From Rhodospirillales bacterium (GTDB lineage: Bacteria; Pseudomonadota; Alphaproteobacteria; Dongiales; Dongiaceae): a stretch of DNA of 64,000 bases. The stretch's first letter is position 1; each line of letters opens with the position of its first letter. Positions 1 to 64,000 of the stretch are shown here, piece after piece. Where the stretch lies: positions 62,001 to 126,000 of the forward strand of contig VFKA01000008.1 in the NCBI GenBank assembly GCA_009885795.1, given 5' to 3'. A program made the position numbers and the translations under genes. The notes beneath the pieces were generated by a model. The model was not told the DNA's origin, did not search any database, and worked only from the letters and a program-made list of their open reading frames with translations.

Positions 1-86
1 ACCAGGCTGGTCTTGCCGCATTCCGGCGTCTGCGCCCCTAGGGATGAAGCCGCTTGCTGCCCGCCGGCCGAGAAACGCACCGGCAC

Positions 87-1298
87 ATGACCCTGGCGCC
101 GGCCGCGCGCGGGCCGTTTCCCTGGACGTTCGTGGTTCCGCTGGCCGTCGCCCAGCTGGTTTCCTGGGGCTCGCTCTACTATGCCTTCGCCGTCATCGTC
201 GGGCCGATGTCGGCGGAATTCGCATGGTCGAAGACCTCCGTCAACGCCGCCTTGTCGGTCGGCCTGGCCATGACCGGCCTTGCTTCCTATGGCGTCGGCC
301 GGGCCATCGACCTCCATGGCGGCCGCGCGCTGATGACGGCGGGCTCGGCCGCCGCGACCATTCTGCTTTTTCTTTGGTCTCGGATCGACGCGCTGTGGCA
401 GCTCTACGCCATCTGGATGGCGATGGGCGTGGCGTTCTCGACGGTGCTGTACGAACCCGTGTTCGCGGTGATCGCGCGCGAACTCAAGGGCGACTACCGG
501 CGCGGCATCGTCATCATCACGCTGGTGGCGGGGCTCGCCAGCACTGTCTTCATCCCGCTCACCCATGCCCTGGTCGAGGGCTTGGGATGGCGCGACGCGC
601 TGAAAGTGCTGGCGCTGATTCAGATTCCGTTCGGTATTGTCCTTCATTGGGTCGTGCTTGGCCGGAACGCGAGCGGCGCCCAGCGCCAGCCGCCGGCCGA
701 GCCGCCGCCGCCCGGCCGGATGAAGGCGGCGATGCGGAGCCCGATCTTTTGGCTGCTCTCGACCAGCTACGCCGCCCACTCCTTCATGTTCACGGCGGTC
801 ACTTTCCACATTCTTCCGCTTCTGGCCGAGCGTGGCGTGACGATGGCCGCGGCGGTCGCGGCTTACGCCCTCGTCGGTCCCGCGCAAGTGGCCGGGCGGA
901 TCGTCGTCTTCGCGCTGGAACGGCGCATCGACGTGCGCGCCGCCGGCATCGTCGCGACGACGCTGCCGGTCCTGGGCATCGGCGCCCTGCTGCTGGTCAC
1001 GCCGGGATCGCCGCTGCTCTATGTCTTCGCCATCCTCTACGGCGGCGGCATGGGCATCAAGACCATCGTCCAGGCGACGGCGGCGCCGGAGTTCCTCGGC
1101 CGCGAGGGCTACGGCGCGCTGCAAGGGGCGCTCTCCGGCCTTGTCTACGCCGTGCAGGCGACGACGCCCTTCCTGGCGGCGGTCATCTGGTCATGGGGCG
1201 GCGGTTACGGCCCGGTCCTCTGGGTGCTGCTCGGCGCGACGGTGATCGCGGCGGTCGCCTTCGCTCTCGCCGCTGCCTTGGCCCGTCCTCGATCTTGA
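87..1298 (+). CDS. MFS transporter
   Basis: This 403-residue hydrophobic protein has about twelve predicted membrane segments, and the length is normal for a major facilitator superfamily permease. A central hydrophilic, proline-rich loop (PPAEPPPPGR) separates the two six-helix halves. It would sit in the inner membrane and move a small molecule; nothing in the sequence shows the substrate. A TTG at 54 is in frame, but the ATG at 87 (MTLAPAARG) lies closer to the first membrane helix and is preferred. It is not visibly in an operon: the next well-supported gene on this strand begins near 3.4 kb. Confidence 0.8.
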   Translation: MTLAPAARGPFPWTFVVPLAVAQLVSWGSLYYAFAVIVGPMSAEFAWSKTSVNAALSVGLAMTGLASYGVGRAIDLHGGRALMTAGSAAATILLFLWSRIDALWQLYAIWMAMGVAFSTVLYEPVFAVIARELKGDYRRGIVIITLVAGLASTVFIPLTHALVEGLGWRDALKVLALIQIPFGIVLHWVVLGRNASGAQRQPPAEPPPPGRMKAAMRSPIFWLLSTSYAAHSFMFTAVTFHILPLLAERGVTMAAAVAAYALVGPAQVAGRIVVFALERRIDVRAAGIVATTLPVLGIGALLLVTPGSPLLYVFAILYGGGMGIKTIVQATAAPEFLGREGYGALQGALSGLVYAVQATTPFLAAVIWSWGGGYGPVLWVLLGATVIAAVAFALAAALARPRS

Positions 1299-1511
1299 TC
1301 TCGTGTCTCGGAAGGCCGCCCATTGTCTTTCAGGTACACCGCTCGTACGCTTCCCTCTAGCTTGTAATGAAACAGCGAGACGGAGATGCGCCTTAAGTCC
1401 GATTATCGCGTATTGTTGGAGCGAGCGAAGGCGCGGGTGCACGCTTTTCGCCAGCGGGTGGCGTTCGCGCGACCCCGGTACGCGGACCGAGCGCGAATTG
1501 GCGGTACCCTC

Positions 1512-1833
1512 ATGGATTGGTGGCACAGACCGGTGCGGGAACCAGGCTACACCCTGAAATTTCCCTTTAATACTTTTGGTGCTTGCGTTTTGGGACACAA
1601 TTTTCTCGTGGCCCAAACCCTGGAAATGCTCGGACTTCGCGCGGGAAATGAATACGTCCACCCCGTGCCTTTGGATAACGCCGGATGGAAGGCTCACGCC
1701 GATCATTATGCGCGGCGAGTTCCACTTCGGAGATATCGCGGGTCTTGCGGTGCTTGGCCTCCCAATAACTCTCGTTATGGACTGGGTACGCTGGCGTCGC
1801 TTAAACAAGCGCAATGATAGGCGCAAAGATTAA
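1512..1833 (+). pseudogene. Possible small two-helix membrane protein, apparently frameshifted
   Basis: The stretch from about 1300 to 1890 is visibly poorer in GC than its surroundings and holds no clear intact gene. An ATG at 1512 opens MDWWHRPVREPGYTLKF. If the frame then moves by one base in the T-rich run near 1560-1572, it continues into a hydrophobic segment (LILLVLAFWDTIF). A second hydrophobic segment (IAGLAVLGLPITLVMDW) and a basic tail end at 1833. The downstream frame alone has only a TTG (1576) or GTG start with no clear ribosome site. I read this as a decayed or mis-sequenced small membrane protein, but it could be non-coding. Confidence 0.3.
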
Positions 1834-1887
1834 GAACGGAGACGCGGAATGCGATCGGGGCTGACCCACGCATCGAAACTGGGTCGT

Positions 1888-2103
1888 CTACGTCTTCCTG
1901 CGTCTAGTAGATTCGGCCGGGTTTTTCCACGCCGGCTTCGGCAACTCCCCGTCGGTGCCCCAGTTCAGAACCCAGGCGACGACTTCTTCATGCGGGATCA
2001 AGCGCCCGGCTCGATCCGACACCAGCCCCTTCTTGATGGCCTCGACCTGCCAGCGATTGAGCGCCACGTACCGGTCCAATGCCTGCTTCACGTGCCCTCC
2101 CAT
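1888..2103 (-). CDS. ParD/RHH-type antitoxin-like remnant, N-terminally short
   Basis: The 71-residue product carries the typical C-terminal half of a ParD-like ribbon-helix-helix antitoxin: VKQALDRYVALNRWQVEAI, then a PHEEVVAWV segment and a WGTDGELP tail. The usual N-terminal DNA-binding strand and first helix are missing, and no homologous residues appear in frame upstream of the ATG at 2103. No ParE/RelE toxin lies next to it. A G-rich stretch just before the ATG could act as a ribosome site. It is probably a remnant of a toxin-antitoxin module, in the same atypical low-GC patch as the broken membrane protein. Confidence 0.4.
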   Translation of the reverse strand: MGGHVKQALDRYVALNRWQVEAIKKGLVSDRAGRLIPHEEVVAWVLNWGTDGELPKPAWKNPAESTRRRKT

Positions 2104-2120
2104 CGAGCGCCCCCGCGCCG

Positions 2121-2705
2121 CTACCTTAGCCCGTCCTCGCCCTTGATCTCGTGCTTCTGCAATCCGCCGATGCGGGGCAAGGGCCGGCCGCTGTCGGTGA
2201 CGGCGAGCGCCACGACGATCTCGTCGGCGCGCGGAGCGTCGGGCACGCGAATCTCGATCGCGTCGAAATGGCTGCGGACCCAGGCCGCGTCCTTGTGGCC
2301 GAGCGGCACGTCGATGGCGGCGCCGATACCGCCCATCTTCTTCGCCGAGGGGATGAGCGCCGCGCCCTTCACCAGCACCGCGCGCACGGGCTTGCCCATC
2401 TGCGGGTGGAGGATGGCGGCGGCGTGTTCCAGTTCGCCGCCCTCGCCGACGATGGCGGCCTTGCCGTAGCTCTCGGCCTTGCCGCCGGGAATCCCCAGCG
2501 CCGCCACGGCGCGCTTGGCCAGAAGCTCGCCGAGCTCCTCGCCGATATCCATGAGCGGTTTCAGGTCCTGAACGAAGCGGCCGGCGAAGGGATTCTTGAT
2601 CACCGCGATGGCGACGGCCTTGCGCGTCGGCGGGTCGATACCCTTTCCCATCTCGCTGTCGGTTTCCTCGACGATGGTCAAGATCTTACGAATTTCCGCG
2701 CTCAT
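2121..2705 (-). CDS. Amino acid synthesis family protein (PF06684), copy 2
   Basis: This 194-residue protein belongs by sequence character to PF06684 (formerly DUF1185), a family with a chorismate-mutase-like fold and a suggested but unproven role in amino-acid metabolism. Family-like blocks are the N-terminal IRKILTIVEET, the KNPFAGRF segment, GYGKAAIVG-like glycine-rich text (here SYGKAAIVGEGG) and the C-terminal VRSHFDAIEIRVPDAP. Its ATG overlaps the TGA of the gene before it (2702-2705), so the two paralogues are translationally coupled. This family often travels with UPF0280 and 6-hydroxynicotinate-reductase-like genes, which lie 2.5 kb away on the same strand. Confidence 0.8.
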   Translation of the reverse strand: MSAEIRKILTIVEETDSEMGKGIDPPTRKAVAIAVIKNPFAGRFVQDLKPLMDIGEELGELLAKRAVAALGIPGGKAESYGKAAIVGEGGELEHAAAILHPQMGKPVRAVLVKGAALIPSAKKMGGIGAAIDVPLGHKDAAWVRSHFDAIEIRVPDAPRADEIVVALAVTDSGRPLPRIGGLQKHEIKGEDGLR

Positions 2706-3286
2706 CTCAATCCGTCCTTTCCGACGATCTCGGATGCCTTCAGCCCGCCCACGCGCGCATGGATTCGCGGTCCCGTCGCCATCGCCAGGATCACCACAAT
2801 CTCGTCGCCATGCGGGGCGTCCGGCACGCCCACTTCCATGGCGTCGAAATGGCTGCGGACGTAAGAGGCGTTGACATGCGCCAACGGCACGTCGAGGCGC
2901 GCGCCGGGGCCGCCGACCTTCTTGGTGGAGACCACGATGGCCTTGGCCCCGCCAAGAACCTCGCGCATGCCATAACCGCCGGGCGCGTGCCAGAGCGCGC
3001 CATGCTCGATTTCGCCGCGCCCGCCGACGATGATGCCCTTGCCGTAGCCCTCGATCGCACCCGCCTCGCCGCCCAAGGCCGCCACCAGCCGGCGCGCCAT
3101 GGCGAGGCCGAGCGGCTTCAACGCTTCCATCATCGGCAGGATGTCGGGCTCGTAGCGCCCGGCATAGGGATTGCGGATGACGGCGGCGATGGACCCGCGG
3201 CGCAGCGGCACGGTGGCGCGCGGGCCGCCCTCGTGGAAGATTTCCTCCACGACCGTCAGAAATTTGCGAACCTCAATCGAGATCAT
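2702..3286 (-). CDS. Amino acid synthesis family protein (PF06684), copy 1
   Basis: A second 194-residue PF06684 protein, clearly paralogous to its downstream neighbour: both have a VVEE motif near the N terminus, a KNP/RNP-[FY]-AGR block, a YGKxxIVG glycine-rich block, and end with VRSHFDAxExxVPDAPxxDEIVV. The start MISIEVRKFLTVVEE at 3286 is chosen because it aligns with the start of copy 2; an in-frame extension to 3367 has no family similarity. The 4-bp ATGA overlap with copy 2 implies one transcript and possibly a heteromeric complex (inference). Its substrate is unknown. Confidence 0.8.
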   Translation of the reverse strand: MISIEVRKFLTVVEEIFHEGGPRATVPLRRGSIAAVIRNPYAGRYEPDILPMMEALKPLGLAMARRLVAALGGEAGAIEGYGKGIIVGGRGEIEHGALWHAPGGYGMREVLGGAKAIVVSTKKVGGPGARLDVPLAHVNASYVRSHFDAMEVGVPDAPHGDEIVVILAMATGPRIHARVGGLKASEIVGKDGLR

Positions 3287-3437
3287 GCAGCTTCCATCAT
3301 GGCGTTTCCGCGTCCGCTTGCCAAGGTAGACGCGTGGCATCGGAGCAGCCCGCGGCCCGATGCCCACTGCCCGCCTTGCCCCGATCCAGGAAACCGGACA
3401 TTCTCAATCGCCCGGCTACAGTCGCGAGAGTCATCCC

Positions 3438-4208
3438 ATGGCCGCTGAAACTCGAACGCCGCGCTTGGCTGTCCTGATCGACGCCGACAACACGTCGGCT
3501 CGCATCGCCCCCGGCCTGTTCGAGGAGATCGCCAAGATCGGCGAGGCCAGCGTGCGGCGGATCTACGGCGATTTTTCGGGAACCAGACTCAAGAGCTGGG
3601 CGGACGTCTTGTCGATGCACGCGATCATGCCGCACCAGAACTTCGCCTACACGACGGGAAAGAACGCGTCCGACATTGCCCTGGTCATCGACGCCATGGA
3701 CCTCCTGCACAGCGGGCGATTCGATGGCTTCTGCCTGGTGTCCTCGGACAGCGACTTCACTCGCTTAGCGGCTCGAATTCGCGAGCAGGGTGTCGACGTT
3801 TACGGATTCGGCCAGCAGAAGACGCCGGAGAGTTTTCGTCAGGCCTGCCGGCGGTTCATCTACACGGAGAACCTTCTTCCCGAGGCGCAGAAGCTTGAGC
3901 AAGTCGAGCAACCGGATGCCAATCGAAGCCATGCTCTGCGACCGCCAGTCTCGGCCACGCCGCTGATCCGCAAGGCAATCGCCCAGCTGGACGACGAAGA
4001 TGGCTGGGTGCACCTCGGTCAAGTCGGCAAACGTCTTGCCGCCCTCGCGCCCGACTTCGATTCACGCACCTACGGCCACGCCAGGCTGAGCGACCTCGTC
4101 AAGAAATCGGGGGATTTCGAGGTGCGACGGGGCGAGGGCAATAGCGTTTACATCCGCTCGAAAGTCATTGCTCGAAAACCCGCCGCGCCGAAAAAGCCTT
4201 CCGCCTGA
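3438..4208 (+). CDS. NYN-domain / LOTUS (OST-HTH) protein, LabA-like
   Basis: The 256-residue protein starts with a NYN/DUF88 nuclease-like domain (about residues 8-150). It carries acidic residues in VLIDADNT (Asp15, Asp17), a KNASDIALVIDAMDLL block and the SSDSDF motif, which are the positions expected to bind metal in PIN-like RNases. A linker leads to a C-terminal LOTUS/OST-HTH domain (about 175-245; LIRKAIAQLDDEDGWVHLG). This architecture suggests an RNA-binding ribonuclease or RNA-regulatory protein; the target is unknown. The gene is divergent from the PF06684 pair, with about 150 bp between them. Confidence 0.8.
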   Translation: MAAETRTPRLAVLIDADNTSARIAPGLFEEIAKIGEASVRRIYGDFSGTRLKSWADVLSMHAIMPHQNFAYTTGKNASDIALVIDAMDLLHSGRFDGFCLVSSDSDFTRLAARIREQGVDVYGFGQQKTPESFRQACRRFIYTENLLPEAQKLEQVEQPDANRSHALRPPVSATPLIRKAIAQLDDEDGWVHLGQVGKRLAALAPDFDSRTYGHARLSDLVKKSGDFEVRRGEGNSVYIRSKVIARKPAAPKKPSA

Positions 4209-4318
4209 ACCCGCCGCCAGCGCCGATTTGGCCGATGGTTCGATTCTACGCCGCCGTTTCGCTCGCCATTGACGGCGGATTGGACCGTGCCCGAGGCTAG
4301 AGGTAGGACAACGAGTCA

Positions 4319-5212
4319 GTGGTCGCCGCCGTTCTCGCCAAGGATGCTATCCGACACCGCGCCGGCATCGCGCTCATCGTGCTTTCGGCGATCGCGTGGG
4401 GTTCCGGTGGGCTGTTTGTGCGACTGTTGCCCTTTGACATGTGGACCATTGTTTTTTGGCGTGGCGTATTCGGCACGGCCTTCATCGGCGCCTACGTGCT
4501 TTGGCGGTTCGGCGGCGGTGGAAGTGTCACTGTCATTCGTCGGATGGGCGGGGCCGGCGTCTTGATTACGCTCTGTTTGACGGCAACCATTACGCTCATG
4601 GTTCCGGCGTTTCAGAATACCGCTGTCGCCAACGTGATGACGATCTACGCGGCGCTCCCATTCTTCACCGCCGCGATCGCCTGGATATGGCTGCGCGAGC
4701 GGCCTTCGCCTTCGACGATGATGGCGAGCGCGCTCGTGCTTCTCGGGATAGGCGTCATGGTCGGACCGGCCACGGGTGGCCCGGGGCTCGGTGACTTGCT
4801 TGCCATGCTGGCGACCGCCGCGATGGCCTTGATGACCGTCGCCATCCGGCGCAGCCACGCCGTCGAGATGCTTCCGGTGGCGGTACTTTCCACGATTCTG
4901 AGCGCGGTCGTGGCGTTGCCATTGGCCGGCCACACGTTCGACCTTTCGGCGCGGGATTACCTTGTGGCAGCTGGATTTGGGTTGGCCCCCATGACGCTGG
5001 GACTGATGCTCTTCGTTATCGGATCCGCCATGATTCCGACAACCTTGACGGCTCTCATCAGCACGATGGAAGCCCCCGTCGGCGCGCTCTGGGCTTGGGT
5101 TGGCGTCGGTGAAGCGCCGGCGATGACGACCATTATTGGCGGATCGATCGTCATGACGGCGGTGATTGGTCGTCTACTGCTGGATCGTCGAGCCGATCCG
5201 CGACGAGCGTGA
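4319..5212 (+). CDS. EamA/DMT-family permease
   Basis: A 297-residue drug/metabolite-transporter-type permease with ten predicted helices in two EamA repeats. The start is GTG at 4319 with AGGTAGG-like purines upstream. It begins within a few residues of the first helix (AGIALIVLSAIAWGSGGLFV). The substrate is not evident. Its last 39 bp overlap the 3-prime end of the UPF0280 gene on the other strand (convergent). Confidence 0.8.
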   Translation: MVAAVLAKDAIRHRAGIALIVLSAIAWGSGGLFVRLLPFDMWTIVFWRGVFGTAFIGAYVLWRFGGGGSVTVIRRMGGAGVLITLCLTATITLMVPAFQNTAVANVMTIYAALPFFTAAIAWIWLRERPSPSTMMASALVLLGIGVMVGPATGGPGLGDLLAMLATAAMALMTVAIRRSHAVEMLPVAVLSTILSAVVALPLAGHTFDLSARDYLVAAGFGLAPMTLGLMLFVIGSAMIPTTLTALISTMEAPVGALWAWVGVGEAPAMTTIIGGSIVMTAVIGRLLLDRRADPRRA

Positions 5213-6118
5213 CACCCTGCCGCGGGCGGCCTTCAAGACATTGCCCATGTCGGCACCCGTCCAAACTCCTTGAATCCGGCGCGGCCTGTCGCCAACCACC
5301 CGATGCCGGCCGCGTATCGCAAGCACGGCAGACTCGATCAGCGCTTTGGCAAGCATTGTCTCGGCGCGGGCGGCGCCGGCGTCGAGCGCCTCTTCGATCG
5401 CACCCTCCTCCAGTTTTCCGACTCCGACCGTCACGAGCAGATCGCCCAGATCGGAATCGGCGTCGAGTTCCCGCGCCGGCCGGCGTGCGATGGCGGGATG
5501 ATCGAGGTTGACCGCATTGGCGATCAGCGTCGCCGCCACGTCCGCCTCGGCGCCGGTGCGCGCCAGGACCGTCACCGCGTCGGCGATGCCGAGGCTGAAG
5601 CTGCGCCCGCCGCGACCGCTGGTGGCGATGCCGCGTATGGGCATGTCATGGCCGACCGTGGCCGTGGCCTCTACCCGCGGACGCTCGATGTCGAACACGA
5701 TGCCGGTCTCGAAATTCTCGCCCGGTTCGAGATGGATGGCGATATCGCCGCCGTCGTTTACATAGGCCCGCGCGAGGTCGCGCCCCGCGACCATCGCCGC
5801 CAGCACCTCGTCGGCGACGGCGCCGGCGACGGCGGCCATGGGAGTCACGAACGTTGCACGATGCGGCCAGACTGCTTCGATCATGCGCCGCGCCACCGGC
5901 CCCTCCGCTCGCGGCGACCGTGCGCCCGATACCGGTGTCTTCAACAGCGCAAGTTCGCCTACGAGCGCGCCCAAGATATCTTCGAAGCGATCCGTGGCTT
6001 GGGCGTAGCCCCTTGCGACTTCGCCGGTGTCGCCGAAGGCTTCGATGACAAGGTCGATGGGGCCATGATTGAGGTGCAGCCGGCCATCGTCCAGCAGGGC
6101 GCGTTGCGGCCCACTCAT
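5174..6118 (-). CDS. UPF0280 (ApbE-like superfamily) protein
   Basis: A 314-residue protein of the UPF0280 family, which is grouped with the ApbE flavin-transferase fold. Characteristic segments are PMAAVAGAVADEVL, the YVNDGGDIAIHL block and RGIATSGRGGRSFSLGIADAV. Its ATG overlaps the TGA of the upstream reductase-like gene (6115-6118), making it the last gene of a minus-strand operon with the Hnr-like protein and the xanthine-dehydrogenase-type subunits. A role in maturing or flavinylating a redox partner is plausible from the fold but not shown. Confidence 0.8.
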   Translation of the reverse strand: MSGPQRALLDDGRLHLNHGPIDLVIEAFGDTGEVARGYAQATDRFEDILGALVGELALLKTPVSGARSPRAEGPVARRMIEAVWPHRATFVTPMAAVAGAVADEVLAAMVAGRDLARAYVNDGGDIAIHLEPGENFETGIVFDIERPRVEATATVGHDMPIRGIATSGRGGRSFSLGIADAVTVLARTGAEADVAATLIANAVNLDHPAIARRPARELDADSDLGDLLVTVGVGKLEEGAIEEALDAGAARAETMLAKALIESAVLAIRGRHRVVGDRPRRIQGVWTGADMGNVLKAARGRVSRSSRIGSTIQQ

Positions 6119-7593
6119 CCTTCGGCCTTGATGCGGTGCCGCTCCTCGCGCAGCACGTCTTCAAGCGGGCGCACCCGATCGACGTGCCCGCCGATGGCCG
6201 CGTAGTCGGCGAGCGGCAAGGTGAATTCGATCGGCCCGACGATCGCCGGCGTCGGCACGTAGCCGAATGACTTGTCCGGCATGTCGAGCACATCGACCAT
6301 GTAGGTGATGCCGCCGCCGGGCCATACGAAGACCGGCGCGCCGCCCGAGGTGACCCGCGTCAACGCCCGGCGCACGGACCGCGTGAGCCGCACCGGATTC
6401 TCGGTGACGCCCGCGCGCAAGGAACCGCCGGCGCCGGCCATGAACAGCACCGAGGTCAAGGCCGGCTCGCAATTCTCGCCGATGCGCTCCACCACCTTCG
6501 CAACCGCCTCGGGCATCGCCGCCGGCACCGGACGTAAAGCGTCGTCCAGCACGTAATACGCCGAATCCTCGCCGGTGGTGCTGACCATGAGCAGGCGCAA
6601 GCCCGGCCTCGCCGCCTTGGGGTCGATCCTGTCGATGATCGTCAAAGGGTCCTCGATGTCGGTTCCGCCCCAGCCGGAGCCCGGCTCGGCAACCTGGAAA
6701 TAGCGCCCCGGCGTCGAGCGCCGGCCGCGGATGCGAATGCCGGAAGGCTGCATGTCGAGGAAGCGGCCTGCCTGATGCTCGGTCAGCACGCCGGTGATGT
6801 GATCGTCGACGACGATGACTTCGTCGACGTGGCCATGCCACTGCCTGGCGAATATTCCTATGGTGGCCGAGCCGCAGCCGACCCGCATGCGCTCCTCGGT
6901 GACGCCGTCGATGACCGGCGGCCTTCCCGCCTGGACCGTGATCGCGGCCCCGCCGTCGATGGCGAGTTCGACCGCGCCCTTGCTGCAGAGTGCCAGCATG
7001 GTGTCGCAGGTGACGGTGCCTTCCTTCTTGCTCCCGCCGGTCAGGTGGCGCACGCCGCCGAGGCTCAGCATCTGCGAGCCGTATTCGGCGGTGGTGACGT
7101 GGCCGACGGGCTCGCCCCGCGCCCGCACCGCCGCCAGTTCAGGCCCGATGAAACGGTCGGTGTCGATCTTCAGCTTGACCCCGCAATAGCTGAAGATGCC
7201 CTCGGTCACGACCGTCACCATGTCGACGCCCTCGTGCCGGGCGGACACGATGAAGGGCGCGGGCTTGTAATCGGGATAGGTCGTGCCGGATCCTATTCCT
7301 GTTAGGAAAGCGTCGCCGACGATGCCGCCGTCCCATGCCGCCCCGGTCACGAACGGCACCACCGCGCCCTCGCGCTCGGCGACCCGCCTGGTCACGATCA
7401 TCGGATCGAGGCGCGCGAGCGCGCCATCGACGTTGCCGTAACGGTCGCACGCCCCGGTTCGCCCAAGCCTGATCCGGCACAAGACCGGGCAGGCGTCGCA
7501 CACGACGATGCCCTCGCCCTTCGACTTGGCGGCGTCGAGCGCCGCCTCGCTCGGCGTGTCGGTCGAGGTGACGGGGCCGGACGGATCAACCAT
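6115..7593 (-). CDS. 6-hydroxynicotinate-reductase-like Fe-S protein
   Basis: A 492-residue protein resembling 6-hydroxynicotinate reductase (Hnr) of Eubacterium barkeri, which reduces 6-hydroxynicotinate to the 1,4,5,6-tetrahydro form. Near the N terminus it has a four-cysteine cluster motif at Cys32, Cys35, Cys39 and Cys49 (CDACPVLC then GACD), suited to a 4Fe-4S centre. Glycine-rich segments such as MAGAGGSLRAG and WPGGGITYMVD follow. The ATG at 7593 overlaps the end of the molybdenum hydroxylase gene by 8 bp, with GGAGG upstream. Context: hydroxylase, then reductase, then UPF0280. The true substrate may be another N-heterocycle. Confidence 0.75.
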   Translation of the reverse strand: MVDPSGPVTSTDTPSEAALDAAKSKGEGIVVCDACPVLCRIRLGRTGACDRYGNVDGALARLDPMIVTRRVAEREGAVVPFVTGAAWDGGIVGDAFLTGIGSGTTYPDYKPAPFIVSARHEGVDMVTVVTEGIFSYCGVKLKIDTDRFIGPELAAVRARGEPVGHVTTAEYGSQMLSLGGVRHLTGGSKKEGTVTCDTMLALCSKGAVELAIDGGAAITVQAGRPPVIDGVTEERMRVGCGSATIGIFARQWHGHVDEVIVVDDHITGVLTEHQAGRFLDMQPSGIRIRGRRSTPGRYFQVAEPGSGWGGTDIEDPLTIIDRIDPKAARPGLRLLMVSTTGEDSAYYVLDDALRPVPAAMPEAVAKVVERIGENCEPALTSVLFMAGAGGSLRAGVTENPVRLTRSVRRALTRVTSGGAPVFVWPGGGITYMVDVLDMPDKSFGYVPTPAIVGPIEFTLPLADYAAIGGHVDRVRPLEDVLREERHRIKAEG

Positions 7594-10309
7594 GCCCCGC
7601 CTCCACCAGCGCCGCCCGAATTCGATCCGGCGTCGCCGGCGCCCTGCGGATGCGCACGCCCGTCGCGTGATGGATGGCGCCGAAAATCGCCGGCGCGGTC
7701 GCGATCAGCGCGGGTTCGCCGACACCCTTGGCGCCGTAAGGGCCGAGCGGCTCCGCGTCTTCGACGAGAACGATCTCAACCGCCGGCATGTCGCCCACCG
7801 TGGGGATCAGGTAGTCGTGCAGGTTCTCGCTTCGCCCCGGCACGTATTCCTCCATCAGCGCGAAGCCCAACCCTTGGGCGATGCCGCCGTGAATCTGGCC
7901 CTCGACCTGCGTCGGGTTGATGGCGCGGCCGACATCGTGCGCCGCCGTCACCTTCAACACCTTGACCAGGCCCAGCGCCACGTCGATCTCGATTTCGGCG
8001 ATCTGCGCGGCGAAGCCGTAGGTCGAGTACGGCACGCCCTGCCCGTTCCCGTCCAAGGTCGTGGTCGGCGGATCGAACGAGCCGGTGCCGGCCAGCACGT
8101 CGCCGCCGCCCTTGTCGAGCGCCGACAGATCGACCTCGCGAACGGTCACGCCGTCTTCGACCCGCACCCGAGCGCCGTCGATGACAATGCGCGCGCCCTC
8201 GCCCGCGTTGGCGAGGCGCAATATCCGGCGCCGGAGGTCCAGGCCCGCCAGCCGCGCGGCGTTGCCCGACACGAAGGTCTGGCGCGAGGCCGAGGTCTTG
8301 CCGGCATCGAGCGTGCGGTCGGTGTCGCCCATGACGATGGCGAAAGCGTCGGCAGGCACGCCCAGGGCCTCGGCGCAGATCTGGACCATGATGGTGTTCG
8401 ACCCCTGGCCGATATCGACGGCGCCATTGTAGAGCGTGAGCCTGCCCTTGGCGTCGAGGCCGACTTGCATCGATGACGGATTCGACATCGAGGTGTTGCC
8501 GATGCCGTACCACATGCAGGCGATTCCGGCCCCGCGCCTTGGGCCATTCGCGCGGTTATGCGCCTCGGCCTCGGTTCTGGCGCGGCGCCAATGCGGGCGT
8601 AAGCCGCGCAGGCAAGCCGGCAGGCCGGCGCTCGCGGTCAATCGCTGCCCGGTCGCGGTTTCATCCCCGACGGCAAGGGCGTTCATGAGACGAAATTCCA
8701 AGGGATCGAGATCGAGGCGCAAGGCTAGCTCGTCCATCATCGCCTCGTGCGCGATGGCGGCCTGCGGCACGCCGAAGCCGCGAAAAGCGCCCGATGGCGG
8801 GCCGTTGGTATAGATCGCCCGCGTGCGCGCCAGCACCGCCGGCACCTTGTAGGGGCCGCTCGCGTGCACCGGAACCCGGTTCGCCACCGTCGGCCCCCAG
8901 GAGGCGTAGGCCCCGGTATCGAAATCGCCGCCGAACTCCATCGCCGCCAACTTTCCGTCGCGGGTTGCGCCCACGCGCACATGGATCCGCGACGGATGGC
9001 GCTTGGTGGTGGCACGCATGGATTCGGGCCGCGTGTAGGTGCAAGCCACCGGCCGCCCGGTGAGCCAGGCGCCGAGCGCCACCAGCGGCTGGACCGACAA
9101 ATCGAGCTTGCCCCCGAAACCGCCGCCGCACGCGGTCGGGATCACGCGCACGCGGCTCCGCTCGAAGCCCATGATCAAGGCGACCTCGTCGCGATCCATG
9201 ACCGGTGTCTGCGTGCAGACCTCGATCTCGATGCGCTCGCCGACGCGCCGCGCGCAGCCGGCCTCGGGCTCGATATAGGCGTGCTCGACGAAGCCGGTTT
9301 CGAAACTACCCTCGGCCACGATGTCGGCCCGCTCCATGGCGGCGGCGGCGTCGCCCCGGCGCACCAGGCCGCGCACCAGCACGTTGTCGGGCTTGTCGGC
9401 GTGAAGCGCGGCTACGCCCGGCGCCGTCGCGGCGGCGATGTCGGCGAGCGCCGGCGTCTCGACCCACGCGATCGGCACATCCTCGTCCCCGATGGCGCCA
9501 AGCGCTTCCGCCGTGCCGATCAGCGCCAGCACCGCGTCGCCCCGATAGCGCGCCACGCCTTCCGCCAGCACCGGCTGGTCCTTGATGTCGGGATAGACGC
9601 CGAAGCGGTTGTTGGGCACGTCGCGGTGGGTGAGGATGCGCACCAGGCCCGGATGACGGCGCTGGAACCCCGCGAGATCGCCCAGAGTGAATCTGGCGCT
9701 GGCATGAGGCGAGCGCACCACCCGCAGCCACAGGCAGTCCGCCGGAGCGACGTCGGCGCCGAAACGCTCCGTGCCGTTCAGCTTCGGCACGCCGTCGACC
9801 TTCGCCAGGCGCGCGCCCACGGCCCCGGCGCCATTCGCCGCCGGTGCTTGCGTATTCATCACGGCTTCGACGATCTTCAGATAGCCGGTGCAGCGGCACA
9901 AGACCCCGCCCAGCGCATCCTTGACCTCGGCCTCGGTGGGCGTCGGGCGCCGGCTCAGAAGCTCGCTCGCCGCCATCAGCATGCCCGGCGTGCAGATTCC
10001 GCACTGCGCCGCGCCGTGGCGGTGGAATGAATTCTGGAGCGCCGATAGTTTCCCGTTCGCCGCCAGCCCTTCCACCGTGGTGACGCCGCGCCCGCGAACT
10101 TGACCGACGGCGACGAGGCAGGCGCACACCTGCGCCCCGTCCAGCAGCACCGTGCAGGCGCCGCAATCGCCGGCATTGCATCCGATCTTGGTGCCGGTCA
10201 ATCCCAAATCGTCGCGCAGCACGTCGGCGAGCCGGCGGATGGGCGGCGCCGCGACCGAAACGGGCCGGCCATTCACCGTGAAGGCGATCGCGTCGGTTCG
10301 CGGTTTCAT
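7586..10309 (-). CDS. Xanthine-dehydrogenase-family protein, fused 2Fe-2S and molybdopterin subunits
   Basis: A 907-residue fusion. Residues 1-150 form the two-cluster Fe-S domain: Cys44, Cys49, Cys52 and Cys64 for the plant-type 2Fe-2S, and Cys103, Cys106, Cys138 and Cys140 for the second cluster. The rest is the molybdopterin domain, with GGGFGGK-type and GAFRGFG segments and the GVGE motif that supplies the catalytic glutamate (Glu865). It should hydroxylate a carbon next to nitrogen in a heterocycle. The ATG at 10309 overlaps the TGA of the FAD subunit. The Fe-S and Mo parts are fused while FAD is separate, which differs from classical XdhABC. Substrate not determined; nicotinate-like by context. 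Confidence 0.85.
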   Translation of the reverse strand: MKPRTDAIAFTVNGRPVSVAAPPIRRLADVLRDDLGLTGTKIGCNAGDCGACTVLLDGAQVCACLVAVGQVRGRGVTTVEGLAANGKLSALQNSFHRHGAAQCGICTPGMLMAASELLSRRPTPTEAEVKDALGGVLCRCTGYLKIVEAVMNTQAPAANGAGAVGARLAKVDGVPKLNGTERFGADVAPADCLWLRVVRSPHASARFTLGDLAGFQRRHPGLVRILTHRDVPNNRFGVYPDIKDQPVLAEGVARYRGDAVLALIGTAEALGAIGDEDVPIAWVETPALADIAAATAPGVAALHADKPDNVLVRGLVRRGDAAAAMERADIVAEGSFETGFVEHAYIEPEAGCARRVGERIEIEVCTQTPVMDRDEVALIMGFERSRVRVIPTACGGGFGGKLDLSVQPLVALGAWLTGRPVACTYTRPESMRATTKRHPSRIHVRVGATRDGKLAAMEFGGDFDTGAYASWGPTVANRVPVHASGPYKVPAVLARTRAIYTNGPPSGAFRGFGVPQAAIAHEAMMDELALRLDLDPLEFRLMNALAVGDETATGQRLTASAGLPACLRGLRPHWRRARTEAEAHNRANGPRRGAGIACMWYGIGNTSMSNPSSMQVGLDAKGRLTLYNGAVDIGQGSNTIMVQICAEALGVPADAFAIVMGDTDRTLDAGKTSASRQTFVSGNAARLAGLDLRRRILRLANAGEGARIVIDGARVRVEDGVTVREVDLSALDKGGGDVLAGTGSFDPPTTTLDGNGQGVPYSTYGFAAQIAEIEIDVALGLVKVLKVTAAHDVGRAINPTQVEGQIHGGIAQGLGFALMEEYVPGRSENLHDYLIPTVGDMPAVEIVLVEDAEPLGPYGAKGVGEPALIATAPAIFGAIHHATGVRIRRAPATPDRIRAALVEAGHG

Positions 10310-11160
10310 CGGCGGCACTCCCGGCCCGCGACTTCCACCGCGCGGCGCACCAGCGTCAAGGCGGCGTCGCGGCGATAGGCGGCGCCGGCGCGAATGTCGT
10401 CGATCGGGGCCAACACGGAAAGATGCTCCGCCCGCACGCGCGACGCCAGATCGTCGAGGGGCGCGCCGATGAGCGCGTGCTCGAAATCGGCCAGGCGCCG
10501 CGCCACGGCCGAGCAGGCGCCGACGGCGATCCGGGCCGCCGCCACGAGGCCGCGGTCGAACTCCAGCACCGCCGCGACCATGACGATCGATATGACGAGA
10601 TACTTGCGGGCGCCGAGCTTGAGGAACACGGCGCGGCACTCGCGCCCGGGCTTCGGGACGATGAGCGCGGTGGCCAGCTCGTCGGCCGCGCGCGCGGTCT
10701 TGCGATTGCCGAGAACGAATTCGTCGATCTTCAATAGTCGCCGGCCGCGAGACGAAGAGAGTTCGACCGAAGCGTCGAGCGCCAGCAAGGCGGGGATGCC
10801 ATCGGCGGCCGGCGAGGCGTTGCAGACGTTGCCTACGATCGTGCCGGTGTTCTGGATCTGGCGCCCGCCGACCTCGCGGCCCGCGGCCTTCAGGCCGTCG
10901 AACCAGCGCGGCAGTCCGGCGTCGATGATCCCCGACCACGTCGTCAAGGCACCGATGCGATAGTGGCCGCCCCGATCCTCGATCCCGCCAAGCTCGGAGA
11001 GGCCGGTGATATCGAGGACGTCCTCCGTGGCCGGCCGCTCGACGCGCGCCGGAAAATAATCGGTGCCGCCGGCCAGTACGGTGAGGCCGCCCGCGGACAT
11101 CGCCCGAAGTGCCTCGTTCAAATCGGTGGGACGCAAGTAGGTGCCCATGATGGCGCGCAT
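10306..11160 (-). CDS. Xanthine-dehydrogenase-family FAD-binding subunit
   Basis: A 284-residue FAD subunit (CoxM/KoxM type). It shows the two FAD-binding glycine motifs, VLAGGTDYFPAR near residue 30 and TGTIVGNVCNASPAADG near residue 105, and the C-terminal CO-dehydrogenase flavoprotein domain. It is the first gene of the operon and passes electrons from the Fe-S domain of the next protein to an acceptor. The start is ATG at 11160; an internal ATG at 11148 is an alternative. It ends in an ATGA overlap with the fused Fe-S/Mo gene. Confidence 0.85.
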   Translation of the reverse strand: MRAIMGTYLRPTDLNEALRAMSAGGLTVLAGGTDYFPARVERPATEDVLDITGLSELGGIEDRGGHYRIGALTTWSGIIDAGLPRWFDGLKAAGREVGGRQIQNTGTIVGNVCNASPAADGIPALLALDASVELSSSRGRRLLKIDEFVLGNRKTARAADELATALIVPKPGRECRAVFLKLGARKYLVISIVMVAAVLEFDRGLVAAARIAVGACSAVARRLADFEHALIGAPLDDLASRVRAEHLSVLAPIDDIRAGAAYRRDAALTLVRRAVEVAGRECRR

Positions 11161-11222
11161 TAAGAGTCCCGGCGGCCGGTACTGTCAAGAAAACGGCCTA
11201 TTGAAATTGTTCTGCTTCCTTC

Positions 11223-11252
11223 TTGACCCCATGTGGGGTCAGAGGCTATGAG
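11223..11252 (+). promoter_or_regulatory. Promoter with overlapping palindromic operator for the FitAB-type operon
   Basis: TTGACC at 11223 and TATGAG at 11247 are spaced 18 bp and would drive the toxin-antitoxin operon that begins at 11279. A perfect inverted repeat TGACCCC-ATGT-GGGGTCA (11224-11241) overlaps the -35 element. This is the arrangement expected for autorepression by a ribbon-helix-helix antitoxin. Inferred from sequence only. Confidence 0.5.
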
Positions 11253-11278
11253 ACTATCCCGTTTCATGGAGAATCGCG

Positions 11279-11524
11279 ATGGCCGACGTCAAGGTTCGAA
11301 ATCTGCCGGACGATATCGCGGCGGCGCTTAAGGCGCGGGCTTCGGCTCGGGGAATTTCCCTCGAGGAGGAAGTGCGGCGAACGCTTGCGAACTCGGTCGC
11401 GGCACGACGCGATGCCTTTGTCCGGCGCGCCGCGGCATGCCGTCGAGCGAGCCACGGTAAGTCTCGCCGACGCGCCTCCGACAGCACGGAGATCATCCGC
11501 GAGGAACGCGATGCCTGGGGTTGA
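11279..11524 (+). CDS. FitA-like ribbon-helix-helix antitoxin
   Basis: An 81-residue protein with the FitA/CopG pattern: MADVKVRNLPDDIAAALKARA forms the beta strand and first helix, GISLEEEVRRTLA the second helix, and a basic/acidic tail should bind the toxin. It would neutralise the PIN toxin encoded next and repress the operon. The last 14 bp overlap the toxin start, the usual coupling in such modules. A purine-rich GGAGAA stretch upstream of the ATG serves as ribosome site. Confidence 0.85.
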   Translation: MADVKVRNLPDDIAAALKARASARGISLEEEVRRTLANSVAARRDAFVRRAAACRRASHGKSRRRASDSTEIIREERDAWG

Positions 11525-11963
11525 GACATCGTCGTCGGTACTCGACGCCTCGATTGCCGTCAAATGGGTGATCGAAGAGCCGGAAAGCGAGGCGGCGACC
11601 GCGTTGCTTCGGCGCCCAGTGGCATGGATCGCGCCACGCTTGCTGCTGGTCGAAGCGGCGTCGGCGCTCCGCCGCAAGGTCGCGAACGGTGACGTGCGCG
11701 CGAGCACCGCGACGGCTGGCTTGTCGGCCTTGCTCGCTGCGGTCGAGCAGGGGACGATCCGTCTCGTCGAGGACGAAAGGCTGGTCGCCGATGCCCTGTC
11801 GCTTGCCATCGAGTCCGGCCACAAGGTTCCCGACTGCATGTATCTGGCGCTTGCCGAACGCGAGGGCTGCGCCTTGACGACAGGAGACGCGCGTCTGGCG
11901 CAATTGGCGAGGAGTCGCGGCACGGCGGTGATTGGCATCGGCGCCGCCGGAGTATCGCCATGA
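11511..11963 (+). CDS. PIN-domain (VapC/FitB-type) toxin
   Basis: A 150-residue PIN-domain ribonuclease. The acidic metal-binding residues are all visible: Asp12 (VLDASIAVKW), Glu48 (LLVEAASAL), Asp108 (KVPDCMYLALAE) and Asp126 (TTGDARLA). It should cleave RNA when not bound by its antitoxin. The start at ATG 11511 (MPGVETSSSVLDAS) lies inside the antitoxin gene. Its stop overlaps the start of the OsmC gene (11960-11963), so the module is fused transcriptionally to two unrelated genes. Confidence 0.85.
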   Translation: MPGVETSSSVLDASIAVKWVIEEPESEAATALLRRPVAWIAPRLLLVEAASALRRKVANGDVRASTATAGLSALLAAVEQGTIRLVEDERLVADALSLAIESGHKVPDCMYLALAEREGCALTTGDARLAQLARSRGTAVIGIGAAGVSP

Positions 11964-12394
11964 AAGCGCGTATCAAGTGGGTCGAGGGGCGGACTTTCGT
12001 CGGCGAATCGGGCAGCGGTCATGCCGTGGTGCTGGGCACGGCGCATGGCCCGGAGGGCCGAAGCCCAGGCGCCAGCCCTATGGAGCTGGTGCTGATCGGA
12101 CTCGGCGGATGCTCGGCCTTGGACGTGGTGCATATCCTGGAGAAGGGCCGCCAGCCGATCGAGGATTGCTCGGTCGAACTCGAGGCCGAGCGCGCCGAGG
12201 CCGAACCCAGGGTCTTCACGCGAATCCACATGCATTTCAAAGTCGCCGGCAAGGGCCTTGGGCGCGCCGCCGTCGAGCGCGCGATCCAACTCTCGGCCGA
12301 GAAGTATTGCTCGGCCTCCGCCATGATCGGCAAGACGGCGGCGATCACGCACGATTTCGAGGTGATCGACGGCGCCGACGCCAAGCCGGCGTGA
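11960..12394 (+). CDS. OsmC-family peroxiredoxin-like protein
   Basis: A 144-residue OsmC/Ohr superfamily protein. The two conserved cysteines are present at Cys51 (GLGGCSALDV) and Cys117 (EKYCSAS), consistent with thiol-dependent peroxide reduction; the compact form resembles the YhfA-like subgroup. It is coupled to the PIN toxin by an ATGA overlap and to the DUF488 gene by a GTGA overlap, so all four genes from 11279 to 12933 probably share a transcript. Confidence 0.85.
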   Translation: MKARIKWVEGRTFVGESGSGHAVVLGTAHGPEGRSPGASPMELVLIGLGGCSALDVVHILEKGRQPIEDCSVELEAERAEAEPRVFTRIHMHFKVAGKGLGRAAVERAIQLSAEKYCSASAMIGKTAAITHDFEVIDGADAKPA

Positions 12395-12933
12395 CCTCGC
12401 CCATCTTCACCATCGGCCACTCGACCCGCGCGCTCGAGGAATTCATCGGCCTTCTCGGCGAGGCGGGCGTCGAGTTGCTCGTGGACGTGCGCGCCTTCCC
12501 GCGCTCGCGCCGCCAGCCGCAATTCAACACCGATACGATGCCCGAAGCGCTCGGGCCGGCCGGCATCGGCTACGCGCATCTGCCGGCGCTGGGCGGAAGG
12601 CGCGGCAAGGCACCCGGCCCCTCCCCCAACACGGGATGGCGCGAGGAGGCCTTCCGCAATTATGCCGACCATGCGCTGATGCCCGAGTTCCGGGCCGGGT
12701 TCGAGGAACTCATGCGCCTCGCAGGCGAACGCCCTGCGGCCATCATGTGCGCCGAGGCCCTGTGGTGGCAGTGCCATCGCCGCATCGTCGCCGACTACCT
12801 GCTGGCGGCGGGCGCGGAGGTCCGGCACATCATGGGGCCGGGCAAGATCGAACCCGCCCGCATCACCCCCGGCGCCGTGGTTCAGGCGGACGGGACGGTG
12901 CTTTATCCCCCGGCGCAAGGTTCGCTGCTCTGA
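12391..12933 (+). CDS. DUF488 domain-containing protein
   Basis: A 180-residue DUF488 protein with its hallmark segments TIGHSTR, LLVDVRAFPRSRR and the cysteine/histidine-bearing MCAEALWWQCHRR. The biochemical role of the family is not established. Translation starts at GTG 12391 inside the GTGA overlap with the OsmC gene. This start places TIGHST at residue 7, as is normal for the family; longer in-frame readings are non-homologous. Confidence 0.8.
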   Translation: MTSPIFTIGHSTRALEEFIGLLGEAGVELLVDVRAFPRSRRQPQFNTDTMPEALGPAGIGYAHLPALGGRRGKAPGPSPNTGWREEAFRNYADHALMPEFRAGFEELMRLAGERPAAIMCAEALWWQCHRRIVADYLLAAGAEVRHIMGPGKIEPARITPGAVVQADGTVLYPPAQGSLL

Positions 12934-13148
12934 GGCCTCCGCCCAGCGGAGAAAAGCGAAATCCGAGCGATGCACCCCATGTCCAGCGGGCGAGCGACAT
13001 GGGATATGTCGCAAATAGAATAGTTTTCGCCCAGCGGGAAATCCGCCCCGGCCAAGCGCCGGCGGCAGCCCCACCGGGCCATGATCCCCGATTCACGATG
13101 TCAAAGAACTAACGGCCGAGGCCGCTCGGGCGATATGGGATGCTCGGC

Positions 13149-14222
13149 CTAGATCGTCAATGGGGCGAGCTGTCGAAGCGCCAAGCCGATCAATCGGTCG
13201 TCAAAGAGCCTTCTCTTCCGCTCGGCGGCCGAAGACCCGCCCGGCCATGTCCCGAGGCCTGCCTTGACGTCCTCGACAGACGGCTCAACCCCTCCATGAT
13301 GAACGAGCCAGTCAACGGTCGCCAGCAGTTCCATGCCGAGCGGAGACTGGAAGCCATCTATGATTCTCGTCGTCTCTTCCAGCGCCGGCCGGTAGACCCG
13401 CGCCTCTGGGGACGTGAGATATGCCGCCACCTTGTCCCGCTTGTCATCCTTGAACCAAATGACGTCGAGAGGTCCGGCGTCCGCCAGCCGCTTTTCGCAA
13501 CCCAAATAGCTGCCGTCCAAGTCGTTCAGCAGATGCGTTAGATTCGGCGCGAATGGCCCGTACTTATCGGCCGTGAATCGGAGATCGAGAGGGTCATGGA
13601 GGTTCGAGGTCTTAATGATGCGTTCAAGGAAGTACGCGAGCTTCTGGATTTCCAGAAGGCTGCATTCGATCCCTAGGATCCAGTAACGGCGGACGAGTTC
13701 TGCGACGAGCGCGCGAGCCGGCGTCAACTTTTCGACACCCTTGCGCTTGGTGATATTTTGATACTCGCGAGTCGGCTCGTACACGATCACATCGAGATTG
13801 GGCATCGAGCCAAGGGCCGCCTCGATTTTCCGCCGCACGTCCTGCCAATCGAGCCCGCCGTTTCCACTGCCAAGCGGCGGGAGAGCGATCGAACGAATTT
13901 TCTTCTCCGCGATGACCCGTTTCAGGTCTTCCAATCCTTCCTCGATCCATTCCATCCTCGATGGTTGGCGCCAATGTTCCTTGGTCGGAAAGTTGATGAT
14001 CCATTTTGGGCCAAGCAAAGCCTGCCGCTCGGTCACGAACACGCGCCCCACGCGCACGTCGCCCCGCTTGCACGCCGCCTGGTAGGACTTGAAATTGTCG
14101 GGGAACGCCTCCTTGAACATCAGGGCGACGCCTTTGCCCATGATTCCTACCGTGTTTACGGTATTCACCAAAGCCTGCGCGTTGGCGTCCAGGAGATTGC
14201 CTTGGGTGAAGGTGATCATCAA
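13149..14222 (-). CDS. darG: DarG-type macrodomain antitoxin
   Basis: A 357-residue protein. Residues 1-155 are a macrodomain of the DarG/TARG1-related type: [27 protein letters not shown] with its conserved lysine, and the [13 protein letters not shown] loop. This domain removes ADP-ribose from DNA thymidine. Residues 165-357 form the DarG C-terminal domain that binds and blocks the toxin. The ATG at 14222 overlaps the TGA of darT (14219-14222). DarTG pairs act as toxin-antitoxin and anti-phage systems. Confidence 0.88.
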
Positions 14223-14860
14223 AAATACCAGTCTGGCTTGACGGCGATCTCGATTTCGAGGCCGCGCTCGGCGAACTGCGCTTTCAACCTCGCCGCGACC
14301 GAATCATCGTAGCATACCATGCCCAGAAGCGCATCGACCGGCAGATGCTTATGCACCAGCGCCTCGGCCTGGTAGCGCTCGACCTTGCCGGGATCGTCCG
14401 GGTCCCTCTTGAAGTCGTGCCGCTGCAGCCTTGGCCAGTCGATCTGTTCGAGCCTCGCCAAGTCCGAATAGAAATTCGCGGTGGTGAGTAAGGAATGCCG
14501 GTCCGTAAACAGGAAGGTCACATTCTTCTCTTGGAGCACGTGGAGCGAAGAGACGACTATGACGATCTCCTCCTTGCGGCGCTTCGGGATGCCGCGCCAG
14601 CCGGTTATGATGTTCAGTAGCATCGGCGAGAATGGCGTAAAGTAGAATGCCACGTAATCATTCAGCGTTCCACCGGGCGGGCATGGGACCGGACGATTTT
14701 TCCGCGCGTCGATCACTTCAGGGTTACCAATCGCGACAAATTGGGGATCGAGCGTTCCAGAGCTTGCACATTGCAGCCCATTGTCGAGAGCCCAAGGTAC
14801 ATTGTCCCGGTGGGTGATCCGGAAGATGAACGCCTTCGTTGGGTTCAAGTCCTTGGACAT
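14219..14860 (-). CDS. darT: DarT-type DNA ADP-ribosyltransferase toxin
   Basis: A 213-residue DarT (DUF4433) protein, which ADP-ribosylates thymidine in single-stranded DNA using NAD. Visible features are the N-terminal [14 protein letters not shown] block (NAD-binding His17 and neighbours), an arginine in the [13 protein letters not shown] segment, and the catalytic glutamate in [13 protein letters not shown] (Glu166). The ATG at 14860 has TGGAG six bases upstream. It begins 13 bp after the stop of the ribokinase gene on the same strand, an unusual close placement that could give it ribokinase-linked transcription. Confidence 0.87.
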
Positions 14861-14873
14861 GGACTCCACGCGA

Positions 14874-15800
14874 TCAAGATATCCTCTCCGCCTTCGCCAA
14901 CTCCCCCATCCTTGCCTCGATCGCCGCCGCCGTCGGCAGGCTCGGCTGCGCGCCGCGCACCAGGCAGGCGAGGCCGCCGGCGACGCTCGCGCGGTGCAGC
15001 GCCTCCGGCAACGCGGCGCCGGCATCGATGGATGCCGCGAACACGCCGACGAAGGCGTCGCCCGCTCCCACCGTATCCACCGGCGTGATCGGCATCGCGC
15101 CCACCCGCCACGCCTCGCCGCCCTTGGCGAAGGCGACGGCGCCCTCGCCGCCCAGCGTCACGATCACCGTCATGCCGGTCGCTTTCGCGACCGCGCTCGC
15201 GGCCTCGACGGGCGCCGCCGCCGCGACGCCCAAACCGCCGGCGCAGATCATGATCTCGCCCTCGTTCGCCACCAGCCAATCGATGCCCCGGAACGCCTTC
15301 GCCGGAATCGCGGCCGCCGGCGCCAGGTTCAGAAGAACCCGCGCGCGCTTGAGCTTCGCCCGCTCGACCAGCCGCCAGTTCGCTTCCACGGGAACCTCCA
15401 TCTGCAGAACGACGACGGTCTTCTCGTCCAGCCAATCGTCGTTCACCTGGGCATCGCGGACCGCCTGGTTGGCGCCGGACGCGACCGCGATCTGGTTGCG
15501 GCCTTGCCCGTCGACGCAGATGGCGGCAAGGCCGGTGGGCCGGGGCAGTCGGGCGACCCCGGCGATGTCGACCCGCGCCATTTGCATCTCGGCCAGCGCC
15601 AGGCCGACGAATCCGTCATCGCCGACGCAGCCCACCATGCGCACGACCGCCCCCGCTCGCGCCGCGGCCAGCGCCTGGTTCGCCCCCTTGCCTCCCGCGG
15701 CCAAGGTGTAACCGGGACCGAGTACGGTTTCGCCCGGCCGCGGCAGGGCCTCGACCATGACCGTCAGGTCGACGTTGATCGAGCCGAAGACCAGGATCAT
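14874..15800 (-). CDS. rbsK: Ribokinase (PfkB family)
   Basis: A 308-residue PfkB-family sugar kinase most like ribokinase, which phosphorylates ribose at O5 with ATP. Signature 1 is AAGGKGANQALAAARAG (about residues 35-51). Signature 2 with the catalytic aspartate is VDTVGAGDAFVGVF (about residues 238-251). Ribokinase-like proteins also include other nucleoside or sugar kinases, so the substrate is probable, not certain. Its ATG overlaps the stop of the GH63-like gene (15797-15800), suggesting the sugar comes from that enzyme's product or a shared pathway. Confidence 0.8.
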   Translation of the reverse strand: MILVFGSINVDLTVMVEALPRPGETVLGPGYTLAAGGKGANQALAAARAGAVVRMVGCVGDDGFVGLALAEMQMARVDIAGVARLPRPTGLAAICVDGQGRNQIAVASGANQAVRDAQVNDDWLDEKTVVVLQMEVPVEANWRLVERAKLKRARVLLNLAPAAAIPAKAFRGIDWLVANEGEIMICAGGLGVAAAAPVEAASAVAKATGMTVIVTLGGEGAVAFAKGGEAWRVGAMPITPVDTVGAGDAFVGVFAASIDAGAALPEALHRASVAGGLACLVRGAQPSLPTAAAIEARMGELAKAERIS

Positions 15801-18004
15801 GGGGCGCGGCCCCGGGCGAGGCTCATCCGCCGAGGCCCGCTTCCGGCCGGCAAGGAAATCCTTGCGCCGCCATCATGCGCCGAGACGGCGATCGGCGCGC
15901 CATCGAGGCTGGCGCCGGTTTCATGCGCCGGCCAGCCGGGCACGGCCACGTCGCCGGAGCCGGCCGGCACGGTCAGCGAGATCGCCCGCTTCGCGATCCT
16001 CAGATGGGTGAACCGTCCCATGATGTCGGTGCGCAAGCATACCGTTCCATCTCTCACCAGGTCGAGCCAGCCGCCGCGGCGCATGACCACCACGCCGCCC
16101 ATGGCGGAAAGAATCGGCCCGAGGCGGTCGTCGCCCGCCCGGTTCGTCACCTGCCAGCCGTCCCAGGGCGTCGCATCGGTGATCTCGGCCACGGCCAGCA
16201 GCGGCAGCAGCGCGCCCCAGCCATAGAAGGTATCGGTGTCGGACTGGTCGGTGGCCACGCCGGTGACCGCGTTGTAGTTCTCGGGGCAGCGCCGATGCCG
16301 CGTCCACTCGCCCATGAACAATCGATAGCCGTTGTCGGCCAACGCCGCGGCCTCGGCGTCGAATCCGGCGCGGCGCAAACCGTAATAGACGAGGAAGTTC
16401 AGCGGCGGCCACACCCGGCCGCGCCAATAGACGTTGTCGGCGAAGGCCGGATCGTCGCGCGTCACCGAGGGCAGCATCCAGGTGCCGCCGAATTTCCTGG
16501 GATCGCGCAGAGTCTCCACCATCGCCGCCGCCTGCTCGGCAGAAGCGGCGCCGGCCAGCAGCGGATAGAAGCTCGTCGGCGCCAGGCTGCGCACGAAGGC
16601 GCCGGACCACAGGCGATTGGCGAACACCCGGCGCTTTCCATCCCACAGTCGGTCGGCGATCCGCGCTTTCAGCGCCTGGGCGCGGGATTCGAGTCGCTTG
16701 GCAGTCTTCTCGTCCCCGGTCGCGCGGGCGAGCGCCGCCAACGTCTCGCCATCGAGCGCCAGCAGGCTGTTGAGGCCCACATCCTCGCAGTCGAGCGTCC
16801 AGCTCTTGGTGTTCAGCGTCGCCTCGTCGTGAACGGGCGAATTGTCCATGCTCGACTCGTCCTTGGCGGCAAGCTTGGTGCCGCGATAGAGCCCGCTACC
16901 CACCGGCGAGGTGCCGTACTCGACGAGACCATTGGCGTTGCCGTCGCGCTTGCGCCACCACCATTCGTGATTGGCGATGAGAGGGGCAAGCGCCAGGTCG
17001 AGCAGCTCGCGGGCGCCGGTGCGGGCGAAGATCTGCCACAGGATGAAGCCGCCGATGGGCGGTTGGCTCCGGTCCACCCAGGCGTCGCGCCCGGTGACGA
17101 GGCAGGGCAGATTGCCCTCCGCGGTCGCGTGGGCGACCACGGCGGCGAGGTTTTCGCGGGCGAGGCCGACATCGAAAAGCGACGCCATCAGAGCATGATA
17201 GAGAATGTCGTTCAACCAGACACCGAAGCCGCCGAACTTCTGCGTCACCCAGTTGCGGCTCAAGGATGTGTAGGGCCTGCGGTTGACCGCATCCCACACC
17301 GTGTTCCAGCCGATGACGTCGCGCACGGCATCGAGCACGCCCGCGTGCTCGCCCGTCTGCGCCGCCACCGGCAGCGTGGCCGGCGAGCGTTGCGGCGCCG
17401 TCGCCTTTCGCCCGCGCTCGATGCGAGCCTCGAACCGGAACGACGGCATTTCTTCCAGGTTATAGCGAAGCACGGCCACGGGACCCTTGGTGCCTCGGGA
17501 ATCCAGGAAAAAGTAACCCTTGGTCTCGAACTCCCGCTGCAGATGTTCAAGGTCGGGATGGAACGTCGCCATAAGCGGCAGGCGTTCGCCCTCGACGACG
17601 ATGCGTTGTGCCCCGGCCCCTGCCCGCATCGTGCCGGTCTCGGGATCATGGCGCCATTCCTCGCCTTCGAGGCGTAAGGCAAGCATGACCCAGAACCTGA
17701 GCCCCCATTCGCCGAGGCGCTTGGCTTCCCAATGGCCGATCAACGTGTTGGCGTCGGGTTTCTCATAAGTGAGGCGAAGCTCGGTCCCGGCATGGGCGAG
17801 GTCGAGCGCGACGTAGCTGCCGTCGATGTGGCGCGGGCCCAGCTTCAATCCCGGATGGCCGGCGGGGAACCGGGTGAAGGCGTTGGCGCTGCCGGCATAG
17901 ACGCAGACATCGAGCGAGAGGCCGAGCGGCAGATAGCTCATCTGCGCCGGGTGCTCGCTGTCCCAGGTGTTCCACAGGCGGTCGTCGGGTATCGCCGGTT
18001 TCAT
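15797..18004 (-). CDS. GH63-like (MGH1-type) glycoside hydrolase
   Basis: A 735-residue protein with an N-terminal beta-rich region and an (alpha/alpha)6-barrel region typical of MGH1-like/GH63 and glycogen-debranching relatives. Recognisable blocks are GGFILWQIFARTG, a YGTSPVGSGLYRG segment, DNSPVHDEATLN, VYWRGRVWPPLNFLVYYGL and TDTFYGWGALLPLLA. No signal peptide is seen, so it should act in the cytoplasm on an alpha-linked oligosaccharide or glucosyl conjugate; the substrate is not determined. It is coupled to the ribokinase gene by ATGA. Confidence 0.75.
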   Translation of the reverse strand: MKPAIPDDRLWNTWDSEHPAQMSYLPLGLSLDVCVYAGSANAFTRFPAGHPGLKLGPRHIDGSYVALDLAHAGTELRLTYEKPDANTLIGHWEAKRLGEWGLRFWVMLALRLEGEEWRHDPETGTMRAGAGAQRIVVEGERLPLMATFHPDLEHLQREFETKGYFFLDSRGTKGPVAVLRYNLEEMPSFRFEARIERGRKATAPQRSPATLPVAAQTGEHAGVLDAVRDVIGWNTVWDAVNRRPYTSLSRNWVTQKFGGFGVWLNDILYHALMASLFDVGLARENLAAVVAHATAEGNLPCLVTGRDAWVDRSQPPIGGFILWQIFARTGARELLDLALAPLIANHEWWWRKRDGNANGLVEYGTSPVGSGLYRGTKLAAKDESSMDNSPVHDEATLNTKSWTLDCEDVGLNSLLALDGETLAALARATGDEKTAKRLESRAQALKARIADRLWDGKRRVFANRLWSGAFVRSLAPTSFYPLLAGAASAEQAAAMVETLRDPRKFGGTWMLPSVTRDDPAFADNVYWRGRVWPPLNFLVYYGLRRAGFDAEAAALADNGYRLFMGEWTRHRRCPENYNAVTGVATDQSDTDTFYGWGALLPLLAVAEITDATPWDGWQVTNRAGDDRLGPILSAMGGVVVMRRGGWLDLVRDGTVCLRTDIMGRFTHLRIAKRAISLTVPAGSGDVAVPGWPAHETGASLDGAPIAVSAHDGGARISLPAGSGPRRMSLARGRAP

Positions 18005-18061
18005 CGCTTACTCGCGTCTTGGTGGATTGTGGCATCATGGTTCGAGACGGCCGCTGACGCG

Positions 18062-18123
18062 GCCTCCTCGCCATGAGGGTACCTCATCCCGAGGAGGCAG
18101 CGAAGCTGCCGTCTCGAAGGATG
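18062..18123. repeat. Family A dispersed palindromic repeat
   Basis: Intergenic element of the type CTCATCC(C)GAGGAGGC ... GCCGTCTCGAAGGATG, preceded by an inverted partial copy. Related copies occur near 29.9, 37.1, 54.9 and 57.8 kb. It sits between the isochorismatase gene and the GH63-like gene. Confidence 0.75.
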
Positions 18124-18144
18124 ATGTCAATTCCCGAATCGTCT

Positions 18145-18744
18145 TCAGCCCCAGCCTTCGAGTATGGCGTCGGTCGCCGCCACCCGGACCAGCGGCGCCA
18201 TGCGCGGAAAGACCGTCTCCAGCATCGCGCGGTGCGCCGGGAGCGATTGGCTGGTGACCGCGTCATTGGCGATGACGACGCGGTATCCCCGGTCCACGGC
18301 GGACAAGGCCGTCGCCAGCACGCACTGATCGGTTTCGGCGCCGGCGAGGATAAGCGTGTCGGCGCCGCGCCGCTCGATGCTGGCGGCCAGCGGTCCGCTC
18401 GCGAAGCTCGAGAACGTCGTCTTGTCGCAAAGTTCGCCCGGCGGCACGAGCGCGGCCAGCGCCGGCACGAGATCGAGCATGCCGGCATCGAGCCGGTCCA
18501 GCGTCACACTCGGCCAGCGGCGATAGAACGCGGCCCAGGCGCCGGGGGCATCCTCCGGCCGGGCCGGCGTCATGAACCGCGTGAACAGGACCCGGTCGGG
18601 GCGATGCCTGGCGAGGCGAAGGACGTTGGGAAGAATGTCATTCGCCGTCGGCACGAACCATGCCGTCTTCTCGGCGAACAGCCGCTGCATGTCGATGACG
18701 GCGAGGACGGCGTTCGGGCCTAGTCGGATATCGGATTCACGCAT
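18145..18744 (-). CDS. Isochorismatase-family cysteine hydrolase
   Basis: A 199-residue isochorismatase-like hydrolase. The catalytic triad is visible as Asp18 (VIDMQRLF), Lys108 (CDKTTFSSF) and Cys141 (TDQCVLAT). Members cleave amide or vinyl-ether bonds (nicotinamide, carbamoylsarcosine, isochorismate and others); the substrate here is unknown. It lies downstream of the polyamine-type ABC transporter on the same strand, separated by about 150 bp with two hairpins, so a link to the imported solute is possible but not shown. Confidence 0.8.
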   Translation of the reverse strand: MRESDIRLGPNAVLAVIDMQRLFAEKTAWFVPTANDILPNVLRLARHRPDRVLFTRFMTPARPEDAPGAWAAFYRRWPSVTLDRLDAGMLDLVPALAALVPPGELCDKTTFSSFASGPLAASIERRGADTLILAGAETDQCVLATALSAVDRGYRVVIANDAVTSQSLPAHRAMLETVFPRMAPLVRVAATDAILEGWG

Positions 18745-18798
18745 CCCAGCCTCGCCGGCGGAAGCGCCGCCGCCATTGTCGACGGAACAACCCTGTCG

Positions 18799-18868
18799 CC
18801 CCGGCGAAAGCCGGGGCCCATCTCCATGCGTCGCGATACGTCGCCATGGGCACCGGCTTTCGCCGGTG
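18799..18868. repeat. Paired hairpins between potA and the isochorismatase gene
   Basis: Two perfect seven-base stems stand close together: CCCCGGC-GAAA-GCCGGGG (18799-18816) and CACCGGC-TTTC-GCCGGTG (18851-18868). They look like a dispersed repeat unit and its partial inverse. No T-run follows, so an intrinsic terminator is not proven, but they could separate the transporter mRNA from the next gene. Confidence 0.6.
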
Positions 18869-18892
18869 CGACAGCCATTGTGGATGGCGCGT

Positions 18893-19972
18893 TCATGCGA
18901 CCGGCACCGTGTGTTCCGGCGACCAGACCAAGGTGACGGCGGCGCCGATCGCGTAAAGCCGCGCCGTGCGGTTCTGCGCGAACACCGTCAGCTCGCCGCC
19001 CGCCGCCGACGCCCGGTAGGTGGTGGCGTTGCCGGAATAGACGGCGCGCGTGATCGTCGCCCGAAGCCGGTTGCGCGGCGGGCCTTCGCCGGAATCCGCA
19101 GGCGCTACCTCTGCCGCTTCGATGCGGAATTTTTCCGGCCGCACGGCCAGCGTCGCCTGGCCTCCCGAGGCAAGCTTGTCGGCGGTCAGGATGCGCTCGC
19201 CATGCCAATCGATGGCGCCCAGACCATTCGGCCCGGCCGTGACCGGCCCGGTCAGCAGGTTGGCGTCGCCCAGGAAGTTGGCGGTGAAGGCGCTGTTGGG
19301 GCGTTCATAGACCTCGCTCGGCGTGCCAACCTGCACGACGCGGCCTTCGTTGAGGATGGCGACGCGGTCGGACAACGTCAGCGCCTCCTCCTGGTCGTGG
19401 GTGACGAAGATCGTCGTGATCCCGACCTCGCGCTGGATCTGCTTCAGCTCGACCTGCATCTCCTGGCGCAGCCGCTTGTCGAGCGCGCCCAGCGGTTCGT
19501 CGAGCAGAAGAACGCGCGGCCGGGTGATCAGCGAGCGGGCGAGCGCCACGCGCTGCTGCTGTCCGCCGGAGAGCTGGCGCGGCCGGCGTTCCTCGAGGCC
19601 CGAAAGGCGCACCAGCGCCAGCATCTCGGCCACGCGCGGCCCGGCGTCCTTGGCCGCGACGCCGCGCACCGACAATCCGAAGGCGATGTTGTCGAACACG
19701 CTCATATGCGGGAACAGCGCGTAATTCTGGAACACCATGCCGATGTCGCGCCGGTGCACCGGCACCGCGGACACGTCCTTGCCGTCGATCAGGATCTGGC
19801 CCTTGTCCGGCTCGATGAAGCCGGCGATCGTGCGCAATAGCGTCGTCTTGCCGCTGCCGCTCGGGCCCAAGAGGCCGAAGAATTCGCCTTCGCCGAAGGT
19901 GATCTGGACGTCCACCATGGCGCCGAGCTCGCCATAGTACTTGCTGGCGCCCCTGACCTCGACGACGCTCAC
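18893..19972 (-). CDS. potA: Polyamine-type ABC transporter ATP-binding protein
   Basis: A 359-residue PotA-like ATPase. Walker A is GPSGSGKTT, the Q-loop lies in VFQNYALFP, the ABC signature is LSGGQQQRVALARSL, and Walker B is VLLLDEPLGALD, followed by a switch histidine in VTHDQEEAL. The C-terminal TOBE-type region covers about residues 240-359. It energises uptake with the two permeases. The start is GTG 19972 in a GTGA overlap with the PotC-like gene. The solute is inferred as putrescine/spermidine or a similar organic cation from family resemblance. Confidence 0.83.
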   Translation of the reverse strand: MSVVEVRGASKYYGELGAMVDVQITFGEGEFFGLLGPSGSGKTTLLRTIAGFIEPDKGQILIDGKDVSAVPVHRRDIGMVFQNYALFPHMSVFDNIAFGLSVRGVAAKDAGPRVAEMLALVRLSGLEERRPRQLSGGQQQRVALARSLITRPRVLLLDEPLGALDKRLRQEMQVELKQIQREVGITTIFVTHDQEEALTLSDRVAILNEGRVVQVGTPSEVYERPNSAFTANFLGDANLLTGPVTAGPNGLGAIDWHGERILTADKLASGGQATLAVRPEKFRIEAAEVAPADSGEGPPRNRLRATITRAVYSGNATTYRASAAGGELTVFAQNRTARLYAIGAAVTLVWSPEHTVPVA

Positions 19973-20769
19973 CGCTCGCCCCCGAAGCGGTAGAACCGGG
20001 AGATCGCCAGCATCAACGCCATCGAGACGAGAATGATGATGGTCGAGATGGCGTTGATCTCCGGCGTGAAGCCTTTGCGGATCGAAGAATAGATTTCGAC
20101 CGGGAGCGTCGAGACGCCGGGCGGAGCGAGAAAATACGAAATCACGAATTGGTCGAAGGAAACCGCGAAGGCGAAAAGCGCGGCCGCGACCACGCCTGGC
20201 GCCATCACCGGCACGCTGACGCGCCGAAAGGCCTGCCAGGGCGTCGCCCCCAGAGTCGCCGCCGCTTCCTCGAGACCCGTGCCGAAGCTTTTGAGCCTGG
20301 CGCCGACCACGACGATGACATAAGGGAGCGACAGGGCCACATGCCCGAGCAGCATGGCATGGAACCCGCGCCCGATGCCGATCCAGAAAAACATGACCAG
20401 CATCGATGTACCGATGATGAGCCAGGGAATGGTGATCGGCGGGAACAGCAGCAGCTGCAACAGGGTCCGGCCGCGAAAGCGGTAGCGGGCCATCGCCAGC
20501 GCCGCGGCGGTCCCCAGCGCCGTGGCGACGACGGTGTTGACGATGGCGAGAGCCACGGAATTGACGCCGGCATCGATCAGCCGCCAGTTGTCGGCCAGGG
20601 CCTCGAACCATACCGTGTCGAACTCGATCGGCAGCAGATAGAGGCTCGAGCGGTTGAAGGCCATGATCATCATCACGGCGATCGGCAGATAGAGGAAGAA
20701 CAGCACGAGACCCAGATAGAGCCTCAGCGAAAGGGACAACAGGCCCGGCACTTTAGTACTCGCTTTCAT
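19969..20769 (-). CDS. potC: ABC transporter permease, PotC-like
   Basis: A 266-residue inner-membrane permease with six predicted helices and the EAA loop (EEAAATLGATPWQAFRRVSVPVMAPG) that docks to the ATPase. The ATG at 20769 (MKASTKVPGLL) is chosen because an upstream in-frame ATG at 20799 lies in a dispersed repeat. It is coupled to potA by GTGA. A repeat separates it from the PotB-like gene. Confidence 0.8.
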   Translation of the reverse strand: MKASTKVPGLLSLSLRLYLGLVLFFLYLPIAVMMIMAFNRSSLYLLPIEFDTVWFEALADNWRLIDAGVNSVALAIVNTVVATALGTAAALAMARYRFRGRTLLQLLLFPPITIPWLIIGTSMLVMFFWIGIGRGFHAMLLGHVALSLPYVIVVVGARLKSFGTGLEEAAATLGATPWQAFRRVSVPVMAPGVVAAALFAFAVSFDQFVISYFLAPPGVSTLPVEIYSSIRKGFTPEINAISTIIILVSMALMLAISRFYRFGGER

Positions 20770-20793
20770 GCGAGGCTGAATCGCGGGTGCCGC

Positions 20794-20863
20794 CCTCATG
20801 CTTCGACAGGCTCAGCATGAGGGCCTCATCCTGACCTTCCTCGTCCTGAGCTTGTCGAAGGAC
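20794..20863. repeat. Family B dispersed palindromic repeat within the pot operon
   Basis: Two inverted copies of CTTCGACAGGCTCAG-CATGAGG-like sequence (the second reads CGTCCTGAGCTTGTCGAAGG) lie between potB and potC. Related copies occur near 39.5, 41.2 and 63.6 kb. Confidence 0.75.
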
Positions 20864-20914
20864 GTGGGATAGCGGCCCTATGTCAGTCATCTGTCATTCG
20901 ATGCATGTCGCCCC

Positions 20915-21781
20915 TCACGCGGTCCGCAGGGTTCGGCGCAGGAACGGCGCCGCGAGGCCGAGGATCAGCAGCACGATCGCCAGCAGCGTGAAACTTAGCG
21001 CCGCCCCGAACGGCCAATTGAAGATGCGGGTGAACTGCTCCTCGATGACCGTCCCCAGCATGGCGCTGCCGGCGACACCGCCCAGGATGCGCGGCTCCAT
21101 GAACGAGCCGATGACCGGCACGAAGATCAGAACCGTGCCGGCCAGCAGGCCAGGGAGGCTCAACGGCAGGACGATACGCCGGAACACGGTGCGGCCCGGC
21201 GCGCCCAGCACGCGCGCCGCCTCGATCAGGCTCTCGTCGATCGCCTGCAAGGAGACGTAGCAGGTGAGGATCATGTAGGGCAAATAGGCATGCACCAGCC
21301 CGACGACCACGGCCGGATAGGAAAACAAAATATCGAGCGACGGCATGCCCGGCACGACCCAGTGGATGGCGCGATCGACCAGGCCGTCGCCGCGCAGCGT
21401 CATGGTCCAGGAGAACGTGCGCACCAGCGCGTTGCTCCAGAACGGCAGCACGATCAGCAGGAACATGGCCTCGCGCCAGCGCCCCTTCACATGGCGCGCC
21501 AGCGCCAGCGCCGCCGGGTAACCGAGCAGAATGCAGGCGATGGTGACATCCATCCCCATGCGCAGCGAGCGCCAGGTGAGGTCGAGATAAAGGTCCTTGG
21601 TCAGGATCGAACGGTAATGCGCCAGCGTCGCCACCGGCTGGCGGCCGCCGAACGGCGCCTCGGTCAGGAAGCTGAAATAAAGCATCGCCGACAGCGGCAG
21701 GAATATGGTCAGCACCAGCCACAGATAGGCGGGCGCCGTCAGGCCCAACACCGCCACCCGGCGCCGCTGGTCCGCGTTCAC
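20915..21781 (-). CDS. potB: ABC transporter permease, PotB-like
   Basis: A 288-residue permease with about six membrane segments and an EAA motif (IEAARVLGAPGRTVFRRIVLPLSLPG). It pairs with the PotC-like protein to form the channel. The start is GTG at 21781 with GGGGGA upstream. Order on this strand is potD, potB, potC, potA, the usual composition of a polyamine-type importer. Confidence 0.8.
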   Translation of the reverse strand: MNADQRRRVAVLGLTAPAYLWLVLTIFLPLSAMLYFSFLTEAPFGGRQPVATLAHYRSILTKDLYLDLTWRSLRMGMDVTIACILLGYPAALALARHVKGRWREAMFLLIVLPFWSNALVRTFSWTMTLRGDGLVDRAIHWVVPGMPSLDILFSYPAVVVGLVHAYLPYMILTCYVSLQAIDESLIEAARVLGAPGRTVFRRIVLPLSLPGLLAGTVLIFVPVIGSFMEPRILGGVAGSAMLGTVIEEQFTRIFNWPFGAALSFTLLAIVLLILGLAAPFLRRTLRTA

Positions 21782-21804
21782 CGCCGATCCCCCATGATGA
21801 AAGC

Positions 21805-21829
21805 GGGGCCCGGCGCTTGGCCGGGCCCC
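21805..21829 (-). promoter_or_regulatory. Strong hairpin between potD and potB
   Basis: A perfect ten-base stem GGGGCCCGGC/GCCGGGCCCC with a five-base loop sits just after the binding-protein stop. Such stem-loops commonly protect the upstream message so that binding protein exceeds permease. No T-run follows, so it need not terminate. Confidence 0.55.
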
Positions 21830-21844
21830 GATCTCTCGCCGAAA

Positions 21845-22888
21845 CTATTGCGCGAAATACGCCTTCGTCTCGTCCCAAAGCTCCTGGTACTGGGCGCGCT
21901 GCTCATCCGACATCGGCGCCATCCATTGCAGCCTGGCGACAACGGCCGGGTCGCCGAGAACGGCGCGGTTCATGGCATCTTCCGGAAGTTGCGCGTTGGC
22001 CTTGCCGTTGGACGAGGCCGGCGCTCCCACGTCGGTATCCCAGCGCACGTAGAATTCCGGGCTCACCATGAAATCGATGAACTGGTGGGCGGCTTCGGCG
22101 TTGGGCGCGTCCTTGGCGATCGACAGGCCGTCGAACCAGCCGATGGCGCCTTCCTCCGGCACCACGAAATCCACCGGCAGGCTGAAGGCCTTCTTGCTGC
22201 GCGCCGCCGAGCCGCTCCAATAGGTGGCGACATCGAAATCCTTGGCGCCCATGAACTTGTTCCACTCGTCCTCGGACGACCAGAAGGTCTTGATCTGGCC
22301 TTTGAGCGCGTGGAGCTTCTGCCGGACCGCCTCGATATCGGCGGGATTGTTCATGTCCTGGCCGGTAGCGATGGCGGCGAGTTGCACCGATTCGACGGCG
22401 TCGTCGCGCCAGCCGATGCGCCCGACATAGGCCGGATCCCACAGCACCTGGATACTGGCCGGCGCGGCGGTAAGGGCCTCGGTGTTATAGGCGAAGGACG
22501 TGACGCCCCAGACCCAGGCGACGCCATAGAGCTTGCCGTCGATGTTGAAGCGCGTCGAATCGCGTAGCTCGGCCGAGAGATCGGCGAAATTCGCGATCTT
22601 GGTCGAATCGATCGGCTGGAGTACGCCTTCCGCGACCGCCTGTTCGGTGAAGGCGCTGTTGATCAGCACGACGTCATAGACGCCGGGGCTGGTCCGCAGC
22701 TTGGTCAGCATCTCCTGCTCGGAGTTGAAATTGTCGTGGATGACCTTGACCCCGCTCTTCTCCTCGAAGATCTGCACCGCCCAGGCCTCGTCGGTGCCGT
22801 AGCCTTGCCAATTGAGAATGTGGAGTTCCGTTGGCTTGCCGGGCTGGAGGTAGAAATACGCGCCGACCACGACAACCACCACCACCAC
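21845..22888 (-). CDS. potD: Extracellular solute-binding protein, PotD-like, with interrupted signal sequence
   Basis: A polyamine-type periplasmic binding protein: after a hydrophobic stretch comes ELHILNWQGYGTDEAW, then NFNSEQEMLTKL, YDVVLINSAFTEQAVAEG and the C-terminal FIDFMVSPEF region. The annotated start is the first GTG of a GTG run at 22888, which has no ribosome site. In the same frame 33 bp upstream, an ATG at 22921 has an excellent AGGGAG seven bases before it, but codon seven (22901-22903) is TAG. Without that amber codon the signal peptide would read MSSKMK-x-LIAVVVVVVV. The gene is either damaged, suppressed or contains a sequencing error. Confidence 0.75.
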   Translation of the reverse strand: MVVVVVVVGAYFYLQPGKPTELHILNWQGYGTDEAWAVQIFEEKSGVKVIHDNFNSEQEMLTKLRTSPGVYDVVLINSAFTEQAVAEGVLQPIDSTKIANFADLSAELRDSTRFNIDGKLYGVAWVWGVTSFAYNTEALTAAPASIQVLWDPAYVGRIGWRDDAVESVQLAAIATGQDMNNPADIEAVRQKLHALKGQIKTFWSSEDEWNKFMGAKDFDVATYWSGSAARSKKAFSLPVDFVVPEEGAIGWFDGLSIAKDAPNAEAAHQFIDFMVSPEFYVRWDTDVGAPASSNGKANAQLPEDAMNRAVLGDPAVVARLQWMAPMSDEQRAQYQELWDETKAYFAQ

Positions 22889-22900
22889 AACGGCGATTAA

Positions 22901-22934
22901 CTATTTCATTTTACTAGACATTTTGTGACTCCCT
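22901..22934 (-). promoter_or_regulatory. potD ribosome-binding site, ATG and premature amber codon
   Basis: Reading on the minus strand, AGGGAG (22934-22929) precedes ATG (22921) by seven bases. The frame TCT AGT AAA ATG AAA then meets TAG at 22903-22901 before continuing into the valine-rich hydrophobic core. The site decides that the natural start was upstream of the annotated GTG. Confidence 0.65.
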
Positions 22935-23052
22935 GACTTGGTGGCTCGGATTTTCCGTTAAGCCGCCCCTCGATGAACGCAGAATGGCAGCATTAATGTC
23001 CCCGGCGCGGCGCCCGGTCAAGGCATTGACGCCGTCATTCCCGAGCAAGTCC

Positions 23053-23080
23053 TTGACTTCTCGGCTCCAAGCCCTAATTT
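23053..23080 (+). promoter_or_regulatory. Candidate promoter for the suf operon
   Basis: TTGACT (23053-23058) and TAATTT (23075-23080) are spaced 16 bp and lie about 75 bp before the regulator start. The 235-bp region between potD and this operon is the only room for divergent promoters. No specific iron or Rrf2 operator could be identified by eye. Confidence 0.35.
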
Positions 23081-23156
23081 TCAATTCGTACCAGATCGGT
23101 CATGATTGTTGGGCGCGAAGCGCGGCCGACTGGCGCCGAACCGAGGAACCAAGGAC

Positions 23157-23606
23157 ATGATCCGCCTCAGCAGATTGGCCGATTACGGCGTGGCGTTGGC
23201 GGGGCGTATGGCGAACTCGCCCGAGCGCTACTTCAACGCCTTCGAACTGGCGGGGGCGGCGGGCCTGCCGGCGCCCACGGTCAGCAAGATCCTCGCCCAG
23301 TTGGCGCGCCGCGGCGTGCTCATCTCCCAGCGCGGGGCCAAGGGCGGCTATCGCCTGGCGCGCGGGCCTTCCGAGATCACGCTGGCCGAGATCATCGGCG
23401 CGCTCGACGGTCCGATCGCGCTGACGCTTTGTCTCGAACAGGGCGACGGGGCGTGCGACGTCGAACACCTGTGCCCGAGCCGGCACGGCTGGCATCGCAT
23501 CAACGACGCCATTCGCAAGGCCTTCGAGGATGTGTCGCTGGCCGAGATGTGCGCGCCGCCGATGTTCATGGCGGCGCCGGCTGCAAGCGCCGAGGCGAGG
23601 GGCTAA
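23157..23606 (+). CDS. Rrf2-family Fe-S-sensing regulator of the SUF operon
   Basis: A 149-residue Rrf2/IscR-type regulator. The winged helix covers residues 1-70 (MIRLSRLADYGVAL through GAKGGYRLAR). Three cysteines at 92, 100 and 106 match the cluster-binding region of IscR-like proteins (IscR uses 92, 98, 104), so it probably senses Fe-S status. The start at ATG 23157 has GAGGAACCAAGG upstream. It is the first gene of the suf operon, 3 bp before sufB, implying autoregulation and control of cluster assembly. Confidence 0.85.
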   Translation: MIRLSRLADYGVALAGRMANSPERYFNAFELAGAAGLPAPTVSKILAQLARRGVLISQRGAKGGYRLARGPSEITLAEIIGALDGPIALTLCLEQGDGACDVEHLCPSRHGWHRINDAIRKAFEDVSLAEMCAPPMFMAAPAASAEARG

Positions 23607-23609
23607 GCC

Positions 23610-25064
<1,455 letters not shown>

Positions 25065-25130
25065 AGTGGCGAATCATCGACCCATGATGCCGGCACCCTC
25101 ACCCGCCTCGGCCTCGCGATGCTCGGCCTT

Positions 25131-25193
25131 GGCACCCTCTCCCGCGGGGCGGGAGAGGGAGGGTCCCGCGCGTCAGCGCGGGAGGGTGAGGGT
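25131..25193. repeat. Family C hairpin repeat between sufB and sufC
   Basis: An eleven-base perfect stem CCCTCTCCCGC-GGG-GCGGGAGAGGG (25135-25159) is followed by TCCCGCGC-GTCA-GCGCGGGA (25164-25183), framed by ACCCTC/GAGGGT. A related copy lies at 49.7 kb. It could lower or modulate expression of the genes downstream of sufB. Confidence 0.75.
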
Positions 25194-25230
25194 ACTGTTC
25201 CGTTACGGGCGGACGAATTAGGAATTTTGC

Positions 25231-25971
25231 ATGCTCCAGATCAAGAACCTGCACGCCAGCGTCGGCGGCAAAGCCATCCTCAACGGCCTCGATCTCACCC
25301 TGCCGAAGGGCGAGGTTCACGCCATCATGGGACCCAACGGTTCGGGCAAGAGCACGCTCGCCTTTCTGCTGGCCGGGCGCGAAGGCTACGAGGTTACCGC
25401 CGGCGGCGTCACTTACGAGGGCCGCGACCTCCTCGCCATGGCGCCGGAGGAGCGGGCGCGCGAAGGCTTGTTCCTCGCCTTCCAGTACCCGATCGAAATT
25501 CCCGGCGTGCCGACCGCGAGCTTCCTCAAGACCGCCGTCAACGCCGTGCGGAAAGCTCGCGGCCTGCCGCAATACGACGCCGTCGAGTTCCTGAAAATCC
25601 TGAAGGCGAAACGCGACTTTCTCGGCATCGGCGACGACATGCTGCGCCGCGCCCTCAATGTCGGCTTCTCCGGCGGCGAGAAGAAGCGCGCCGAGGTCTT
25701 GCAGATGCTGCTCTTGGAGCCGCGGCTGGCGGTACTGGACGAGACCGATTCCGGCCTCGACATCGACGCGCTGCGGATCGTCGCGGAAGGAATCAACGCC
25801 CTGCGCTCGCCCGACCGCGCCATTCTGCTCATCACCCATTACCAGCGCCTGCTCGACTATGTGGTGCCGGACCGGGTGCATGTTCTGACCGGCGGGCGCA
25901 TCGAGCGTTCCGGCGGCAAGGAACTGGCCCAGGAACTCGAGCGCCAAGGCTACGTCGGGACCGCCGCATGA
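25231..25971 (+). CDS. sufC: Fe-S assembly ATPase SufC
   Basis: A 246-residue ABC-type ATPase. Walker A is GPNGSGKST, the signature region is FSGGEKKRAEVLQM, and Walker B is LAVLDETDSGLD with Glu following the aspartate; these are SufC hallmarks. It drives conformational change in the SufBCD complex. Its TGA overlaps the ATG of sufD. Confidence 0.93.
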   Translation: MLQIKNLHASVGGKAILNGLDLTLPKGEVHAIMGPNGSGKSTLAFLLAGREGYEVTAGGVTYEGRDLLAMAPEERAREGLFLAFQYPIEIPGVPTASFLKTAVNAVRKARGLPQYDAVEFLKILKAKRDFLGIGDDMLRRALNVGFSGGEKKRAEVLQMLLLEPRLAVLDETDSGLDIDALRIVAEGINALRSPDRAILLITHYQRLLDYVVPDRVHVLTGGRIERSGGKELAQELERQGYVGTAA

Positions 25972-27293
25972 CCGCGACCGCCGCGATTCGTCACAAGCCC
26001 TTCCCCTATGTCGAGCGCTTCGCCGCGTTGGCGGCGAGCCTGCCGGGCGCCGGGCATCCGAATGTCGTGGCGCTTCGCCAAGCGGCGGCCGAACAGGCGC
26101 GCCGCGCCGGCCTGCCCACGCAGCGGGTCGAGCCCTGGAAATACACCAGCCTCAATCGCCTGCTCGAAACGGACTTCGAACCGGCGTCGTCCGCCGCGAG
26201 ACCCGCCGCCAACGACGCGGCGGGCTGGACTGTTCCGGGATCGTACCGGCTCGTCTTCGTGAATGGCAGGCTCGCGGGCGGGCGATCGGCGGCCGGCCTG
26301 CCGGACGGCGTCACGCTGACGACCTTGGCCGATGCGCTGGCGCGGGGTGACGATGACTGGGCGACGGGCGCCGCTTCGTCCGGCCATCCCTTCGTCGCGC
26401 TCAACACCGCGTTTCTGACCGACGGCCTCGTGCTGCGGGTCGCGCGCGGGGTCAAGGTGGCCCAGCCGATCCACCTGTTGTTCCTGGGCAGCGGCGAGGC
26501 CGGCGCCTCCGCTATCCATACGCGCCTGGTCATTCGCCTCGAGCCCGGCGCCGGCATCGACGTGATCGAACGGCATGCCGCGTCGGGCGCGGGAGTCTAC
26601 TGGTCGAACCCGGTCTGCGACATCCGCTTGAGCGAAGGCGCCCGCCTCGGCCACGCCAAGTTCATCGACGAAGGCGCCGAGGCGATGCACATCGCGGTCA
26701 CCGGTGTCGAGGTCGCCGCCGATGCCGCCTATGACAGTTTCGTGCTGACGACGGGCGGCGCGCTCGCCCGCAACGAGATCAGGGTGACACTCGATGGCGA
26801 ACGGGCCGGCTGCCGTTTGGACGGCCTCTATCTCGGCCGGGACCGCCAGCACATCGACAACACGACCGAGACTATCCACGCCCAACCCATGACCACCTCC
26901 ACCGAGACCTACAAGGGCGTACTCGAAGGCAAGGCCCGCGCCGTCTTCCAGGGCCGCATCGTGGTACGCCCGGACGCGCAAAAATCCGATGGGCGGCAGC
27001 TCAACAAGACCCTGCTGCTGTCGGATCGGGCCGAGATCGACACCAAGCCCGAGCTCGAAATCCACGCCGACGACGTGAAATGCAGCCACGGCGCGGCGAT
27101 CGGCGAGATCGACGCCGACGCCCTTTTCTACCTGCGCGCGCGCGGTATCGGGGCGGAAGAGGGCACGCGCATGCTCGTCGAAGCCTTCGCCGCCGAACTC
27201 ATCGACGGGATCGCCGACAAGTCCGTGGCATCGCTGGCGCGCGGGCGCCTCGCTGCCTGGCTCGCGGGAAGCGCGCCCGGGGGCACGGCATGA
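25968..27293 (+). CDS. sufD: Fe-S cluster assembly protein SufD
   Basis: A 441-residue SufD, paralogous to SufB. Diagnostic parts are VEPWKYTSLNRL near residue 60, GRDRQHIDNTTETIHAQP, and HADDVKCSHGAAIGEIDADALFYLRARG near the C terminus. It partners SufB and SufC and helps iron entry. It overlaps sufC and sufS by 4 bp each (ATGA). Confidence 0.92.
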   Translation: MTATAAIRHKPFPYVERFAALAASLPGAGHPNVVALRQAAAEQARRAGLPTQRVEPWKYTSLNRLLETDFEPASSAARPAANDAAGWTVPGSYRLVFVNGRLAGGRSAAGLPDGVTLTTLADALARGDDDWATGAASSGHPFVALNTAFLTDGLVLRVARGVKVAQPIHLLFLGSGEAGASAIHTRLVIRLEPGAGIDVIERHAASGAGVYWSNPVCDIRLSEGARLGHAKFIDEGAEAMHIAVTGVEVAADAAYDSFVLTTGGALARNEIRVTLDGERAGCRLDGLYLGRDRQHIDNTTETIHAQPMTTSTETYKGVLEGKARAVFQGRIVVRPDAQKSDGRQLNKTLLLSDRAEIDTKPELEIHADDVKCSHGAAIGEIDADALFYLRARGIGAEEGTRMLVEAFAAELIDGIADKSVASLARGRLAAWLAGSAPGGTA

Positions 27294-28552
27294 CCTCGCA
27301 ACCGCGCCGCTCGCCCCTGCCCTCCGATAATTTCGCGCCCTACGATGTCGAGCGCGTGCGCGCCGATTTCCCGATCCTCGGCCGTAAGGTCCACGGTCAT
27401 CCGCTGGTCTTTCTCGACACCGCGGCCAGCGCGCAGAAGCCCAATGCGGTGCTGGACGCCATGGACCGGTTCTGCCGCGAGGACTACGCCAACGTCCATC
27501 GCGGCGTCTATTACCTGAGCGAGCGGGCGACCCACGCCTATGAGGCGGCGCGCGAAACCGTGCGGGGGTTCGTCAATGCCCGCGAGGCGGCCGAGATCGT
27601 CTTCACCCGCAATACCACCGAAGCCATCAACCTCGTCGCCGCGAGTCATGGCGCAAACTTCCGTCCCGGCGACGAAATTATTCTGTCGGCGATCGAGCAT
27701 CACTCGAACATCGTGCCGTGGCAGATGCTGCGCGAGCGCGCCGGGATTGTGTTGCGCGTGGCGCCGGTGGACGATAGCGGCGAGCTCATTCTCGACGCCT
27801 TCGCCGATCTCCTTGGACCGCGCACGAAGCTCGTCGCCATCACTCACATCTCCAACGCCATCGGCACGGTCATGCCGGTGGCCGAGATCGTGCGCCTCGC
27901 CCATGCGGCCGGCGCCCGTGTCCTCATCGACGGATCGCAAGCCGCGCCGCACCAGGCGATCGACGTCCAGGCGCTCGACTGCGACTTCTATGCCTTCACC
28001 GGCCACAAGCTCTATGGGCCTACCGGCATCGGCGTCCTCTATGGCAAGGCCGAGCTGCTGGCGGCGATGCCGCCCTATCAGAGCGGCGGCGAGATGATCC
28101 GCTCCGTGAGCTTCGAGAAGACCGAATACGCGGCGCCCCCTGCCCGCTTCGAGGCCGGCACGCCCAACATCGTCGGCGCGATCGGTCTGGCCGCCGCGAT
28201 CGATTATGTGGCCACGATCGGGTTCGACAGCATCGCCGCGCACGAGCAGGCACTGCTGCGCCATGGCACGGCGTTGTTGTCCGAGGTGAAGGGTTTGCGC
28301 CTCGTCGGCACGGCCAGGCACAAGGCCGCGATCCTCTCCTTCGTCATCGACGGCGTTCATCCCCATGACGTGGCGACGATTCTCGATCGTTCCGGCATTG
28401 CCGTGCGCGCCGGCCATCACTGCGCGCAGCCGGCCATGGAGCGTTTCGGCGTCTCCGGCACGAGCCGTGCATCCTGCGGGCTCTATACGCGTTTGGACGA
28501 ACTCGACGCCTTGGCGCAAGGCCTGGCGCGGGTCAGGGAGATCTTCGGCTGA
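27290..28552 (+). CDS. sufS: Cysteine desulfurase SufS
   Basis: A 420-residue type II cysteine desulfurase that supplies sulfur for cluster assembly. The PLP lysine is Lys240 (FTGHKLYGPTGIG), and the catalytic cysteine is Cys378 in RAGHHCAQP. The usual R-A-S-F-G-x-Y segment near the end reads RASCGLY, an extra cysteine close to the active-site loop. SufU, encoded immediately after with a TGATG overlap, is the expected sulfur acceptor. Confidence 0.92.
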   Translation: MTSQPRRSPLPSDNFAPYDVERVRADFPILGRKVHGHPLVFLDTAASAQKPNAVLDAMDRFCREDYANVHRGVYYLSERATHAYEAARETVRGFVNAREAAEIVFTRNTTEAINLVAASHGANFRPGDEIILSAIEHHSNIVPWQMLRERAGIVLRVAPVDDSGELILDAFADLLGPRTKLVAITHISNAIGTVMPVAEIVRLAHAAGARVLIDGSQAAPHQAIDVQALDCDFYAFTGHKLYGPTGIGVLYGKAELLAAMPPYQSGGEMIRSVSFEKTEYAAPPARFEAGTPNIVGAIGLAAAIDYVATIGFDSIAAHEQALLRHGTALLSEVKGLRLVGTARHKAAILSFVIDGVHPHDVATILDRSGIAVRAGHHCAQPAMERFGVSGTSRASCGLYTRLDELDALAQGLARVREIFG

Positions 28553-29019
28553 TGTCGGACCTCTCGGACCTCTATCAGGAACTCATCCTCGACCACAGCC
28601 GGTCCCCGCGCAATCTGCGGCGGCCGTCCAATCCCACGGCATCGGCCAAGGGCGACAATCCGCTGTGCGGCGACAAGATCACCGTGTTCCTGACCCTCGA
28701 GGGCGGGCGCGTCGCCGACGCCGCCTTCGAGGGCCGCGGCTGCGCCATCTCCATGGCATCGGCCTCGCTGATGACGGATGCGGTCAAGGGCAAGACGGTC
28801 GAGGAAGCAGAGGCGCTCTTCCAAAAGTTCCAGGCCATGGTCACGGGCAAGAGCGGCGCCGGGAATCATGACGGCGGGGAGATCGACCGCTTAAGCGCGC
28901 TCTCCGGCGTCCAGGCCTATCCGATGCGGGTGAAATGCGCCACGCTGTGCTGGCATACGATGTCCTCGGCGCTGGCTCACCCGGGTGCCACCGTCTCGAC
29001 GGAAAAGTTGGAGGCTTGA
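28552..29019 (+). CDS. sufU: SufU zinc-dependent sulfurtransferase
   Basis: A 155-residue SufU (IscU-like). The zinc/sulfur ligands are visible as Cys39 followed by Asp41 (LCGDKI), Cys64 (RGCAIS) and Cys129 (VKCATLCWH), and the SufU-typical insertion lies between the second and third cysteine. It takes persulfide from SufS for SufBCD. Start and stop are coupled to sufS by one base. Confidence 0.9.
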   Translation: MSDLSDLYQELILDHSRSPRNLRRPSNPTASAKGDNPLCGDKITVFLTLEGGRVADAAFEGRGCAISMASASLMTDAVKGKTVEEAEALFQKFQAMVTGKSGAGNHDGGEIDRLSALSGVQAYPMRVKCATLCWHTMSSALAHPGATVSTEKLEA

Positions 29020-29028
29020 GACGAGGCC

Positions 29029-29391
29029 ATGGACGATCACGCTCAAACCGCCCCTTCCGCGCTGCCTGCGGCCAAGAGCCCGCAAGGCGCCGTGCCCGAC
29101 GCCGTCGTCAGCGCGCTACGCACCGTGTTCGATCCCGAGATCCCGGTCAGCATCTACGATCTGGGTCTCGTCTATCGCTGCGATGTCGATCCGGCCACCG
29201 GCCACGTCGCCATCGACATGACGCTGACCGCGCCGGGGTGCCCCGTCGCCGGCACCATGCCCGGCCTGGTGCGCGACGCGGTCATGAAGGTCGATGGCAT
29301 CAACAACGTGGAAGTGGAACTCGTCTGGGATCCGCCGTGGAACCAGTCGATGATGAGCGAGGCGGCCCGGCTTGAACTCGGCATGTATTGA
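29029..29391 (+). CDS. SufT-like MIP18-family (DUF59) protein
   Basis: A 120-residue DUF59 protein with the family hallmarks VFDPEIPVSIYDLGLVY and MTLTAPGCPVAGTMPG (conserved cysteine), and the C-terminal VELVWDPPW. These proteins help Fe-S cluster maturation or transfer in SUF systems. The position between sufU and sufA supports the SufT-type role. Confidence 0.88.
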   Translation: MDDHAQTAPSALPAAKSPQGAVPDAVVSALRTVFDPEIPVSIYDLGLVYRCDVDPATGHVAIDMTLTAPGCPVAGTMPGLVRDAVMKVDGINNVEVELVWDPPWNQSMMSEAARLELGMY

Positions 29392-29397
29392 GATAGG

Positions 29398-29790
29398 GTG
29401 GATATTGTGACCGACGTGACACTCGAAACAAAGACCCGGCCCGCGCGGCCCCGGCCCTCGGTCATCACGCTGACCGATGCCGCCGCCGAACGGGTGAAGG
29501 CGATCATCGCGCGGGCGCGGGGCGACGAGCCGCCGGTGGCTCTGCGCGTCGGCATCAAGACCAAGGGCTGCTCCGGCCTCTCCTATTCGATCGAGTACGC
29601 GGCGGCCAAGACGCCGGGCGACGAGGTGGTCGAGGCCAAGGGGGTCACCGTCTTCATCGACCCCAAGGCCACCATGTTCATCCTCGGCAGCGAGATGGAC
29701 TATGCCGAAGACAAGCTTCGTTCGGGCTTCGTCTTCCGCAACCCGAACGAAAAAGGCCGCTGCGGCTGCGGCGAATCGTTCCGGGTGTGA
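29398..29790 (+). CDS. A-type Fe-S carrier (SufA/IscA family)
   Basis: A roughly 127-130-residue HesB/IscA protein with the three ligand cysteines in KGCSGLSY and GRCGCGESF. It carries clusters from SufBCD to targets. The frame opens at GTG 29398, but GTG 29407 (VTDVTLETK) sits nine bases after AGGG and may be the real start. It is the last gene of the suf operon. Confidence 0.88.
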   Translation: MDIVTDVTLETKTRPARPRPSVITLTDAAAERVKAIIARARGDEPPVALRVGIKTKGCSGLSYSIEYAAAKTPGDEVVEAKGVTVFIDPKATMFILGSEMDYAEDKLRSGFVFRNPNEKGRCGCGESFRV

Positions 29791-29858
29791 GCGTTAGAAC
29801 CCAGCTCCGTCATTCCGGCGAACGAGGATGTGAAAAAATTGCATCGGCTTGGTTGCGT

Positions 29859-29969
29859 CCTTCGAGACGCGCCCCTTCGGGGCGCTCCTCAGGATGAGGT
29901 TAAGCCTTTATGGCACAAAGAAAAAAACCTCATGCTGAGGAGGCCGCGCAGCGGCCGTCTCGAAGCATG
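29859..29969. repeat. Family A repeat, two inverted copies
   Basis: CCTTCGAGACG...CTCCTCAGGATGAGG (29859-29899) and the inverse CCTCATGCTGAGGAGG...CCGTCTCGAAGCATGA (29928-29969) flank an A-rich spacer. Together they form a long imperfect palindrome in the 322-bp gap after the suf operon; the rest of the gap holds the nirK regulatory region. Confidence 0.8.
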
Positions 29970-30034
29970 AATTCGATCGGACTCCGACGCCATTAAATCC
30001 GGCGAATCCTTCCGGGTCCGATCGGGTCTTTCTA

Positions 30035-30048
30035 TTGATCTAGGTCAA
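30035..30048 (+). promoter_or_regulatory. FNR/FixK/NnrR-type box upstream of nirK
   Basis: TTGATCTAGGTCAA fits the TTGAY-N4-RTCAA consensus exactly. Its centre is about 71 bp before the nirK ATG. A class II activation geometry would place the start of transcription near 30083, with a -10-like CAAAAT at 30071-30076. It suggests control by oxygen limitation or nitric oxide. Confidence 0.65.
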
Positions 30049-30112
30049 GCCTCCTCATTGCCCGGCCGGGCAAAATCTCGGTCGTGCCGACTGGCTCACC
30101 GGGAGTATTCGC

Positions 30113-31852
30113 ATGAAAATGGGCACTCGCTTGACCATCGCCGCCGCGCTTATCGGGGCGATAGCCGCGGCCACGCCGGCCCCGGCGGCGGAAGATATCG
30201 GCGCCGGCGAGCGGATATTCCGCAAGTGCCAGGCCTGTCACAGCCTCGAGGCCGGCGTCGACAAGGTTGGGCCGAGCCTTGCCGGTATCATCGGCCGCGC
30301 GGCGGCCACGTCGCCCGAGTTCCTCTATTCGAGCGCCATGAAGCGGTCGGGGCTTACCTGGGACGACCGGACCCTCGATACGTTCCTCGCCGGCCCATCC
30401 GGCCTCGTGCCCGGCACGAAGATGATTTTCACAGGCGTCAAGAAACCCGAGGACCGCGCCAATCTGATCGCCTACCTGAAGTCGCTCGCTATCGCCGCCG
30501 CGCCGGCCGCGGCGGTCCCGGCGGCGGCGCCCGCGGCGCGCGATCCTTCCATACCGGCCGATTACGTGGCCGACGTGAAGTACACATTGCGCACCGGCAT
30601 CGCCGAGGGCCGCATGGTGTATATCGGCTTCGGCGGCGCCATCGACGGAATCGTCAATCCCGATCTCGGCGCGGCCGAGGGCGACGTGGTGCAGATCACG
30701 CTGATCAACGGCGAGGGGGCCGAGCACGACATCGTGCTAACCGAGCAGGGCGCCGCCTCGCAGCATGTCGTCGCCAAGGGCGCCGCCACGACCATCGCGT
30801 TTCGCGCCAAGGCGCCCGGCACGACCAGCTACTACTGTTCGCTGGCGGGCCACCGCCAGGCCGGCATGGAGGGCCGTTTCGTGGTCAAGGCGCGGGCGCC
30901 GGAGGCGGCGGCGCCGGTGGCGCCCGACATCGTCATGGACCCGGCTTCCGTGCCGCCGCCGGTGGGCGATCGCCCGGCCCAGCATGTCCGCGTCGAGCTG
31001 GACGCCGTGGAGCTGGACGGCCAGTTGGCCGACGGCGCCACCTTCCAGTATTGGACCTTCAACGGCACCGTGCCCGGCCCGTTCCTGCGGGTGCGCGTCG
31101 GCGACACGGTGGAAGTGGTCATGAAGAACGATGCGGATTCCGCCATGATCCATTCGGTGGACTTCCACGCCGCGACCGGCCCCGGCGGCGGCGCGGCGTT
31201 CCTGCAGGTCGATCCGGGCGGCGAGAAGCAGCTCGACTTCAAGGCCTTGGTGCCGGGGATCTACGTCTATCACTGCGCCACGCCGATGGTGGCGCACCAC
31301 ATCGCCAACGGCATGTACGGGCTCATCCTGGTCGAGCCGGAGGGCGGCCTGCCGCCGGTCGACCGCGAGTTCTACGTCATGCAAGGCGAGATCTATACCG
31401 AGGCGCCGTTCGGCCAGCCGGGCAGCCAGGAGTTCAGCGTCGACAAGCTGCTCGCCGAGGCGCCCGAGTACTTTGTGTTCAACGGCGCCGTGGGCGCACT
31501 CACGACCGAGCATGCGCTCAAGGCCCGGGTGGGCGAGACCGTGCGCCTCTACGTCGGCGTCGGCGGTCCCAATTTCACCTCCTCGTTCCATGTCATCGGC
31601 GAGATTTTCGATCGCGTTTACCAGTCGGGCGACCTGTTGAGCCCGCCGGCACGAGGAATTCAAACCGTTTCCGTGCCGCCCGGCGGCGCGGTGGTGACGG
31701 AGTTCAAGCTCGAAGTGCCGGGCCGCTACCTGCTCGTCGATCACGCGCTGAGCCGGCTCGAGCGCGGGTTGCTGGGCTTCCTCATCGTCGAGGGCGAAGC
31801 CAACGAGGACATCTACAAGCCCTACGGGGAGGGCTCGGCCACGGCCCATTAG
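30113..31852 (+). CDS. nirK: Multidomain copper nitrite reductase: cytochrome c, cupredoxin, NirK
   Basis: A 579-residue exported protein. It has a signal peptide (about 1-26), then a class I cytochrome c with CQACH at 39-43 and probable axial Met104. A linker rich in Ala and Pro leads to a cupredoxin with type 1 copper ligands His205, Cys242, His247 and Met252. The C-terminal half is a two-domain NirK: His347, Asp350, His352 (HSVDFH), His387-Cys388, His395/396, Met401, His493 and His544 supply the type 1 and type 2 copper sites and catalytic residues. It should reduce nitrite to NO in the periplasm with built-in electron-transfer modules. An FNR-type box precedes it and hemerythrin follows. 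Confidence 0.88.
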   Translation: MKMGTRLTIAAALIGAIAAATPAPAAEDIGAGERIFRKCQACHSLEAGVDKVGPSLAGIIGRAAATSPEFLYSSAMKRSGLTWDDRTLDTFLAGPSGLVPGTKMIFTGVKKPEDRANLIAYLKSLAIAAAPAAAVPAAAPAARDPSIPADYVADVKYTLRTGIAEGRMVYIGFGGAIDGIVNPDLGAAEGDVVQITLINGEGAEHDIVLTEQGAASQHVVAKGAATTIAFRAKAPGTTSYYCSLAGHRQAGMEGRFVVKARAPEAAAPVAPDIVMDPASVPPPVGDRPAQHVRVELDAVELDGQLADGATFQYWTFNGTVPGPFLRVRVGDTVEVVMKNDADSAMIHSVDFHAATGPGGGAAFLQVDPGGEKQLDFKALVPGIYVYHCATPMVAHHIANGMYGLILVEPEGGLPPVDREFYVMQGEIYTEAPFGQPGSQEFSVDKLLAEAPEYFVFNGAVGALTTEHALKARVGETVRLYVGVGGPNFTSSFHVIGEIFDRVYQSGDLLSPPARGIQTVSVPPGGAVVTEFKLEVPGRYLLVDHALSRLERGLLGFLIVEGEANEDIYKPYGEGSATAH

Positions 31853-31861
31853 AAGGATGCA

Positions 31862-32410
31862 ATGCTAGACATCCTTCACCAGCTTGCCCGCGACCATCGG
31901 AACATGGAACGGCTGCTCGTCCTCATCGAGCGGCAGATGGATGCGCACCGTGGCGGCGCCGCGCTCGACATCGATCTTCCGCGGAACATCCTCGATTACA
32001 TCCTGAATTACCCCGACCGCGTCCACCATCCCAAGGAGGATCTGATCTTCGAACGCTTGCGCCGGATCGATCCCGAGGGGGCGGCGGTCGTCGCCGACGT
32101 CCTCGGCGAACATCCGGCGCTGCGCCAGGCGACCGAATGCTTCGCCAGCACGCTCCGCAACGTGGCCCACGACGCCGAAATCCCGCGCGATTGGTTCGAA
32201 GCCATCGCCCGCAACTACATCGGCAAGACCCGCGCCCACATGCATCAGGAAGAAAAAGTCTTCTTTCCCCGCGCGCTGGCTCGGCTCAAGTACGATGACT
32301 GGCGCGCCATCGACGCCGCCGGCGCCGCCCCCGCCGACCCGCTGTTCGGGCCAACGGTCGAAAAGAAGTACCTTGCCCTGCACGAACGCATCCTGCAGCT
32401 CGGCGAGTGA
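31862..32410 (+). CDS. Hemerythrin-domain protein
   Basis: A 182-residue hemerythrin-like four-helix protein. Candidate di-iron ligands are His12, His55/56 with Glu59 (VHHPKEDLIFE), His84, and His126/His128 with Glu130/131 (HMHQEEKVFF). It starts 9 bp after nirK, so it is almost certainly co-transcribed. A role in binding oxygen or NO, or in repairing metal centres under nitrosative stress, is suggested by that context. Confidence 0.85.
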   Translation: MLDILHQLARDHRNMERLLVLIERQMDAHRGGAALDIDLPRNILDYILNYPDRVHHPKEDLIFERLRRIDPEGAAVVADVLGEHPALRQATECFASTLRNVAHDAEIPRDWFEAIARNYIGKTRAHMHQEEKVFFPRALARLKYDDWRAIDAAGAAPADPLFGPTVEKKYLALHERILQLGE

Positions 32411-32439
32411 CGCCGAAAAAGGAGTCGGGAGTCGTTTAT

Positions 32440-33138
32440 TCAGGCCAGATCGAACAGCAGGAACTCCGCCGGCTTGACGGCCTCGATCTCGACCGCGGGC
32501 TCGTCCGAGAACGCGGCGCCGTCGCCGGCCGCGAGGGCTCGGCCGTTCGCGATCGCCGCGCCCGACGCGATCTGCAACCATGCGTGGCGGCCGAGCCGGA
32601 GTACGTGACGAACCTTCTGGCCGGGCCCGAGGAGCGAGGCGTAAATGTCCGCATCCTGATGAATGTCGACCGCGCCGTCGCGCCCGCCGGGTGCCGCCAC
32701 CAGCCGCAGCCGCCCCCGCCTTTCGGCCGCCGGATATTCGCGCTGCTCGTAACCCGGTTTCAGCCCGGCACGCTCGGGCACGATCCAGATCTGCATCAAA
32801 TGCGTCTCGTCCGTGGCCGAAGGGTTGAACTCGCTGTGAACGACCCCGGTGCCGGCGGTCATGCGCTGGACCTCGCCAGGCCGGATGATGGCGCCGCTGC
32901 CGAGACTGTCCTTATGTTCGAGCGCCCCTTCGAGTATGTAGGTGACGATCTCCATGTCGCGGTGACCGTGCGGCTCGAATCCTCTGCCGGGCGCGACGCG
33001 GTCCTCGTTGATGACGCGGAGCGAGCGGAACCCCATATGCGCCGGATCGTAGTAATTGCCGAACGAGAAGCTGTGGCGGGCGGAGAGCCAACCGAACTCG
33101 GCTTTGCCGCGTTCATCGGCTCGACGAAGGACGATCAT
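32440..33138 (-). CDS. Pirin-family protein
   Basis: A 232-residue bicupin. The metal-binding residues in the N-terminal cupin are His57, His59, His101 and Glu103 (EPHGHRDME and VVHSEFN). The family includes quercetinase-like dioxygenases and regulators. The start is ATG 33138 (MIVLRRADER) rather than the upstream TTG. It is divergent from the exonuclease-like gene. Confidence 0.85.
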   Translation of the reverse strand: MIVLRRADERGKAEFGWLSARHSFSFGNYYDPAHMGFRSLRVINEDRVAPGRGFEPHGHRDMEIVTYILEGALEHKDSLGSGAIIRPGEVQRMTAGTGVVHSEFNPSATDETHLMQIWIVPERAGLKPGYEQREYPAAERRGRLRLVAAPGGRDGAVDIHQDADIYASLLGPGQKVRHVLRLGRHAWLQIASGAAIANGRALAAGDGAAFSDEPAVEIEAVKPAEFLLFDLA

Positions 33139-33170
33139 GGTCAACCTCGACCTTGTTGATTTTCCCGATC

Positions 33171-34190
33171 ATGCCCCAGACCTTTCGTCTTGCCACCTAC
33201 AATCTCGAGAACCTGGGCGATTCGCCCGCCTTGACCGAGCGCGTGGCGGCGCTAAGGCCCCGCCTTGTCGCCCTCGAAGCCGACGTACTCTGCCTGCAGG
33301 AGGTGAACGCCGGGCGGCGGCGGCCTCGCTCTCGCCGCGAACTCACGGCCCTCGACGCGCTGGTGGCGGATACGCCCTATGCCGGATTCCACCGCGCCTG
33401 GACCCGCGACGCGCGCGGCAAGGGGGCGCTCGACATCCACAATCTCGTGGTCTTGAGCCGGTTTCCGATCGTCGCCAGCCAGCAGGTTCGCCATGGTCTC
33501 GTGGCCCCGCCCTTCTATCGCCCGGCGACGGCCGAGCCGCCCGCCAGGACCTCGTCCGCCATCGGCTGGGACCGCCCGCTTCTTCATGTCGGCATCGATG
33601 TCGGGGAGAAGCGGACGCTCCACGTCCTGAACCTCCACCTGCGCGCGCCGCTCGCCGCCTTCGTTTCCGGTCAAAAGGATACGCCGCTGTCCTGGCGCAG
33701 TGTCGGCGGTTGGGCCGAAGGATTCTTCCTCGCCGGCATCAAGCGGACCGGGCAGGCGCTGGAGGCGCGCCTCTTGGTGGACCGGCTCTTGGAGGAAGAC
33801 CCGGATGCCCTCATCGTGGTGTGCGGCGATTTCAATGCCGACCGGTGGGAGATGCCGTTGCGGATTCTCTTGGGCGAGCCCGGCGACACCGGCAATGCCG
33901 GGCTTGACCGCCACGCGCTCGCCGCGCTCGAGGACCGGCTGGCGCCGGAGCGCCGGTACTCCCTCATCCATGCCGGCCGGCGCCTGATGCTCGACCACAT
34001 TCTGGCCTCGCGGGCGTTGGCCCGGCGTTGCCGCTCGGTCGAGGTCGTTAATGACGGACTCCCGGACGAAGCCGTACCGCCGGAGCCCGCGCGCCGCTAC
34101 GCCGGCTCGTACCACGCGCCGGTGACGGCGGCGTTCGAAATGGTAGACCCGGCTACCCGAACTCGGACTCCGGCGGCAGGTGCTTCTTGA
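33171..34190 (+). CDS. Endonuclease/exonuclease/phosphatase-family protein
   Basis: A 339-residue EEP-superfamily hydrolase. Motifs are ATYNLENL, VLCLQEVN (metal-binding Glu), CGDFNAD and LDHILAS near the C terminus. The final SDH motif is altered to S-Y-H (GSYHAPV), with the histidine kept but the aspartate lost, so activity may differ. The substrate (nucleic acid or phosphoester) is unknown. Its 3-prime end overlaps the DUF1801 gene on the other strand by 38 bp. Confidence 0.8.
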   Translation: MPQTFRLATYNLENLGDSPALTERVAALRPRLVALEADVLCLQEVNAGRRRPRSRRELTALDALVADTPYAGFHRAWTRDARGKGALDIHNLVVLSRFPIVASQQVRHGLVAPPFYRPATAEPPARTSSAIGWDRPLLHVGIDVGEKRTLHVLNLHLRAPLAAFVSGQKDTPLSWRSVGGWAEGFFLAGIKRTGQALEARLLVDRLLEEDPDALIVVCGDFNADRWEMPLRILLGEPGDTGNAGLDRHALAALEDRLAPERRYSLIHAGRRLMLDHILASRALARRCRSVEVVNDGLPDEAVPPEPARRYAGSYHAPVTAAFEMVDPATRTRTPAAGAS

Positions 34191-34551
34191 ACTCGACGCT
34201 GGCCTTCAAGAGTCTCTTGAACGCCATCGTCTTGATGTCCTTGAGGTCTCGAACAAGGACGTATCTTGTCTGCCGGCCATCGCCCTCCAGTATGTTGCCT
34301 TCGTCGGGAAGATGGCGGCCATGCTCGAAATAGATTTTCACATGATCCTTGTAGGGGAAGATGCCGCAGGCATATCCGGCCTCCGGATGGCGATAGCCGA
34401 TGGCGCGCCATCCCGGATAGCCGAGTTCGCTGGCTTCCGGGATGGCGGCCTTGATGATGGCTCGCAACCTGTTGGCGACGGCGATGAGTCGGGGCGGGCC
34501 GCCGGCAAGGATCTCTTCCGGCTTGGGTCGAGGTGATTTTTGCCGAGCCAT
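34153..34551 (-). CDS. DUF1801-domain protein
   Basis: A 132-residue protein starting MARQKSPRPKPEE, with the DUF1801/YdhG-like blocks IIKAAIPEASELGYPGWRAIGYRH, GIFPYKDHVKIYFEHG and the C-terminal lysine-rich helix. The family has no firmly assigned function. It is convergent with the nuclease-like gene and divergent from the phosphorylase-like gene. Confidence 0.7.
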   Translation of the reverse strand: MARQKSPRPKPEEILAGGPPRLIAVANRLRAIIKAAIPEASELGYPGWRAIGYRHPEAGYACGIFPYKDHVKIYFEHGRHLPDEGNILEGDGRQTRYVLVRDLKDIKTMAFKRLLKASVEFKKHLPPESEFG

Positions 34552-34612
34552 GCGGGGTGCCGGAGTCCAAGGCTTGCACCCGGCTCGCCGGGCGGATAGA
34601 GCAGAACCGTAG

Positions 34613-36142
34613 ATGACAACCACTCCCTTTCCAAGCCCGAGCGCGAGGCCGCTTCTGAAGCTGCGCCGCGTCGGCATCGACAGCTATCGCGAGAACGTCG
34701 CCTTCCTGGCGCGCACGTGCATCCGCCATCGGCCCGAGGAATTCCAGGCCCTTGGCAAGGTCGAGATCGCCCATGACGGCCGCCTGATTCTCGCCGTCCT
34801 CAACATCGTCGACGATGCCCGCATTCTCGCCGACGACGAGCTGGGGCTTGCCGAGCAGGCCTTCGCGCAACTGGGATTGCCCGAGGGCAGCCCGGTCGGC
34901 ATCGCCCAGGCGGCGCGCCCGGCAAGTCTCGAAGCGGTGCGCGGCAAGATTCTGGGCCGCGGCTTCGAACCATCGGAGATCGAGGCCATCGTGCGCGACA
35001 TCGCCGGCCACCGCTATTCGAAGATGGAGATCGCGGCCTTCCTCATCGCTTCGGCCCGCTTCCTGACGACCGAGGAAGTCCTCGGCCTCACGCGCGCTAT
35101 GGCGGCGGTGGGCACGCGGCTTGAGTGGGCCGAGCCGGTCATCGCCGACAAGCACAGCATCGGCGGCATACCGGGCGACCGTTCCTCGATGGTGGTGGTG
35201 CCGATCGTGGCGGCGCATGGCCTGCCGATCCCGAAGACGTCGTCGCGCGCGATTACCTCGCCCGCCGGCACCGCCGACACCATGGAGGTTCTGGCGCGCG
35301 TCGATCTCGGCGTCGCCGAAATGCGCGCCGTGGTCGAACGCGAGCGCGGCTGTCTCGTCTGGGGCGGCCATGTCAACCTGTCGCCGGCCGACGACGTGCT
35401 GATTTCGGTCGAGCGGCCGTTGGGCATCGACACCCGCGAGCAGATGGTGGCCTCGATCCTGTCGAAGAAACTGGCGGCGGGCTCGACCCACCTGTTGATC
35501 GATATCCCGCTCGGGCCGACCGCCAAGGTGCGCAACCGGAACGAGGCGATCGCGCTCAGGAAGCTCTTCGAATACATCGGCGATCAGGTCGGGCTCGCCA
35601 TCGATGTCGCCGTCACCGATGGCACGCAGCCGATCGGGCGCGGCATCGGCCCGGTGCTGGAGGCGCGCGACGTGATGGCGGTGCTTCGCGGCGATGCCAA
35701 TGCCCCCGACGCGCTGCGTAGGAAGGCGCTCCTGCTCGCGGGCCGGATCATCGAGTTCGATCCGGCGCTCCGCGGCGGCCGCGGCGCCGCGCGCGCCCAG
35801 GAACTGCTGGAGACCGGCCAGGCGCTGGCCGCGATGGAGCGCATCATCGACGCGCAAGGGCGCGCCGCGGGTAATCATCGCCTGGGCGACCTTACCTACG
35901 AGGCCTCCGCCCCCGCCGACGGCATTGTCGAGGCGATGGACTGCTACCGCCTGGCCCGGATCGCGCGCCTGGCCGGCGCGCCGATGGACAAGGGCGCCGG
36001 CATCGATCTCTTTTGCAAGCTCGGCGACCGGGTGCGGGCCGGGCAGCCGCTCTATCGCATCCATGCCTGCGTCCCGGCCGATTTCCGGTTCGCGACCGAC
36101 CTCGCCGGCGAAGACTCCGGCTACAGGATAACCGCCGCATGA
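34613..36142 (+). CDS. Thymidine/AMP-phosphorylase-like enzyme
   Basis: A 509-residue protein of the thymidine phosphorylase family, closest in layout to the archaeal AMP-phosphorylase type with an extra N-terminal domain (about residues 1-90). Phosphate-binding and catalytic segments are DKHSIGGIPGDRSSM and KTSSRAITSPAGTADTME. It should split a nucleoside or nucleotide with phosphate to give ribose-1-phosphate or ribose-1,5-bisphosphate. Its TGA overlaps the ATG of a PRPP-synthetase homologue, implying a joint pathway of ribose-phosphate recovery. Confidence 0.82.
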   Translation: MTTTPFPSPSARPLLKLRRVGIDSYRENVAFLARTCIRHRPEEFQALGKVEIAHDGRLILAVLNIVDDARILADDELGLAEQAFAQLGLPEGSPVGIAQAARPASLEAVRGKILGRGFEPSEIEAIVRDIAGHRYSKMEIAAFLIASARFLTTEEVLGLTRAMAAVGTRLEWAEPVIADKHSIGGIPGDRSSMVVVPIVAAHGLPIPKTSSRAITSPAGTADTMEVLARVDLGVAEMRAVVERERGCLVWGGHVNLSPADDVLISVERPLGIDTREQMVASILSKKLAAGSTHLLIDIPLGPTAKVRNRNEAIALRKLFEYIGDQVGLAIDVAVTDGTQPIGRGIGPVLEARDVMAVLRGDANAPDALRRKALLLAGRIIEFDPALRGGRGAARAQELLETGQALAAMERIIDAQGRAAGNHRLGDLTYEASAPADGIVEAMDCYRLARIARLAGAPMDKGAGIDLFCKLGDRVRAGQPLYRIHACVPADFRFATDLAGEDSGYRITAA

Positions 36143-37041
36143 CCCGGCGTTCCCGCCTGCCCGATGCGATCTACGGGTTCCCCGAGTCCGAGAGCCAGTC
36201 GCGCCGGCTCGCCCTCGAGCTTGGCGTTCCCCACCGCGCCATCGGCGTCCATCGGTTCCCCGACGGCGAAACGCGGATCACGGTCGCGCCGCCGGCCGAG
36301 AACGCGATCGTCTACCGTTCGCTCGACCGGCCGAACGAGAAACTCGTCGAGCTGTTGCTGGCGGCATCGGCGCTGCGCGACCAGGGCGCGCGCCGGCTCA
36401 CGCTGCTTGCCCCTTACATGGCCTATATGCGCCAGGACGCGGCGTTCCAGGACGGCGAGGCGGTCAGCCAGCGCGCCATCGGCGCCTGGCTCGGCCGCGC
36501 CTTCGATCGCGTCGTCACCGTGAACCCGCATCTTCATCGCACGCCCAGCATCGCCGAAATCTTCCCCGGCGCCGAGGCGATCGCCGCCGATGCCGCGCCG
36601 GCGCTGGCCGCCCATATCGCGGCGCTGGGCCTTGCCGACGCCGTGCTGGTCGGCCCGGACGAGGAATCCGCGGCCCTCGTCCACGCCGTTGGCGCGTTGG
36701 CGAAGCGCCCGTTGCTCATCGGCCGTAAGGTGCGCCAGGGCGATCGCGGCGTCGACATCGAGATCGACGGCATCGCGCGGATCGTCAACGCGCCGGTCGT
36801 CATCGTCGACGACATCGTATCGAGCGGCGCCACCTTCATGACGTGCGCCAGGCTCCTGAAAAGGGCCGGCGCCGCGCGTATCCTCGGCCTCGTCGTTCAT
36901 GCCCTCTATTCGCCGGAATCGGCGCAAGGCATGCAGAACGCCGGCGTGGAGACCATTGCCAGCACCGACACGGTCCCGCACCCCTCGAACGCCATCCCAC
37001 TCGCGCTTACGCTCGCGGGCGCGCTGCGCCGGCGGCCATAG
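36139..37041 (+). CDS. Ribose-phosphate pyrophosphokinase homologue
   Basis: A 300-residue PRPP-synthetase-family protein. It keeps the N-terminal phosphoribosyltransferase-like half and the PRPP-binding loop VVIVDDIVSSGATFMTCA near residue 225, plus YMAYMRQDAAFQDGE. It is probably not the housekeeping Prs: it is shorter, diverged, and translationally coupled to the phosphorylase gene. It may recycle ribose-phosphate units released by that enzyme (inference). Confidence 0.8.
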   Translation: MTRRSRLPDAIYGFPESESQSRRLALELGVPHRAIGVHRFPDGETRITVAPPAENAIVYRSLDRPNEKLVELLLAASALRDQGARRLTLLAPYMAYMRQDAAFQDGEAVSQRAIGAWLGRAFDRVVTVNPHLHRTPSIAEIFPGAEAIAADAAPALAAHIAALGLADAVLVGPDEESAALVHAVGALAKRPLLIGRKVRQGDRGVDIEIDGIARIVNAPVVIVDDIVSSGATFMTCARLLKRAGAARILGLVVHALYSPESAQGMQNAGVETIASTDTVPHPSNAIPLALTLAGALRRRP

Positions 37042-37070
37042 ACCGAATCTGAAACTTCGACCCGGCGGCC

Positions 37071-37158
37071 ATGCTTCGAGACGCCGCTTCGCGGCTCCTC
37101 AGCATGAGGTGGCGCCACCCTCATCCTGAGGAGGCCCGTAGGGCCGTCTCGAAGGATG
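37071..37158. repeat. Family A repeat, two inverted copies
   Basis: ATGCTTCGAGACG...CTCCTCAGCATGAGG followed by CCTCATCCTGAGGAGG...CCGTCTCGAAGGATG. It fills the gap between the convergent PRPP-synthetase-like and pgi genes, where it may help terminate both transcripts. Confidence 0.8.
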
Positions 37159-37190
37159 GGCCATAGGTCTCGGCTATCGAGACTTAGTGT

Positions 37191-38852
37191 TTAGATCCCA
37201 TCGCCGCCGCGAAGGTCGAGACAATGGCGCAAGAGGCCGGTTGTAGAAGAGTCGGCGGGAAGCGGTCCCTGCCCTCGCAGCGCGGCGGCGATGTCCCTGG
37301 CCATCGTCTTGCCGAGTTCGACGCCCCATTGGTCGAAGGTCTCGATGTCCCAGAGCACGCCTTGCACGAACACCTTGTGCTCGTAGAGCGCGATCAGCCG
37401 GCCGAGCGCATAGGGGTCGAGGCGCCGCGACAGGATCGTCGTGCTCGGCCGGTTGCCTTGCATGGCCAAGTGCGGCGCCAGGCGCGCGGCTTCGCCCTCG
37501 CTGGCACCCGCGGCGAGAAGCTCGCCCCGCGCCTCCTCGACGGTCTTGCCGATCATGAGCGCCCGGGCCTGGGCAAGGCCGTTGGCGACGAGCAGGTCAT
37601 GATGGGCCCCGAGCCGCCCGCCTCCCTCCGCCCACAGGATGAAATCGGCGGGCACCAGCCTGGTGCCTTGATGCAGACGCTGGTGAAACGCGTGCTGGCC
37701 GCTGCTGCCGGCACCCCCCCAGACGATCGGACCGGTCGGGCCTTCGACTGGCGCTCCGTCGCGGCGCACCGACTTGCCGCCGCTTTCCATGTCGAGCTGC
37801 TGAAGATATTCCGGCAGCGCGCGCAAAGCCTCGGCGTAGGGGATGACCGCCTGGGTCTCGGCCTTGAAAAATGCACCGTACCAGAACCCGAGCAGCGCCA
37901 AGATCACGGGCATGTTGTGCTCGATCGGCGCGGTTCGGAAATGCGCGTCCATGGCCTGGGCGCCATCGAGCATTTCGAGGAACCCCTTCATGCCGATCGC
38001 GAGCGCCACCGGCAGACCCACCGCCGACCACAGCGAGTACCGGCCGCCGACCCATTCCCAGAGGGGAAAGCGGTTTTCGGGAACGATGCCGAACGCGTCA
38101 ACGGCCGCGTCGTTGCCCGAAACGGCGACGAAATGCTTCAGGGCCGCCTTATCCTCGCCCAACCGGGCGACGAGCCAGTCCCGCGCCGTGCGCGCGTTGG
38201 TCATGGTTTCCTCGGTCGTGAAGGTTTTCGAGGCAACGATGAAGAGCGTCGTCGCGGCATCGACCCGGTCGAGCGCGCCGGCGATGGCCTGGCCATCGAC
38301 ATTGGCGACGAAATGGAAATCGAGTCCGGGCAGACGATGCGCTTCCAGCGCTATCGTCGCCATGCGCGGCCCAACTTCGGATCCGCCGACGCCAATATGC
38401 ACGACCGAGCGAAACGGCTGGCCGGTGGCGCCGCGCCGCTCGCCGTTGCGCACTTCATCGACAAGCGCGCCCATGCGTTCGAGATTGCGCCTGATCCCGG
38501 GCATCGCGTCGCGGCCATCCACGAGGACCGGCGCCGGCGTTCGGTTGCGCAAAGCGGTGTGGAGCGCCGGCCGGTTCTCGGTTCCGTTCACCTTCTCGCC
38601 CTCGAACAGGCGCCTTGTCCGGTCCTCGACCTTGGCCGCGCGCGCGTATTGGCAAAGCAGTGCCATCGCCACGTCCGTGACGAGATTCTTGGAATAGTCC
38701 AGCAGCATGTCGTCGAGGCGAAGGCTGAGGCGCCGGAACCGTTCGGGATCGGCCGCGAACGCTTCGCGCAGGCGAAGCCCTGCCACCACCTCGCGCTCGC
38801 GCAAGAGCGCGGCCCGAATCTCCGATTGGCTCGATGGAGCGGTATCCGTCAT
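37191..38852 (-). CDS. pgi: Glucose-6-phosphate isomerase
   Basis: A 553-residue Pgi, interconverting glucose-6-phosphate and fructose-6-phosphate. Visible motifs are GVGGSEVGPRMA, VASKTFTTEETMTNA, VGGRYSLWSAVGLP and the active-site region QHAFHQRLHQGTRLVPADFI. Length matches the family. Its start is only a few bases from an FNR-type box shared with the divergent HPF-CSD gene. Confidence 0.93.
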   Translation of the reverse strand: MTDTAPSSQSEIRAALLREREVVAGLRLREAFAADPERFRRLSLRLDDMLLDYSKNLVTDVAMALLCQYARAAKVEDRTRRLFEGEKVNGTENRPALHTALRNRTPAPVLVDGRDAMPGIRRNLERMGALVDEVRNGERRGATGQPFRSVVHIGVGGSEVGPRMATIALEAHRLPGLDFHFVANVDGQAIAGALDRVDAATTLFIVASKTFTTEETMTNARTARDWLVARLGEDKAALKHFVAVSGNDAAVDAFGIVPENRFPLWEWVGGRYSLWSAVGLPVALAIGMKGFLEMLDGAQAMDAHFRTAPIEHNMPVILALLGFWYGAFFKAETQAVIPYAEALRALPEYLQQLDMESGGKSVRRDGAPVEGPTGPIVWGGAGSSGQHAFHQRLHQGTRLVPADFILWAEGGGRLGAHHDLLVANGLAQARALMIGKTVEEARGELLAAGASEGEAARLAPHLAMQGNRPSTTILSRRLDPYALGRLIALYEHKVFVQGVLWDIETFDQWGVELGKTMARDIAAALRGQGPLPADSSTTGLLRHCLDLRGGDGI

Positions 38853-38854
38853 GC

Positions 38855-38868
38855 TTGACTCAGATCAA
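38855..38868 (+). promoter_or_regulatory. FNR/FixK-type box between pgi and the HPF-CSD gene
   Basis: TTGACTCAGATCAA fits TTGAY-N4-RTCAA exactly. Its centre lies about 75 bp upstream of the HPF-CSD start, nearly the same distance as the box before nirK. It is only 3 bp from the pgi ATG, so it could activate HPF-CSD and repress or have no effect on pgi. Confidence 0.6.
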
Positions 38869-38936
38869 CCCGTTCGCCCTCAATCCCATGATATGCGAAG
38901 AACCGACTTGGCACCAACCGAAGCGAGGGTCCATCC

Positions 38937-39524
38937 ATGGCCGCGGCAAACGAAGTTCCATTACTGATAACCTGGCGGAACATGGCGGCTTCGCCCGCCA
39001 TCGAAGCGCGCCTGCGCCGCGAGGCGTTGAAGCTCGGCAAGCTCCACCTTCGGATCATCGACTGCCGGGCCCAGGTGGCGGCGCCGCACCGCCACCAACG
39101 CAAGGGCAAGCTCTACACCGTGCGCCTGCAGATCTTCTTTCCCGGCGGAAGCCTCTGGGTCAACCGCGGCAGCGCCCTGCACCATGCGCATGAGGACGTC
39201 TACGTCGCCATTCGCGACGCCTTCGCGGCGGCCAACCGGCGGCTCCAGGACAAGGCCGGCCGGCGCTCGGGCAAGGTGAAGCACCATGAGGTCGAGCCGC
39301 ATGGGGTCGTCAGTCGGCTTTTCCCGCGGCAGGGATACGGTTTCATCAAGACGCCGGCGGGCGAAGAAATCTACTTTCACAGGAACGCCGTCGTCGGCAA
39401 CGGCTTTGCGCGCCTGAAGGAAGGGGCCGAAATCCGCTTTTCGGCGGCCGAAGGCGAGAGCGACAAGGGCCCGCAGGCGACGACGGTGAAGCTGGTCGGA
39501 AAGCACCATCTGACGCCCGAGTGA
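38937..39524 (+). CDS. Ribosome-hibernation (HPF/RaiA-like) and cold-shock-domain fusion protein
   Basis: A 195-residue protein. Residues 1-105 resemble the HPF/RaiA sigma-54-modulation fold (LLITWRNMAASPAIEARLRREA, then VRLQIFFPGGSL and HEDVYVAIRDAFAAANRRLQ). Residues 121-190 form a cold-shock domain with the RNA-binding patches QGYGFI and EIYFHRNAV. It should bind ribosomes and RNA during growth arrest. An FNR-type box upstream suggests induction at low oxygen. Confidence 0.85.
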   Translation: MAAANEVPLLITWRNMAASPAIEARLRREALKLGKLHLRIIDCRAQVAAPHRHQRKGKLYTVRLQIFFPGGSLWVNRGSALHHAHEDVYVAIRDAFAAANRRLQDKAGRRSGKVKHHEVEPHGVVSRLFPRQGYGFIKTPAGEEIYFHRNAVVGNGFARLKEGAEIRFSAAEGESDKGPQATTVKLVGKHHLTPE

Positions 39525-39540
39525 TTGCGTCGCGCTGCCG

Positions 39541-39570
39541 CCCTCACACTGAGCCTGTCGAAGGGTGAGG
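39541..39570. repeat. Family B repeat at the 3-prime end of the kinase gene
   Basis: CCCTCACACTGAGCCTGTCG and AAGGGTGAGG form one short copy. On the minus strand it encodes the last residues (PHPSTGSV) and the stop of the APH/P-loop kinase gene. Confidence 0.7.
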
Positions 39571-41136
39571 CCATTTTTGGGTATTGGTAATCGCATCCCC
39601 TAGGACTCGCCGCGCCTGGGCGAGCGTCGCCTCTTCGTCCCCGCTCACGTCGATGCGGGTCCAGTTCATCGGGCCGATGTCATAGGTGAGTTGGCGGCGC
39701 AGGACCGCGGCCGTGGCGTCCGAGGCATCGGCGTGCCGTCCGGCGATCCGCCGCTCCAGAACCTCCGGCGGCGCCTCCAGCCAGATGCCGTGAAAGGCAA
39801 CGCCGGTTTCCACCGCTACCGTCGCCATCTCGTCGCGCTGGCGCGGGCGGGCAATCACCGCATCCGCGATCACGGCATGGCCCGCGGCGAGCGCCGCGGC
39901 CGTCTCTTCGCGGAGCGCCCCGTAGACCCGCTCCGTCACCTCATCCGAATATGCGCTCTCGGGCAATTTCTGGCGCCAGGCCACGCCCATGAGGCGTTTC
40001 CGAATCACATCCGACCGAATGACGCGCGCACCAGGCGCCACGCCGATTTCCGGCGCCATCAGATACGCGAGCGTCGACTTCCCGGTGCCGCTCAAGCCCC
40101 CGACCGCGACCAGAGCCGGCCGACGCGGTTCCAGGAACCCGCCGGCCTCGGCCAGGTAGCGCCGCGCCTCCTCGCGCATCGCCCGCCGCGCGGCTTCGGG
40201 CGTGCCGGCCGGCTGACGGATCATGGCGGCGGACCCGACATGCGCGCGCACCGCCGCCCGCAGCGACAGGAACAGCGGCAGCGCCGCCAGCGCGCCATCA
40301 TCGTCGCCCAAATCGAGATAGCGGTTGAAGGCGGCGTTTGCATGGCGCACGAGCCCGCGGTGCCACAGATCCATGAGCAGGAACGCCAGGTCGTACATGA
40401 CATCGATGCAGGCGATAGCATCGTCGAACTCGATGCAGTCGAAGAGCGTCGGCCGGTCATCGATCAGGCAGATGTTGCGCAGGTGAAGATCGCCGTGACA
40501 GCGGCGGACCTTGCCCTCGGCGCGGCGGTGGTCGGCGAGATCTCCTATGCGCGAGATCGCCCTTGCCGTCGCCTCGATCAGCTTCTCGACATCGGGCGTG
40601 GGCAGACTATCGGACGCGGCCCGCAGGCTGAGCGCATTGCCGTCCGCCACCTTGCGAAGCCCGGCGCGGCCGCCAAAATTCGGCGCCGGTTCGGCCGCGG
40701 CATGAAACCGGTGGATCTCCTCGGCCAGATCCAGCACGAGCGGCACGCCCAACACGCCTCGGCGCGCCATGTCGTCGAACAGCGCCGATTGGTCGAAACG
40801 GCGCATGATGACGACCCAGTCCAAGGGCTCGCCCTCGCCGCCGATCCCGAGCCGCCCATCGGCCCGGCGCATGATCGGCAACGCGCCGAGATAGAGCCCC
40901 GGCGCGGTCCGCCGGTTAAGGGCCACCTCCGCCTCGCAAAAGCGCCGGCGCCGCTCGAGGGTTGAGAAGTCCATGTAGGGAAACTTGACCGCGCGCTTCA
41001 GCTTGTAGGCCCGGTCGCCGGCCAGGAACACCATCGCCCCGTGGGTGTCGATGCGCTCCACTCCACCCGGCGGAAGGCCGTAGGAAGACGGATCGGATAG
41101 AAACGCGACCGCCGCGCCTTGCTGGTCGGCCGCCAT
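39544..41136 (-). CDS. Bifunctional aminoglycoside-phosphotransferase-like / P-loop kinase protein
   Basis: A 530-residue two-domain protein. The N-terminal APH-like kinase domain has CHGDLHLRNICL (214-222) and the metal-binding FDCIEFDD. The C-terminal AAA_33-type domain has the P-loop GGLSGTGKST (346-355). The substrate is not known; relatives lie near universal stress and Lon-like genes. The last eight residues and stop come from a dispersed repeat, so the original C terminus may have been replaced. Confidence 0.85.
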   Translation of the reverse strand: MAADQQGAAVAFLSDPSSYGLPPGGVERIDTHGAMVFLAGDRAYKLKRAVKFPYMDFSTLERRRRFCEAEVALNRRTAPGLYLGALPIMRRADGRLGIGGEGEPLDWVVIMRRFDQSALFDDMARRGVLGVPLVLDLAEEIHRFHAAAEPAPNFGGRAGLRKVADGNALSLRAASDSLPTPDVEKLIEATARAISRIGDLADHRRAEGKVRRCHGDLHLRNICLIDDRPTLFDCIEFDDAIACIDVMYDLAFLLMDLWHRGLVRHANAAFNRYLDLGDDDGALAALPLFLSLRAAVRAHVGSAAMIRQPAGTPEAARRAMREEARRYLAEAGGFLEPRRPALVAVGGLSGTGKSTLAYLMAPEIGVAPGARVIRSDVIRKRLMGVAWRQKLPESAYSDEVTERVYGALREETAAALAAGHAVIADAVIARPRQRDEMATVAVETGVAFHGIWLEAPPEVLERRIAGRHADASDATAAVLRRQLTYDIGPMNWTRIDVSGDEEATLAQARRVLGDAITNTQKWPHPSTGSV

Positions 41137-41170
41137 TACTGCTCGTATGTATGAGCTGCGGCCACGGCAT

Positions 41171-41223
41171 CGTCCTTCGACAGGCTCAGGACGAGGCCCT
41201 CATGCCGAGCCTGTCGAAGCATG
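41171..41223. repeat. Family B repeat, two inverted copies
   Basis: CGTCCTTCGACAGGCTCAGG-ACGAGG followed by CCTCATGCCGAGCCTGTCGA-AGCATG, in the gap between the universal stress gene and the kinase gene on the minus strand. Confidence 0.75.
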
Positions 41224-41255
41224 CGGGCCGACTTCCTGAACCACGCGGGCAATTC

Positions 41256-42104
41256 TTACCCCTCGCCGCGCACCAGAAGAATCGTGCAGCCGCAGCCTTC
41301 GATCGAGGCGACAAGGTCGGGCCCTTCGCCCGGCGTGGCGCCCAGCACAAGGATCTCGGCGCCGATCTCGGCGACGGCAATTCTTATGTCCGCCGCACGG
41401 GCCATGGCGATGGAGCGAACCTCAACGGGAACCGGAAGCCCTTGGAACCGCCGGTTCGCGGTCGCCTCACGGCCCGCGGCCTTTGTCTCGCCGGGCACGG
41501 CGGGAACCAGCACCGACAACGGCCGCCCGTTTCCCGAGGCGAGGCGAATGGCGACCCGAAGGGCGGCCTCGCCCGCGCGGCCGGCAGCGAATATCACCGC
41601 GACGCGGCGCCGGTGCGTGCGTGCTTCCGGCGCCGCCAACAAAACCGAACACGGCATCGATTCGGCCACGGCACGCGATACATGGCCCAGCCGCGGGCCA
41701 CCGGCGCCGGCGCGGGCCTTGGCGAGGGCGACCATGTCCGCCCTGGCCGTGGCCGCGAGAATTTCGGCCTCGACCTTGCCGCGCGCGACCTGGAATTCCC
41801 AGCGCAGGTGCAGGCGCTCGGCGGTCGCGGCCAGCGCCCGGCGTGCCTGGGCCGCTTGAAGTTTCAACTCCTTCTCGATCGTCGCGGTATCGAGCGTCCG
41901 CGCGGCCGCGCCGAATGGGCTTACCTCGCGGGCGAAAGGCAGGCTGGCCAGATTGAGAAGGCCGATGTCCTCGACGAACATGCCGACGAGTTCGGCTTCC
42001 ATGCGCGATGCCATGGCCGCCGCCTGTTCCAGCGCTTCGAGGCTGTCGCGGGTCGCGTCGAGCGCCACCAGGATGCGCCGAAACCCCGTGTCGCGCTCCG
42101 CCAT
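41256..42104 (-). CDS. Universal stress protein (tandem UspA-like)
   Basis: A 282-residue UspA-superfamily protein with one clear N-terminal Usp domain (FRRILVALDATRDS, then VEDIGLLNLASLPF) and a diverged second one. The glycine-rich ATP-binding motif of classical Usp is weak. The ATG at 42104 overlaps the TGA of the Lon-like gene (TGATG); a GTG three bases earlier is possible. Co-expression with the protease is expected. Confidence 0.75.
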   Translation of the reverse strand: MAERDTGFRRILVALDATRDSLEALEQAAAMASRMEAELVGMFVEDIGLLNLASLPFAREVSPFGAAARTLDTATIEKELKLQAAQARRALAATAERLHLRWEFQVARGKVEAEILAATARADMVALAKARAGAGGPRLGHVSRAVAESMPCSVLLAAPEARTHRRRVAVIFAAGRAGEAALRVAIRLASGNGRPLSVLVPAVPGETKAAGREATANRRFQGLPVPVEVRSIAMARAADIRIAVAEIGAEILVLGATPGEGPDLVASIEGCGCTILLVRGEG

Positions 42105-44518
42105 CACGACGCGGCGCCCGTCGGTTGAGCGCCGAAACTTCGGCGCCGCTCGGCGAGGGCGATGAGCCGGTCCTCGACGCGGCGGTTGATCGTCGCCTCG
42201 GGGAATTTTCCTTCCGCGTCGCGCTCGCCGGCGGGGACACCGGTCAGAAGCTCGATCCCTTCGTCAATGCCGCGGACCGCATGGACGTGGAACCGGCCGG
42301 CGGCGGCCGCTTCGACGACGTCATGGCGAAGCATCAGGTGCTTCACATTGGAAGCCGGAATCAACACGCCCTGGTTTCCGGTGAGGCCGCGCCGGGCGCA
42401 GAGGTCGAAGAAGCCCTCGATCTTCTCGTTGACGCCGCCGATCGCCTGCACCTCGCCGTGCTGATTGACCGAGCCGGTCACCGCCAAGTCCTGGCGCAAA
42501 GGCGCCTCCGCCAGCGCCGAAAGCAGGGCATAGAGTTCCGCCGAGGAAGCGCTGTCCCCCTCGACTCCGCCATAGGACTGCTCGAAGACCAGGCTCGCCT
42601 CCAGCGACAGCGGGTGGTCGAGGGCGTAGCGCGCGCCCAGGAACGCCGACAGGATCAGGACGCCCTTGGAATGGATGGGGCCGCCGAGCTCGACCTTGCG
42701 CTCGATGTCGATGACCTCGCCCTTGCCGAGGCGGACGCGCGCGGTGATGCGCGTCGGCCGGCCGAAGCTGAACGTACCCATCGACAGAACGGACAGGCCG
42801 TTGACCTGCCCGACCTTCGCGCCGTCGGTGTCGATGAGCACGAAGCCGCGCTCGATCATTTCAAGTGACCGCTCGCGCACGCGGTCGGCGCGGCGAAGCT
42901 GGGCATCGATCGCACGCTGGACGTCGGCGTCGGTGATGAACGGGTGATGATTCTGGCTTGCCCAGTAATCGGCCTCGCGCAGCAGATCGGCGATGCTGCT
43001 GAGGTGTGCCGTCAACTTCTCGGAATCGTCGGCCAACCGCCCCGCGTGCTCGATGACCCGCGCCACGCCGGTCCGGTCGAGCGCCCGAAGTTTCTCGCGC
43101 CGGGCCATGGTTGCAAGCAGGCGCCCATAAGCCAGAATGTTGCCGACGTCGCGGATCATGTCGTCCTCGAAATCGACGGCGACCTTGAACAGCTCGGGAA
43201 AATCCGGATCGAGCATGCAGAGCATGTAATAAACCTGCCGCTCGCCCACCAGCACGACCTTGAGGTCCAACGTCACCGGCTGGGGCTCAAGCGACACGGC
43301 GCTGACGATCCCCATCATCTGCGCCGGGGATTCGATGCGGATTTCGCGCGAGCGCAGCGCCCGTTTCAACGAGTCATAAGAGAAGGGTTGCTGCAGGAGA
43401 TTGCGCGCGTCCAGCACCAGATAGCCCCCATTCGCGCGATGCAGCGCGCCGGCCTTGATCAGATTGAAGTCGGTGACCAGCGCCCCCATCTCCGCCTGGT
43501 ACTCGACGCGCCCCACGAGATTGGGCTGCGTGGCATGATCCTCATAGATGACCGGCGCGCCCTTGGTTCCGCCATTCTCGGCGATGACGTTGACGCGGTA
43601 GGCGCGGAACCGGTCCTGTTGCGCCGGGTGAGTCTTGCGCCCGGTGGTCATCGCGGCGGCTTGTTCGCCGTCGACCAGGAACGCATCGGCGTTTCGGATG
43701 ATGTCCTTCTGCAAGGCATTGAGAAAGGCGACGATGTCGGCCAGCGCCGAATAGCGGGAGCGCAGTTCCTCGATGCCATGAGCGACCGCCAGCATGGTCA
43801 CTTCGCGGTTGAGTCCTCGAATCTTGTCGCGCCGTTCCTTATCCCATTCCGGAAATTTTCGGACGATCTGCTCGAGTTCGCCCTGCAAGGCCTCCAGTTC
43901 CTGTTGGATACGATGCTGCCGATCCTCGGGCAGCTTTCGGAATGCCTCGGCCGGGATCACTTCGCCTTCGCTGACCGGCGCCAGCGCCAAGCCCATGGGC
44001 GTGCGGATGAGCGCGATGCTCTTTTCCTTCGCCTTCGCCTGAAGGCCCTCGAAGGCGGTTTCCTGGCGCTGCTTGAATTCCTCGTCGAATGCCTGGTGCC
44101 GCGTGCGATAGGCCTCGCTCTCGAAGATGGCCGGTATGGCCGACTGCAGATCCTCGATGAGGCGCGCGACATCGTCGCGCAAGCGCCCGGCGGTCCCTTG
44201 CGGCGTTTGCAGCAACACCGGCCGATAGGGCTGGTCGAAATTGTTCACGTAACAAAGATCGGGCGGCACGACGCCATCGACCGCGATCCGTTCGAGATAG
44301 TCTCGAATGGTGCGGTGACGCCCTGCCCCGGACGCGCCCAAGGCATAGAGGTTGTAGCCCGGCTGGCGGATGCCGACGCCGAAGTTGAGCGCGGCGAGCG
44401 CGCGGTCCTGTCCCGGAACCTCGACCAGATCCTCGAGTTCCTTGGTCGAATGGAACGGCAGGGTCGACGGGTCGCAGCGGCGGTACAGGGCGTCGGGGGG
44501 CAGCGGGTCCAGCGGCAT
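42104..44518 (-). CDS. Lon-like ATP-dependent protease (YcbZ/LonB-type)
   Basis: An 804-residue AAA-family Lon-like protein. The C-terminal S16 protease domain has the catalytic dyad Ser656 (GDSASSAEL) and Lys699 (GGVNEKIEGF), spaced 43 residues as in E. coli Lon. The N-terminal part resembles YcbZ, with ALGASGAGRHRT in place of a classical Walker A and a long helical insertion (about 120-260). It probably degrades damaged or specific proteins under stress. It heads a minus-strand operon with the universal stress gene. Confidence 0.87.
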   Translation of the reverse strand: MPLDPLPPDALYRRCDPSTLPFHSTKELEDLVEVPGQDRALAALNFGVGIRQPGYNLYALGASGAGRHRTIRDYLERIAVDGVVPPDLCYVNNFDQPYRPVLLQTPQGTAGRLRDDVARLIEDLQSAIPAIFESEAYRTRHQAFDEEFKQRQETAFEGLQAKAKEKSIALIRTPMGLALAPVSEGEVIPAEAFRKLPEDRQHRIQQELEALQGELEQIVRKFPEWDKERRDKIRGLNREVTMLAVAHGIEELRSRYSALADIVAFLNALQKDIIRNADAFLVDGEQAAAMTTGRKTHPAQQDRFRAYRVNVIAENGGTKGAPVIYEDHATQPNLVGRVEYQAEMGALVTDFNLIKAGALHRANGGYLVLDARNLLQQPFSYDSLKRALRSREIRIESPAQMMGIVSAVSLEPQPVTLDLKVVLVGERQVYYMLCMLDPDFPELFKVAVDFEDDMIRDVGNILAYGRLLATMARREKLRALDRTGVARVIEHAGRLADDSEKLTAHLSSIADLLREADYWASQNHHPFITDADVQRAIDAQLRRADRVRERSLEMIERGFVLIDTDGAKVGQVNGLSVLSMGTFSFGRPTRITARVRLGKGEVIDIERKVELGGPIHSKGVLILSAFLGARYALDHPLSLEASLVFEQSYGGVEGDSASSAELYALLSALAEAPLRQDLAVTGSVNQHGEVQAIGGVNEKIEGFFDLCARRGLTGNQGVLIPASNVKHLMLRHDVVEAAAAGRFHVHAVRGIDEGIELLTGVPAGERDAEGKFPEATINRRVEDRLIALAERRRSFGAQPTGAAS

Positions 44519-44547
44519 GGGCGGTTCCCGAACTATATAACGAAATC

Positions 44548-44564
44548 AATGATCTCTAATCATT
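44548..44564. promoter_or_regulatory. Inverted repeat upstream of the Lon-like gene
   Basis: AATGAT-CTCTA-ATCATT is a perfect six-base inverted repeat 30 bp before the Lon-like ATG, in an AT-rich patch with TATATA-like sequence. It resembles an operator but its five-base spacer does not fit the FNR consensus. Confidence 0.4.
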
Positions 44565-44664
44565 TCCCAATGTAGTCCCACCTCGCGGGCGTGCCAACCG
44601 AAGATTGCCAGCGGCGGCGGTCGCGATGGGGCGAAGCCATGCCCTCCGCGCCCGAAGCGGACCG

Positions 44665-45891
44665 CTAGCTCGCGGCCAAGGGCGGCGAGACTTCCGGGTG
44701 CGATTTGGCGAGCTCGGTTTGTCCGAGCATGCCGCGATAGAGCTCGTACTCCCCGACCACGCCCAAGAGCTGGCCGTCGTCGCCAAGTAGAACGAGCGGC
44801 CGGCGCGTCACCTGGCGCACGAGCAACGCCGCCCGCATCGGCACGCGCTCGCTGCCGGTGATCATGGCGTTCCCCGGCAGTTTCGCGAGGTCGAGATCGC
44901 TGGCATAGGGGATGAACGCGCCGGGCGCGCCGGCGACCCGCAGATCGATCGGTCGCTCGCGGTTGTCCAAACGGCAGCGGCAACGCCCGGCCCGATCCAA
45001 GACGACATCCGTGCCATCGCGCGGCAGTTCCGCCACCGTGCGCATCAGCATGCCGCCCTTGAGAACGGTCAAAGGATTCATCGAGGCGACGAACAACCGC
45101 ACATATTCGTTGACCGGCTTGGTGACGATGTCCTCGGGAAAGCCGAACTGGACGATCTTGCCCGATTCCATGATGGCAATGCGATTGCCGATCTTGAGTG
45201 CTTCGTCAAGATCGTGGCTGACGAACACGATCGTCTTTTTCAGCGAACGCTGTAGCTCCAACAATTCGTCCTGCAGATGCTCGCGGATCAACGGGTCGAG
45301 GGCGGAAAACGGCTCGTCCATCAGCAGGATATCGGCATCGGTGGCGAACGCGCGGGCCAGACCAACGCGTTGCTGCATGCCACCGCTGAGTTCGTGAGCG
45401 AATTTGTCGGCGAATTTCTCGAGCCGAACCAACCTCAGTTTCTCATCGACGGTGCGGTCCCGGGTCGCCTTGTCCATGCCGCGGATGTCCAGGCCAAAGC
45501 CGACATTGTCGCGCACGGTCAGCCACGGCATCAGCGCGAATTGCTGGAACACCATGGAAATGCGGTTGCGCCGAAGCCGGCGCAGCGTCTGCTCGTCGCA
45601 AGTCGCGACATCGACATCGGCGGTCCCGTCATGGACGACGACTCGCCCGCGCGTCACCTTGTTGAGGCCATTGATACAACGCATGAGCGATGACTTGCCG
45701 GAACCCGACAACCCCATCAGCACCAGAATCTCGCCTTCGTTCACGAAAACGGAGGCATCATGCACCGCGACCAGATTGTTGGTCTGCTCCTGGATCGTGT
45801 CGCGTCCCTCGCCCCGATCCAGAAGCGCAAGCGCCTCCAACGGCTTGGGGCCGAAAATCACATCGACGTGGTCGAAAGCAACGGCCGCCAT
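44665..45891 (-). CDS. Choline/glycine-betaine ABC transporter ATP-binding protein
   Basis: A 408-residue ProV/ChoV-type ATPase. Walker A is GLSGSGKSS, the Q-loop FQQFALMPW, the signature ELSGGMQQRVGLARAFA and Walker B ILLMDEPFSALD. A C-terminal CBS-like region (about 280-400) is typical of betaine transport ATPases and may sense ionic strength. It is downstream of the permease gene with one base between them. Confidence 0.87.
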   Translation of the reverse strand: MAAVAFDHVDVIFGPKPLEALALLDRGEGRDTIQEQTNNLVAVHDASVFVNEGEILVLMGLSGSGKSSLMRCINGLNKVTRGRVVVHDGTADVDVATCDEQTLRRLRRNRISMVFQQFALMPWLTVRDNVGFGLDIRGMDKATRDRTVDEKLRLVRLEKFADKFAHELSGGMQQRVGLARAFATDADILLMDEPFSALDPLIREHLQDELLELQRSLKKTIVFVSHDLDEALKIGNRIAIMESGKIVQFGFPEDIVTKPVNEYVRLFVASMNPLTVLKGGMLMRTVAELPRDGTDVVLDRAGRCRCRLDNRERPIDLRVAGAPGAFIPYASDLDLAKLPGNAMITGSERVPMRAALLVRQVTRRPLVLLGDDGQLLGVVGEYELYRGMLGQTELAKSHPEVSPPLAAS

Positions 45892-45892
45892 G

Positions 45893-46768
45893 TCAACGAC
45901 CCTTCGTCTTCGTACCGGGCGCCGGGCGCTTCAAGATGCGATCCATCAGGATCGCGACGATCACGATTGCCAAGCCGGCCTCGAAACCCTGCGCGATGTT
46001 GACGGAACTGAGCGCGCGGATCACTGGCACGCCAAGGCCGCCGGCACCGACCAGCGTGGCAATCACCACCATCGACAGCGACATCATGATTGTTTGGTTC
46101 ACGCCGGCCATGATCGTCGGCAAAGCATGGGGGATCTCGACCTTCCATAAGAGTTGGCGCCGCGTGGCGCCGAACGCCTCCCCCGCCTCGACCAGGGGCT
46201 TGGGCACGCTGGTGATGCCGAGATGCGTGAGCCGGATCGGCTGCGGGACGGCGAAGATGACGGTCGAGATCAAGCCCGGCACGGAGCCAAGGCCGAACAG
46301 AATGAGCGTCGGGATCAGGTACACGAAGGTGGGGAGAGTCTGCATCATGTCGAGGACCGGTTGCAGACCCCGGTAGAACAACGGCCGCCGTGCCGCATAG
46401 ATGCCGAGCGGTATTCCGATCAGAAGCGAGAACAGCGTGGCATAAAGCACGAGCACCAGCGTCTCGAGCGTCTCGCTCCAGAATCCGAGATTGAGGATCA
46501 GCAAGAGGCCGGCGGCAATGCCGGCGACCAAGAACCAACTGCGGTGCAAGCGGTATCCGATGGCACAAATCGCTGGAATCAGCAGGAGCGCCGGCACGAG
46601 GCTCAACAACCACACGGTGTTGTCGACAAGGAACCCGAGGCCCGACGACAGAGCGTCAAAAAGCCAACCGAGGTTGTCGGTAATCCATCCGACCACGACC
46701 TCGACCCACTTGCCGATCGCAATCTTGTTGCCGCTGATTAAATCGGCAAGTCGATCGAGCCAGTCCAT
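45893..46768 (-). CDS. Choline/glycine-betaine ABC transporter permease
   Basis: A 291-residue ProW/ChoW-type permease with about six to seven helices. The EAA-like loop reads VEAGEAFGATRRQLLWKVEIPHALP. It forms the membrane channel with the ATPase next to it and takes substrate from the binding protein encoded upstream. Confidence 0.87.
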   Translation of the reverse strand: MDWLDRLADLISGNKIAIGKWVEVVVGWITDNLGWLFDALSSGLGFLVDNTVWLLSLVPALLLIPAICAIGYRLHRSWFLVAGIAAGLLLILNLGFWSETLETLVLVLYATLFSLLIGIPLGIYAARRPLFYRGLQPVLDMMQTLPTFVYLIPTLILFGLGSVPGLISTVIFAVPQPIRLTHLGITSVPKPLVEAGEAFGATRRQLLWKVEIPHALPTIMAGVNQTIMMSLSMVVIATLVGAGGLGVPVIRALSSVNIAQGFEAGLAIVIVAILMDRILKRPAPGTKTKGR

Positions 46769-46798
46769 CGCGTCACCTCTCGGCTCCAGGCGTGAATC

Positions 46799-46823
46799 GG
46801 CCGGGCCCGCTTGGAGCCCGGCC
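46799..46823 (-). promoter_or_regulatory. Hairpin between the binding-protein and permease genes
   Basis: An eight-base stem GGCCGGGC/GCCCGGCC lies directly after the binding-protein stop. Like the one after potD, it probably stabilises the binding-protein message rather than stopping all transcription. Confidence 0.5.
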
Positions 46824-46841
46824 CCTCAGCTAGCCCTGATC

Positions 46842-47786
46842 TTACAGCCCCAATTCTTTCTTGACGGCAGCCGACCCATCGCCGCCATCGAAGGTCGTGA
46901 CCCCGGCCAACCACGCATCCAAGACCGCCGGATTCGCTTGCAGCCATTCCTTCGCCGCCGCCGGCCCGTCCTTCCCGTCATCGAGAATCTTGCTCATCAT
47001 CTCGTTCTCGCCCCTGAGGTCGAATTTGAGATTGGCGAGCAGCTTGCCGACGTTCGGACACTCCTGCGTATATCCCGCGCGTGCGTTGGAGTGCACGGTA
47101 GCGCCGCCGAAATTGGGGCCGAAAAAATCGTCGCCGCCGCTCAAGTAAACCATGTCGTACTTGACGTTCATCGGATGCGGTTCCCAGCCCAGGAACACGA
47201 TCCATTCGTTCTTTTTCGCGGCGCGGCTGACTTGGGCCAGCATCCCCTGCTCGCTCGATTCGACGAGCTTGAAGTCCTTGAGGCCGAAGGCGTCCTTGCC
47301 GATCATGTCCAGGATCAGCTTGTTGCCGTCATTGCCCGGCTCGATGCCGTAAATCGTTCCCTCGAGCTGATCGCTGAACTTGGCGATGTCGGCGAAGTCA
47401 CGGATGCCGCCATCGGCCACGTATTTCGGTACGGCCAGGGTGTACTTCGCTCCCTCGAGATTGGGCGCGAGCCGTTCGACGGTCTTGTCGTCCAGATAGG
47501 GCTGTACGATGCTCGCCATGCTTGGTTCCCAATCGCCGAGAAAAACGTCCAGGTCCTTGTTCTTCAGTCCCTGAAACGTGACCTCGACGGAGAGCTGCTT
47601 GATCTCCGGCTCGTAGCCCAGGCCCGACAACAGCACGCTCAGCGCGCCGGTGGTCGCCGTGATGTCGGTCCAGCCGATATCGGACAGGCGGACCGTCTTG
47701 CAGGATTCGGGATCGCCCGCGTTGGCCGCGCCCGCCGTGAACAACAGCGACACCACGGTCGCCGCCATCAATTTCTTGAACGTCAT
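46842..47786 (-). CDS. Choline/betaine ABC transporter substrate-binding protein (ChoX-like)
   Basis: A 314-residue periplasmic protein with a signal peptide (MTFKKLMAATVVSLLFTAGA). Aromatic residues expected to box a quaternary ammonium are visible in DIGWTDI, FLGDWEPSM and FLGWEPHPMN. The start at 47786 has GGGAGG upstream; longer readings have no signal peptide at the N terminus. It is first in the operon and most resembles the choline-specific ChoX group. Confidence 0.87.
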   Translation of the reverse strand: MTFKKLMAATVVSLLFTAGAANAGDPESCKTVRLSDIGWTDITATTGALSVLLSGLGYEPEIKQLSVEVTFQGLKNKDLDVFLGDWEPSMASIVQPYLDDKTVERLAPNLEGAKYTLAVPKYVADGGIRDFADIAKFSDQLEGTIYGIEPGNDGNKLILDMIGKDAFGLKDFKLVESSEQGMLAQVSRAAKKNEWIVFLGWEPHPMNVKYDMVYLSGGDDFFGPNFGGATVHSNARAGYTQECPNVGKLLANLKFDLRGENEMMSKILDDGKDGPAAAKEWLQANPAVLDAWLAGVTTFDGGDGSAAVKKELGL

Positions 47787-47937
47787 TTTTGGATTGCCTC
47801 CCTTGTGCTTCCGCCATTGAGGGCATCGTTGGCCGCAACGGACCATGCCCGTTTGAGATAGTCGGCCGGTCGTCGCTCGATACCGACGGAACAAGCAGTC
47901 GACGCGGCTGTTCCGGCAATCTTCGAATGATCCGGCA

Positions 47938-48882
47938 TCAGGGTGTGAGGTTAGACCGTTTCGTACCTTCCAGCAAGGCTGACTGCCCTCCTGGACCCGC
48001 TTCGGACCTGTAGGCCCGGATCTCGTCCACGCCCTCGATCAGGGCGGCGCCGCCGATCAAGAGGCACCCGGCGGTCTCGCGCCAGCCGAACGGCTCGTCG
48101 GTGAGCAGGCTGGCGCTGATGGCCGCCAGAATCAATTCCATCAGCAAGAGGACGTTCACCCTGCCGGGGTCGAGGCGTGTCGCGCCCCACAGATTGAGCA
48201 GGGTGAGCGGGATCAGCCAGACCAGGCTCGCCAGCACATAGGGCATCGAGGCCCAAAGCGCCCCCGGCTTCGGCGGCTCGCCGCCCATGACGGCGATGGC
48301 GGCCAGGCTGATGATGGCCGTGCTGGCGAAGGCGCCGAACGACTTGGCCAGCGTTCCCACTTCGCCGAAGCGGCTCACCGCGACCGTCATCAGCGCGAAG
48401 ATGATCCCCGCCGCCGTCGCCGCCAGCTCGGCGCCCGTTTCCGGCACCGGCCACCCTTGGTCGAATCCAAGCACCGCCGCGGCGCCCACGAGGCCGAGCG
48501 CGATCGACAGGATGCGAAGCCATCCGAAGGACTGCCGCAACAAAACCGCCGCCAGCAGCGTCGCCCAGATCGGCGACAGGTAGAACAGCAACGTCGAACG
48601 CACCACGTCGCCATGAATGAGCGACAGATTCCAAAGCGTCCACGCGGCCCCGGCGGTGAGCGCGATCGCCAGGAACGGCAGGCTCATGACGCTGCGCCGA
48701 ATTTCGGCCTTGGTCAGGCATGGGCCGAGCGCCAGCGCCGCCGCGCCATAGATGAGGACGTTGCTCCACAGCCCCGCCGCCCCCGCCTCCTCGACCCCGC
48801 GCAAGGGCAGCCACCACACGCCCCACATCGCGCCGGACAAAGCGACCGCGAGAGCGGCCAGAAGGGTGGGCGAGGTTCGCAT
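47938..48882 (-). CDS. EamA/DMT-family permease
   Basis: A 314-residue permease with ten predicted helices in two EamA repeats (LAALAVALSGAMWGVWWLPL at the start; LVWLIPLTLLNLWGATRL in the second half). The substrate is unknown. It stands alone, downstream of and on the same strand as nothing closely linked, and divergent from the LuxR-type regulator. Confidence 0.8.
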   Translation of the reverse strand: MRTSPTLLAALAVALSGAMWGVWWLPLRGVEEAGAAGLWSNVLIYGAAALALGPCLTKAEIRRSVMSLPFLAIALTAGAAWTLWNLSLIHGDVVRSTLLFYLSPIWATLLAAVLLRQSFGWLRILSIALGLVGAAAVLGFDQGWPVPETGAELAATAAGIIFALMTVAVSRFGEVGTLAKSFGAFASTAIISLAAIAVMGGEPPKPGALWASMPYVLASLVWLIPLTLLNLWGATRLDPGRVNVLLLMELILAAISASLLTDEPFGWRETAGCLLIGGAALIEGVDEIRAYRSEAGPGGQSALLEGTKRSNLTP

Positions 48883-48981
48883 TCGCCCTGGAGCATAGCG
48901 GCCCGATTAAGGGATAGCTAACGAAAGGCCTACCATGGTATGCAGACGCGTCCATCGGTTCCTGGTCCGTTCGGGGGTCTC

Positions 48982-49779
48982 ATGCGATCTAGCGCCAAAC
49001 GCCGCTCCTTGCGCGTCGTTATCAACGATCCACAAGCTTTGTTCCGGGCCGGCCTCGGCCAGTTGATCCAGCGGCTTGGCGCGAAGGTCGGCGTTACCGA
49101 GACCGCCGACACCCCGGCGGCGCTGCGCCTTCTCGGCCGGCGCCCGGGCGTCGATCTCGTGCTCACCGATCTGCCGCCCGACGGCGCCGGCGGATTGAAG
49201 AAACTGGTGCGGGCGGCCGGCGCGGCGCCGGTCGTCGTCGTCTGCGCCAACGATCGCATTGGCGACGTGCAGCGGGCCACCGCCGCGGGCGCGCGCGGCC
49301 TGGTGCCGAAATCATCGCCGCCCGAAGTGCTGCTGGCGGCGCTGCGTTTGGTTCTTGCGGGCGGGCTCTATCTGCCGCCCGCCGCTCTCGGTGTCGCGCC
49401 CCGGCCGCGTGGACGCGGTCTTGCCGAGGCGCCGGCCCGATACGAATCGCAAGGATCGTTGACGCCGCGCCAGCGCCAGGTCGTCGACCTGGTGGCCGAG
49501 GGCAAGTCGAACGTGGACATCGCGCGCGCGCTGGGACTTTCGCCCGGAACGGTGAAGATCCACATGACGCGGATCTTTCGAACCCTCGGCGTCAAGAGCC
49601 GCACCAGGCCCTGGTCGCCACCGGACGGGTGGGATAGGCCCCCGCCGCAAGTGCCGACTCATGCGACGCGCCGACGCGCTTCCCCTCACCCCGACCCTCT
49701 CCCGCAAGGGGAGAGGGGGACTGCCCTCTTCCCTTGCGGGAGAGGGAGGGCCCCATCGCCTCGGGCGATGGGAGGGTGA
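48982..49779 (+). CDS. LuxR-family response regulator with apparent C-terminal frameshift
   Basis: The N-terminal receiver-like domain (LRVVINDPQALFRAGL, TDLP acceptor region, LVPKSSPPEV) is followed by a LuxR HTH (LTPRQRQVVDLVAEGKSNVDIARALGLSPGTVKIH). The first acidic pocket reads N-D instead of D-D. After GVKSRT at about 49603 the frame runs on for about 58 residues through a dispersed repeat. Restoring one base there gives the expected ending QALVATGRVG and a stop at 49635-49637. The frame also opens at ATG 48940; ATG 48982 follows GGGGG closely. Confidence 0.7.
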   Translation: MRSSAKRRSLRVVINDPQALFRAGLGQLIQRLGAKVGVTETADTPAALRLLGRRPGVDLVLTDLPPDGAGGLKKLVRAAGAAPVVVVCANDRIGDVQRATAAGARGLVPKSSPPEVLLAALRLVLAGGLYLPPAALGVAPRPRGRGLAEAPARYESQGSLTPRQRQVVDLVAEGKSNVDIARALGLSPGTVKIHMTRIFRTLGVKSRTRPWSPPDGWDRPPPQVPTHATRRRASPHPDPLPQGERGTALFPCGRGRAPSPRAMGG

Positions 49780-49786
49780 GGGGGAT
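49682..49786. repeat. Family C hairpin repeat
   Basis: CCCTCACCCCGACCCTCTCC with CGCAAGGGGAGAGGG, an inverted CCCTTGCGGGAGAGGGAGGG, and a GCCCCATCGCC/GGCGATGGG-type stem, closing with GGGAGGGTGAGGGG. It is related to the element between sufB and sufC and is read through by the frameshifted regulator gene. Confidence 0.8.
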
Positions 49787-49823
49787 AAAGGCGGGTTGCG
49801 ACTAGTGTCTTTTGGTAAAAATC

Positions 49824-50588
49824 CTAAGCCGTCAATCCGCCATCGACCACCAGCGTGTGCCCGGTAACATAGGCGCCGCCCGCGCACAGGAAAAGAATCG
49901 CTTCGGCATAGTCCGCCGGCGTGCCCGGGCGTTGAAGCGGAACGCGCTGCTCGAGGTCGGCGACGAAATCGTCCGTCCATTTGCATTCCCAGTTGGAGCC
50001 GGCGACCCAGCCCGGCGCGATGGCGTTGACCCGGATGTCGGGCGCAAGCCCCCGCGCCCATTCCTTGGTCAGATTCACCAGGGCGGCCTTGGTGGCGCAA
50101 TAGACGGAAGAGCTGCCGCCCCCGGCGAAGGCCGAGATCGACGCCGTGTTGACGATGGCGCCGCGCGATTTCTTGAGGTAGGGCGCCGCGGCCGCCGTGC
50201 ACCGGACCGGACCCATGAGATTCACCGAAAGGAGCCTTTGCCAGAACTCTTCGTTCTGGCGCTCCAGATCGCCCGCCGGAATGATCGAAGTCGTTCCGGG
50301 CGTCGCCGCGTTGTTGACCAGATAGTCGATGCCGCCCATCGCCTCGCCCGCGCGGGCGACCATGGCCTGGCAGCTCTCGGCGTTGCCGACGTCGCCGGGC
50401 GCCGCCAGAACCCGGTGCCCGGCGTCGCGCAGCCGCGCGACTTCGCTCTCGAGTAGCGGGTTTCCGGCGAGGTCGTTGAGTGCCACCGTGGCGCCCAGCC
50501 GCGCGAACAACTCGGCCGTGCCGAGCCCGATGCCCGACGCACTTCCGGTCACCAGCATCTTCCGACCGGTCAGATCGGCGGTGATCAA
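49824..50588 (-). CDS. SDR-family oxidoreductase
   Basis: A 254-residue short-chain dehydrogenase. The NAD(P)-binding motif is TGSASGIG (14-21), NNAA is present, and the catalytic Ser150, Tyr163 and Lys167 are in NTASISAF and VYCATKAAL. The substrate is unknown. It starts 3 bp after the stop of the HlyD-family gene, so it belongs to the type I secretion operon, which is not usual for such systems. Confidence 0.85.
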   Translation of the reverse strand: MITADLTGRKMLVTGSASGIGLGTAELFARLGATVALNDLAGNPLLESEVARLRDAGHRVLAAPGDVGNAESCQAMVARAGEAMGGIDYLVNNAATPGTTSIIPAGDLERQNEEFWQRLLSVNLMGPVRCTAAAAPYLKKSRGAIVNTASISAFAGGGSSSVYCATKAALVNLTKEWARGLAPDIRVNAIAPGWVAGSNWECKWTDDFVADLEQRVPLQRPGTPADYAEAILFLCAGGAYVTGHTLVVDGGLTA

Positions 50589-50591
50589 AGC

Positions 50592-51926
50592 CTATTGCTC
50601 CCGGAACGCCTTGTGGAAGCCTCCGGTAATCGGGCTCAGCAAATAGTCCATCGCGGTGCGATTGCCGGTCTCGATCAACACCTCGACCGGCATGCCCGGA
50701 TAGAGGGTGACATCGGTGAGGCTGGCAAGCTGGTCGCGGTCGATCTCGACCCGCGCTTCGAAATAGGGGATTCCGGTCGCCTCGTCGACCAACAGGTCGG
50801 CCGACACCCGCACCAGTTTGCCGCCGACATAGGGCGTGGTGCGTTGTCGATAGGCGATGAGCCGCACCTGGGCGGACAGGCCGATATGCACGGAGTCGAT
50901 ATCGTCGGGGCGCAGTTTCGCCTCGACCACGAGGATGTCATCCGTCGGCACGATGTCGAGTATGGCGGCGCCGGGGTTGACCACGCCGCCAAGCGTGTGG
51001 TGGCGCAGGCCCACGACGATGCCGTCCAGCGGCGCCACGATCTCGATCCGCTGTAACACGTCCTGTTGCGCCGTCAATCGGTCCCGGACCTCGCCGAGCC
51101 GCGCCTGCACTTCACGCAGCTCCTTGCTGACTTCTTCCTTGAAGGTCTTGCGCAGGTTCAAGATCCGGATTCGCGCCTCTCCGATTCGCTGTTCCGCGCG
51201 CGCGATCTCGGAGCCGAACTGCGCCTGCTCGCCTTCGAGCGTCGCCGCCGCTCGCTGCAGCGCCAACAGCCGGGGTTTGCGTTCGTAGCCCTTGTCGAAG
51301 AGCTCCTTGACCGCCTTGTACTCTTCTTGGACCAGCGCCAGCTGACGGGACTTGGATTTGCGCTGCGCGCTCAGGCCCGCGATCTCGTTATTGATCTGGG
51401 CGATCTGCTGGTCCAGCACCTCGACCTGGCCATCCAGCGTGCCCCGCCGCAAAACAAACATCCCTTCCTGGCCAGCGATGATGTTGACGACTTCCGGATC
51501 GCCGGTGGCCTCGATCAATTCGTCCGCGAACGACAGGCCCTTGCGGTCGTCGCGTTCGGCGAGCAGGCGGGCCTCCATCGCGAGATCGGCGTAAAATTGT
51601 CCCTCCAGCACGCCGACCGCGGCTTGGGAACGAGTGGGATCGAGGCGCATCAGGATCTGCCCCGCTTCGACCTTGTCGCCGTCCTTGACCAGGATCTCCT
51701 TGACGATCCCGCCTTCCAAATGCTGCACGGTCTTGCGATTGGTATCGACCGAGATGACGCCCGGCGCGATCGCCGCGCTGTCCAGCTGCGCCAGCGACGC
51801 CCAGGCGCCAAACCCGCCGAAGAAAACGACGACGATCGCGATGCCGACGGTGATGGCTCGCTTCGGATCGCTGTTCAGCAACGCCGACGGTTCGCTGTCC
51901 ACCGGCGCCGGCAGAAGATTGCTCAT
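50592..51926 (-). CDS. Type I secretion periplasmic adaptor (HlyD/PrtE family)
   Basis: A 444-residue membrane-fusion protein: a single N-terminal membrane helix (about 24-46), a lipoyl half-domain (TVQHLEGGIVKEILVKDGD), a long coiled coil (about 130-300) and the C-terminal beta domain ending MDYLLSPITGGFHKAFREQ. It should link PrtD to an outer-membrane TolC-type channel, which is not in the window. The start overlaps the prtD-like stop by ATGA. Confidence 0.88.
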   Translation of the reverse strand: MSNLLPAPVDSEPSALLNSDPKRAITVGIAIVVVFFGGFGAWASLAQLDSAAIAPGVISVDTNRKTVQHLEGGIVKEILVKDGDKVEAGQILMRLDPTRSQAAVGVLEGQFYADLAMEARLLAERDDRKGLSFADELIEATGDPEVVNIIAGQEGMFVLRRGTLDGQVEVLDQQIAQINNEIAGLSAQRKSKSRQLALVQEEYKAVKELFDKGYERKPRLLALQRAAATLEGEQAQFGSEIARAEQRIGEARIRILNLRKTFKEEVSKELREVQARLGEVRDRLTAQQDVLQRIEIVAPLDGIVVGLRHHTLGGVVNPGAAILDIVPTDDILVVEAKLRPDDIDSVHIGLSAQVRLIAYRQRTTPYVGGKLVRVSADLLVDEATGIPYFEARVEIDRDQLASLTDVTLYPGMPVEVLIETGNRTAMDYLLSPITGGFHKAFREQ

Positions 51927-53695
51927 GATGCATCCTCGCTGGTCCCGCCGCCAACGGCGGAAACACGGCCGAGGCGGGGCGGGCGGGCTTCGGAGATTCG
52001 CGTCGGCGGGCGCGTCGTCTTGGCCATGACTTCCTCGCGGGTGCCGAACATCTCGATGACCCCGTTGCGCAACACCAGCATCTTGTCGCAGAGCTCGAGG
52101 ATACTTGGCCGGTGGGCGACGATGACGGTGGTAATACCGGCCGACTTTGCCGCGGCCAGGGCCGCGAGCAACGAGCGCTCGCCATCGCTGTCCAAATTGG
52201 AGTTGGGTTCGTCCAGGACCAGAAGCCGCGGCGGCCCGAGAAGCGCCCGCGCCAAGGCCACCAACTGCCGCTGCCCGGCGGCGAGGATCTCGCCGCCATC
52301 GCCAACTTCCGTCTCGTAGCCCTTGGGCAGGTGCAGGACCATCTCATGGACGCCGGCCATGGTGGCCGCGTTGACGATGGCCTGCGGCGCGGCGTCGCCG
52401 AGGCGCGCGATGTTATCTTTCACCGTACCCGAAAACAGTTCCACCGCCTGCGGCAGATAGCCGACATAGAGTCCGAAATCGGCCCGGTCCCAGGTAAAGA
52501 CGTCGGCGCCGTCCAATCGTACCTTGCCGGCCGTCGGCGCCCATGAGCCGACAATCAGCTTGGCGAGCGTGCTTTTTCCGGCCGCCGAGGGGCCGATCAG
52601 CCCGAGCATGTCTCCCGCTTCCAGTTCGAAGGACACGCCCTTGAGGGTGGCGGCATCCGCTCCCGGCGGGACATAGACGATGCGCTCCACCGAAAGCCGT
52701 CCGGAGGGCGCCGGCAGCGCCATGGCGACGGCGCGCCGGGGCGTGGCGCTCAATGTTTCGTTCAGCCGGCGGTAGGAGGTGCGCGTCGAAACCAGGTTGC
52801 GCCAGGTCGCGACCGCGGATTCGACCGGCGCCAGGGCCCGCGCCATGATCAGCGAAGAGGCGACCATGACGCCCGGCGTGATCTGCTGTTCGATCACGAG
52901 ATAGGCGCCGACGCCATAGATAGCGACCTGCAAAATCATGCGGAAAAATTTAACCAGCGACACGATGTACCCGGCCCGCTCGCTCGCCAGCGCCTGGGGT
53001 TCCAGAACCTTGGTGTTGTCGGCATCCCAACGGCGCATGACGCCGCCGATCATGCCCATGGCCTCGACGGCGTCGGCGTTGCGCACGCTCGCCTCGGCCC
53101 GCTTCAAGGCGACGACGGACGCCGCATTGGCTTCAGCCAGGGGCTTGCGCGTCGTGATCTCCGACAGGATGGCGAGTCCGAACAGGACCGCCGCCCCTAG
53201 AACCGCGATCCCGCCCAGTATGGGATGAAACAAAAACGTGATCAGAAGGAACAGCGGCGTCCACGGCACATCGAACAGCGCGAACACGCCGGGACCGGTC
53301 AGGAAGTTGCGAATCTGATTGAGATCGCGCAGCGTCTGAACCGACGGCCCGCGCCCGCCAAGCGCGCTGGTGATCGCCGCGCCAAGAGCCGGCGCGGAAA
53401 GTTCCCGGTCCATGGCGATGCTTACCCGCAGCAGAACCCGCGAGCGCACCATGTCGATCGCCGCCATGCACACCAAGGCGCCGCCGATGATGATGGTCAG
53501 CATGGTCAGCGTCTCGATGCTGCGGCTCGACAGCACCCGGTCGAAGACCTGCATCATGTAGAGCGGCCCGGCCAGCATCAGCACGTTGACCGCCAGGCTG
53601 AATCCGCCGACCGCGATGAAGGCCTGGCGGAAGTGGTACAGCACCTTCTTCAGCGGGCTGTCCTGGCGCTGCTCGTTTGTTTGTCTTGCCGCCAT
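51923..53695 (-). CDS. Type I secretion ABC transporter (PrtD family)
   Basis: A 590-residue ATP-binding exporter: about six helices in residues 20-310, then the ATPase with Walker A GPSAAGKST and Walker B LLVLDEPNSNLD. The signature is LAAGQRQLVALARA rather than the usual LSGGQRQR, a notable deviation that keeps the glycine and glutamine. It lacks an N-terminal C39-like domain, as PrtD exporters do. The RTX proteins encoded just upstream are its likely cargo. Confidence 0.88.
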   Translation of the reverse strand: MAARQTNEQRQDSPLKKVLYHFRQAFIAVGGFSLAVNVLMLAGPLYMMQVFDRVLSSRSIETLTMLTIIIGGALVCMAAIDMVRSRVLLRVSIAMDRELSAPALGAAITSALGGRGPSVQTLRDLNQIRNFLTGPGVFALFDVPWTPLFLLITFLFHPILGGIAVLGAAVLFGLAILSEITTRKPLAEANAASVVALKRAEASVRNADAVEAMGMIGGVMRRWDADNTKVLEPQALASERAGYIVSLVKFFRMILQVAIYGVGAYLVIEQQITPGVMVASSLIMARALAPVESAVATWRNLVSTRTSYRRLNETLSATPRRAVAMALPAPSGRLSVERIVYVPPGADAATLKGVSFELEAGDMLGLIGPSAAGKSTLAKLIVGSWAPTAGKVRLDGADVFTWDRADFGLYVGYLPQAVELFSGTVKDNIARLGDAAPQAIVNAATMAGVHEMVLHLPKGYETEVGDGGEILAAGQRQLVALARALLGPPRLLVLDEPNSNLDSDGERSLLAALAAAKSAGITTVIVAHRPSILELCDKMLVLRNGVIEMFGTREEVMAKTTRPPTRISEARPPRLGRVSAVGGGTSEDAS

Positions 53696-53883
53696 TGTTC
53701 GACCGTTCCGCCCGTCCTATCCACGAGATGGCTTCTATATCCTACGGCGCCGGTCGAGAACAACTGCCGAACCGGCCACGGCAGAGCCCCGCCGGAGCCT
53801 CCAGCGTACACCGCGCTATCCTAAGAACCTATTGATTTTACTTATTTAGTCGGCTTAGGCCGCGGCGCCAAGCTCGATCATTG

Positions 53884-54822
53884 TTACAGCGTGAAATCGG
53901 TGTCAACGAAGCTGGCCGCCGTCGTTCCAACGACCAGAATCTCGAAATCCGCGACCGAGTCGCCATTCACGTCCCCGGCTACAACACTGTCGAGGCCGTT
54001 CTGAAAGACCCGAAGCTGCCCGGCGACCCCGGTGAACACGCCGGTCGAGATGAAGGTGAAGGCCTGGTCGTTGTCCACGGTGGTATTGGCGTCGATGGTG
54101 GCGAGATCGATCTTATCGGCGACCGTCGCCCCTACGCCCTCGAAATCGCCGATCGTGTCCCGCCGTTTCTTGCCGACCCCGGAATCGGCAATGTCGTCGA
54201 ACTCGAAGATATCGTTGCCGGCTTCGCCGAAAAGCCTGTCCCTGTCCAGTCCGCCGTTCAGCGTATCGGCGCCGTCGCCGGCATTGATGGCATCCTTGCC
54301 TGCATTGGTATCGAAGGCATTGGCACTGTCATTGCCGATGAGGATGTCATTCCCGATACTGGTGATGACGCCCTCGATACTCACCAGTACGTCCTTGCCG
54401 ACGATACCCTTGGTCGTATTGGCGACCAGATCGACAAGAACGCTGCTGTTGCCGTCGAAAGACCAGAAATCGAAGCCGTCGCCGCCATCGATAGTGTCGG
54501 CGCCAAGTCCGCCGTCCAGAGTGTCGTCGCCGAAGCCACCCAGGAGGATGTCGGTCTTTTCGCCGCCACTCAGCGAGTCGGCGCCTAACCCACCATCCAG
54601 ACTGTCCTTGCCGCCGCCGCCCGACAACGTATCGGCGTCGTCGCCGCCGAAAAGGGTATCGTCGCCGCCTTCACCGAACAGCAGATCGTTGCCGGTCCCG
54701 CCGAACAACAGGTCGCGGTCGCTCTTGCCATTGACCGTGTCGGCGCCTCCCAGGGCATCGATGGTGTCGGCGCCGCCTGTGCCAAAGAGGGTGTCGGCGT
54801 CCGCGGATGGCGTTGAGGCCAT
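53884..54822 (-). CDS. RTX calcium-binding protein 1
   Basis: A 312-residue acidic protein made mostly of GGxGxDxL-type nonapeptide repeats (about residues 10-125 and 160-215) that fold into calcium-filled beta rolls. No catalytic domain is visible. The last 95 residues (DTIGDFEG through FVDTDFTL) match the C-terminal domain of RTX protein 2 and should hold the uncleaved secretion signal. There is no N-terminal signal peptide. The start [14 protein letters not shown] at 54822 is preferred over an in-frame ATG at 54852. Confidence 0.85.
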
Positions 54823-54848
54823 GAGTCGATTTCCTTTCCGATTTGACC

Positions 54849-54886
54849 TCACCCTGAGGAGGCCCGAAGGGCCGTCTCGAAGGGGC
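54849..54886. repeat. Family A repeat between the two RTX genes
   Basis: CCTGAGGAGGCCCGAAGGGC-CGTCTCGAAGG, a single copy without its inverse, just before the start of RTX gene 1. Confidence 0.7.
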
Positions 54887-54962
54887 GGTCAAGCGAGGTC
54901 GTGGAATGTTAGAGCCAGACCACTAGCAGGCTACGGCCCTCCGATCAACCGCTTGCCATGCT

Positions 54963-56348
54963 CTATAGCACGAAATCGGCGATCGACACGCTTCCAGCGG
55001 CAATCCCTGTCAGTTCGATCTCGAAGTCCGCGGCCCCATCGCCATCCGTGTCCGCGGCGACGATGGCGGCGCCGGCATCGTCGAAGACGCGAAGCTGGCC
55101 CGCCACGGCCGTAAACGGGCCGGTGCCGATGAACGAAAACGCCTGATCCCCGGCGGCGATATCATTGGCGTCGACCGGTTTCAGGTCAAGGCGATCGCCG
55201 CCGCCACCGCCTGGAACCTCGAAATCGTCGACCACGTCGCGAAGCCCCGCCCCGACCCCGCTCTCGGCCGCGCTCGACCAGATGAACTGGTCCGACCCCT
55301 CGCCGCCTATCAGCGTATCCGCGCCGAGACCGCCCGAAAGCCGGTCCTTGTCGTCCTCGCCGAAAATCAGATCGTCGCCGTCGCCGCCGATCAGCGTGTC
55401 GCGGTCTGGCGTGGCGTCGAGCGAATCCGGATCGCCGTCGCCCCCGAACAAGGTATCGTCTCCGATACCGCCGGTGATCATGTCGTCGCCATCGAGATCG
55501 TCGCTGTATCCATCGCCGACGATGCTGTCGTCGCCGTCGCCGCCGTCGAGCAGGTCGTTGCCGTCTCCGCCAAGGAGCGTATCGTCGCCGGCCAGGCCCA
55601 GCACCGTATCCTTGCCCCCGCCGGCCGAAAACAGATTGGCGTCGCCATCGCCCGTCAGCCGGTCGTTGCCGCCGCCGGTAAAAGCGCCTTCGATATCGAT
55701 GAGCGTGTCCTTGCCTTCGCCGGTCTTGATCCTGCCGGTCGTCAGATCGAGCTGGACGGAAGCGGTATAGACGACGACATCGAGCCCGTCGCCGCCGTCC
55801 AGCAGGTCCTTGCCGGCGCCGCCTTCCAGCTTGTCATCCCCGAGACCGCCGACGAGCGTGTCCTTGTCGCCGATGGCGCCGCCGCGATCGCCGGCGAGGC
55901 TGTCGTCGCCCTCGCCGCCGACGAGGCTGTCGCGTCCGTCCCCGCCTTCCAGCGTATCGGCGCCCAGCCCGCCATCGAGGACATCGCGGTCGCCGCGCCC
56001 GGACAAAAAATTGTCTTCATCGTCGCCCAGCATGGTATCGCGCTGGAAGCTGCCGATGGCGTTTTCGATGCCGACCAGCGTGTCGCGATCGCCCTCCGAG
56101 CGGGCCGTGCCCAGGGCGAGGTCGAGCTCGACCGAGAAATCGAACACCGCGGTATCGTTGCCGCTGCCGCCGCTAAGGACGTCGCGGCCCTTGCCGCCCT
56201 TCAGCGTGTCGTTACCGGCGCCGCCGCGCAGATCGTCGTCGCCCGTCAGTCCGTCGAGCGCATCGTCGCCGTCGAGGCCGGAGATGGTATCGGTAAATAT
56301 GGTGCCGGGCAGAGTCTCGCCGGCGCTTGTTCCGCTGATGACAGCCAT
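54963..56348 (-). CDS. RTX calcium-binding protein 2
   Basis: A 461-residue RTX protein. It begins MAVISGTSAGETLPGT, and GGxGxDxL repeats fill about residues 20-350, broken by two longer non-repeat segments (VELDLALGTARSEGDRDTLV and VQLDLTTGRIKTGEGKDTLI) of similar design. The C-terminal block (DQAFSFIGTGPFTAVAGQLR, ending SIADFVL) is paralogous to that of RTX protein 1. It has no enzyme domain or signal peptide. It probably forms an extracellular calcium-binding layer or adhesin after export by the linked PrtD/HlyD pair. Confidence 0.85.
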   Translation of the reverse strand: MAVISGTSAGETLPGTIFTDTISGLDGDDALDGLTGDDDLRGGAGNDTLKGGKGRDVLSGGSGNDTAVFDFSVELDLALGTARSEGDRDTLVGIENAIGSFQRDTMLGDDEDNFLSGRGDRDVLDGGLGADTLEGGDGRDSLVGGEGDDSLAGDRGGAIGDKDTLVGGLGDDKLEGGAGKDLLDGGDGLDVVVYTASVQLDLTTGRIKTGEGKDTLIDIEGAFTGGGNDRLTGDGDANLFSAGGGKDTVLGLAGDDTLLGGDGNDLLDGGDGDDSIVGDGYSDDLDGDDMITGGIGDDTLFGGDGDPDSLDATPDRDTLIGGDGDDLIFGEDDKDRLSGGLGADTLIGGEGSDQFIWSSAAESGVGAGLRDVVDDFEVPGGGGGDRLDLKPVDANDIAAGDQAFSFIGTGPFTAVAGQLRVFDDAGAAIVAADTDGDGAADFEIELTGIAAGSVSIADFVL

Positions 56349-56431
56349 GGCGGCCCAACCCTCCCTGCTCAACCTGCGCGGATGACAAGACACGGGCCCG
56401 CCGATTATAGTCCCGTGGGATTCGATTTGCC

Positions 56432-56458
56432 CATGATTGACGGCAGGATCAAGTCATG
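56432..56458. promoter_or_regulatory. Imperfect palindrome between RTX gene 2 and the TIGR03032 gene
   Basis: CATGATTGA-CGGCAGGA-TCAAGTCATG has nine- and ten-base arms with one bulged base. It lies in the 187-bp region between divergent genes, where one operator could control both the RTX cargo and the TIGR03032 gene. Confidence 0.4.
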
Positions 56459-56535
56459 ACAAATCAATTAGCCGAGAGCCGTCGTTAACCATATTTCGCG
56501 GCGACAAGACCTAAAGGCCGGACAAAGGGACGAAG

Positions 56536-57726
56536 ATGGCGATGAGCGACGACGATCTGCCGACATCCGATACCGAAGCCGGCGCCGAGCAAGAAGCGGC
56601 GGCGGCGCCCGAACAGCGCGAGGGCCCGAAGAAGGCCGACGACCTCGATACCTCCTGCTCGCGCCAGTTCACCCGTTGGATGGCGGAGCAGCGCCTCAGC
56701 CTCGCGTTCACGACCTATCAGGCGGCCAAGCTCTTCCTGATCGGATTGCAACCGAACGGACGGATCGGACTGCACAAGCGGACGCTGAACCGCTGCATGG
56801 GCATGAAGATCCACGAGAACAGCCTGTGGGTCAGTTCGCTCTATCAGCTCTGGCGGTTCGAGAACATCCTCGCGCCCGGCAAGGTGCGCCAGGGGCACGA
56901 CCGCCTCTATGTCCCGAAGGTCGGTTACGTCACCGGCGACGTCGACATTCACGACATCGCCGTCGACCGGACCGGCCGGGTCATCTTCGTCAATACGCTC
57001 TATTGCTGCCTCGCGACCGTCAGCGAGACCCATAGCTTCGTGCCGCTGTGGAAGCCGCCCTTCATTAGCAAGCTCGCGGCGGAAGACCGCTGCCACCTGA
57101 ACGGCCTGGCCATGAAGGATGGCCGGCCCGCCTATGTCAGCACGATCTCGCAGGGCGACGTGGCCGACGGCTGGCGCGATCACCGGCGCGACGGCGGCAC
57201 CATTGTCGACGTGCAGAAGAACGAGGTCGTCGCCACCGGCCTTTCGATGCCGCACTCGCCGCGCTGGTACAAAGGCAAGCTGTGGGTGCACCAATCGGGA
57301 ACCGGCGAATTCGGTTACATCGACTTGAAGAGCGGCAAGTTCGAACCGGTCTGCTTTTGCCCCGGCTATTTGCGCGGCATGGATTTTCACGGCGACTTCG
57401 TGGCGGTCGGATTGTCGAAGCCGCGCAAGAACCGCGAGTTCAACGGCCTGGTGCTGCAAGACACGCTGGCCGCGAAGAAAGGCATTCCGCGCTGCGCTAT
57501 CTACATCATCGACCTGCGGACCGGCGATGCCGTCCACTGGATGCGCATGGAAGGCTCGGTGCAGGAATTGTACGACGTGCAGATCATCCCCAATGCACGC
57601 CGGCCGATGGCCATCGGCTTTCAGACCGACGAGATCCGCCGCGTCATCACCATGGGCCGGCGCCAGGGCCAGGGCCAAGGCCAGGGCCGGCCTGGCCAAG
57701 TAGAGCAAGCGGACCGCGTCGCCTAG
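56536..57726 (+). CDS. TIGR03032-family protein
   Basis: A 396-residue protein of the TIGR03032 family, whose function is not established. It has an acidic N-terminal 40 residues, then SCSRQFTRWMAEQRLSLAFTTYQ, KVGYVTGDVDIHDIAVDRTG, CHLNGLAMKDGRPAYVS, and SVQELYDVQIIPNARRPMAIGF. These regularly spaced segments suggest a beta-propeller. The C terminus ends in GQGQGQGRPGQ, a low-complexity tail. It is divergent from the RTX genes and close to a glycosyltransferase, so a role in the secreted layer is likely but unproven. Confidence 0.8.
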   Translation: MAMSDDDLPTSDTEAGAEQEAAAAPEQREGPKKADDLDTSCSRQFTRWMAEQRLSLAFTTYQAAKLFLIGLQPNGRIGLHKRTLNRCMGMKIHENSLWVSSLYQLWRFENILAPGKVRQGHDRLYVPKVGYVTGDVDIHDIAVDRTGRVIFVNTLYCCLATVSETHSFVPLWKPPFISKLAAEDRCHLNGLAMKDGRPAYVSTISQGDVADGWRDHRRDGGTIVDVQKNEVVATGLSMPHSPRWYKGKLWVHQSGTGEFGYIDLKSGKFEPVCFCPGYLRGMDFHGDFVAVGLSKPRKNREFNGLVLQDTLAAKKGIPRCAIYIIDLRTGDAVHWMRMEGSVQELYDVQIIPNARRPMAIGFQTDEIRRVITMGRRQGQGQGQGRPGQVEQADRVA

Positions 57727-57736
57727 TGGCTGCCGC

Positions 57737-57837
57737 CCTTCGAGACGCTCGCTTCGCTCGCTCCTCAGGGCGAGGATTTCTTTCTCGCAACAACTCCCTC
57801 ATCCTGAGGAGGCCCGTAGGGCCGTCTCGAAGGATGA
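57737..57837. repeat. Family A repeat, two inverted copies
   Basis: CCTTCGAGACGCTCGC...CTCCTCAGGGCGAGG and, inverted, CCTCATCCTGAGGAGG...CCGTCTCGAAGGATGAG, filling the gap between the TIGR03032 gene and the glycosyltransferase gene. Confidence 0.8.
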
Positions 57838-57890
57838 GTTTGTCCAGCGAGTCATCCGCTTCCGAAGTCGGGCATTAGATCCGAGCGGCG

Positions 57891-59606
57891 ATGGTATCCG
57901 ACGCAAAGAACATTCGCGCCGCCGCGAACGCCGCGATTTTTTATCACCCCGACGGGTTCGATACCTCGCGCCCCAAGCTCATGGGCCGCCACGCCGCGGG
58001 CGAGGCGTTCCTCAAGGCCTATGCGACCGATCCCGAGGTCGAGAAACTTCATTGCTACGCGCTCACCGACCGCCATTTCGAGGACTTCAAGCAGCGCGTG
58101 ACGCCGATCGCGGGCGGGCGCGAGCTTGCCTGGATTCCCTTCCAGTCCATTAGCGCGCTCGCCGAGCCCGGCTGCCTGTTCCTGCCCGGCCCCAATCTCT
58201 CCGACACCGCATGGCAGCGCCGCTTCGTCGATCCCCGCAACCACAGCCTCTGCGGCATCACGCACACGACCTGCACCCACCGGGTCATGGATTCGATCTC
58301 GGAATTCGCCTTCGCGCCGGTCGAATCCTGGGATGCGCTTATCTGCACCTCGAAATCGGTGCGCCGCACCGTCGACGTGCTGCTCGACGATTGGACCCGC
58401 TATCTGGCCGACCGCCTCGGCGCCGCGCGCAAGGTCGCGGCGCAGCTTCCCGTCATCCCGCTGGGCGTCGATTGCGGCGCCTTCCAGGTAAACGACGACC
58501 GGCGGGCCTGGCGCGCGGCGTTCAAGCGCAAGCACGCCATCGCCGACGGCGACATTGTCGTCCTCTTCTTCGGCCGGCTCAGCTATCACGCCAAGGCCAA
58601 TCCGATGCCCATGTTCATCGGCCTCGAAGCCGCCGCGCGCCAGACCGGACGGACCATCCACCTCGTCCTCGCCGGCTGGTTCGGCAACGAGGCGACGGAG
58701 CGGACGTTCCGCGAGGCGGCCGGCGCGACGGCGCCTTCGGTCAAGTTGATCTGCGTCGATGGGCGCCTGCCCGATGTCCGGCGCAGCGTCTGGCATGCGG
58801 CGGATATCTTCTCGTCCCTCTCCGACAATATTCAGGAAACCTTCGGCCTGACGCCGCTCGAAGCCATGGCGGCCGGCCTGCCCGTTGTCGTCAGCGATTG
58901 GGACGGCTACCGCGAATCCGTGCGCGACGGCGAAGACGGGTTCATGGTCCCGACGCGCATGCCGGCGCCGGGATCGGGGCAATCGCTGGCGCTGCGTCAT
59001 TTCCTGGAAGTCGACAATTACGACCGCTATGTCGCCAACGCCAGCCAATGCGTGGCCGTGGACGTGGGTGCGGTCACGGCCGCTTTCGTGCGCCTGATCG
59101 AGAACGAGGACTTGCGCCGGAGCATGGGCGAATCCGGCCGGCGCCGCGCCAAGGAGACCTTCGATTGGCCGCACATCGTCAAGGCCTATCGCGAGTTGTG
59201 GACGGAGCTGGCGGAGCGCCGGAAAAAGGACCGCGAGGTTGCCCCGCGCCGCCAGGGCACGCCGGCCCACCCGCTGCGCGCCGATCCGTTTCGCGTCTTT
59301 GCCGAGTACCCGACCGCGCCGATCGGCACGGCGGATATCGTCGAGATCGGCCCCAACGCCGGCGAGGGCCAGTTCGACCGTCTCAAGGAATTGGCGATCA
59401 ACAAGAACAATCGTGGGGTTCTGGCGGGCGACGCGGCTTGCCAAAACATTCTTCGACACCTGAGCGAGCGCGGCGCCGCGCCGGTATCGCGGATCGTCGA
59501 GGCCGCGCCCGCCGATCAGCGGCCGACCATGATGCGCACGATCGCCTGGCTGGCGAAGATGGGGCTGGTGCGTTTCACCGACGACGACGGCGGCGATCGG
59601 CTTTGA
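57891..59606 (+). CDS. Family 4 glycosyltransferase with C-terminal extension
   Basis: A 571-residue retaining glycosyltransferase. The GT-B C-terminal half shows [31 protein letters not shown] and the acid-x7-acid motif in [23 protein letters not shown]. Beyond the usual end (about residue 435) it has about 135 more residues with an [14 protein letters not shown] segment and a helical end, with no recognised domain. The sugar and acceptor are unknown. Its TGA overlaps the TTG start of malate synthase. Confidence 0.8.
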
Positions 59607-61153
59607 TCGCGATCGAGGGCGCCATCCGCCCAGGCTACGAAGCGATCCTGACTGGGCCGGCGCTGGACTTCATCGCCGGCCTCGAGCGGCGCTTCGGCGC
59701 CCGGCGCCGCGATCTTCTTGCCGCGAGGGCCCAGCGCCAGGCGAGGCTCGATGCCGGCGAGCGGCCCGATTTCCCGACCGAGACGGCTTGGGTACGCGCC
59801 GGCGACTGGAAGGTGGCGAAGCTGCCGCGCGACCTCCTCGACCGGCGCGTCGAGATCACCGGCCCGGCCGAGCGAAAGATGATCATCAACGCACTTAACT
59901 CCGGCGCTTCCTGCTTCATGGCGGATCTCGAGGATTCGACCACGCCCAGCTGGGCCAACATGGTCGAAGGCCAGATCAATTTGAGGGACGCGGTGGCCGG
60001 CACGATCTCGTTCGTCGATCCGGCCAGCGGCAAGTCCTATCGCCTCGGCGACAAGACCGCGGTCCTGATGGTGCGCCCGCGCGGCTGGCACCTGCCGGAG
60101 AAGCACCTGCTCGTCGATGGCGAACCCATGTCCGGCTCGCTGTTCGATTTCGGGCTGTATTTTTTTCACAATGCCGCGGCGCTCCGCGCCAAGGGAACGG
60201 CCCCTTACTTCTATCTGCCGAAACTGGAATCGCATCTCGAAGCGCGCCTGTGGAACGACGTCTTCCTCCATGCCCAAGGCGCGCTCGGGTTGCCCTCGGG
60301 CACGATCAAGGCGACGGTGCTGATCGAAACCATCCTCGCCAGTTTCGAGATGGACGAGATTCTGTACGAGCTGCGCGACCATTCGGCCGGCCTCAATTGC
60401 GGGCGCTGGGACTACATCTTCAGCGTCATCAAGAAGTTCCGCAACCGCCCGGACATGGTGCTGCCCGACCGGGCGCTCGTCACCATGACCCAGCCCTTCA
60501 TGCGCGCCTACAGCCAGCTCGCGATCAAGACCTGCCACCGGCGCGGCGTGCACGCCATCGGCGGCATGGCCGCGCAGATCCCGATCAAGAACGATCCCGA
60601 GGCCAACCGCCTCGCGCTTGAAAAGGTGCGGGCCGACAAGGAGCGCGAGGCCGCCGACGGCCATGACGGCACCTGGGTCGCGCATCCGGGGCTGGTGCCG
60701 CTGGCCAGGGAGGTCTTCGACCGGTCGATGCCGGGTCCCAACCAGATCGCCCGGCAGCGCCAGGACGTTAACGTCGGCGCCGGCGACCTGCTGCGCGTGC
60801 CCGAGGGACCGATCACGGAAGCGGGTTTGCGCGCCAACATCGGCATCGGGGTCGGCTATCTCGCCTCCTGGCTGCGCGGGGTCGGCTGCGTCCCGCTCAA
60901 CAACCTCATGGAGGACGCGGCCACGGCAGAGATCTCGCGCGCCCAGATCTGGCAATGGCTGCGCCATGGCGCCTCGCTCGACGACGGCCGGCGCATCGAC
61001 CGCGCGCTCGTCGAGCGGCTCTTCGACGAGGAAGCGAACCCGTCGGACGCCGATGCCGCGGCGATACTGCGCGCCATGGTCACGGATCCCGACTTCGTCG
61101 AGTTCCTGACGCTCCCGGCTTACGACCGCATCGTCGCGGAGGAAGGTGAATAA
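59603..61153 (+). CDS. aceB: Malate synthase A
   Basis: A 516-residue malate synthase of the A type, condensing glyoxylate with acetyl-CoA in the glyoxylate shunt. Motifs are [43 protein letters not shown] and [20 protein letters not shown] with the catalytic aspartate. The start is TTG 59603 in a TTGA overlap with the glycosyltransferase stop, so translation probably depends on that gene. No isocitrate lyase gene is in the window. Confidence 0.9.
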
Positions 61154-61164
61154 CCATAGTCATG

Positions 61165-61240
61165 TGTCATCGCCGGGCGTGACCCGGCGATCCATGGTCT
61201 AGCGACGCGATGGATGCCCGCGTCAAGCGCGGGCATGACA
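61165..61240. repeat. Paired hairpin repeat after aceB
   Basis: CGCCGGG-CGTGA-CCCGGCG (61171-61189) and ATGCCCGCG-TCAAG-CGCGGGCAT (61214-61236) form two strong stems. The unit resembles the paired hairpins at 18.8 kb in layout and lies between the convergent aceB and copper-ATPase genes, where it could also terminate transcription. Confidence 0.65.
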
Positions 61241-61251
61241 AGTTGGGGCCT

Positions 61252-63567
61252 CTACAACCTCACGCCGCGCAGGCGGAGCGCGTTCATCACCACGCTGAAC
61301 GAACTCAAGCTCATCGCCGCCGCCGCGACCATCGGGCTCAAGAGTACCCCGAAGAACGGATAGAGCAGCCCCGCCGCCAGCGGCACGCCGGCCGCGTTAT
61401 AAACGAAGGCTAGGAACAGGTTCTGCCGAATATTGCGCATGGTCGCCTTGGAGAGCGCGTGCGCGCGCAAGATCGCGGTCAAATCGCCGCCCGGCAGCGT
61501 CACGCCCGCGCTCTCGATCGCGACGTCGGTGCCCGTGCCCATGGCGATGCCGACATCGGCGGCCGCCAGCGCCGGCGCGTCGTTGACGCCGTCGCCGGCC
61601 ATCGCCACGATCCGGCCCTCGCCGCGTAGAGCCTCGACGATGCGCGCCTTCTCCGCCGGCAACACCTCGGCCCGGACCTCGTCGATGCCAAGACGCCGCG
61701 CCACCGCCTCGGCCGTGGTCCGGTTGTCGCCGGTCAGCATGACCACTCGGATGCCGGCCTGCTTCAGTCCGGCCATGGCGCGCGGCGTCGTCTCCTTGAT
61801 CGGGTCGGCGACGGCGACGAGACCGGCGACGCGCCCCTCGACCGCCATGAAGACCACCGTCGCCCCGTCGCGGCGCAATTCATCGGCCCGGCCGCCAAGC
61901 GTGCCGGAATCTATGCCTAGCTCCTCCAGCAATTTGGCGTTGCCGAGCGCCACCGCCCGGCCCTCGACCAGGCCGACGACGCCCTTGCCGGGGAGCGCCT
62001 CGAACCCGGTCCCGTTCGGAATCGCGAGCTTTCGCGCCTCGGCCTCGGCCAGGATCGAGGCCGCCAGCGGATGCTCGCTGCCGCGCTCGATCGCCGCCGC
62101 CAGCCGCACCAAGTCGTTCTCGGCGAAGCCTTCCGATGGCACGAGCGCCACGACGCGCGGGCGCCCCACCGTCAGCGTGCCGGTCTTGTCGATCACCAGC
62201 GTATCGACCTTGCCCAGGCGCTCCAGCGCCTCCGCGTTCTTGATCAACATCCCCGCCCCCGCGCCGCGCCCGACGCCGACCATGATCGACATCGGCGTGG
62301 CAAGGCCGAGCGCGCACGGGCAGGCGATGATCAGCACCGCCACGGCGGCGGTGAGCCCATGGGCGAAACCGGGATCGGGTCCCCAGATCGTCCAGCCGAG
62401 AAGCGCCAGCGCCGCCACGGCCAGCACCGCCGGCACGAACCAGCCCGAGACCGTGTCGGCCAAGCGCTGGATCGGCGCGCGGCTGCGCTGGGCCTCGGCC
62501 ACCAGCCGCACGATCCGGGCCAGCATGGTATCGCGCCCGACCCGCTCCGCGATCATGACGAACCCGCCGGTCGTGTTCATCGTGGCGCCGACGACCTTGT
62601 CCCCGGGGCCCTTGGCCACGGGCATCGATTCCCCGGTAACGGTCGACTCATCGACGGCGCTGGCGCCCTCGAGCACCGTTCCATCGACCGGGATCTTCTC
62701 CCCCGGCCGCACGCGCAGGCGGTCGCCGACCATCACGTCGCCCAGCGCCACGTCCTCGTCGCCATGTGGACCGACGCGCCGCGCGGTCTTCGGCGCCAGG
62801 TCGAGGAGCGCGCGGATCGCCCCGCCCGTGCGCTCGCGCGCGCGCAACTCCAGCACCTGCCCCAGCAGCACCAGCACGGTGATCACCGCCGCCGCCTCGA
62901 AATAGACCTGGGCGCCACCGCCGGCCGCCCGTGCCGTTTCGGGCAGGATGCTAGGCCACGCCGTGGCAATGACGCTGTAAGTCCAGGCGACGCCGGTGCC
63001 CATGGCGATGAGCGTGAACATGTTGAGCCGGCGCGACACGACCGACGCCCAACCCTTTGCGAAAAATGGCCAACCGGCCCACAGCACCACCGGTGTCGCC
63101 AACGCGAACTGCATCAGGGCATTGATTCGCGGCGCCAGAACCATGTGCAGACCGGTCAAGTGCCCGCCCATCTCGAGCGCCAGGATCGGGAGGGTGAGCG
63201 CGAGGCCGATCCAGAACCGGCGCGTCATGTCGACCAATTCGGGGTTCGGGCCGGTCTCGGCGGTCACGTCCTCGGGCTCAAGCGCCATGCCGCAGATGGG
63301 ACAGGCGCCCGGACCCACCCGCCGCACCTCCGGATGCATCGGGCAGATGAAGACCTGGTCGGGGCTCGGCGCTACCTGAGGTTTTGGCTGAGCCTTAGCC
63401 AGATAAGAAGCTGGATCGGCTTCGAATTTCTTCCGGCATCCATCGCAACAGAAGAAGTACTCCGTCCCCTCGACCCTTGCCTTGTGCCGCGCGGTCGCGG
63501 GATCGACGGTCATGCCGCAGACGGGATCCTTCGCGGCCGGTTGGGTCTCGGAGTGTGATCCGGTCAT
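61252..63567 (-). CDS. Copper-type P1B ATPase with YHS and heavy-metal-binding domains
   Basis: A 771-residue metal-exporting P-type ATPase. In place of the usual HMA domain the N terminus has a YHS domain ([16 protein letters not shown]; residues 14-56) and a small metal-binding domain (FICPMHPEV ... PICGMALEP; 73-98). Core motifs are TGES (311-314), CPC (416-418), phosphorylated Asp460 (DKTGTLT), HP (499-500) and GDGVNDAP. It should expel Cu(I) or Ag(I), or load copper for periplasmic enzymes such as NirK. The start codon sits at the edge of a dispersed repeat and lacks a clear ribosome site. Confidence 0.9.
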
Positions 63568-63660
63568 GCTTCGACAGGCTCGGCATGAGGAACCCCTCGT
63601 CCTGAGCCTGCCTTCCTTCGCCCGCCGAAGCGGGCTTCGCGAAGGCGGGTCGAAGGACGA
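63566..63660. repeat. Family B repeat, two copies with internal palindrome
   Basis: GCTTCGACAGGCTCGGCATG-AGG, then CCTCGTCCTGAGCCTGCC, a GCCCGCCGAAGCGGGC palindrome and GGTCGAAGGACGAG. Its left end supplies the ATG region of the copper ATPase. Confidence 0.75.
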
Positions 63661-63679
63661 GTGCCGACCCGCGCCGGCC

Positions 63680-64000
63680 CTACCCCCACTTCCAAAACTC
63701 CGACCCCTCCTTCATGAGCGCCTTGGACAGCACCGTCTTGTGCACCTCCGAGGCGCCATCGACCAGCCGGGCCGAGCGGGCATAGCGGTACATCCATTCG
63801 AGCAGCGTGTCCTTGGAATAGCCGCGCGCGCCACAGAGCTGCAGCGCCGTATCGACCGCCTTGTGCAGGGTGTCGGCGACCGCGACCTTGGCCATCGACA
63901 CTTCTTTCCGCGCGAACTCGCCCTGCTCCAGCTTCCACGCCGCGTGCATGGTGAGAAGCCGGCCGGTGTGGATGTCCATCGCGGCTTCGCCCATGAGCCA
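63680..64000 (-). CDS. Acyl-CoA dehydrogenase, C-terminal part (runs off the window)
   Basis: The last 106 residues of an acyl-CoA dehydrogenase-family protein; the frame remains open to the window edge at 64000. Typical C-terminal-domain features are [35 protein letters not shown] and [24 protein letters not shown], which contact FAD and the acyl-CoA. The N-terminal part, with the catalytic residue, is outside the window. Confidence 0.85.

Follow-up and report, generated by a model that had tools for sequence, protein, structure and literature searches.

The window (the whole 64-kb stretch of DNA that was analysed) encodes a 579-aa copper nitrite reductase, NirK, which is a further member of the known four-domain heme-cupredoxin-NirK class and differs from that class only modestly, at its N-terminus. 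The order heme c, cupredoxin, NirK had been called unusual in an earlier note on this DNA. That claim of novelty fails because the same order has already been published and characterised, and is found in many related bacteria: as related in citing papers, Sasaki and co-workers (FEBS J 2020, doi 10.1111/febs.15324) described it for the Br4D NiR of Bradyrhizobium sp. ORS 375, and the class also appears in passages of PMC7775769, PMC8301774 and PMC12117333 and in PDB entry 6the. We consider it highly probable (roughly 0.93) that the protein belongs to this class as a copper nitrite reductase that works in the periplasm and releases NO, with a heme-to-copper electron path and regulation by low oxygen, and that together with the nitrate reductase and the eNOR-like NO reductase of its genome it would take nitrate to N2O; of this reading, the domains, the ligands, the box, the operon-like spacing and the gene content are read from the sequence, and we infer the electron path, the localisation, the regulation and the activity.

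Domain layout of the nirK product

The gene lies where the earlier note had placed it (Table 1), and the domain set and order that it gave are borne out by the profile matches. On the 579-aa protein, Pfam finds Cytochrom_C at residues 31-125, Copper-bind at 212-259 and Cu-oxidase_3/_2 at 307-410, while NCBIfam TIGR02376 (Cu_nitrite_red) matches residues 273-570 with 351.9 bits (cut-off 296.3). The cytochrome domain scores 94.8 bits with NF043008, cytochrome c-550 CycA, which is under that model's cut-off of 240, and it is at most 64% identical to the free c550 proteins of family relatives. The N-terminal cupredoxin aligns with that of Hyphomicrobium HdNiR (2dv6/6tfd). The polypeptide stops at the NirK core, with no CxxCH beyond it. 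As judged from the sequence, the product is an intact secreted protein that carries heme c, cupredoxin and NirK in one chain.

Table 1. Position of the nirK-hemerythrin unit and of its parts in the window
Feature	Coordinates	Strand	Remarks
FNR/FixK/Dnr-type box TTGATCTAGGTCAA	30035..30048	+	64 nt 5' of the nirK start codon
Four-domain NirK gene	30113..31852	+	579 aa; ATG at 30113, stop at 31850-31852, one unbroken frame
Predicted cleavable signal peptide	30113..30190	+	aa 1 to ~26, ...PAPAA|ED; hydrophobic aa 7-25; judged by eye
c550-type cytochrome c domain	30191..30496	+	aa 27-128; PF00034
N-terminal cupredoxin, plastocyanin-like	30572..30898	+	aa 154-262; PF00127
NirK catalytic core, AniA/HdNiR type	30920..31816	+	aa 270-568; TIGR02376 over cut-off
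Hemerythrin (HHE) gene	31862..32410	+	182 aa; PF01814, E 8.4e-14; 9 nt after the nirK stop

We give almost no weight to the idea that an assembly artefact or frame error has joined two genes. GC-rich Ala/Pro linkers are error-prone and one relative, L025, is frame-broken exactly there, but the nirK gene is a single open frame on a contig of a 3.46-Mb genome that is 99.9% complete and 0.6% contaminated, and the artefact is contradicted because the fusion recurs in independent assemblies, namely in 23 other public loci that include isolates (Bradyrhizobium, Pseudolabrys).

Metal sites and structure model

As the earlier note had claimed, the full ligand sets are visible. The predicted heme site consists of C39-Q-A-C42-H43 and M104, and the cupredoxin copper is predicted to be bound by H205, C242, H247 and M252. 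In the NirK core we find the type-1 copper ligands H347, C388, H396 and M401, the type-2 copper ligands H352, H387 and H544, and the catalytic residues D350, H493 and I495. In 67 aligned proteins there is no variation at D350, at two of the type-2 ligands or at any ligand of the cupredoxin or type-1 ligand of NirK, nor, in the rows that cover the column, at the third type-2 ligand and the two other catalytic residues, His and Ile; the heme ligands are retained, except in isolated rows, among those aligned proteins that have a cytochrome domain. Nitrite reductase stands as the predicted function, with TIGR02376 above its cut-off and the ligands complete.

An AlphaFold model built from the 67-sequence alignment reached a pLDDT of 86 and was used in place of an earlier prediction from a 21-sequence alignment (pLDDT 61), which was set aside. 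The model has a pTM of 0.60 and a pLDDT below 50 in the linker at residues 130-151, and the relative placement of its domains is unreliable. Its core is closest to 6the, the 'core domain of four-domain heme-cupredoxin-Cu nitrite reductase from Bradyrhizobium sp. ORS 375' by its title, with 72% identity, an rmsd of 1.0 Å over 299 columns and a target TM-score of 0.98. Domain order, metal ligands and clade are likewise shared with Br4D NiR. A novel architecture is ruled out by this core match together with the literature on strain ORS 375.

AniA of Neisseria, an outer-membrane lipoprotein, consists of the two-domain core only. Its catalytic core (1kbv) is of the same class as that of our protein, with the SSFHV motif. 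The three-domain HdNiR of Hyphomicrobium denitrificans (2dv6, 6tfd, 6tfo) joins an N-terminal cupredoxin to the same type of NirK (62-64% identical), and the modelled cupredoxin-NirK part matches it (6tfo/6tfd/2dv6) over its length, but the HdNiR fusion is without the heme c domain that our protein has, which places the latter outside the three-domain type. The heme-NirK proteins of Ralstonia pickettii and Pseudoalteromonas haloplanktis (4ax3, 2zoo) combine a c-type heme with an AniA-like NirK whose core is about 50-52% identical; their heme domain is C-terminal and they have no extra cupredoxin, whereas in our protein the cytochrome precedes the core.

Distribution and descent of the four-domain class

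A search of NirK homologues for this architecture returned at least 23 further four-domain proteins in public genomes, at odds with the rarity that had been suggested. In a scan of one-genome-per-species contigs we took the best 80 of more than 500 loci, and these 80 contain 22 complete heme-cupredoxin-NirK chains and one more, L053, that is incomplete at a contig end. The carriers are Bradyrhizobium, Pseudolabrys, Rhodoplanes, Microvirga, Xanthobacteraceae, Hyphomicrobiaceae and Rhodospirillales records. According to passages of PMC7775769, several Rhizobiales, including Bradyrhizobium sp. ORS 375, have a four-domain heme-CuNiR besides a two-domain one; passages of PMC8301774 describe N-terminal tethering of both cytochrome c and cupredoxin domains, and in those of PMC10999283 the NirK of strain ORS 375 and the hexameric Hyphomicrobium enzyme are placed together in clade 1e, which is abundant in terrestrial biomes.

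In a maximum-likelihood tree of the cupredoxin-NirK part, the four-domain proteins fall into one clade (ultrafast bootstrap 99, SH-aLRT 93). This tree counts L025 as four-domain despite the frame break in its linker, and it leaves out the incomplete, long-branched L053, which a preliminary quick tree had not placed in the clade. Because the four-domain rows form a single clade with 99/93 support, one origin of the class is the simplest reading of these sequences, L053 aside, and an independent fusion in the lineage of our protein is unsupported by the same tree. When the 6the core was added, it fell inside the Bradyrhizobium-type branch with our protein next to that branch, and the sequences point to common descent with the characterised Bradyrhizobium enzyme. 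A tree of the cytochrome domain, too short at 102 columns to carry weight, puts our heme domain close to free c550s from the same family, but with no branch support.

Several other loci have layouts of their own. In L025 (4826-6670, a Baikal alphaproteobacterium MAG) the frame is lost precisely where the linker joins cytochrome c to the cupredoxin, which itself reads Ser and Gln in place of the type-1-site Cys and one His (YFSALPGQ); it is possibly a degenerate or single-copper variant, or an assembly error. In L029 (991-2973, a Burkholderiales MAG) a free c550 gene stands directly 5' of a cupredoxin-NirK gene that is separate from it and encodes a signal peptide of its own, plausibly a pre-fusion arrangement, though in another NirK branch. 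The cupredoxin-NirK proteins of Salinisphaera (L058 and L061) carry an N-terminal extension with no CxxCH, aligning in L058 from residue 35 of our protein on, and this extension is possibly a degraded heme domain.

Two N-terminal forms and the electron path

The members of the class differ in what precedes the heme. Our protein, L005, L007 and L053 have the heme motif 36-43 residues after Met (38 in our protein) and a signal-peptide-like start. The Bradyrhizobium-type members number 20 and share a single branch, fully supported, in which 6the also falls; nearly all of them have an N-terminal hydrophobic helix and a Pro/Ala/Ser-rich linker of 70-170 residues before the heme. This anchored subgroup is marked by the membrane helix and the long linker, whereas our protein has neither, a contrast with Br4D NiR that is drawn from its Bradyrhizobium-type relatives and not from the ORS 375 enzyme itself. 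The distance from Met to CxxCH is 95-198 residues in 19 of the 20; in the remaining one, L021, it is 47, which may be an effect of start choice. Start codons were assigned by rule, and under this rule L008 and L021 of the long branch are without a clear helix. Because the starts are rule-chosen and signal peptides were judged by eye, the split between a short, soluble and a long, tethered N-terminus is an indication, not proof; our protein is apparently of the shorter, soluble form. The literature passages on the four-domain enzyme make no mention of a soluble versus membrane-tethered split.

Tentatively, we suggest that the short soluble forms (our protein, L005, L007 and L053) may be ancestral, having arisen when a c550 gene became joined to the cupredoxin-NirK gene downstream of it, and that the tethered long-linker Bradyrhizobium form may have come later as a wired respiratory module. 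As part of the same suggestion, our enzyme would be the sole NO-forming nitrite reductase of its genome, unlike the second copy in Bradyrhizobium sp. ORS 375.

The N-terminus also bears on the electron donor. The earlier note had proposed that the enzyme could take electrons directly from the membrane chain. This idea has weak support in our protein, although a c550-type heme domain related by homology to the shuttle cytochromes is part of its chain. An enzyme wired to the membrane in the manner of cytochrome cy, its heme drawing electrons straight from bc1 with no soluble shuttle, would also fit the sister clade, where the hydrophobic helix and the flexible linker of 70-170 residues have the layout of a cytochrome cy-type tether. 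For our protein we regard such wiring as unlikely, since it has a signal-peptide-like N-terminus, no obvious membrane anchor and no long linker, and any contact with bc1 would therefore be diffusional.

The path that we favour for the periplasmic enzyme would run from the bc1 complex, directly or via a soluble c-type cytochrome, to the fused c550 heme, from there to the N-terminal type-1 copper and on to the type-1 copper of NirK, and then over the Cys388-His387 bridge to the type-2 copper, where nitrite would be turned into NO with protons supplied by Asp350 and His493. Another cytochrome is an equally good candidate for the electron donor, and two free c550-like genes are present in the genome. 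A place for the heme in this path agrees with the published drop in BrNiR activity from 9.38 to 1.67 nmol/s without the cytochrome domain (0.08 in D439N), as given in passages of a review (PMC12117333), which add that the extra domains do not by themselves raise efficiency.

Regulation, neighbours and genome context

The earlier note had spoken of an exact FNR/NnrR-type box upstream of nirK. A box for an anaerobic regulator is indeed present, but 'exact' was slightly overstated because the box differs by one base from the perfect FNR palindrome. TTGATCTAGGTCAA is the sole match to TTGATnnnnRTCAA within the window, and across the whole genome this pattern has 11 sites, as against 1 for a reversed control pattern. 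Of 24 four-domain genes, 9 have a box of the form TTGAN6TCAA in the 300 nt before them, where 0.1 would be expected from shuffles. By its upstream position and the enrichment over the control, the nirK box is a predicted site of the FNR/FixK/Dnr regulon.

A second FNR-like box in the window, TTGACTCAGATCAA (38855-38868; the observation also covers 38937-39524), closely precedes a glucose-6-phosphate-isomerase-like gene (minus strand, by eye) as well as a protein in which a ribosome-hibernation domain (PF02482) is fused to a cold-shock domain (PF00313). About 2 kb beyond the nirK-hemerythrin unit, at 34613-37041, a pyrimidine/AMP-phosphorylase-like gene (PF02885/PF00591/PF07831) overlaps or abuts a ribose-phosphate pyrophosphokinase-like gene, the two forming a nucleotide-salvage pair.

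Elsewhere in the genome we found full-length NarG, no second NirK, no cytochrome cd1 NirS and no NosZ above cut-off. A two-gene unit (L091, 843-3141; contig C23, ~20366-22664) encodes a CuA subunit II followed by a B-family-like heme-copper subunit I, in which a helix reads GHSSQQ where oxygen reductases have Tyr. An active-site glutamine and a cupredoxin subunit just upstream are the mark of eNOR (PMC8756737), and by these features the unit is an eNOR-like NO reductase. Among the matches of a COX1 search in this genome (aa3, cbb3, fragments and the L091 unit) there was no cNOR or qNOR. The eNOR-like unit has a perfect TTGATCTAGATCAA box ~240 nt away on its 5' side, and further TTGATnnnnRTCAA sites lie near ccoN and ~100 nt ahead of a pair of ORFs that stand before narG, an order that would fit narK-like genes. 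Because it combines a sole NirK with NarG and the eNOR-like reductase and has no NosZ, the host probably carries out denitrification only from nitrate to N2O, under the control of an FNR/FixK-type regulator. Such a regulator would turn nirK on at low oxygen, along with nitrate reductase, the eNOR-like NO reductase and the cbb3 oxidase, and their combined output would be the conversion of nitrate to N2O.

The hemerythrin gene reported next to nirK is confirmed by its Pfam match (Table 1) and, with so short a gap, is probably co-transcribed with it. Its presence, together with the missing NosZ and a report that the di-iron hemerythrin-type YtfE reduces nitrite to NO (in passages of PMC9052748), could suggest that NirK serves NO detoxification or signalling, with a low flux of NO made or handled with the hemerythrin, and not respiratory denitrification. 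We consider this improbable, as full-length NarG and the eNOR-like reductase with similar boxes favour respiration, and a tblastn search found no relatives of the hemerythrin in the fetched flanks of the other NirK loci, although a divergent copy could escape it. By the same search, a role as a conserved NirK partner is unsupported. Alongside a respiratory NirK, the hemerythrin is probably a lineage-specific partner that deals with NO or O2, its likely task being to sense or scavenge these gases or to protect iron centres.

In summary, the architecture is already characterised and the discovery value of the gene is small. What it adds to the class is a member that stands apart from the Bradyrhizobium branch and apparently has no second NirK beside it in its genome; passages of PMC7775769 report a second, two-domain NirK in Bradyrhizobium sp. 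ORS 375. The organism would be a clean system for testing the role of the fused cytochrome and cupredoxin in nitrite respiration, and its enzyme hints at two forms of the class, one soluble and one membrane-tethered.
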